Origin: Actinomycetes bacterium
GTDB lineage: Bacteria > Actinomycetota > Acidimicrobiia > Acidimicrobiales > UBA8190
Length of the DNA: 35,928 nt
Direction: 5' to 3'
NCBI GenBank assembly: GCA_021826725.1
Contig: JAKAYQ010000010.1
Coordinates: forward strand, 1-35,928
The stretch's first letter is position 1. The number at the start of each line of letters is the position of its first letter. Of the stretch, positions 1 through 35,928 are shown piece after piece. Below the pieces are notes generated by a model. That model was not told where the DNA came from. It saw nothing but the letters and a program-made list of their open reading frames with translations, and ran no database searches. The position numbers were made by a program, and so were the translations under genes.

Positions 1-75
1 CACCGCGAAGGCAGCAGAAGACCTGCCCTTGCCTTCTCCGGTGTTCACAAGGACGATCGATTGGGCGCGCACCAT
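1..75 (-). CDS. cobO: Cob(I)yrinic acid a,c-diamide adenosyltransferase (CobO/BtuR), N-terminal fragment; continues off the left edge
   Basis: Reverse complement of 75..1 translates as MVRAQSIVLVNTGEGKGRSSAAFAV, matching the CobO P-loop region (xTGxGKGKSxAAFG). It is divergent from a B12 operon. Confidence 0.72.
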   Translation of the reverse strand, partial: MVRAQSIVLVNTGEGKGRSSAAFAV

Positions 76-189
76 GTGTGGCGCACGGTACTCACCAGCT
101 AAAGCCGCGGCAAGCGACCGGGTTGGGATCCGGCGCCGGGCGGCCCCGCCCCGACACGACACCGCGCCGCTCCGGCACGACGCAGGACC

Positions 190-380
190 GGACGAGGCGC
201 GGTACAGTGCGATCCGTAGCGCAGGGAACCCGGTGCGAGTCCGGGGCTGTCCCGCAACTGTGACCGGGGAGCCGACCCCACTGCTGGCCACGGCCCGATA
301 TGGGTGGGAAGGCCGGGGAAGGCGACGATCCGGGAGCCAGGAGACCTGCCTGCCCGAGAGATCGCTCGGACCACGCGAGG
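190..380 (+). promoter_or_regulatory. Cobalamin (AdoCbl) riboswitch
   Basis: Contains gcagggaacccggtgcgagtccggggctgtcccgcaactgtgaccgggga and the B12-box-like agccaggagacctgcc (335-350), then ccacgcgagga. It lies directly upstream of the cbiZ start at 387. Confidence 0.93.
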
Positions 381-386
381 ACGACC

Positions 387-1010
387 ATGGCGTTCGACAT
401 TCGTTGGAGGCGCGAAGCCGGCCGGAACCTGCCCGTGTTGGTGTGGCAGTGGCGCGAGCCGATGCGCACCATCGCCAGCGGCCCCCACAACGGCGGCATC
501 GGCCTGCGCCGGTGGGTCGTGAACGCCCAGGTTCCCCCCGCCTACGCTCGGCGCGACCCCGACCACCACCTGGGCAAGCTCGGCGTGTCCCTGGGACTTC
601 CCGGCCGGGGGGTGGGGATGCTGACGGCGGCCGACGTCCAGCACTACCGCTCGACCGTCGACGACGGCGTCGAGGTCGTCGCCACCGTCGGCCTGAGCCG
701 CCCGATCTCGGCCGCCGCCCCCGACGATCCACGGGCGCCCAGTCTGGCCGGCACCATCAACGTGGTAGCCGTCGTTCCCCAGCGCCTGTCGGACGCCGCC
801 CTGGTGAACGCCGTCGTCACGATGACCGAAGCGAAGGTGCAGGCACTGCGCGATGCCGGGGTTCCCGGGACCGGGACGGCTACCGACGCGGTGTGCGTCG
901 TCTGCCCTGACGACGGGCCGATCGTGGACTACGCGGGCCCCCGTTCGCGCTGGGGGGCGCGGCTGGCCCGCGCCATGCACGGCGCGGTGCTGGCCGGCGC
1001 GGCGCCGTGA
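387..1010 (+). CDS. cbiZ: Adenosylcobinamide amidohydrolase, CbiZ family
   Basis: [39 protein letters not shown]...[30 protein letters not shown] has CbiZ-like architecture (TDAV motif, YAG...G tail). First gene after the B12 riboswitch. Confidence 0.82.
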
Positions 1011-1600
1011 TCACCTTGGTGCTCGGGGGTGCCCGCTCGGGTAAGTCCACTGTGGCCGAACGCCTGGCCGCGGGTACCGGGCTGCCCGTCAGCTACCTGG
1101 CCACCGGAGCGGCCTCGGACCCCGACATGGCCGAACGGATCGCGGTGCATCGGGCCCGGCGGCCCGCCGGGTGGTCGACGGTCGAGTGCGGCACCGATCT
1201 GGCCGCCACCCTGACCCTGGTGCGGGGCACTGCGCTCGTCGATGCACTGGGCACGTGGCTGGCGCGCGCGCAGGACTTCGATGTCGATACCGGTGAGCTG
1301 TGCCGAGCGCTTGGAGCCCGCACCGATCCGACCATCGTGGTGTCCGAGGAGGTGGGGATGGGGGTCCATCCGGCGAGCGCGGCTGGCCGCCGGTTCCGCG
1401 ACGCGCTCGGCGCACTCAACCAGGCGGTCGCCGCCGTCGCCGACCAGGTGCTGTTGGTCGTGGCCGGACGCGTGCTCGCCATGCAGGCGTCACTGCCGGC
1501 GGCTGGCAGCCCGGCGAGCGACCCTCCGCGCACCACGGCAGGAGCCACCGCGACCCACGCGGCGAACGACTCTCCGGGCACCACGGCGCAGCATGTCTAG
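1007..1600 (+). CDS. cobU: Bifunctional adenosylcobinamide kinase / adenosylcobinamide-phosphate guanylyltransferase
   Basis: N-terminal [21 protein letters not shown] (CobU P-loop), [11 protein letters not shown] motif and [16 protein letters not shown] start overlaps the cbiZ stop (GTGA). Confidence 0.95.
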
Positions 1601-1614
1601 CGGGGTAGCAGCGC

Positions 1615-2490
1615 ATGCGTAGGGCGCTGGCCTTCCTGACGCCGATCGGTGGCGCTCGACCACCGGCGCCAGGCGCGCTCGCGTGGTTCGGCCCGATCGG
1701 CGCGCTCATCGGGCTCGCGCTCGGAGCGGTGTGGTGGGGCGCCGCGCACCTGTGGCCTCCTCCGGTGGCTGCCGCCGTAGTGGTCGCCGCCGATCTGGCC
1801 GTCACCGGTCTGCTGCACCTCGACGGCCTCGTCGACGCGGCCGACGGGCTCCTCCCGCACCTGAGCCGCAAGCAGCGGCTGGCGGTGATGCGCCAGCCCG
1901 ATGCCGGGGCGTTCGGCGTCGGAGTCGCCATCGCGGTGCTGCTCTTGCGGTGGGCGGCGCTGGCATCCCTACGCCCAGCCCCCCTGCTCCTGGCCGCCTT
2001 GTGGTGCCTGTCCCGAGCGGCGATGGCCGTCACCGCCGCTCGGCTGCCGTACGCGCGTGCCGACGGCGGGCTGGCGAGCGCCTTCCTGGCAGGCCTGAAG
2101 CCTGGGGCTGGGACCGGGAGCGGAGCCGACTGTGGCGCTGGGAGCGGAGCCGAAGGCGGGACCGGGACGGGGAGCGATGCCGACGTCGGGGCCCTGCCGG
2201 GGAGCGGGGCTGGGACCGGCACCGGGGTGGTCTCGAACACCAGCCACCGGCGGCACCCGGCGGTGGTGGCCTGGGGCCGGTTCCTCGCGATGGTCGGTGC
2301 CGCAGCAGCTCTTGCCGCGTCGTGGTCGCTGCCGGCGGGACCCGTGGCGGTGGCGGTGGCCGCCCTGGCGTTCGCCGCCGTGGTGTGGCTGGCGATGCGG
2401 CGCGTCGGCGGGTTCACCGGGGACGTCCTCGGTGCCGCCGGGCTGGTAGCCGAGAGCGTGGGCCTCATCACCGCGGTCGCCCGATGGTGA
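1615..2490 (+). CDS. cobS: Adenosylcobinamide-GDP ribazoletransferase (cobalamin synthase)
   Basis: MRRALAFLTPIGG, HLDGLVDAADGLL and MRQPDAGAFGVG are CobS motifs. Carries a Gly/Ala/Thr-rich internal insertion. Confidence 0.94.
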   Translation: MRRALAFLTPIGGARPPAPGALAWFGPIGALIGLALGAVWWGAAHLWPPPVAAAVVVAADLAVTGLLHLDGLVDAADGLLPHLSRKQRLAVMRQPDAGAFGVGVAIAVLLLRWAALASLRPAPLLLAALWCLSRAAMAVTAARLPYARADGGLASAFLAGLKPGAGTGSGADCGAGSGAEGGTGTGSDADVGALPGSGAGTGTGVVSNTSHRRHPAVVAWGRFLAMVGAAAALAASWSLPAGPVAVAVAALAFAAVVWLAMRRVGGFTGDVLGAAGLVAESVGLITAVARW

Positions 2491-3422
2491 TCCAGGGCCG
2501 CCGGTCCATCCCCGGCACAGCCCGGCGGCGGGCGCTGGCGACAGCGGCGGGGATCGTCGCCGACATGGCGCTCGGCGAACCGGCGGTGCGGCCGCACCCG
2601 GTCGCCGCCTTCGGGTCGCTCATGCGAGCGGTCGAGCGGCGCGCCTACCGGGACCAGCGGACGGCCGGCGTCGTGCACGCAGCAGTCGGCGCGACAACCG
2701 GGGCGGCGGCCGGGTTCGCGTTGGGCTCCACCACCTTGTCCACGTATGTCGCGGTTGCCGGCCGAGCCCTCCGGCACGCCGCGCTCGACGTCGGCCAGGC
2801 GCTGGGGAGCGGGGACCTCGACGCCGCCCGCGCCCTGCTGCCGGCGCTGGTCGGGCGGGACGCGACGGGCCTCGATGCCGGAGAGATCGCGCGAGCCGTC
2901 GTCGAGTCCGTGGCCGAGAACTCGGTGGACGCGGTGGTCGCCCCAGCCCTGTGGGGAGCGGCACTCGGCGGACCGGGCGCACTCGGCTACCGGGCGGTCA
3001 ACACCATGGATGCCTCGGTCGGGCACCGCAACCCTCGCTACCTGCGATACGGCTGGGCCAGCGCGCGGTTGGACGACGCCGCCAACCTGGTACCGGCCCG
3101 GGTCACCGCAGCCCTCGTCGCCGCGGTCCGCCCGGCGTCGGCCCGGGCCGTGTGGCGAGCAGTCCGCGTCGACGCCCCGGCGCATCCCTCGCCCAACGCC
3201 GGGGTGGCGGAAGCCGCGTTCGCCGCCGCGCTCGGCCTTTGTCTCGGCGGGGTGAACCGCTACGGCGACCGGGTCGACCACCGCCCGGCACTCGGAACAG
3301 GCCGGGCACCCGACGCCGACGACATCGTCCGGGCCGTCCGGCTGTCGCACGACGTCACCACCGCCCTGGTCGCAGCCCTGGTGCTTGCAGGAGCAGCCGG
3401 CGCGACAGGAGCAGCCAGATGA
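2484..3422 (+). CDS. cbiB: Adenosylcobinamide-phosphate synthase (CbiB/CobD)
   Basis: Motifs HPVAAFGSLM, VVESVAENSVDAVVAPALWGA, NTMDASVGHRNPRYLRYGWASARLDDAANLVPARVTA. Start overlaps the cobS stop (ATGGTGA). Confidence 0.95.
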   Translation: MVIQGRRSIPGTARRRALATAAGIVADMALGEPAVRPHPVAAFGSLMRAVERRAYRDQRTAGVVHAAVGATTGAAAGFALGSTTLSTYVAVAGRALRHAALDVGQALGSGDLDAARALLPALVGRDATGLDAGEIARAVVESVAENSVDAVVAPALWGAALGGPGALGYRAVNTMDASVGHRNPRYLRYGWASARLDDAANLVPARVTAALVAAVRPASARAVWRAVRVDAPAHPSPNAGVAEAAFAAALGLCLGGVNRYGDRVDHRPALGTGRAPDADDIVRAVRLSHDVTTALVAALVLAGAAGATGAAR

Positions 3423-4513
3423 GCCGGATGAGCATCCCGCGCGCGACCACGCGGCCCACTTCCCCGGCCACCACGGATCCCGGCCCGCCCGCCGGGTCAT
3501 GGCAGGCGACGGTGCCGCCCCCGGCACGCCACGGCGGGGACGGCGCCCGCGTGGCCGCTGCCCTCGGTCTCGATCCGGCAGACGTGCTCGACCTGTCGGC
3601 GTCGGTCAACCCGCTCGCACCCGATGTCGCCGTCGTCGCCGCCAGGCATCTCCAAAGCCTGCGGCGCTACCCGGACCCCACCGCTGCCGGCGATGCCCTG
3701 GCCGAGGTGATCGGGGTGGACCGTTCCCGGCTGCTGCTCACCAACGGCGGCGCCGAAGCCATCGCTCTGGTGGCCGCGGAGATCGGCGGGCACGTCGACG
3801 AGCCCGAGTTCGCGCTGCACCCACGCCGCGGCGCTCCACGCTGGCGGTCCAACCCCCACAACCCGACCGGCCTGCTCGCGCCGGCCGGCGAGCACGCGGC
3901 GGTGTGGGACGAAGCCTTCTACCCGCTGGCCACCGGCACCTGGACCCGGGGCGACCCGGACGCGGTGGTGGTCGGCTCGCTCACCAAGCTCCTGGCATGC
4001 CCCGGGCTGCGCCTGGGCTACGTCCTGGCCGACCCCGATCTGGTCGACCGCCTGCGTCGCCGGCAGCCGGGTTGGTCGGTGAGCGGCCTGGCCGCGGCGG
4101 CGCTTCCCGAGCTGCTCGCCACCGCCGACCTCCCCGGCTGGTCGGCCGGCATCGCCGAGCTGCGGGCCGAGCTGGCAGCGCTGCTCCACGCCCACGGGCT
4201 CGAGCCACTGGCGTCGGACGCGAACTTCGTGCTGTGCCGCCGGGCCACGGGCCTGCGCACCCGGCTCATTCCGCACGGCGTCGTCGTACGCGACTGCGCG
4301 ACGTTCGGCCTGCCCGACCACGCCAGGGTGGCGGTACCTGATGCGACCGGACTCGAACGCCTCCGCACCGCGCTCGAGCGGAGCGCTCCGCCAGGGACCG
4401 CACCGGTGCGGCGCTCGGTCCTGGCCACCGGCACCCGATCCGACGATCAGCCGGCCGTCACGACCGGTCCCGGCACGCCGCCGGGCTCGCGACCCGGACA
4501 GCACGGGCCGTGA
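3419..4513 (+). CDS. cobC: Class I/II PLP aminotransferase family, threonine-phosphate decarboxylase-like (CobC/CobD)
   Basis: HGGDGARVAAALGL...DLSASVNPLAP, SNPHNPTG, and PLP-lysine motif VVGSLTKLLACPGLRLGY. ATGA overlap with cbiB. Confidence 0.88.
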   Translation: MSRMSIPRATTRPTSPATTDPGPPAGSWQATVPPPARHGGDGARVAAALGLDPADVLDLSASVNPLAPDVAVVAARHLQSLRRYPDPTAAGDALAEVIGVDRSRLLLTNGGAEAIALVAAEIGGHVDEPEFALHPRRGAPRWRSNPHNPTGLLAPAGEHAAVWDEAFYPLATGTWTRGDPDAVVVGSLTKLLACPGLRLGYVLADPDLVDRLRRRQPGWSVSGLAAAALPELLATADLPGWSAGIAELRAELAALLHAHGLEPLASDANFVLCRRATGLRTRLIPHGVVVRDCATFGLPDHARVAVPDATGLERLRTALERSAPPGTAPVRRSVLATGTRSDDQPAVTTGPGTPPGSRPGQHGP

Positions 4514-6009
4514 AGGGCGGCCTGATGGTGTGCGGCACCGCCAGCGACGTCGGCAAGAGCCACGTCGTCACCGGCCTGTGCCGCCTGCTGGCCCGACGCG
4601 GCGTGCGGGTGGCGCCGTTCAAGGCGCAGAACATGGCCCTCAACTCGTACGTGACCCCGTCCGGGCACGAGATCGGGCGCGCCCAGGGAATCCAGGCCGT
4701 CGCCGCGGGGGTGGAGCCCGAGGTGGCGATGAACCCCATCCTGTTGAAGCCCACGGGTGAGCGGACCAGCCAGGTGGTGGTGCGCGGCGAGCCGGCAGGG
4801 CACCTCGACGCGCTGGAGTACCACGCCCGCAAGCCGGAGCTTCTGGGCACCGTGCTCGGCGCCTTGGCTGACCTCCGGGAGCGGTTCGACGTGGTGATCG
4901 TCGAAGGCGCCGGCAGCCCGGCGGAGATCAACCTGCTCGACCACGACATCGTCAACCTGCGCCTGGCCGCCGAAGCCGACCTGCCGGCGCTCGTCGTCGG
5001 CGACATCGATCGCGGCGGCGTGTTCGCCGCCCTCTACGGAACGGTCGCGCTGCTTCCCGACCGCTACCGCCGGCTGGTGCGGGGCTTCGTGATCAACAAA
5101 TTCCGCGGCGACCCCGCGCTGCTGGGCGACGGCCTCGCCGAACTGCAGCGACGCTGCGGGGTGCCGACCCTGGGCGTGCTCCCCTTCGTGCACGACGTCG
5201 CCCTCGACGCCGAGGACTCCCTGGCCCTCGGCGGCCTGCGGCCGCGTGCCACCGGCGCTCCCGTGGCCGACTCGATCGACGTGGCCGCGGTCCGACTTCC
5301 CCGGATCGCCAACTTCACCGATCTCGACGCCCTGGCCGTCGAGCCCGGTGTCACCGTCCGCCTGGTGGACGACCCCGGCGGCCTGGGCGACCCGGACCTG
5401 CTCATCCTGCCGGGCAGCAAGGCCACCGTCACGGACCTCGACTGGCTGCGGGGCCGGGGCTTCGACCGGGCCGTCGACGCCTGCAGGCAGGCCGGCACCA
5501 CCATTCTCGGGCTGTGCGCCGGCTACCAGATGCTCGGGCACCGGATCGTCGACGAGGTCGAATCCGGGCGCGGGGCGGTCGCCGGGCTCGGCCTGCTCGA
5601 CGTGGACACCGTGTTCGACCTCGCCAAGATCACGCGCCAGCGCCGGGGCACGGCCCTCGGGCAGCGGGTGTCGGGGTACGAGATCCACCACGGGCGAACC
5701 CGCTGCGGCCCGGGCGCGCAGCCCTGGATCACGCTCGACGACGCCGTCGGCGCCGACGACGAGGGGGCCCGTGCTCCTGACGACGACGGCGTGCTCGGGA
5801 CCAGCCTGCACGGCCTGTTCGAGGAGGATGCCTTCCGCGCCGCGTTCCTGGCCCGGGTGGCGCACCGGCGGTCCAAGCGTTTCGTGAGCGCCGGAGCATC
5901 GTTCGCGGCTGCCCGCCAGGCCCAGCTCGACCGGCTCGCCGACCTGCTCGAGTCACACCTCGACATGGCCGCCGTCGACCGGATCCTCGCCGAGGGAGCC
6001 CCACGATGA
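4510..6009 (+). CDS. cbiP: Cobyric acid synthase (glutamine-hydrolysing)
   Basis: LMVCGTASDVGKSHVVTGLCRLLARRGVRVAPFKAQNMALNSYVT; GATase motif TILGLCAGYQMLG; EIHHGRT. GTGA overlap with cobC. Confidence 0.97.
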   Translation: MKGGLMVCGTASDVGKSHVVTGLCRLLARRGVRVAPFKAQNMALNSYVTPSGHEIGRAQGIQAVAAGVEPEVAMNPILLKPTGERTSQVVVRGEPAGHLDALEYHARKPELLGTVLGALADLRERFDVVIVEGAGSPAEINLLDHDIVNLRLAAEADLPALVVGDIDRGGVFAALYGTVALLPDRYRRLVRGFVINKFRGDPALLGDGLAELQRRCGVPTLGVLPFVHDVALDAEDSLALGGLRPRATGAPVADSIDVAAVRLPRIANFTDLDALAVEPGVTVRLVDDPGGLGDPDLLILPGSKATVTDLDWLRGRGFDRAVDACRQAGTTILGLCAGYQMLGHRIVDEVESGRGAVAGLGLLDVDTVFDLAKITRQRRGTALGQRVSGYEIHHGRTRCGPGAQPWITLDDAVGADDEGARAPDDDGVLGTSLHGLFEEDAFRAAFLARVAHRRSKRFVSAGASFAAARQAQLDRLADLLESHLDMAAVDRILAEGAPR

Positions 6010-9000
6010 TCCTGCTGCTTTCCAACGCGGACACCGACATCCTGGCGGTGCGCTCCGTGCTCGAAGGCCTGCCCGAGGGCCTCGGCCCGGTCCGGGCCGC
6101 CAATCCGTCCACACTGGCCGGACCCCCGCCGCTCGACGACGTGGACGTGGTCCTGGTCCGCCTGCTCGGCGGGCGGCGGGCGTGGGAGGCGCCCTTCGAC
6201 GAGCTGCGGCGCCGCTGCATCGCCGAGGACATCCCCCTGCTGGCCTTCGCAGGCGAGGCGGCCCCCGACGCCGAGCTGACCGCCCTGTCCACGGCGCCGG
6301 CCGCCACGGTGGCCCAAGCCTTCGAGTACCTGGTGCACGGCGGCCTCGCCAACATCGAGGGGCTGCTGCGGTTTGTGGCCGACACCGTCCTCATGGGTGG
6401 GTTCGGCTTCGATGCCCCCGTGCCGGTACCGGCCACCGGGGTGTTCGGCGACCGCCACCTCGACCCGGGCCGGCCGACCGTGGGCATCGTCTTCTACCGG
6501 GCCCACCTGCTGTCGGGGAACACCGGTTTCGTCGACGACCTGGCCGAGGCGCTGAGCGCCCGCGGGGTGAACGCGCTGCCGGTGTACTGCTATTCGCTCC
6601 GACCCGGCCCCGACGGTGTCGTCGACGCGCTGGACCTCCTGGCCGACGCCGGGGTCGCCGCGGTCGTCACCACCGTGCTGGCCATGGGCTCGGCCGACGG
6701 GGACCAGTGGGACGCGTCGGCGCTCGCCGCCCTCGACGTCCCCGTCGTCCAGGCGGTCACGGCCACCGCGTCCGCCGCCACCTGGGCGCACAGCGCCGCC
6801 GGGCTCGGTCCGCTCGACGTGGCCATGGCGGTGGCCATCCCCGAGTTCGACGGCCGCATCGTGTCGGTGCCCTTCTCCTTCAAGGAGGTGGTCGACGACG
6901 GCGACGAGCTCGGCACTCCCGTCACCGCCTACCGGACGGTTGCCGATCGGGTCGACCGGGTGGCCGGCGTCGCCGCCCGCCTGGCCATGCTCGGGCGGGT
7001 CCCGCCAGCGCAGCGGCGGATCGCCATCGTGCTGTCCGCCTACCCCACCAAGCGCAGCCGGCTGGGCAACGCCGTCGCCCTCGACACCCCGGCCAGCGTC
7101 GTGGCGCTGCTGCACGAGCTGGCCGCGGCGGGCTACCGGGTGGACCGTGTCCCCGACGACGGCGACGCCCTCATGCACGAGCTGGCCGCCGGGTTCCCTG
7201 CCGACCAGGGTTCGGCGGAGGACGCCCCGGCGGCGGGATCCCTGCGCTGGGACGGGGAGGCCTACGCGCGATGCTTTGCCGCCCTGGACCCGGCACTTCG
7301 CGACCAGGTCGTCGGCGCGTGGGGAGACGCGCCCGGGTCAGTGTGGCGCGACGGCGACGACCTGGTGTTCCCGGGGATCGACCTGGGGGGCGTCCTCGTC
7401 GCCGTGCAGCCGCCACGCGGCTTCGGCGAGGACCCGGTGGCCGTCTACCACTCGCCCGACCTGCCACCGACGCACCACTACCTCGCCTTCTACCGCTGGC
7501 TCGACGAGGTATGGGGGGCGCATGCCGTCGTGCACGCCGGCAAGCACGGCACGCTCGAATGGCTGCCGGGCAAGGGGGTGGGCCTGTCGGCGGCCTGCGC
7601 ACCGGACGCCGTGCTCGGGGACCTGCCGCTCGTGTATCCCTTCGTCGTCAACGATCCCGGTGAGGGAACCCAGGCCAAGCGCCGGGCGCACGCGGTGATC
7701 GTCGACCACCTGCTTCCCCCCATGACCCGGGCCGACACGTACGACGACCTGGCCCGGCTCGAGACCCTGCTGGACGAGCACGCCCGCGTCGCCGCGCTCG
7801 ACCCCGACAAGCTCCCGGCCATCCGCGCCCAGGTCTGGGACCTGCTGGTGGAAGCCGAGATCCACCGGGACCTGGGCGTCGCCGACGCCCCGTCCGCCGA
7901 GGCGTTCGACGAGCTGGTCCTGCATGTCGACGGCTACCTCTGCGAGCTCAAGGACGCCCAGATCCGCGGGGGGCTGCACGTCCTGGGCCGCCAGCCTGAG
8001 GGCGAAGCCGAGCTCGACCTGGTGCTCGCCATCACGCGGCTGGCCCAAGGGCAGGTCCCGTCGCTGCGAGCCAGGCTCGACCCCGACGCCGGGCGGGCGG
8101 AGGTCGACCAGGTCGAGGCCGACAACCGGCGCACGCTGGCCGTGCTGCAGGCCGCCGGCTGGCAGACCGCGAGCACCGACCCCACCCTGCGCTGGGTGTG
8201 CGACACGCTGGTCCCCGCCCTCCACCGGACCGGCGACGAGATCGGCGGCGTGCTCCGGGCGCTCTCCGGCCGGCACGTCCCCGCCGGACCGAGCGGCGCC
8301 CCCACCCGCGGCATGGCCCACGTGCTGCCCACCGGGCGCAACTTCTATTCGGTGGACCCGAAGGCGGTGCCCTCCCCGCTGGCCTGGGAGGTGGGCCAGG
8401 CCCTGGCGGATGCCCTGATCGCCCGCCACGTCGCCGACGAAGGTACGGTGCCGGCCTGCGTGGGCTTGGTCGTCTGGGGCACCGCGGCGATGCGCACCAT
8501 GGGCGACGACATCGCCCAAGCCCTGGCGCTCGTGGGTGTGCGACCGTGCTGGCAAGCGGAGTCCGGACGGGTGACCGGCCTGGAGCTGATCGGCGACGAC
8601 GAGCTGGGCCGGCCTCGCGTCGACGTGACGCTGCGGATCTCAGGCTTCTTCCGCGACGCGTTCCCGCACGTGGTCCACCTGCTGGACGACGCGCTGGCGC
8701 TCGCTGGCTTCGACGACGATCCCCGCATCTTCGGCGCCAAGCCCGGCGCCTACGGATCGGGGATCCTTCCCCTGCTCGAGTCGCGCCACTGGCGCTCCGA
8801 CGCCGACCTCGCCGCGGTCTACGAAGCGTGGAGCGGCTGGTCGTACGGGCGGCGCGCCATGGGAGCGCCCGCCGCCGGCGCTATGCGACGGCGGTTCGCG
8901 GCCATTGACGTCGCAGTGAAGAACCAGGACAACCGCGAGCACGACATCTTCGACTCCGACGACTATCTCCAGGACCATGGCGGCATGATCGCCACCGTCC

Positions 9001-9433
9001 GGGCGCTCACCGGCCACCAGCCCAAGGCGTTCTTCGGAGACACCGCCAACCCGGCCCGGCCCCGGGTCCGCACCCTGGCCGAGGAAGCCGCCCGGGTGGT
9101 GCGCACCCGGGTGGTGAACCCCAAGTGGATCGCCGCCATGCAGCGCCACGGGTACAAGGGCGCGTTCGAGATGGCGGCAACGGTCGACTACCTGTTCGGC
9201 TACGACGCCACCGCGCACGTGGTGGAGGACTGGATGTACGAGCGCGTCACCCGCGCCTATGTGGCCGACCCGCAGGTCCGCGCCTTCTTCGCCCGGTCGA
9301 ACCCGTGGGCGTTGCGGTCGATCGCCGAGCGCTTGCTCGAGGCGAACGAGCGAGACCTGTGGGCGGCGTCCGCCGAGGCCCTGGCCACGCTCCGGGCCGC
9401 GCTGCTCGAGGCCGAGGGCTGGGAGGAGTCACG

Positions 9434-9437
<4 letters not shown>
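6006..9437 (+). CDS. cobN: Cobaltochelatase large subunit CobN
   Basis: 1143 aa with CobN/BchH motifs [59 protein letters not shown] and [25 protein letters not shown] overlap with cbiP. Confidence 0.97.
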
Positions 9438-11551
<2,114 letters not shown>

Positions 11552-11715
11552 CGAAACCGACCGACGAGGCCGTCGCCCCGCGACAAGGCCGACCGGCCGG
11601 CGGTCGCCCCGCGACGAGCCCGGGTCGTCCAGACCAGGCCGAGCCAAGCCCCGATGACTGAACCGGACCACCGCTGCCGCAGGGTCGGCGGCCGGCACCA
11701 CACAGGAGGAACCTC

Positions 11716-14325
11716 ATGAAGATCACGGCTGTGATCGAGCGGCGCGGCATCGAGCCGGTCCCGCTCGACGAGCGCAGGGGCAGCGCCCGCGGGCTGTTCT
11801 CGGTGTGGTTCGCTGCCAACGTGGGGATCCTGTCGGTCGTGTTCGGCGCTGTGCTGGCCAGCTTTGGGCTCGACTTCGGCCAGGCTGTCGCCGTCACCGC
11901 GGCTGCCACGACAGCGTCGTTCCTGCTCGTCGGGGCCGTGTCGGTAGCCGGGCAGCAATCCGGCATGCCCGCACTGGCCCTGTCCCGCCGGGCCATGGGA
12001 CGAGCGGGAAATGGGGTGGCCGCCGCGGTGAGCTGGGTGAGCGTGCTCGGGTGGGAGGTGGTGGCCTCGGTCGTCGGCGCCTGGGCCCTGGTGAGCGCGG
12101 CGCACGTCCTCCTCGGTGTGGCACCGGGGCCGGCGTCAGATACCGTCGCACTCGGCATCATGGTCGGTGCGTCGCTGGTCCTGGGGCTCCTGGGGCACGC
12201 CGCCATCGTGCGGTTCCAACACCTCGCCGCACTCGGGTTCGGTGCGCTCACCCTCGCGCTCGTGCCGATCATGCTGGTGCACGTCGACTGGTCACGTACG
12301 CTCTCGGGCCATCCCGCGTCACTCCGGACGATGCTGATGGCCGCCGGCATCATCGCAGCCGGGACCGGCATCAGCTGGGTAAACCTCGCTCCCGACTACA
12401 GCCGGTACCTCCCGAGATCGGAGCGTCCCCGCGCCATCGTCGGCTGGGTGACCGCAGGTGCCGCGCTGCCGACGATGGTCCTGGTCCTCACCGGCTACCT
12501 GCTGAGCACGCGGGTCCACGGCCTCGCCTCGACGCTCGACCCCATCGGACCGGTCGGGGCCGTCCTCCCGGCTTGGCTGGCCACTCCCTACCTGCTGACC
12601 GCAGCAGGAGGCATGCTGGCCGAGACCAACCTCGCCTGCTACTCCTCGGGCCTGACGCTGCTCGCGCTGGGGGTCCGGATCCGGAGGACGCGGACGGTGC
12701 TGGTCGATGCCGCCGTCGTCTGCTCGGCGGGCCTGTGGCTGATGATCGGCCGCTCGGGATTTCTCGGCCCCTTCGAGAGCTTCCTGGAGCTGCTGGCCGC
12801 CGGCCTCGCGGCGTGGGCCGGTGTGGTGCTCGCCGATCTCGGGCGGGCGCGCCGGGCTGCACGCGTCGCCGGCACCGGCTCTCCCGTCGGCGGCGCACGC
12901 ACCGCGTCCCCCGCTGGCGGCAACCGCACCGGCTTCCTTGCCGACGGCACCGGACGGGCCGTCGACGGTACCGGGCTGGCGGCGTTCACCGTCGGCGCTG
13001 CCCTCGCCCTGGCCACGACAGCGTCGCCGCTGTTCACGGGACCCTGGGCCCACGGGCTGGCCGGCGACGGAAGCTTCGGTTTCGTGCTCGGGCTCGGTAC
13101 GTCGATCACCATCGCCTGGACCGGGTGGAGAGCGGTCGACCGCCGAGCAGCCCGGCACGTCTGTGACCGGACCGCCGCGCCAAGCCGCCCGGAGATCGAC
13201 CCCCCGAGCCGCCCGGAGACTGAGGGTTCCGGCTCGACCCGGGTTGCAACCTCGCTCGCCCCCCGCTCACCAGCGCCGGCGCACGCTCCGGTCGCGTCGG
13301 CGCTCACGCCACGACCGCCCACCTCCGGATCAGCTCAGGTTGCGGCAGGCGCAGCGGCTGCGACGGCCCGGTGGGCACCGCCGCAGCGCCTGGTGCTCGT
13401 CGGGAGCATCCTGGTCGACGTGCTCGTCTACGTCGACGCGCTGCCCGAACGCGGCAGCGACGTGCTGGCAGGTGACCGCATGCTGTCGAGCGGCGGGGGG
13501 TTCAACGTCCTCACCGCGGCAGCGCGCCTGGGGCTCCCGGGTGCCTATGCCGGCCGGATCGGCACCGGCGCCTTCGGGCGCCAGGTGGCACGCGACCTCG
13601 AGGCCACCGGCATCCAGGCGCTCGTGCCACCGGCTGCCGGGGACGACACCGGGTTCACGGTGGGGATCGTCGAAGCGAGCGGGGAGCGGACGTTCCTCAC
13701 CGCGCCGGGCGTGGAGTCACGCCTCGACGAGACCACGCTGGGCACCGTTGGCCTTCGACCCGGCGATGCCGTCCACGTATCGGGGTACGACCTCATGTAC
13801 CCGATCTCGGGGCCTGCCATCGCCCGATGGCTGCACGGGCTCGCCCCCCGGCACCTGCTTTCCCTCGACCCCGGCCCGCTCGGCACGGCGTCCGACGACG
13901 CCATCGGCGGGCTCCTGCACCGAGTCGACGTGTTCACGCTGAACGAGCGCGAAGCCCTCCTGCGCTCAGGATGCGACCGGGCCGACGAGGCCGCCGCGGC
14001 GCTCGGCGCCCTCATCGCGCCAGGCGGGGTGGCAGTCGTGCGGGTCGGCCCGTCGGGCTGCTGGGTCGCGCAACCTGGCGCAGCACCGGTGCTCGTACCC
14101 GGTCATCGGGCCGACGTCATCGACACGACCGGGGCCGGCGACGTGCACACCGGTGCCGTGCTGGCCCGGCTGGCAGCCGGCGACAGCCCGCTGCAGGCGG
14201 CCCGGATCGCCAACGTGGCGGCCGCGCTCTCCACCGAGCACGCCGGAGGCGCTGCCGGACCTACCACAGCTGCCGTCGACGAGGCCCTGGCTCGGACCGA
14301 GGATGCTCCCACCGTCGTGCCGTAA
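11716..14325 (+). CDS. Fusion protein: NCS1/CodB-type nucleobase permease (N-term) + PfkB/ribokinase-family kinase (C-term)
   Basis: Strong SD (AGGAGG at 11704-11709) 6 nt before ATG. N-half is a multi-TM CodB-like protein (IERRGIEPVPLDERRGSARGLFSVWFAANVGILSVVFG...WVNLAPDYSRYLP). C-half from ~13385 is PfkB (LVGSILVDVLVYVDALPERGSDV...GGGFNVLTAAARLG...DTTGAGDVHTGAVLARLAAG). One uninterrupted frame. Confidence 0.88.
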   Translation: MKITAVIERRGIEPVPLDERRGSARGLFSVWFAANVGILSVVFGAVLASFGLDFGQAVAVTAAATTASFLLVGAVSVAGQQSGMPALALSRRAMGRAGNGVAAAVSWVSVLGWEVVASVVGAWALVSAAHVLLGVAPGPASDTVALGIMVGASLVLGLLGHAAIVRFQHLAALGFGALTLALVPIMLVHVDWSRTLSGHPASLRTMLMAAGIIAAGTGISWVNLAPDYSRYLPRSERPRAIVGWVTAGAALPTMVLVLTGYLLSTRVHGLASTLDPIGPVGAVLPAWLATPYLLTAAGGMLAETNLACYSSGLTLLALGVRIRRTRTVLVDAAVVCSAGLWLMIGRSGFLGPFESFLELLAAGLAAWAGVVLADLGRARRAARVAGTGSPVGGARTASPAGGNRTGFLADGTGRAVDGTGLAAFTVGAALALATTASPLFTGPWAHGLAGDGSFGFVLGLGTSITIAWTGWRAVDRRAARHVCDRTAAPSRPEIDPPSRPETEGSGSTRVATSLAPRSPAPAHAPVASALTPRPPTSGSAQVAAGAAAATARWAPPQRLVLVGSILVDVLVYVDALPERGSDVLAGDRMLSSGGGFNVLTAAARLGLPGAYAGRIGTGAFGRQVARDLEATGIQALVPPAAGDDTGFTVGIVEASGERTFLTAPGVESRLDETTLGTVGLRPGDAVHVSGYDLMYPISGPAIARWLHGLAPRHLLSLDPGPLGTASDDAIGGLLHRVDVFTLNEREALLRSGCDRADEAAAALGALIAPGGVAVVRVGPSGCWVAQPGAAPVLVPGHRADVIDTTGAGDVHTGAVLARLAAGDSPLQAARIANVAAALSTEHAGGAAGPTTAAVDEALARTEDAPTVVP

Positions 14326-14329
14326 CGGC

Positions 14330-14410
14330 ACTGGGACTGGGACTGGGACTGGGACTGGGACTGGGACTGGGACTGGGACTGGGACTGGGACTGGGACTGG
14401 GACTGGGACT
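14330..14410 (+). repeat. Hexanucleotide tandem array (ACTGGG)x13 plus a partial unit
   Basis: Perfect 6-bp periodicity 14330-14407, followed by imperfect act-gag. Begins 4 nt after the TAA of the fusion gene. Confidence 0.98.
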
Positions 14411-14509
14411 GAGCACGGATGTGGAACCGGGACCTGGAGCGGCGCTGGCGCCGACAAAGCGGCCCGCGCAGGACTTTCCTGCGTGGCGGCGACGCGACAT
14501 GATCATCCG

Positions 14510-15037
14510 ATGCGCCTGCTCGAGCGAACGAACGACCACGATGTCGCCTCCGCGCTGCTGCGCTTCACCCTCGGCCCGATGCTGATCGCGCACGGGGCGA
14601 ACAAGGTGGCCGGACCGGGCGGCCTGACGGGTACGACACGCTGGTTCTCGGACCTGGGACTGCAGCCGCCATGGCTGCATGCCCGACTGGCGGCCGGGAC
14701 CGAGATCGCCGCGGGCACGCTGATGACCGTCGGAGCGCTGGCACCCCTTCCCGAAGCGGCGGCCATCGGCCTGATGGCCACTGCCGCGGCGACGGACCAC
14801 CGCGGCAAGGGGTTCTTCGTGTTCAAGGGTGGGTGGGAGTACGTCGCCGTCGTCGGCGCCGCGGCAACCTGCCTCGCCACTCTTGGGCACGGCCGCTGGT
14901 CGCTCGACGCCAAATTCGGCAACCACCGACGTGGGCCCCGGACGGCCGCCGTTGCCGTCGCCGTCGGGCTGGCGAACACCGCCGCACTCCTGGCGGCCTG
15001 CTACCGGCCTGCTCCAGCGGAGGGCTCGGGCTCGTAG
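14510..15037 (+). CDS. DoxX family membrane protein
   Basis: ALLRFTLGPMLIAHGANKVAGPGGLTGTTRWFSDLGLQPPWLHARLAAGTEIAAGTLMTVGALAPL...GFFVFKGGWEYVAVVGAAA is typical of DoxX. Confidence 0.85.
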   Translation: MRLLERTNDHDVASALLRFTLGPMLIAHGANKVAGPGGLTGTTRWFSDLGLQPPWLHARLAAGTEIAAGTLMTVGALAPLPEAAAIGLMATAAATDHRGKGFFVFKGGWEYVAVVGAAATCLATLGHGRWSLDAKFGNHRRGPRTAAVAVAVGLANTAALLAACYRPAPAEGSGS

Positions 15038-15266
15038 CCCGCCTGCGACGAGCGCGCCGAGCGAGGCGGTTCACCGCACGTTCCCGAGCGGCCCACACCG
15101 GCTGCGATTGATCGGCTCGAGCGTGGCGGTCATGGCGCTGGTGGCGGCAGCGCCGAAGAACGCGACGGCGGAGCAGGCGACGATGCCCGCCTCGTCGATC
15201 CGGCGGACCCCACCTCGCGACGAACGAGCGACCGCACTTCACGACGAACGAGCGAAAGGACCGGCT

Positions 15267-16190
15267 ATGAGCGAGCACACCGGCGAGCACGTCCCCTACG
15301 ACGAGCTTTCGATGTTCGCCGAGAACGCCGCCGAGCTCGGCATTCCCTACGACGGCCCGCCCGCCGTCCGGCGCGCCACCGTCGAGGTGGCGCCCGGACG
15401 TCACCTGAGCGCGCTGGTATGGGGAGAGCGCCCGCCCGAACTGGTCCTGCTGCACGGGGGAGCTCAGAACGCGCACACGTGGGACAGCGTTGCGCTCGCT
15501 CTCGGGCGCCCGCTCGTGGCCGTGGATCTTCCCGGGCACGGCCACTCCGACGAGGCGGCGGACGGTCCTCTGGACCTCCGCGCCAACGCGAGCGACGTCG
15601 CCACGGTCGTCCGGCAGCTCGCGCCGCAGGCCCGCGCCGTGGTCGGCATGTCCCTCGGTGGTCTCACCACCCTGGTACTGGCCGATATCCACCCCGACCT
15701 CGTTCGTGCGGTCGTGCTCGTCGACATCACCCCGGGGGTCACAGCCGCCAAGGCGGCGGTCATCTCCGCTTTCGTCCGAGGCCCGGCCACGTTCCCCAGC
15801 TTCGAGGAGCTGCTGGCCCGGACGGTCGAGCACAACCCGGGCCGGTCGGTGGCCTCACTGCGCCGCGGCGTCCTCCACAATGCGGTGCAGCAACCCGACG
15901 GTTCGTGGCGTTGGCGCCACGTTCGAGCGGGCCACACCGGTCCGTTCGACCGACAGGGTGCACCCGACCACCAGGCTCTGTGGGAGATCGTGTCACGGCT
16001 GCGCATGCCCACCATGCTGGTCCGGGGCATGCAGCCGCAGTCGGTGGTGGACGACGCCGACGAGGCGGAGCTGCGGCGCCGGCTGCCAGAAGCCACGGTC
16101 GCGCACGTGGACGGCGCCGGTCACAGCGTGCAGGGCGATGCCCCGGTGGAGCTCGCCCACCTCATCGAACAGTTCGTCTTCGCCCGCTGA
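15267..16190 (+). CDS. Alpha/beta hydrolase
   Basis: LVLLHGGAQNAHTWDSVALALGRPLVAVDLPGHGHSD, nucleophile elbow VGMSLGG, C-terminal DGAGHSVQGDAP. Confidence 0.93.
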   Translation: MSEHTGEHVPYDELSMFAENAAELGIPYDGPPAVRRATVEVAPGRHLSALVWGERPPELVLLHGGAQNAHTWDSVALALGRPLVAVDLPGHGHSDEAADGPLDLRANASDVATVVRQLAPQARAVVGMSLGGLTTLVLADIHPDLVRAVVLVDITPGVTAAKAAVISAFVRGPATFPSFEELLARTVEHNPGRSVASLRRGVLHNAVQQPDGSWRWRHVRAGHTGPFDRQGAPDHQALWEIVSRLRMPTMLVRGMQPQSVVDDADEAELRRRLPEATVAHVDGAGHSVQGDAPVELAHLIEQFVFAR

Positions 16191-16276
16191 CGGCGTACCA
16201 CCATGTCGGCGTCCTCGGTCGTACGCTCCACGCCGCAGGCCTCTGCGGCAGCGCCGACGGCGGGCAGGACGTCCGC

Positions 16277-16508
16277 GTGGCGGACAGCAGGCAGCTCACC
16301 AAAGCCAACGCAGAGGAGGTGGCCGCCGAGATCCTCGAGCGTGCCGGACGACGGCGTCTCACTGTCGCGCTCGGGTGCCCGGTCGCCTCAGCTTCGCCTC
16401 GGCGTGCCAGACGAGCTTCGTAGCAAACTGCTCCAGCGGGCTGGAGCCGAGCACTGCAGCGTCTCCCACCTCGTGCGAGCTGCCCTGGATCGCCACCTGG
16501 CGTCGTAG
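16277..16508 (+). pseudogene. Frameshifted CopG/Arc-type ribbon-helix-helix (antitoxin-like) gene
   Basis: Frame 2 gives VADSRQLTKANAEEVAAEILERAGRRRLTVALGCP. The adjacent frame then gives SRSGARSPQLRLGVPDELRSKLLQRAGAEHCSVSHLVRAALDRHLAS*. The two halves join into one plausible RHH protein after a 1-nt shift near 16370-16385. Confidence 0.6.
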
Positions 16509-17105
16509 GTGGGCTGCCCCGCTGACCGATCGGCATACGGACGCTGACCCCGACAGGCTCGCAGCGCCAGATGCCCTACGTGACGTCCCGCATCTGCTCG
16601 CTGAAGCGACCGTCGCCGGTGGCGCTGCCGAGCAGCTCGCGCAGCTCCGCGTCGAAGCGGTCGAGGCGCTCGCCGACGAGGTGAGGGGGATGACCCCGGC
16701 AGCGTGCAAACAGGCCTCGAAGAAGCGAGAGCGTGCACGGTCCAACGACCGCGCGGCGCAAGGACTGCCGACCTGAGTCGTTCAGCTGATTGCACGGACC
16801 GTGGCGCTGCGGCAGGTCGGCCTGGCAGCAGCATCTCGGAGCCCCGAACCTGTTGCGCTGCACCGACATCTTGTCCGGGCGCAGGTCGCCGAGCTCGATC
16901 TGGCTCCTGCGACGAGCCGAGCCTTCTCATGGCCAAGACTGCGGACTGGAACCTGGCCAGGGACACGTCGCTCGGGCGGTCCATCATCGCCTGGGAGCTC
17001 TCGGCACGCCCCAAGGCGGTGACGCACAGCAGCATGGGCATAGTCGCCCGCTTCGTCGTGTCAGTCGACCTGGCCGAAGAGATCGACCCGCCACACGGCT
17101 CGACG

Positions 17106-18518
17106 TCAGAACGTGTCGACCACCGTCCCGCAGTCCGACGGGTCGTACCCAGGGATCGCCGCCAGCTGCTCGCGCAGCTCGTCGCCGCCCAGGACCGCCA
17201 GCAAAGAGCGGACCTCGACAGCGGAGACCTGATCGCGAGCCACCACCAGGTCGAACCGCTCGGCCGCCAGGGGAACGAACCCAAGCCCGTAGGCCCGCGC
17301 CGCGGGCTCGCAGGTGACGCCGGCGCCGGCCAACCCGCCGGCCACGGCAGCCGCGACCTGCAAGTGGCCTCCCATCACGGTGTCCCACCCGGGGAGGTCG
17401 CCAGTGCTCAGCCCATGTCGCTGCCGCTCACGCTCGAGCACAGCCCGGGCCTCGGCTCCCGGCTCGCGGTTCACCACCCGGAGCCCGGCGCGCGCGACGT
17501 CGTCGAGCCCGCCGACACCGCCCCTGGCCTCGGAGCCGACCGCCAGACCCTCCGCCCATGCAGCGAAGCTCACCACCGCACCGCCGAGCGAACCGAGCAC
17601 CCGGCGAGCGCGCCCGGCGTTGTACCCACCACGCTCGTCGCGGAGGTGCGCGCCGGCCGCGTGAACGGCGCCGGTCGCCAGAAGCTCCAGCGCACGGGTG
17701 CTCGAGCACGGCCACCACAGGAGCTCGACCGGTGGGTCCAGACGAGCGAGGGGGCGGGCGAGCAGGGGCAGCGCCGGGTCGCACCCCGCAACCACCAGGA
17801 CGCGACCGGCACCGCCGAGCCTGGTGACGGCTTCACCGGCGTCACCACCACCACTGGCACTCGCAACGACGTCACCACCACCACCACCACTGGCACTCGC
17901 ACCGGCACCAGCTCGGGCACCGGCACCAGCTCGGGCGCCTGCGCCTGCAGGATCGCCATCACTCCCACCACCATCGGCATCGGCACCACGCCGCGGCCCA
18001 ATGTCCTCGGGAGACGCCTGCAGGAGCCCGGCGGCGGGGCGGAACCCCCAGACGGCAGCGGCATCTCCTTCGAGCAGGAACGCCTGGGTCCGCCCGCCGA
18101 CGCCGGCCAGTGCCACACGGCCGGACCGCGTCCCCGCCGAGGCACCAGCCGGGCCGGCACCTGACATACCGACCAGCCTGGCCCGCACCGTCGACACGCC
18201 CTCGCCGGTGCCGAAGAGCTCCTCCACCGGCGACGCGAGGGCCGACGCGAGGCGCAGTGCCACCTTCAGGGACGGGTCGAACCGGCCTGCTTCGATGCCG
18301 GCCACCGCCTGCCGGGTCACTCCGGCAGCGTCGGCAAGCTGTTCCTGCGAGAGCTCCCGGGCCAGGCGCGCCAGCCGCAGCCGGCGACCGGGGAGTGCGG
18401 CTGGCGCCACCGCCCCCGGCGCGTCGGGCCGCGTCGAGACCGTCCTGGCAGCGGGATCCGCCGCGTCAGCCGAGCCAGCTGGGCCGCCGGGCGTCTGCCG
18501 TCGCCGGGCCGCGCTCAT
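17106..18518 (-). CDS. HTH-XRE DNA-binding domain fused to PBP-like (molybdate/tungstate-binding type) domain; transcriptional regulator
   Basis: GRRLRLARLARELSQEQLADAAGVTRQAVAGIEAGRFDPSLKVALRLASAL (XRE HTH), then VLVVAGCDPALPLLARPL...GHLQVAAAVAGGLAGAGVTCEPAARAYGLGFVPLAAERFDLVV (PBP-like). Start overlaps the ABC ATPase stop by 4 nt. Confidence 0.88.
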   Translation of the reverse strand: MSAARRRQTPGGPAGSADAADPAARTVSTRPDAPGAVAPAALPGRRLRLARLARELSQEQLADAAGVTRQAVAGIEAGRFDPSLKVALRLASALASPVEELFGTGEGVSTVRARLVGMSGAGPAGASAGTRSGRVALAGVGGRTQAFLLEGDAAAVWGFRPAAGLLQASPEDIGPRRGADADGGGSDGDPAGAGARAGAGARAGAGASASGGGGGDVVASASGGGDAGEAVTRLGGAGRVLVVAGCDPALPLLARPLARLDPPVELLWWPCSSTRALELLATGAVHAAGAHLRDERGGYNAGRARRVLGSLGGAVVSFAAWAEGLAVGSEARGGVGGLDDVARAGLRVVNREPGAEARAVLERERQRHGLSTGDLPGWDTVMGGHLQVAAAVAGGLAGAGVTCEPAARAYGLGFVPLAAERFDLVVARDQVSAVEVRSLLAVLGGDELREQLAAIPGYDPSDCGTVVDTF

Positions 18519-19627
18519 CCCCACCCCTGCAGCCGAGCGCCGGCTTCGGACCGCTCGCCGACGAGGTCGCCCGCGGCGTCGAACCACGGAGCGTCGGCCA
18601 CCCCGACAGGCAGCCGCTCTCCTGGTGCAGGAACAGGCACACCCGGTGCGATCGCGAGCGGCACGATCGAGCCGTCCTGCAGCTCCATCTCGGCCTGCAT
18701 CCCGGCGCCGGCGGCCCGGACCGCCGTGACCGTCGCCTGCAGCCACGCCGTCACCGGCGCCTGCGATGCCCTGCCGGCATCCATCACCAGCCGGTCGGGA
18801 TGCACCCCAAGGATCGACGCCCCGGGTGGGACGAGCGGACCGGAGCTCGAAGGAGGAGCACCTCGGCCGCCGGCGACCGGCGCACCCTGTACCAGCCGAG
18901 CCGGAACGAGGGCGCGGTACCCGACCAGCGCGGCGACGCGAACGGTCGCCGGCGCGGCCACCACACGCACCGGATCGTCGACCTGCAGGCAGCGACCCTT
19001 GTCGAGCACGGCGATCCGATCGGCCCCGCGCTGGGCATCCGCCAGATCGTGCGTGACCAGCAGGGTCGGCACCTGGCGGCGGGCGACCTCCTCGGCGAGG
19101 AGCATGCTGACACGGGCGCGCAACTCCGGGTCGAGACCCGTGAACGGCTCGTCGAGCAGCAGGACGCGTGGTTCGGCGGCGAGCACGCGCGCCAACGCGA
19201 CGCGCTGGCACTGCCCGCCGGAGAGCCGACCCGGCCGGGCTGCGAGCAGGTCCGTCAGGTCCAGTGCCTCGGCCAGCCGGCCGACACGGGGATCCCGACC
19301 GCCGCCGGGCAGCGCGTAGCCGATGTTTGCTGCCGCGTCGAGATGCGGGAAGAGACCCGGGCGCTGTGCCAGCAGGCCGACACCCCGATCCCGCAGGGGC
19401 AGGCCGCCTCCGGCGTGTCGCCGGGCGGCGGAGCCCGTCGCCAGGAGCCGGTCGCCCAGCCAGACGGATCCCGCGTGGAGAGGGACCAGCCCGGCGATGG
19501 CGGCGAGCAGCGTCGACTTGCCGGCGCCCGACGGTCCGTACAGCGCCACGACGGTGCCGGCCGGGACGGTCAGATCGACCTGCACCGTGAGGTCGCGGCG
19601 TTCCACTGTGACGTCTGCGGTGAGCAT
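18515..19627 (-). CDS. Tungstate/molybdate ABC transporter ATP-binding protein (WtpC/ModC-like)
   Basis: Walker A GPSGAGKSTLLAAIAG, signature LSGGQCQRVALARVL, Walker B VLLLDEPFTGLD, C-terminal MOP/TOBE-like VTAVRAAGAGMQAEMELQDGS. Confidence 0.93.
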   Translation of the reverse strand: MLTADVTVERRDLTVQVDLTVPAGTVVALYGPSGAGKSTLLAAIAGLVPLHAGSVWLGDRLLATGSAARRHAGGGLPLRDRGVGLLAQRPGLFPHLDAAANIGYALPGGGRDPRVGRLAEALDLTDLLAARPGRLSGGQCQRVALARVLAAEPRVLLLDEPFTGLDPELRARVSMLLAEEVARRQVPTLLVTHDLADAQRGADRIAVLDKGRCLQVDDPVRVVAAPATVRVAALVGYRALVPARLVQGAPVAGGRGAPPSSSGPLVPPGASILGVHPDRLVMDAGRASQAPVTAWLQATVTAVRAAGAGMQAEMELQDGSIVPLAIAPGVPVPAPGERLPVGVADAPWFDAAGDLVGERSEAGARLQGWG

Positions 19628-19635
19628 GGCGCCGT

Positions 19636-20634
19636 TCACCGGCGGGCCCGCACTGGCCGGGTGGCCCATCCGGCGGGGGCGACGTCCGCCACGCCCGACG
19701 GGCCGGCCACGGTGTCGGAACGGGCTCGGGCGGTCCACACGTACGCCACCAGCGGCAGGGGGAGGGCCACGACGAGCAGCACCAGCGCGAAGGGGAGCGC
19801 TGCGGCCAGACCACTTTGCTGCAGGGTCACCCAGATCTGCATGGGCAGCCCGTAGGGGTGGTAGGCGATGATGATGACCGCGCCGAACGCGCCGATCGCC
19901 CGGGCCCACGCCATGGACAGGGCGCTGGCCAGTCCCGGTGCGGCGAGGGGCAGGGTGATGCGCCGGAAGGCGCGGGCCGGGGAGTCCCCGAGGAGCGCGG
20001 CATGCTCCTCGAGCTCGCGGTCGACGCCTGCGAACGCCGCCTCGGCGCCGAGCACGTAGTACGGAGCCGACTCGTAGGTCTCCGCCACCACCAGTGCGAA
20101 GAACGTGTTGGACGCCGACAGGTGCACGTGGGCGAGCCCCTGGCCGACGGGGGTGGCCGGCCCGGCCAGGAACACGAGGAGCAGGCCGATCACCAGTGGC
20201 GGCATCAGGAGTGGGACGAGCACGCCCGTCTCCCACGCCCGGGGTGCCGGCAGGCGTCCCCTCGCCATCGCCCAGGCCAGGGGTGTGCCGACGACGACCA
20301 GCACACCCAGGGACACGGCGCTCGCCTCGACCGACGTCACCAGCGGTTGGAGCGCACCGGGACCGGCCAGCGCTGCGCGCACCGTGCCGGGGGTCAGGTG
20401 GGCGAGAAGCGCACCGAGGGGGCCGAGAAGGACCAGCAGGACCGCGGCGGCACCGACCACACCGGTGACACCGGCGAAACGCAGCGAGACCCTTCGGTAC
20501 CCGATGTGAAGATTGTCGCCGGTTCCCGCACCGAGGCGCCCGGGCAGCGTGGCGGCGGCCAGGGGATCGGACCCGGGTCCGCCACGCACATCGGCCGTGG
20601 CGCCGTGCGCTTGTGGGCCAGAACGCTCCGTCAC
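19636..20634 (-). CDS. Tungstate/molybdate ABC transporter permease (WtpB/ModB-like)
   Basis: Multi-TM permease with EAA-loop-like EEHAALLGDSPARAFRRITLPLAAPGLASALSMAWARAIGAFGAVIIIAY. Confidence 0.92.
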   Translation of the reverse strand: MTERSGPQAHGATADVRGGPGSDPLAAATLPGRLGAGTGDNLHIGYRRVSLRFAGVTGVVGAAAVLLVLLGPLGALLAHLTPGTVRAALAGPGALQPLVTSVEASAVSLGVLVVVGTPLAWAMARGRLPAPRAWETGVLVPLLMPPLVIGLLLVFLAGPATPVGQGLAHVHLSASNTFFALVVAETYESAPYYVLGAEAAFAGVDRELEEHAALLGDSPARAFRRITLPLAAPGLASALSMAWARAIGAFGAVIIIAYHPYGLPMQIWVTLQQSGLAAALPFALVLLVVALPLPLVAYVWTARARSDTVAGPSGVADVAPAGWATRPVRARR

Positions 20635-21731
20635 CCGCTGGCCCGGACCGCGGCCAGGACGGAGGCCGGCACGCTCGAGCGCGTCCCCACCACAGTCGCC
20701 GGCAGCAGGGTGAACCCGGCAGCCGCATACGCCTGTCGGCCGGCGGCCGAGAGCTGATAGGCGACGAACGCAGTGGCGGCAGCGGCGTCGTCCGCCGCCT
20801 GCGCCGGCTCGCGGACGGTGGCGATGTCGATCACCAGTGGGGCGCCGTGGACCGTCGTGGCCGCCTGGGTGGCCGTCGCCGGCACCACCAGGCTCGCCTT
20901 CGCGTACCCCGATGCGTCGGCAGGGTCACCAAGGTCGACGGCTGCCGGCAAGGTCAGGTAGTGCAGGTGGAGCTGGACCGCCTGGGAGCGGAAGGCGCTG
21001 GCGGCATCGAGCTGGCCGGCTTGCAGGTGGGCGTCGAGAGAAGTCTCGGAGAAGATCTGGCCGGTGGTGCCGGTCCCACCGGTGGTCACGCCGGGTCCAA
21101 GGATCTGCTCGACGATACCGGCGGGCAGGCCCAGCGTTCGCTGAGCGAGCTCGACCATCATCACGAACGCCTGTCCTTGCGGATCAGTCGCTGGGTTCGT
21201 ACGACCCAGGCGGAACCCCGGTGCGGCCATGGCATCGAACGCGTCCGCCAGCGGCAGGCGTCCGGCCGCCACGCGTTCGAAGGTGGTGCCGTACGTGCCG
21301 TTCGGGTTGTACGCGATGACCAACGGGCTGGCCGCGAATTGCACGTACCACGGCGAGCGACGGCTCCCCACGATGGCGACCGGGGCGGAGCCGACGCTCT
21401 CGAACACCCCCGGCGCGATCTCGCCGGAGGCGATCTCGTGCGCCAGTCCCAGCGACCCGCCGCCCCGGCCCGTGTACGTGTAGCCGGTGGCGTGCGCAAA
21501 GCCGGGCCCGACGACCTTGTCGTCGACAGCCAGGAGCGACCCGGCGAAGGCGACGTCCGCCGTGCCGGACCGGTGTGCGACGACCACGCCGGCAGATGTC
21601 GACGTGCCGGCTGCACCATCCGACCTGGCGGACGTGCACGCGCCCACGATCACGCCGACGAAAGCGACAGCGACGACAGCGCGGCGTCGCACGGGGAACC
21701 CGCTCCACCGGGCCTGCATGTGGGTCTTCAT
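20631..21731 (-). CDS. Tungstate/molybdate-binding lipoprotein (WtpA-like extracellular solute-binding protein)
   Basis: Signal peptide with lipobox (VGVIVGAC), SPWYVQFAASPLVIAYNPNGTYG and FRLGRTNPATDPQGQAFVMMVELA, matching WtpA-like architecture. ATGA overlap with the permease. Confidence 0.88.
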   Translation of the reverse strand: MKTHMQARWSGFPVRRRAVVAVAFVGVIVGACTSARSDGAAGTSTSAGVVVAHRSGTADVAFAGSLLAVDDKVVGPGFAHATGYTYTGRGGGSLGLAHEIASGEIAPGVFESVGSAPVAIVGSRRSPWYVQFAASPLVIAYNPNGTYGTTFERVAAGRLPLADAFDAMAAPGFRLGRTNPATDPQGQAFVMMVELAQRTLGLPAGIVEQILGPGVTTGGTGTTGQIFSETSLDAHLQAGQLDAASAFRSQAVQLHLHYLTLPAAVDLGDPADASGYAKASLVVPATATQAATTVHGAPLVIDIATVREPAQAADDAAAATAFVAYQLSAAGRQAYAAAGFTLLPATVVGTRSSVPASVLAAVRASG

Positions 21732-21790
21732 GCCGCCAGACAGTACCGACGGCCGGCGACAAAGGCAAGTGGTGATGTCGCTTATGTCAC

Positions 21791-23032
21791 TCAGGCTTGC
21801 CCCTTACCCGGGTCGGCGGCATGGCCGCCGGCGCCGGGACCACCAGCACCGAGGTCGGCGGATACCTCGATCCGCGACCTGCCGGCCTGCTTGGCCCGGT
21901 ACATGGCGCGGTCGGCCTCGCCGAGCAGGCGGTCCGGGTCGCAGGTGCCGGAGCCGACGGCGATCCCGATGCTGGCACTGACCCGAACGGTGGTGGTGCC
22001 GGCCTGAACCGGAGCCCCGAGAACGCCGAGCAGGCGGTGCGCCAGCGACCGGACCCATGTCTGGTCGGGGACGTCTTCACAGAAGACCACGAACTCGTCG
22101 CCTCCGAGGCGGGCCACCGTGTCACCGGGTCGGACAGCAGCGGCCAGCCGGCGAGCCAGGATCCGCAGCACGGCATCGCCGGCGGCGTGGCCCTGCCCGT
22201 CGTTCACCGCCTTGAAGTCGTCCAGGTCGATGAAGACCACCGCCGGCCGTCGCACCCCGGGCTCGTCGCCACTGCCGGCGACGGCCTGCCGGAGCCGGTC
22301 GAACAACAGGACCCGGTTGGGAATGCCGGTGAGCGGGTCGTGGAGCGCTCGGTGGCGGAGCTGGCGCTCCTTGTCCGCCAGGTCCTCCTCCATGACCTGG
22401 CACTGCTCGTCGTACTGCGCGGCCGTCCTCACCAGGTTGGTGTCGCAGGACTGCTCCACCCCGGCGCAGAGCCCAGCCAGGAGATCGGGGGACCCGTCGT
22501 ACGCCGGCACCTCCTCCTCGAGCACCCGCCGCATGGCGTCGCGCCAGGCGAGATTGGCCCGAACGACCCGGCTGAAGGTGCCAGTGATCCGGGCGACGCG
22601 ACGGCCGACGCCAGCCAGGTCGGCCAGCTCCTGTTCGGTCGACCTCGTCCCGGTGGCGATCCACCGGCCCACGAGCTCCACCCCCTGGCGGCAGTTGCTC
22701 TCCTGGTCGAGCAGGACACTTCGCTCGACGTCGTCGGCCATGAGCGGGCCGCAGTCGGCGGTGGCCACCTCGACGGCACGCACGATCTCGTCCTCACGGG
22801 CCAGGAGCGCCCGCGAGATCCGCTGGCGCCGCAGCGCGGTCGCGCCGAGCAGCCCGTCGCCACCACCCGCCGCCCCTCCCGGCCCACTGGCGGGCAGGTC
22901 CGGCCCGCCGGTGCCTGCCCCACTGTGGCTGTCTGCCGTCGCCTCCATGGCCGCTCCCACACCGTGTCCCCACCCGAACCCGACGACGCCGAACCGGCCC
23001 AGTCGTGCCGGCCCAGTCGCACCAATCCGCAC
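21791..23032 (-). CDS. GGDEF-domain protein (putative diguanylate cyclase) with an N-terminal helical region of unassigned function; start may be 22948
   Basis: HDPLTGIPNRVLLFDRLRQAV...VVFIDLDDFKAVNDGQGHAAGDAVLR...VARLGGDEFVVFCED; intact GGDEF motif. Confidence 0.93.
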   Translation of the reverse strand: MRIGATGPARLGRFGVVGFGWGHGVGAAMEATADSHSGAGTGGPDLPASGPGGAAGGGDGLLGATALRRQRISRALLAREDEIVRAVEVATADCGPLMADDVERSVLLDQESNCRQGVELVGRWIATGTRSTEQELADLAGVGRRVARITGTFSRVVRANLAWRDAMRRVLEEEVPAYDGSPDLLAGLCAGVEQSCDTNLVRTAAQYDEQCQVMEEDLADKERQLRHRALHDPLTGIPNRVLLFDRLRQAVAGSGDEPGVRRPAVVFIDLDDFKAVNDGQGHAAGDAVLRILARRLAAAVRPGDTVARLGGDEFVVFCEDVPDQTWVRSLAHRLLGVLGAPVQAGTTTVRVSASIGIAVGSGTCDPDRLLGEADRAMYRAKQAGRSRIEVSADLGAGGPGAGGHAADPGKGQA

Positions 23033-23246
23033 CCGGCGCCGTCCCGCCAGATGCCATCATCGCGGATACTTGCCGCCACGGCGACCGGCGGCCCCACCGG
23101 CCGTCTCCGGCGCTTCCATCCAGCACCTCGGAGACACCAGTTGACAGGGTCGTGGCTGCCGTGCCGGAGCACACGTGCTGCGCGCGACCACCACCGAGGC
23201 CCGCGGCCGCCTGCCGCGAGGCCGTCGACCGGCGGTCTCCGGTCTG

Positions 23247-24506
23247 TCAGCCCGGACGGCTGAACGCCACGGGTGGCCCGGCCCACGTGATGGACGTGAC
23301 CATCACGTCCATGCCGGTCATGGGGGCCTGCACAACCTGACCTCCACCGATGTACATCGCCTCGTGACCGAGGTAGCCGTCGTACGGCGAGTTGTAGAAG
23401 ACGATGTCGCCAGGCTGCAATTCGGCCTGGGTGATGTGCGTGGTGGCGCCGTACTGCGACACGCTGTAGTGGGGGATCTCCACGCCAGCTGCCTGCCACG
23501 AGTACATCACCAGTCCCGAGCAGTCGAAGCTGTCAGGACCCGCAGCCCCCCAGACATACGGCTTGCCCACCTGTGCCATCGCCGTCTGGACAGCGACCGC
23601 GGCCTCCTGCGACCAGCCGGCCGGGGGCGGCGGCGGCGGCCCGGAAGGCGGGGGGGGAACGGAGTACGAGCCAGCACCGGGCGTCCCACCGTTGCTGGCG
23701 CTGGTGCCCGACGCCTGCTCGCTCTGGGCCGCCCTGGCTGCAGCGGCTGCCTGCTGCGCCGCGGCCGCTCGGGCTGCCGCCTGCTCGCGCTGGAGCTCGA
23801 TGGCGTGCGCCTGCGCCAGGAGCTGTTGCTGCAGGTTGGCCTTGACGGAGTCCAGCTGCGCGTTCTCACTGGCAACGGCCGCCTGCGCCTGCCGCCGGGT
23901 GGTCTGCAGCGACGCCAGGGTGGTCTGCTCGGTCGCCTGCTCCCGAGACAGTGCCGCCTGCTTCTGCGACACCAGGTGCTCGTCGGACCGGTACCGGTCG
24001 ATGGCACCGCTCAACTGCGCGTCGGAGACCTGCTGGTACTCGGCGCGCGCAGCCACGTTGGTCATGTCGGTGCTGAAAATGAGGGCGTAGGAAGCAGCGT
24101 TGCCGTTTCCCATGTAGGTCGCCAACGCATCTGACCGGAGCTGCCGCCGGGCCGCCGATGCCGACGCCACGGCTGCCGCCAGCTGCGACCGCACCTGCTG
24201 GAGCTGGTCCAGCGTGACCTGGTAGGAGGTCTGCGCCTGGTCGTACAGGTACGAGAGGTGATCGATCTGGGCGCTCGTGGTGGCGATCTGCGACGCGAGC
24301 TGGTTCGCCTGCGCCTGGTCGGAGGCGACGCTGCCGGCGAACGCGGGGCCGCCTGCGAGAAGACACACCGAGGACGCGGCGACCGAAGTGGCGATCCCGA
24401 CGGCCATCGCGGTCAGGGCACGCCGCCGCCCCCATCCGGCGGCCTTGCGTCGCTGCGCCGGCAGCAGGCGCCGCCGCTCGTTCCCCACATGCCGGTGCGT
24501 CACCAT
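23247..24506 (-). CDS. Secreted NlpC/P60 peptidoglycan endopeptidase with N-terminal coiled coil
   Basis: Signal-peptide-like N-terminus (ALTAMAVGIATSVAASSVCLLAGGPAFAG), coiled coil, and NlpC/P60 catalytic DSFDCSGLVMYSWQAAGVEIPHYSVSQYG...QPGDIVFY...GHEAMYIGGG. Confidence 0.95.
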   Translation of the reverse strand: MVTHRHVGNERRRLLPAQRRKAAGWGRRRALTAMAVGIATSVAASSVCLLAGGPAFAGSVASDQAQANQLASQIATTSAQIDHLSYLYDQAQTSYQVTLDQLQQVRSQLAAAVASASAARRQLRSDALATYMGNGNAASYALIFSTDMTNVAARAEYQQVSDAQLSGAIDRYRSDEHLVSQKQAALSREQATEQTTLASLQTTRRQAQAAVASENAQLDSVKANLQQQLLAQAHAIELQREQAAARAAAAQQAAAAARAAQSEQASGTSASNGGTPGAGSYSVPPPPSGPPPPPPAGWSQEAAVAVQTAMAQVGKPYVWGAAGPDSFDCSGLVMYSWQAAGVEIPHYSVSQYGATTHITQAELQPGDIVFYNSPYDGYLGHEAMYIGGGQVVQAPMTGMDVMVTSITWAGPPVAFSRPG

Positions 24507-24517
24507 GACGAAGCCAG

Positions 24518-24547
24518 AAGATAGGCGAAATTCTCCCGTCATTGCAA
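24518..24547 (-). promoter_or_regulatory. Candidate promoter of the NlpC/P60 gene (-35 TTGCAA, 18 nt, -10 TATCTT)
   Basis: Minus-strand reading: ttgcaa-18nt-tatctt-11nt-ATG. Start-proximal spacing is consistent with a very short leader. Confidence 0.35.
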
Positions 24548-24558
24548 GGATTTTCGTT

Positions 24559-24580
24559 TGTGAGATAGCTAGTTCTCACA
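24559..24580. promoter_or_regulatory. Inverted repeat TGTGAGA-N8-TCTCACA upstream of the NlpC/P60 candidate promoter
   Basis: Perfect 7-bp arms in an AT-rich pocket, immediately upstream of the candidate -35. Confidence 0.55.
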
Positions 24581-24730
24581 TCGACGAGAGGATCCCACCC
24601 CTCGTGAGCCCCACACCGGCCGGCGAAACCCGGATGCGTGGTCGTCGCCGGTCGCGAGTCACGGACCGTGAGGGGATCCACCGCCGTGGGGCGCGCGCCA
24701 GTCCGTGCGCTCGACGACACCAGCGCCGCA

Positions 24731-24779
24731 CCGCACACCGCACACCGCACACCGCACACCGCACACCGCACACCGCACA
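24731..24779. repeat. Heptanucleotide tandem array (CCGCACA)x7
   Basis: Perfect 7-bp periodicity in the intergenic region between divergent genes. Confidence 0.97.
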
Positions 24780-24829
24780 CCACGATCCCCGTTGCACACG
24801 TGGGTTCTCGGTAGGCTCGGCCGATCATT

Positions 24830-26317
24830 GTGCGCGCACGTCGACTGCCGCTTCGACCGTCACCAACCCGGTCCCGCATCCGTCTTGCCCTGGCCGCCAC
24901 CGTTCTGGCCGCCTCGGCCTGCTCGGCGTCGCCCGCGGCATCGGCAGGCGCTTCGGTGCCTCGGCTCCGGTGGGTCGCCTGTTCGCATGGTCCCGCCGCG
25001 CAGTGCGCGACCATGCGGGTGCCGTTCGACTACAGCCGGCCCGCCGCCGGCGACATCTCGATCCCCGTGGTTCGCATCCCCGCCACCGGCGCCACGCGCG
25101 GCGTCCTCGTGATGAACCCGGGTGGGCCCGGCGAGAGCGGGGTGCAGCTCGCCCCTGTCGTCGACGCTCTCCTCCCCGCCGGAGTCCGGCAGCACTACGC
25201 GCTGGTGTCCTTCGACGAGCGCGGCACCGGATCGGCTCGACCGGTCGCCTGTGGGACGGATCCAGCTGCCGTCACGAGCGCATCGCCCGGGTCGCAGAGC
25301 TCCGGAGGCCGCCCACCGGTCACCGCTGTGTACGCCGCCATGGGGGCCGCCTGCCGCCGACGTGCCGGGGCGCTCATCGGGCAGGTCGGCACCGTCGACG
25401 CGGCCCGCGATCTCAACCAGCTGCGCCGGGCACTGGGCATCGCGCGCCTCGACTATCTCGGCCTGTCCTACGGGACGGTGCTCGGCGTCGTCTTCGCGTC
25501 GATGTTCCCGGCGCACGTGCGCGCCATGATCCTCGACGGAGCTGTCGATCCAACCGAGAGCCTGACCGCCCAGGCACGAGACGAAGCACCTGCCATGGAC
25601 CGCTCGCTCACCCACCTGCTCGCGACCTGCCGGGCTGCACCCGTGTGCCCGCTCGGGCCGAACCCGTCCCTGGCGTTCGGAGCCCTGTCGGCCGCTTTGG
25701 CCCGCCATCCCCTGCCGGCTCCGGCCCACAGCCCGTACCCCGTGACCGTCGGTGACCTCGACGCGGCGACGTTCGCCGCCATCGCGCTCCCGGTGCTGGC
25801 CGCCAGTTGGGAAGCCGCAGTCGTCGCCGCTGCCCACGGGAACGGCGGCCCCCTGCGCCAGCTGGCGCTGTCGAGCGAGGAGGACCTGAACGGCCAGTCG
25901 CTCGTCGACCCACAGTGGGCGATCGCGTGCGGCGATGCCGCCTTCCATCCGTCGAGCGCTGCGGTCGACGCGCTGGCCTCGTCGCTCCAGGCGAAAGCCC
26001 CGCCACTGGGAGCCGAAGCCGCGGCCGTCGACGCAGCCGGATGCGTCGGCTGGCCCGCGGCGAACCATCCCGTGTCCCGCCTGGCGGTCCTCGGCACCCC
26101 ACCGCTGCTCGTCCTGTCCAACCAGGGGGACCCCGTCACTCCGCCGGTGTGGGCGCATCGGCTCGTCACCCACCTAGCCCGCTCCACCATCGTCACCTGG
26201 GACGGGTGGGGTCACACCTGGCTGCTCAACGGATCTGGCGATCCCTGCATGGCGTCCGTCGTGACCCGCTATCTCAACGACCCGGGCGCACCCCCGGCCA
26301 CCACCACCTGTCCCTGA
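24830..26317 (+). CDS. Secreted alpha/beta hydrolase, tripeptidyl-aminopeptidase (TAP)-like
   Basis: Lipoprotein-like leader (AATVLAASACSASP), VLVMNPGGPGESGVQ, SFDERGTGSARPVAC, GLSYGTVLG (nucleophile elbow), C-terminal LVLSNQGDPVTPPVWA...WDGWGHTWLLNGSGDPC. Confidence 0.9.
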   Translation: MRARRLPLRPSPTRSRIRLALAATVLAASACSASPAASAGASVPRLRWVACSHGPAAQCATMRVPFDYSRPAAGDISIPVVRIPATGATRGVLVMNPGGPGESGVQLAPVVDALLPAGVRQHYALVSFDERGTGSARPVACGTDPAAVTSASPGSQSSGGRPPVTAVYAAMGAACRRRAGALIGQVGTVDAARDLNQLRRALGIARLDYLGLSYGTVLGVVFASMFPAHVRAMILDGAVDPTESLTAQARDEAPAMDRSLTHLLATCRAAPVCPLGPNPSLAFGALSAALARHPLPAPAHSPYPVTVGDLDAATFAAIALPVLAASWEAAVVAAAHGNGGPLRQLALSSEEDLNGQSLVDPQWAIACGDAAFHPSSAAVDALASSLQAKAPPLGAEAAAVDAAGCVGWPAANHPVSRLAVLGTPPLLVLSNQGDPVTPPVWAHRLVTHLARSTIVTWDGWGHTWLLNGSGDPCMASVVTRYLNDPGAPPATTTCP

Positions 26318-26563
26318 GCACAGGGTGCGACAGGCCCACATGGCGCTGCTGCTCGCGGCAGGACATGGGGAAACAAGGGCGGCGCGTTCCCCTGGGCACC
26401 GGGTCCGCTGCCGCCAACCCGGTCTTGTGCCCGCCGTTCGCAGCAGGCCCCGGCACCCGACCATCGCCGGGCCCTGAGCAACCCACCGAACCTGGGCACC
26501 GCCGAGGTGCTCCAGACCCGGCGGCGCACGTGGGGCCAACGGCCGAGCGATCGGTCTGCCGGC

Positions 26564-29188
26564 TCAGCGCTTGCCGGGGCCGCCTGCGTCGGGCCAGAAG
26601 ACCGGGACCGCTGCGCTCGGGCACGGTCGCGCCAGAAGATACCCCTGGTAGAGGTCGCAGCCGAGGCGGCGGGCGGCGTCGCGCTGGGTCTCGGTCTCCA
26701 CGCCTTCGGCGATGACCCTGACACCGAGCCCATGGCCCAGCTCGGTCACGACGGACACGATGTGGTCGTCCTGGTGGTTGGTGCCGATGCCTTCCACGAA
26801 CGCCCGGTCGATCTTGAGGAAGCTGACCGGCAGTCGCTTGAGCTGGCTGAGCGACGAGTAGCCGGCGCCGAAGTCGTCGACGGCCAGGCGCAGACCCGCT
26901 CCCCGCAGGTCGTCGAGCACTCGAGCGATGTGCGGGTCGTCGGCGATGAAGCCGGACTCGGTGATCTCGAGCACGACAGCCGACGGCGACAGACCGCTGC
27001 GGCGCAGCGCCTCGTCGACAGCGGGCACGAGATCCGGGCCCTCGAGCTGCCGTGGCGACACGTTGACAGCGAGGAAGGCGTCTTCCGCACCCCGGTGGCG
27101 TGCCCGCCACCGTGCCATCTGCGAAAAGCTCTGCACGAGCACCCAGGATCCCAGCGTCACGATCAGCTCGGACTCCTCGGCAAGACCGATGAACCGCGCC
27201 GGCATCAGCAGGCCGCGGCTGGGGTGCTCCCAGCGGACCAGTGCCTCCAAGCCGACGACTCGACCGTCGGCGAGCGAAGCAACGGGTTGGTACTCCACGC
27301 GCAGCTCGCCGTTCGCCACCGCGGCTCGAAGGTCGTGCTCGAGCTCGAGCCGGCCTCCGATCTCGTCGCGCAGGCCGGCGTCGAACAGCGCGACCCGACC
27401 CCGGTGCCGGGCCTTTGCTTCGAGCATGGCGAGGTCCGCGTCCTGGAGCAACCGGCCCGCGTCGCGCTCCAACGGGCCGGCGCGCACGACCCCTGCGCTC
27501 ACGCCGAGGTTGAGGATGCGACCGGAGGCCAGGCGCAGCGGCCGAGCCAGCGCCGCCCGCAGTGTCTCCGCCCACGCTACGGCCCCGTCGGTATCGACCA
27601 CGCCGGTGAGCAGGACGGCGAACCCGTCCCCGTGGAGCCGTCCGACGGCGGCAGTGGGCGGCACTGCGTCGGCGAGCCGGTGGGCAACCGACCGCAGGAC
27701 CTCGTCACCTGCCGCGTGGCCCAGCGAGTCGTTCACCATCTTGAAGCGGTCGATGTCGATCACCAGGAGCACGGTGTCGCCGACGAGGTCCGGGTCGGCA
27801 ACCGTCTCGCCGATGCGCGCCAGCAGGCCGGTGCGGTTCAGCAGGCCAGTCAGCACATCGTTGCGGGCCTCCCAGGCAAGCCGGTCCATGAGCTGCTTGC
27901 GGTCGGTGATGTCGGACACCGAGCAGACCACCACCGCACCGTCGACCGACTGGTCGTCGTCGAGGCGACGGGTGTTGACCGAGAGCCACTGGCGAACCCC
28001 GCCGTCGCCGACCACGCCGAGCACCGCGTGCGAGCGGGTGATCTGCCGCTTGAGCGCACGGGCCACGGGCAGGTCCTCCGCGGCGATCGCGCCGCCGTCC
28101 ACGCCCCAGACGATCCCGCCTCCCGTGAGCACGGCGTCGCCCCGCCCGCGCTGCAGGCGGGGCCCGAGGATGCGGACAGCCGACTCGTTGGCCGCCTGCA
28201 CCGACCCGTCCCGGTCGAGGACGAGCACGCCTTCTTCGAGGGCGGCGACGGCAGCGGCATACCGCCGCTCGACGGCCAGAAGCGCCCGGTTGGCCTCCTC
28301 CGCCGCCTTGCGCTCGGTGATGTCGTGCAGGATGACCTGGAACGCGGGCTTTCCTCCCCAGGTGGTACGAGCACTGGTCACCTCGACGGGGACCTCGGTG
28401 CCGTCAGAGTGCAAGATGAGCGCCTCGTGACCCTTCACGACATCACCGCTGTGGAAGAGCTGCGACAGCCGGGCGACGGTGGGTCCCACGTGGTCCGGGT
28501 GCAAGAACGCCGTGATCGGCTGGCCCACACCTTCCTGCAACGTGCGGTACCCGGTCATCTTGATGGCGGAGGCGTTGGCGTAGACGAGCTTGCCGTCCTG
28601 GTGGACCACGATCCCGCTGGGTGAGTGCTCGACCAGCAGCTGCAGGCGCTCGGCGGTGTCGGCCGAGATCCACGGCGTGCCGTCCGCAGGCTCGGGCTCA
28701 CCGACGATGCCGAAGAGATGACCTTCGGGACCCCCGGAAACGCTCATCGCCCGCACGAGCAGGCGCGTGGGCTGGCCTGACGGCGCCACCATCTCCTGCA
28801 GCAGCTCATAGCTGTCCCATCCCATCCCGGCTCGGGCGCCCTCGATGACCGGCGCCAGGAGCGCATCCCCGAGGTCATCCGGCGCGACCGGGCGAACCGA
28901 CTGGCCATTACGACTACGACCGGCGGGCCCGCTGGAAAGCCAGTAGCTCCCCGGCGTCGGGTCGTCTCCGATGAGGCGCGCCAAGGGCGTGTGCCACCGG
29001 ATACCGGCGCCACGAGGGTCGAATTCCCAAGTCACCACGCGGGCAAGGTCGGAGAACAACGCCAGCCGCTGCTCGGCAGTGAGCGGGACCACCGCGTCGG
29101 AACCCGACGGTGCAACAGGCGTGCACATGTCGACTCGTGGGACCATGCCCCACATATCGGCACGGGTAAAGAGGACCTTGAACGGCAT
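26564..29188 (-). CDS. PAS-GGDEF-EAL c-di-GMP signalling protein (GGDEF motif degenerate, EAL motif intact)
   Basis: PAS segments (SGIVVHQDGKLVYANASAIKMTGY...VILHDITERKAAEE); GGDEF-like domain with RLHGDGFAVLL; EAL domain with VVGLEALVRWEHPSRGLL, EITESGF and DDFGAGYSSLSQLKRLPVSFLKIDRAFV. Confidence 0.93.
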   Translation of the reverse strand: MPFKVLFTRADMWGMVPRVDMCTPVAPSGSDAVVPLTAEQRLALFSDLARVVTWEFDPRGAGIRWHTPLARLIGDDPTPGSYWLSSGPAGRSRNGQSVRPVAPDDLGDALLAPVIEGARAGMGWDSYELLQEMVAPSGQPTRLLVRAMSVSGGPEGHLFGIVGEPEPADGTPWISADTAERLQLLVEHSPSGIVVHQDGKLVYANASAIKMTGYRTLQEGVGQPITAFLHPDHVGPTVARLSQLFHSGDVVKGHEALILHSDGTEVPVEVTSARTTWGGKPAFQVILHDITERKAAEEANRALLAVERRYAAAVAALEEGVLVLDRDGSVQAANESAVRILGPRLQRGRGDAVLTGGGIVWGVDGGAIAAEDLPVARALKRQITRSHAVLGVVGDGGVRQWLSVNTRRLDDDQSVDGAVVVCSVSDITDRKQLMDRLAWEARNDVLTGLLNRTGLLARIGETVADPDLVGDTVLLVIDIDRFKMVNDSLGHAAGDEVLRSVAHRLADAVPPTAAVGRLHGDGFAVLLTGVVDTDGAVAWAETLRAALARPLRLASGRILNLGVSAGVVRAGPLERDAGRLLQDADLAMLEAKARHRGRVALFDAGLRDEIGGRLELEHDLRAAVANGELRVEYQPVASLADGRVVGLEALVRWEHPSRGLLMPARFIGLAEESELIVTLGSWVLVQSFSQMARWRARHRGAEDAFLAVNVSPRQLEGPDLVPAVDEALRRSGLSPSAVVLEITESGFIADDPHIARVLDDLRGAGLRLAVDDFGAGYSSLSQLKRLPVSFLKIDRAFVEGIGTNHQDDHIVSVVTELGHGLGVRVIAEGVETETQRDAARRLGCDLYQGYLLARPCPSAAVPVFWPDAGGPGKR

Positions 29189-29381
29189 GCGTGCGCGCGG
29201 CGGGAACGCGCATCCACCGACCGGAACCGTCGGATCCCCGAGGCAAAGATGAACTCTGTGCGCGCGATATCTCGAACACGCTGCGTGGGTATGCAGCGCG
29301 GGACGCGCAGCAAGATCTCGTAGGGCCAACGGCGCTGGCGGCACTGTGTGGCGACATTTGTGTGAAGTCTACCGCTCGTCC

Positions 29382-29410
29382 TTTACGCGGCGGGGGACGC
29401 TCGCTATCAT
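29382..29410 (+). promoter_or_regulatory. Candidate promoter of the ketosynthase gene (-35 TTTACG, 17 nt, -10 TATCAT)
   Basis: Sigma70/SigA-like hexamers with a 17-nt spacer, 35 nt upstream of the ATG at 29446. Confidence 0.45.
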
Positions 29411-29445
29411 CCGCTGCAACCGACTCGACGAAGCGAGGTTGCACG

Positions 29446-30651
29446 ATGAGCAGCGCGACGGTTCGTGACCACGGCGGTGATCGAGTTGGCTCCACACCGG
29501 CATCTATCTGCGGGATCGGCGCGGTGACTGGCTACGGATGGGGTCAGAAGCTTTTGTGGGAGGGGCTGTACAGCGGGGTTCCAGCGGTCCAGCCCGTTGA
29601 AGGTTACAGGGAGTACCTGTCGTACGATCCCGTGTATATCGCCACGATCGAGGACGGGGGTGATCCCGAGGATGGCCCGAGCACCTACGCCAGAGCGACC
29701 CGTTTTGCGGCGCGTGAGGCCGTCCACAATGCCATTGACCGGGGATGGCGTCCGGGCGAAACGGTCGGTGTCATCCATGCGCTCGTCCTCGGCGATCTTG
29801 AACGGTGGTCCGCCTTCCATCACCGCCGCGGACGCGACACCTCCAAGCGCGAATGGTTGACCTTGATGCCATCCGCTGTGCTTACCGGCATCAACAAGGA
29901 GTTCGGTTTCCATGGCCCCACGATGGCGGTGTCCGCCATGTGCGCGTCGGGCGTGACCGCGCTCCTGACGGCCAAGCTCTGGCTCGACGCCGGGCTGGTG
30001 TCGGATGTCCTGGTGCTGGCCTGCGATCTGTCGGCCAGCCCGGAGACCTGCGCGGCGTTCACGAACGTCGGCGTCCTCGTCTGCGACTCGCCGGCCCTCG
30101 ACGCGTGCCGGCCCTTCCAGCAGGGCAGCCGAGGCTTCGTGGGCGGCGAGGCAGCCGTCGGCATGGTCGTGTCCGGTCGGTCCGACGCAGCCATCGGCCA
30201 CCTGTTGGGGGGGGCCACCACCCATGACGGCGCACACATCATCTCCATCGAGCCCGACCTCGTGGAAGTGTTCCGGGCGTTCGAGCTCGCGCTAGCTCGC
30301 AGCGGGGTGCGGCCGGAGGAGATCGCCTACCTGAACGCGCACGGGCCCGGCACGCAGCAATGCGACGATGCGGAGGCCAGGGTCGTCGACGACCTGCTCA
30401 CCGGGATCGAGGGCATCTTCTCCGTGAAGCCGCTGGTCGGCCACTGCCAGGCTGCAGCCGGGGCGGTCGAGGTGCTGCCGTCGCTCTTCGGCTTCCAGTC
30501 GGGAGTGATCCCGGCGCCGCCGCGGGTGGCTCCAGGGCATCCCAAGCTGCTCGACGGTGCCACGGCGTGCGTCGACGGGCCGGTGCTCAAGTCGTCGTTG
30601 GGCATGGGTGGCTACAACGCCGTCGCCGTGCTGGCCCCGCCCTCGGCGTAG
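29446..30651 (+). CDS. Stand-alone beta-ketoacyl synthase (KAS/FabF-like)
   Basis: SAMCASGVTALL (active-site Cys context), YLNAHGPGTQQCDDAEA (His), FSVKPLVGHCQAAAGAVE (Lys/His), LKSSLGMGGYNAVAVLA. Confidence 0.88.
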   Translation: MSSATVRDHGGDRVGSTPASICGIGAVTGYGWGQKLLWEGLYSGVPAVQPVEGYREYLSYDPVYIATIEDGGDPEDGPSTYARATRFAAREAVHNAIDRGWRPGETVGVIHALVLGDLERWSAFHHRRGRDTSKREWLTLMPSAVLTGINKEFGFHGPTMAVSAMCASGVTALLTAKLWLDAGLVSDVLVLACDLSASPETCAAFTNVGVLVCDSPALDACRPFQQGSRGFVGGEAAVGMVVSGRSDAAIGHLLGGATTHDGAHIISIEPDLVEVFRAFELALARSGVRPEEIAYLNAHGPGTQQCDDAEARVVDDLLTGIEGIFSVKPLVGHCQAAAGAVEVLPSLFGFQSGVIPAPPRVAPGHPKLLDGATACVDGPVLKSSLGMGGYNAVAVLAPPSA

Positions 30652-30786
30652 GTCCCACCGGGTCCTGCAACCCGGCTCCAGCCGGGATCCGAGTCGATGA
30701 TCCCCGCTGGCCGCCGACACCGTCACCTGCTCCGGTGGCCGCGACCCGTGGACCACGGGGCCTACGCCGAGTGGCGGCCACCACGG

Positions 30787-31773
30787 TCAGTCCCCGATGT
30801 GCACTGCCGGCACCGTGCCCAGCCGACCTGCCCGGTAGTCCTCGAAGGCTTCGGCAATCTCGGCCTTGGAGCTCATGACGAACGGCCCGTAGGCGACGAC
30901 CGGCTCCCCGATCGGGGTTCCACCGAGGAGAAGCACGTCGAGCGCAGGGGTGGCGGCGTCCTGACGACGGTCCGCCTCGACGACCAGCCAGTCGCCATCC
31001 TCCAGAACGGCGAGTTGCCCGCCGATGATGGGTTGATGATCCACGCCGACCGTGCCGCTCCCACTCAGGACATAGACGAGCGCGTTGGAGCGAGCAGGCC
31101 AGGGCACGTCCGCTCGGGCTCCCGGACTGACCGTCATGTGGACCAGGTTGATCGGCGTGTGCGTGGCTCCGGGCCCGCCGATACCCCCGACGGATCCGGC
31201 GATGACCCGGATGAGCGCTCCGGCATCGGCGGTGGTCGCCAGGGTGACGTGCGGCGCGGCGATGCCCTGGTAGCGGGGGGCCACCCGCTTCAGCGCCGCC
31301 GGGAGGTTGACCCACAGCTGTATCCCGTGGAAGAGGCCGCCGCTGGTCACGAGCTCGTCGGGCGGCCGTTCGATGTGCAGGATCCCCGATCCGGCGGTCA
31401 TCCACTGCGTGTCGCCGTTGGTGATGAGCCCACCGCCACCGATCGAGTCCTGGTGCTGGAACGTCCCGTCGATCATGTAGGTCACGGTCTCGAAACCTCG
31501 GTGCGGATGCCATGGCGTGCCTTTGGGCTCGCCCGGTGCGTACTCGACGGCGCCCATCTGGTCCATGTGGACGAAGGGGTCGAGCCGCGCCAGGTCGACG
31601 CCGGCAAAGGCCCGGCGCACCGGAAATCCCTCGCCCTCCAGGCCGGCGGAAGCAGTCGTCACCGACACCACGCGGCGGGCCCGGGCGTCGGGCGTCGAGC
31701 TCGCGACGCGAGGAAGAACGGTGGGATCAGGAACGGTCACAGCGGGCACGGGTACCTCCTCCGGCTCCTCCAC
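30787..31773 (-). CDS. Pirin family protein
   Basis: DPFVHMDQMG...PWHPHRGFETVTYMIDGTFQHQDSIGGGGLITNGDTQWMTAGSGILHIERP: canonical pirin N-cupin metal-binding motifs. Confidence 0.95.
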   Translation of the reverse strand: MEEPEEVPVPAVTVPDPTVLPRVASSTPDARARRVVSVTTASAGLEGEGFPVRRAFAGVDLARLDPFVHMDQMGAVEYAPGEPKGTPWHPHRGFETVTYMIDGTFQHQDSIGGGGLITNGDTQWMTAGSGILHIERPPDELVTSGGLFHGIQLWVNLPAALKRVAPRYQGIAAPHVTLATTADAGALIRVIAGSVGGIGGPGATHTPINLVHMTVSPGARADVPWPARSNALVYVLSGSGTVGVDHQPIIGGQLAVLEDGDWLVVEADRRQDAATPALDVLLLGGTPIGEPVVAYGPFVMSSKAEIAEAFEDYRAGRLGTVPAVHIGD

Positions 31774-32078
31774 CAGGAACCTGCTCGGTCAGGATTCACC
31801 AACAGACGGTGCGCCCGGGACATTCCGGTCGCCGGCACCGGAGCGCCTGGGGGTGCGAGCCGCAGGCTCGATTGGTGCCGGCACGCGTGAGCACACCGGG
31901 CGCCGAGCCGCGCGAAGGGGCCCAGCAGACAGGCAGGGCGGATCAGGAAGTCGGGAATTCAGGCGAGCGGCGCACGGCGGAGGGGGAAGTGCAGACTGGA
32001 GTGCCCGCACGACGATGGCAACGGCGCGATGCGGCGCCTGGGGGTCGACGAGCCCGGCGCGCCGGTTCGCCGGGCCGC

Positions 32079-32816
32079 TTACGGCCTCGACGGTGCGTCG
32101 GCCTCGATGAGCCCGCTCCGGACGGCGCGCCAACCGCTGCCGGGTTCGTAGCGCTTGATGACGCGAGCCGGCACACCCACGGCGACACAGTGGTCGGGCA
32201 GCGTTCCAGTCACCACGGAACCGGCACCGACGGCAACGTTCCGGCCGATGCGGGCACCGGGAAGCACGATCACCCCGGCCCCCAGCCAGCTTCCCGGACC
32301 GATGACGACCGGCGCATCGTGGGGAACCTGGGTGCCGATGGGCTGGTCGGGATCGCTGTAGCCGTGGTTCTGGTCGGTCACGTAGACGTAGGGGCCCGTC
32401 TGCACGTCGTCGCCGATCTCGATGCACAGGTGTCCGACGACATGGCTGCCGCGTCCGATCACCACCCGGTCCCCGATGGCCACGACCGGGTCGGTGATCA
32501 TCTGCTGGCCGGGAGCCATGCCGGCCGACAGGGTGACCCACGGTCCGATCATCGCGCCCGAGCCGATGCGGATCCACCGCTCGTTGTAGACCGACCCGGG
32601 AGGAAAGGCGAGGAAGCTGCCGGCGCCGAAGGCGCCGAACCGCGCTGCCCGGGGATGGTCGGGCCCGATGGCGCCGTACAGGCAGATCCACTCCCAGGCA
32701 CCGTGGATGGCCGAGGTCGCCGTCCGCCGGAACAGGGGCGGCAGCCACGACGGGAGGAGCCGAAGCGCCAGACGCCCTGGGGGGCGGCCCGGGAGCACTG
32801 GACGGTCCGACGGCAC
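32079..32816 (-). CDS. Left-handed beta-helix (hexapeptide repeat) acyltransferase
   Basis: Repeated [LIV]G-x4 hexapeptides: RIGSGAMIGPWVTL...VVIGRGSHVVGHLCIEIGDDVQTGPYVYVTDQNHGY...VVIGPGSWLGAGVIVLPGARIGRNVAVGAGSVVTGTLPDHCVAVGVPARVIK. Confidence 0.92.
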   Translation of the reverse strand: MPSDRPVLPGRPPGRLALRLLPSWLPPLFRRTATSAIHGAWEWICLYGAIGPDHPRAARFGAFGAGSFLAFPPGSVYNERWIRIGSGAMIGPWVTLSAGMAPGQQMITDPVVAIGDRVVIGRGSHVVGHLCIEIGDDVQTGPYVYVTDQNHGYSDPDQPIGTQVPHDAPVVIGPGSWLGAGVIVLPGARIGRNVAVGAGSVVTGTLPDHCVAVGVPARVIKRYEPGSGWRAVRSGLIEADAPSRP

Positions 32817-33076
32817 GCCGGCAGGCTAGCCCCGCTCCCACTGGCCATCCCACTCCGCCGCCGGTGGGCGATCACCTGCCGGCGAGGAGCCCCGGCACTG
32901 CCGGCGGGAGATCACCGGTTGGGGGGATATCGGGGCGGGCAGCCGCCGGCCGGATATCCTGCAGGCCGGCAGGTGCCCGGACAGCGTCGATGCGGGTCGG
33001 TCGACCGGCGCGTCCACCCGGGTGCCCGCCCACGTGCCCACTCGCCCGCCCGCCCGCCCGGCAGGAGGACCCGCTC

Positions 33077-34342
33077 ATGACCCCGCCGCCTGGCCCCCCC
33101 CACGCCGGCGGGCCGTACCGGTCCCGACAGCCGGGCCAGCACCGCCGGGCCGCACACGCGGCACCACGTCACACCCGAGCCGACGGTCGCGGCCATTCCC
33201 GCTCGACTACGGCGACGATGGCCGGTATTGCCGCCTTCATCTCCTTTGCCGTCGTCGTCCTGGCTGCGGCTACGCCCATCGCTGCCGCTCGCACGATGCG
33301 CCATGCCATCGTCCACGTACGGCACCAGCGGCCAACCCACCGGCGCGTCGTTTCCCGCTCGCCTACGGGCCCGGTCTGCCCCCTGACCGGTGAGCTGGCC
33401 CCAGGGGGTGCCGTCCCGCGCCGCCCGGCGCTTGCCGTCAAGGTCGACAACTACCCGACTGCCCGCCCACAGTCCGCCTTGAACCAGGCGGACATCGTCT
33501 TCGAGGAACCGGTGGAGGGTGCCATCACCCGCCTGGTGGCGGTCTTCCAATGCTCGTCTCCGTCGCTGATCGGCCCGATCCGATCGGCCCGTGAACCGGA
33601 CGTGGCCATCGCCGACGAGCTCAGCCATCCGCTCCTGGTCCACGCCGGCGGCATCAACCCGATCCTGGCCCTCCTCGATGCAGCGAACCTCACCAACATC
33701 GATGTCGTCTTCCAGTACTCGAACCTGGCCGTGCACCCGTCGGGCCGCTACGCCCCCTACGACACCTATGTCTCCGCTCGGAGCATGTGGAACCTCGCTC
33801 CATCGGACACCACACCGCCGGTGCCGCTGTTCGTGTACAGCAGGGCCGTACCCTCCGGCGGCACAACCACCTCGTCGGTCCACATCCCGTTCTCCTCGAC
33901 CAGCGACGTGACCTGGACGTGGGTTCCCAGCAGCAGCGAGTGGCAGCTCTCGTACGCCGGCCAGCCGGCGACGACATTGAGCGGGCCGATGATCGACGGC
34001 GCTTCCGCCCCGATCGCTGCCGCCAACGTCGTCGCCATGCATGTCCACACGTTCACCGGGCCGTGGGTGGAGAACAGCCTGGGAGCCCATGAGGTCGAGG
34101 TCGACGCCACTGGGAGCGGGCCGGTGGTCGTTCTCCGCAACGGTGTGGCCATCGCCGGGACCTGGCGCCGCTCGTCGCTGTCGACACCCATGGCGCTCGT
34201 CGACCGCTCCGGAGCGACGATCCCCCTGGCGCCGGGTGTGACGTGGGTCGAGCTCGTCCCATCTGGGATCCCCATCACCACGGCTGCTCCGACCGGATCG
34301 AGCTCGACGGCGGGGAGCTCCGGGAGCACACCGGCGCACTGA
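33077..34342 (+). CDS. DUF3048 (YerB-like) domain-containing membrane-anchored protein
   Basis: PRRPALAVKVDNYPTARPQSALNQADIVFEEPVEGAITRLVAVFQCSSPSLIGPIRSAREPD is characteristic of DUF3048. GGAGG SD upstream of the ATG. Confidence 0.87.
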   Translation: MTPPPGPPHAGGPYRSRQPGQHRRAAHAAPRHTRADGRGHSRSTTATMAGIAAFISFAVVVLAAATPIAAARTMRHAIVHVRHQRPTHRRVVSRSPTGPVCPLTGELAPGGAVPRRPALAVKVDNYPTARPQSALNQADIVFEEPVEGAITRLVAVFQCSSPSLIGPIRSAREPDVAIADELSHPLLVHAGGINPILALLDAANLTNIDVVFQYSNLAVHPSGRYAPYDTYVSARSMWNLAPSDTTPPVPLFVYSRAVPSGGTTTSSVHIPFSSTSDVTWTWVPSSSEWQLSYAGQPATTLSGPMIDGASAPIAAANVVAMHVHTFTGPWVENSLGAHEVEVDATGSGPVVVLRNGVAIAGTWRRSSLSTPMALVDRSGATIPLAPGVTWVELVPSGIPITTAAPTGSSSTAGSSGSTPAH

Positions 34343-34472
34343 TCCGACACCGGCGCACTCCCAACGCCTTTCGGATCCGCAAGCGCGCGGAGAAGGGATT
34401 GGAGAGCGGCGCTCGGGGGTCGGCCACAGCGGCGAGGGCCGATCCTGCCCTGGCCGCCGCCGCCAGCCCGCC

Positions 34473-35519
34473 TCAGTCGCCGGCCGGCACCTCCACGGGA
34501 ACAGGCAGACCGGGGTCGAGCTCGTCCTCGGCGCTCGTGCCGGCCCCCAGGGCAGCACGCACCCGCTCGTTGATCTCCACCATGAGCTCGGGGGTCTCCC
34601 GCAGGAACTGCTTGACGTTCTCCCGGCCCTGCCCGAGCTGCTCGCCCTCGTAGGTGAACCACGCCCCGGACTTCTTGACCAGCCCCAGGTCGACGGCGAC
34701 GTCCAGCAACGAACCTTCGCGGCTGATGCCCGTGCCGTACATGATGTCGAACTCGGCGGTCTTGAACGGGGGGCTGACCTTGTTCTTGACGATCTTGACC
34801 CGGGTCCGGCTGCCGATGACCTCGGCTCCATCCTTGATGGCCTCCACCCGGCGGATGTCGATGCGCACCGAGGCATAGAACTTCAGCGCCCTGCCGCCGG
34901 GGGTGACCTCGGGAGATCCGTACACGACCCCCACTTTTTCGCGCAGCTGATTGATGAAGATGGCGATGGTGTTGGACTTGCTGAGGCTGCCGGTCAGCTT
35001 CCGCAACGCCTGCGACATGAGCCGCGCCTGCAGACCGACGTGGGTGTCACCCATCTCCCCTTCGATCTCCGCCCGCGGGGTGAGGGCAGCGACCGAGTCG
35101 ATCACCAAGACATCGAGCGCCCCCGATCGGATGAGCATGTCGGCGATCTCGAGTGCCTGCTCCCCGGTGTCGGGCTGGGAGATGAGAAGGTCGTCGATGT
35201 TGACCCCGATGGCCTTGGTGTAGACGGGGTCCATGGCGTGCTCCGCATCGATGTAGGCGCAGATCCCCCCGTTGCGCTGGGCCTCCGCAACCACGTGCAT
35301 GGCGAGGGTCGACTTGCCCGACGACTCGGGACCGTAGATCTCCACCACTCGCCCACGGGGGAGCCCGCCTATGCCGAGCGCCCTATCCAACGCCATTGCC
35401 CCGGTGGGGATCGATTCGATGGCCATGTGCAGGTTCTCTCCCATGCGCATGATCGAGCCCTTGCCGAACTGCTTTTCGACCTGGCCAAGGGCCATCTCCA
35501 GCGCCTTGTCACGTTCCAT
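34473..35519 (-). CDS. recA: Recombinase A
   Basis: [27 protein letters not shown]...[23 protein letters not shown]...[30 protein letters not shown]. Confidence 0.99.
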
Positions 35520-35669
35520 GCCGGTTTCTCTCCTCGCTCGTGCAGCCGCTTCCGCCGCTCCGACAGGGCCCGACCGTAGGAGGTGGGTGTGACAGCACCC
35601 TGCTCCTGGTCCGACCCGGTCATGCGACCTCGGCACCGCTCGACCCTTGGTCTTCCAGGAGTGTAGTTA

Positions 35670-35683
35670 CGAACGTGTGTTCG
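35670..35683. promoter_or_regulatory. LexA/SOS box upstream of recA (CGAACGTGTGTTCG)
   Basis: Perfect match to the Gram-positive/actinobacterial SOS core GAAC-N4-GTTC, 151 bp upstream of the recA start. Confidence 0.85.
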
Positions 35684-35928
35684 TGCACGCATCCGGGTTC
35701 GGCACCCTGCCGGGCAGCCCACGGGGCGGTCCACCGGGCCCCGGCATCGCCCCAAGGGCACCCTGTGCACCACCCGGTGTCGTGCCCCACGGGCCGACAG
35801 GGCGGACGCCACCAGGGAAATCCGGTGACCGTCCAGCGAGCGGCCACCGGCGCACCCGCCCCCGGTGGCTGAGACCCCTGACCCGGCTGTCGAGCCCGGG
35901 CCAGCGTCATATGGCCGGTGAACGAATG

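Follow-up and report, generated by a model that had tools for sequence, protein, structure and literature searches.

A permease–kinase fusion of the NCS1 and PfkB families beside cobalamin genes in Acidimicrobiales: a candidate importer and kinase of lower-ligand nucleosides

The lower-ligand nucleotide alpha-ribazole-5'-phosphate, a substrate of CobS, is made by CobT (NaMN:DMB phosphoribosyltransferase, PF02277) from free base and NaMN. In Firmicutes without cobT, including Listeria, Geobacillus and Lactobacillus coryniformis, two reports describe a transporter, CblT, and a kinase, CblS, that feed alpha-ribazole phosphate to CobS (PMC6461909, PMC6167548). The locus described here resembles this system in pairing a transporter with a kinase in cobamide makers that apparently lack cobT, with a product predicted to pass to CobS, but differs in that CblT and CblS are two separate proteins of Firmicutes, whereas here an NCS1 permease and a PfkB kinase are fused, and in Actinobacteria. 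The descriptions of CblT and CblS consulted do not present them as NCS1 or PfkB proteins, and the Pfam matches of the fusion are to these two families only. With CobT the fusion would share the end product, although it would reach it from a nucleoside. CblT and CblS probably have folds that differ from those of NCS1 and PfkB proteins. Homologous permeases and kinases, encoded by adjacent genes with a nucleoside-type logic, are found in GntR–ADP-ribosylglycohydrolase–NCS1–PfkB cassettes, but these include the hydrolase, have no B12 genes or riboswitch and were never fused in the cases seen; the comparable yegTUV set of E. coli, which has a different transporter, is without established function (PMC10819704).

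In the window, that is, the whole stretch of 35,928 nucleotides analysed, the fusion gene lies downstream of a B12 operon headed by a cobalamin riboswitch that ends about 40 nt 5' of the cbiZ start codon. The features of the locus are as follows.

223–347, plus strand: cobalamin riboswitch aptamer RF00174 (93.2 bits, E 1.3e-21, gathering score 31.5)
387–1010, plus strand: cbiZ, adenosylcobinamide amidohydrolase, corrinoid remodelling (Pfam CbiZ, 179.7 bits)
1007–1600, plus strand: cobU, cobinamide kinase/guanylyltransferase (Pfam CobU, 163.6 bits)
1615–2490, plus strand: cobS, cobalamin-5'-phosphate synthase, which consumes alpha-ribazole-5'-phosphate (Pfam CobS, 126.5 bits)
2487–4513, bounds approximate, plus strand: cbiB-like gene, then cobD/cobC-like aminotransferase (ORF translations)
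4510–6009, plus strand: cobQ, cobyric acid synthase (Pfam GATase_3 and CbiA)
6006–9437, plus strand: cobN, cobaltochelatase large subunit (Pfam CobN-Mg_chel, 1221 bits)
9434–11551, start approximate, plus strand: ChlID-type chelatase subunit, AAA + VWA (ORF translation)
11704–11709, plus strand: Shine-Dalgarno AGGAGG, six bases 5' of the fusion ATG
11716–14325, plus strand: NCS1 permease–PfkB kinase fusion, 869 aa, ATG at 11716, TAA at 14323–14325
11755–12858, plus strand: NCS1 permease core, residues 14–381 (Pfam Transp_cyt_pur, PF02133)
12958–13125, plus strand: last hydrophobic pair, common to all five fused copies (hydropathy and alignment)
13153–13374, plus strand: hypervariable Pro/Ala/Ser linker, residues about 480–553 (alignment of five copies)
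13387–14256, plus strand: PfkB kinase domain, residues 558–847 (PF00294; ribokinase-like PDB relatives)
13492–13506, plus strand: GGGFN motif (sequence)
14131–14142, plus strand: GAGD motif, catalytic Asp and anion hole (sequence)

No stop or frameshift interrupts 11716–14325, and both domains exceed their Pfam cut-offs (PF02133, 127.6 versus 23.5 bits; PF00294, 120.6 versus 25.8 bits, with GAGD present), identifying an NCS1 permease and a PfkB kinase. The preliminary description had proposed a single polypeptide of permease, linker and PfkB kinase behind a strong Shine-Dalgarno sequence, with GAGD and GGGFN motifs in the kinase, and the 869-codon frame, the Pfam scores and the motif positions bear this out. 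All of the more specific NCBIfam models matched fall below cut-off, among them the ribokinase equivalog TIGR02152 (97.8 versus 299.65 bits), the NCS1 nucleobase:cation symporter subfamily TIGR00800 (73.5 versus 353) and the CytX hydroxymethylpyrimidine (HMP) transporter TIGR02358 (50 versus 310), and the fusion has no match to PF02277. Among the solved relatives of the kinase, ribokinases and sugar kinases predominate, and the structures nearest to it in both sequence and fold are those of ribokinase (5zwy, 4x8f, 1rkd/1rka), but the GGKGAN loop of ribokinase is GGGFN in the fusion. Kinase alignment identifies [G/A]FN after GG as a signature of the whole PfkB subgroup, not peculiar to the fusion, while GAGD or AAGD is conserved across the aligned kinases. 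AlphaFold models of permease and kinase (mean pLDDT 37 and 53) were both too poor for use; searched by fold against the PDB, the low-confidence kinase model gave nothing beyond generic matches to ribokinase, ketohexokinase and sugar kinases (rmsd 6–10 Å), and the permease had no PDB sequence match at E 1e-3. NCS1 permeases usually have a cytoplasmic C terminus, and the hydropathy of the fusion and its conserved final hydrophobic pair would fit this topology.

Elsewhere in the window, 13.7 perfect copies of the 6-bp unit ACTGGG (14330–14411) begin four bases past the fusion stop codon, and the other perfect short-unit array holds 7.6 copies of the 7-bp unit CACCGCA (24729–24781). The minus strand at 19636–21731 encodes an ABC-type permease and a substrate-binding protein whose translations resemble molybdate/tungstate uptake genes.

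The fusion occurs in five copies in three genomes of the genus: once in that of the window (G000; a draft of 313 contigs, 84% complete) and twice each in G008 and G009, all three being metagenome-assembled genomes (MAGs) of 82–84% completeness. A search for the two-domain architecture across genomes, which the preliminary description had suggested, thus found it in two further members of the genus. The complete additional copies (G009:C234, 834 aa; G008:C391, 832 aa; G008:C68, 942 aa) are roughly 62–70% identical to the window copy, and the remaining one (G009:C93, the same 7601-base contig, JAJZLP010000337, as locus L003) has an unbroken frame through the permease and linker into the kinase, 87–93% identical to the window, before the contig ends inside the kinase. 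Linker length and composition vary widely among the five copies, always in frame, while permease and kinase are conserved in the alignment; between the window and L003 the permease core has a dN/dS of 0.23, the sequenced kinase start shows five synonymous and no nonsynonymous changes, and the sole indel, of 54 nt, is in frame. The linker thus behaves as a coding tether. That assembly or sequencing error joined two genes is an explanation to which two-gene versions elsewhere lend some colour, but it is rejected as wholly improbable, since five copies from three genomes, on different contigs and with different sequences, maintain the frame through a linker of variable length. The earlier concern that resequencing might reveal a stop or frameshift in the linker is answered in the same way, by a frame open in the window and kept in the other copies, and the possibility that homologs are always two genes fails within the genus, although it is true elsewhere, where the pair consists of two adjacent genes.

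Cobalamin genes lie beside all four complete fusion copies and beside L003. At G008:C391 (L019), chlID, a NicO-family cobalt/nickel transporter (NiCoT) and the fusion follow one another with 4-nt overlaps, succeeded by cobB and a cobL-like gene. Both G008:C68 and G009:C234 have a cobK-like gene convergent with the fusion, and G008:C68 also has a cobI-like gene divergent from it. In the window no terminator-like site was found in 11400–14700, but because a gap of 164 nt separates the fusion from the upstream cluster, co-transcription with the B12 genes is inferred. The presence of cbiZ in the cluster fits ligand exchange. G008 has two cobU–cobS–cbiB–cobN sets (L067, L068) besides its two fusion copies (L019, L020), which suggests that its B12 clusters are duplicated or that the bin is mixed (4% contamination).

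Outside the window's own genome, a close full permease–kinase pair was found in one of 39 sampled genomes of the order, G055, which belongs to another family and is 93% complete. In G055 the permease and the PfkB kinase have a gene each, with 12 nt between them, and about 35 nt separate the end of a cobalamin riboswitch (105 bits) from the likely permease start, a GTG at L066 7459 behind GGAGG; the neighbouring genes are not B12 genes. In phylogenetic trees the G055 kinase forms one group with the fused kinases (support 94/94), but its permease groups with proteobacterial and lactobacillar permeases, apart from the fused ones (99/97), so that recruitment of the permease to B12 may have been repeated, or genes exchanged. 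Within the window's family, G010 has a cobalamin riboswitch (103.5 bits; L021 7269–7462, minus strand) just under 40 nt before a lone NCS1 permease (5699–7231), placed in the tree, albeit on a long branch, as the sister of the fused permeases (100/98). G010 contains cobT and has no kinase adjacent to this permease, a candidate B12-regulated importer of a base or nucleoside in its own right. A further 12 NCS1 loci from the family and the order, Curtobacterium and seven plasmid-borne relatives all showed no cobalamin riboswitch.

The distribution of cobT, searched for by HMM (PF02277), was compared over 34 cobS-bearing genomes. It is present in 25 of the 30 without pair or fusion, and the four with one (G000, G008, G009 and G055) yielded no cobT, an association with one-sided Fisher values, worked by hand, of 126/46376 = 0.003 by genome and 21/465 = 0.045 by genus, and weakened by the relatedness of the genomes and by draft assemblies. 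The preliminary description's observation that the window has no cobT is correct and extends to the assembled window genome (84% complete). Since the three fusion genomes are incomplete MAGs, cobT could sit in gaps; it is absent from the intact cobU–cobS–cbiB stretches of the window, L067 and L068, and in the relatives G002, G003, G004, G005 and G015 it lies within a few kb of cobS. Five other cobS-bearing genomes (G022, G033, G047, G017 and G006) have neither cobT nor an NCS1–PfkB pair; one of them, G022, is assembled as a single contig at 99%, so that the lower ligand may be activated there in some other way. G009, without detectable cobT, encodes a true BluB (G009:C323; L047, L070; 227 bits, over cut-off), so that at least this member of the genus may make DMB itself. 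A pure salvage route has no need of BluB, and the gene may be a contaminant, may accompany a cobT hidden in a gap, or may go with a route that serves recycling after CbiZ.

Taken together, the cobalamin riboswitch, the position among B12 genes, the missing cobT and the transporter-plus-PfkB pairing favour import and 5'-phosphorylation of a lower-ligand nucleoside, which is probable because the hosts appear to be without CobT. Judged from sequence, the system is probably a B12-regulated importer and kinase making alpha-ribazole-5'-phosphate from an imported alpha-ribazole-type nucleoside, its candidate substrate, as a presumably non-homologous counterpart of Firmicute CblT/CblS. Several features expected of an alpha-ribazole salvage system working like CblT/CblS are present here: transporter and kinase together, in one polypeptide or in the two adjacent genes of G055; cobS with no cobT detected, in G000, G008 and G009 (82–84% complete) and G055 (93%); and putative B12-responsive control, by the riboswitches predicted in the window and in G055. 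The NCS1 domain would import a base attached to alpha-D-ribose, and the PfkB domain, expected to be cytoplasmic, would phosphorylate its 5'-OH, trapping the nucleoside as alpha-ribazole-5'-phosphate; CobS would then join this to adenosylcobinamide-GDP from CobU, and the fusion would thereby stand in for CobT. Substrate, reaction and any benefit of physical coupling are deduced from context. The transport-plus-kinase logic of the preliminary description is supported, and alpha-ribazole, there called speculative, has become the best-supported substrate through the riboswitches, the B12 context of the fused copies and the absence of cobT in two lineages. Against it stand the five other cobS-bearing genomes without cobT or pair, BluB in G009 and the grouping of the G055 permease; moreover, in G010 the permease behind a riboswitch has no kinase next to it and coexists with cobT, so that the permease may carry a free base.

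Beyond the order, where sampling is thin, permease and kinase are adjacent genes in Curtobacterium (1-nt overlap, TGATG), in Paraburkholderia, Plesiomonas and lactobacilli, where they accompany an ADP-ribosylglycohydrolase and, in Paraburkholderia, a GntR regulator, and, on an ORF reading of unannotated records, in Caballeronia and Photobacterium; the Rhizobium version has an ABC transporter in place of the NCS1 permease. As none of the unfused pairs in these six groups has a B12 context, the forms linked to B12 appear to be a specialised offshoot of a cassette that handles ribosides, and the association with ADP-ribosylglycohydrolase makes another riboside the probable ancestral substrate. 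G008 and G009 have no such hydrolase, which agrees with a kinase whose substrate is the uncleaved nucleoside. In L. plantarum, a plasmid-borne ADP-ribosylglycohydrolase–NCS1–PfkB cassette (L051 2667–8218) adjoins genes for an isochorismatase-family hydrolase and a nicotinate phosphoribosyltransferase, which hints that the unfused cassettes handle a riboside related to nicotinamide or ADP-ribose.

These relatives also bear on the competing explanations. The fusion might play the same B12 role for a different lower-ligand nucleoside, a purine or other benzimidazole riboside, so that a cobamide other than the DMB form is made or remodelled. Every B12 link of the system applies equally to such a ligand, nucleobase-like compounds are the best-known cargo of NCS1 permeases, and the cbiZ heading the cluster allows ligand exchange; BluB, however, points to DMB use in G009, and the low-confidence kinase model offers no pocket support, so that we regard this reading as unlikely. 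Alternatively, a widespread cassette for ordinary nucleoside or ribose salvage may have landed by chance in B12 clusters, with the fusion a lineage accident, as the unfused pairs of several genera and the predominance of ribokinases and sugar kinases among solved kinase relatives might suggest. The repeated placement among B12 genes, the 4-nt overlaps in L019 and the lack in G008 and G009 of the usual partner hydrolase make this quite unlikely, and pure chance neighbourhood is further disfavoured by two other lineages in which a cobalamin riboswitch lies immediately 5' of the permease.

Supply of another B12 precursor, such as nicotinate or nicotinamide riboside converted to the mononucleotide used by CobT-type enzymes, would agree with the neighbours of the L. 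plantarum plasmid cassette and with the yeast NCS1-family protein that carries nicotinamide riboside, but CobT, the consumer of that product in the pathway, was not found in the fusion genomes, and we consider this improbable. HMP salvage for thiamine, which the preliminary description had held to be equally live, has receded to a very faint prospect: CytX-type HMP carriers do belong to the NCS1 family, but the CytX match is far below its cut-off, the kinase matches PF00294 with no ThiD-type match, and no TPP riboswitch was found where a cobalamin riboswitch is present.

In the open-licence literature searched, no paper was found that reports an NCS1–PfkB fusion or an NCS1 permease preceded by a cobalamin riboswitch; a 'cytosine permease' of C. 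difficile is listed among T-box genes. A secondary transporter fused to a kinase that would trap its cargo is an unusual architecture, and the fusion is likely to be a functional counterpart of CblT/CblS assembled from other protein families. The wider proposition, to which we assign a slightly better than even chance, is that Actinobacteria possess an undescribed riboswitch-controlled lower-ligand salvage route in which a fused NCS1–PfkB transport-and-phosphorylate protein replaced CobT. If so, a gap in B12 biosynthesis would be filled for cobS-bearing actinobacteria without cobT, and alpha-ribazole would gain a candidate NCS1 carrier and a candidate PfkB kinase in addition to the known pair, CblT/CblS, described mainly from Firmicutes. 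Exchange of alpha-ribazole within marine communities has been proposed (PMC9296465), and the fusion would provide an annotation marker for organisms dependent on lower-ligand nucleosides shed by their neighbours.
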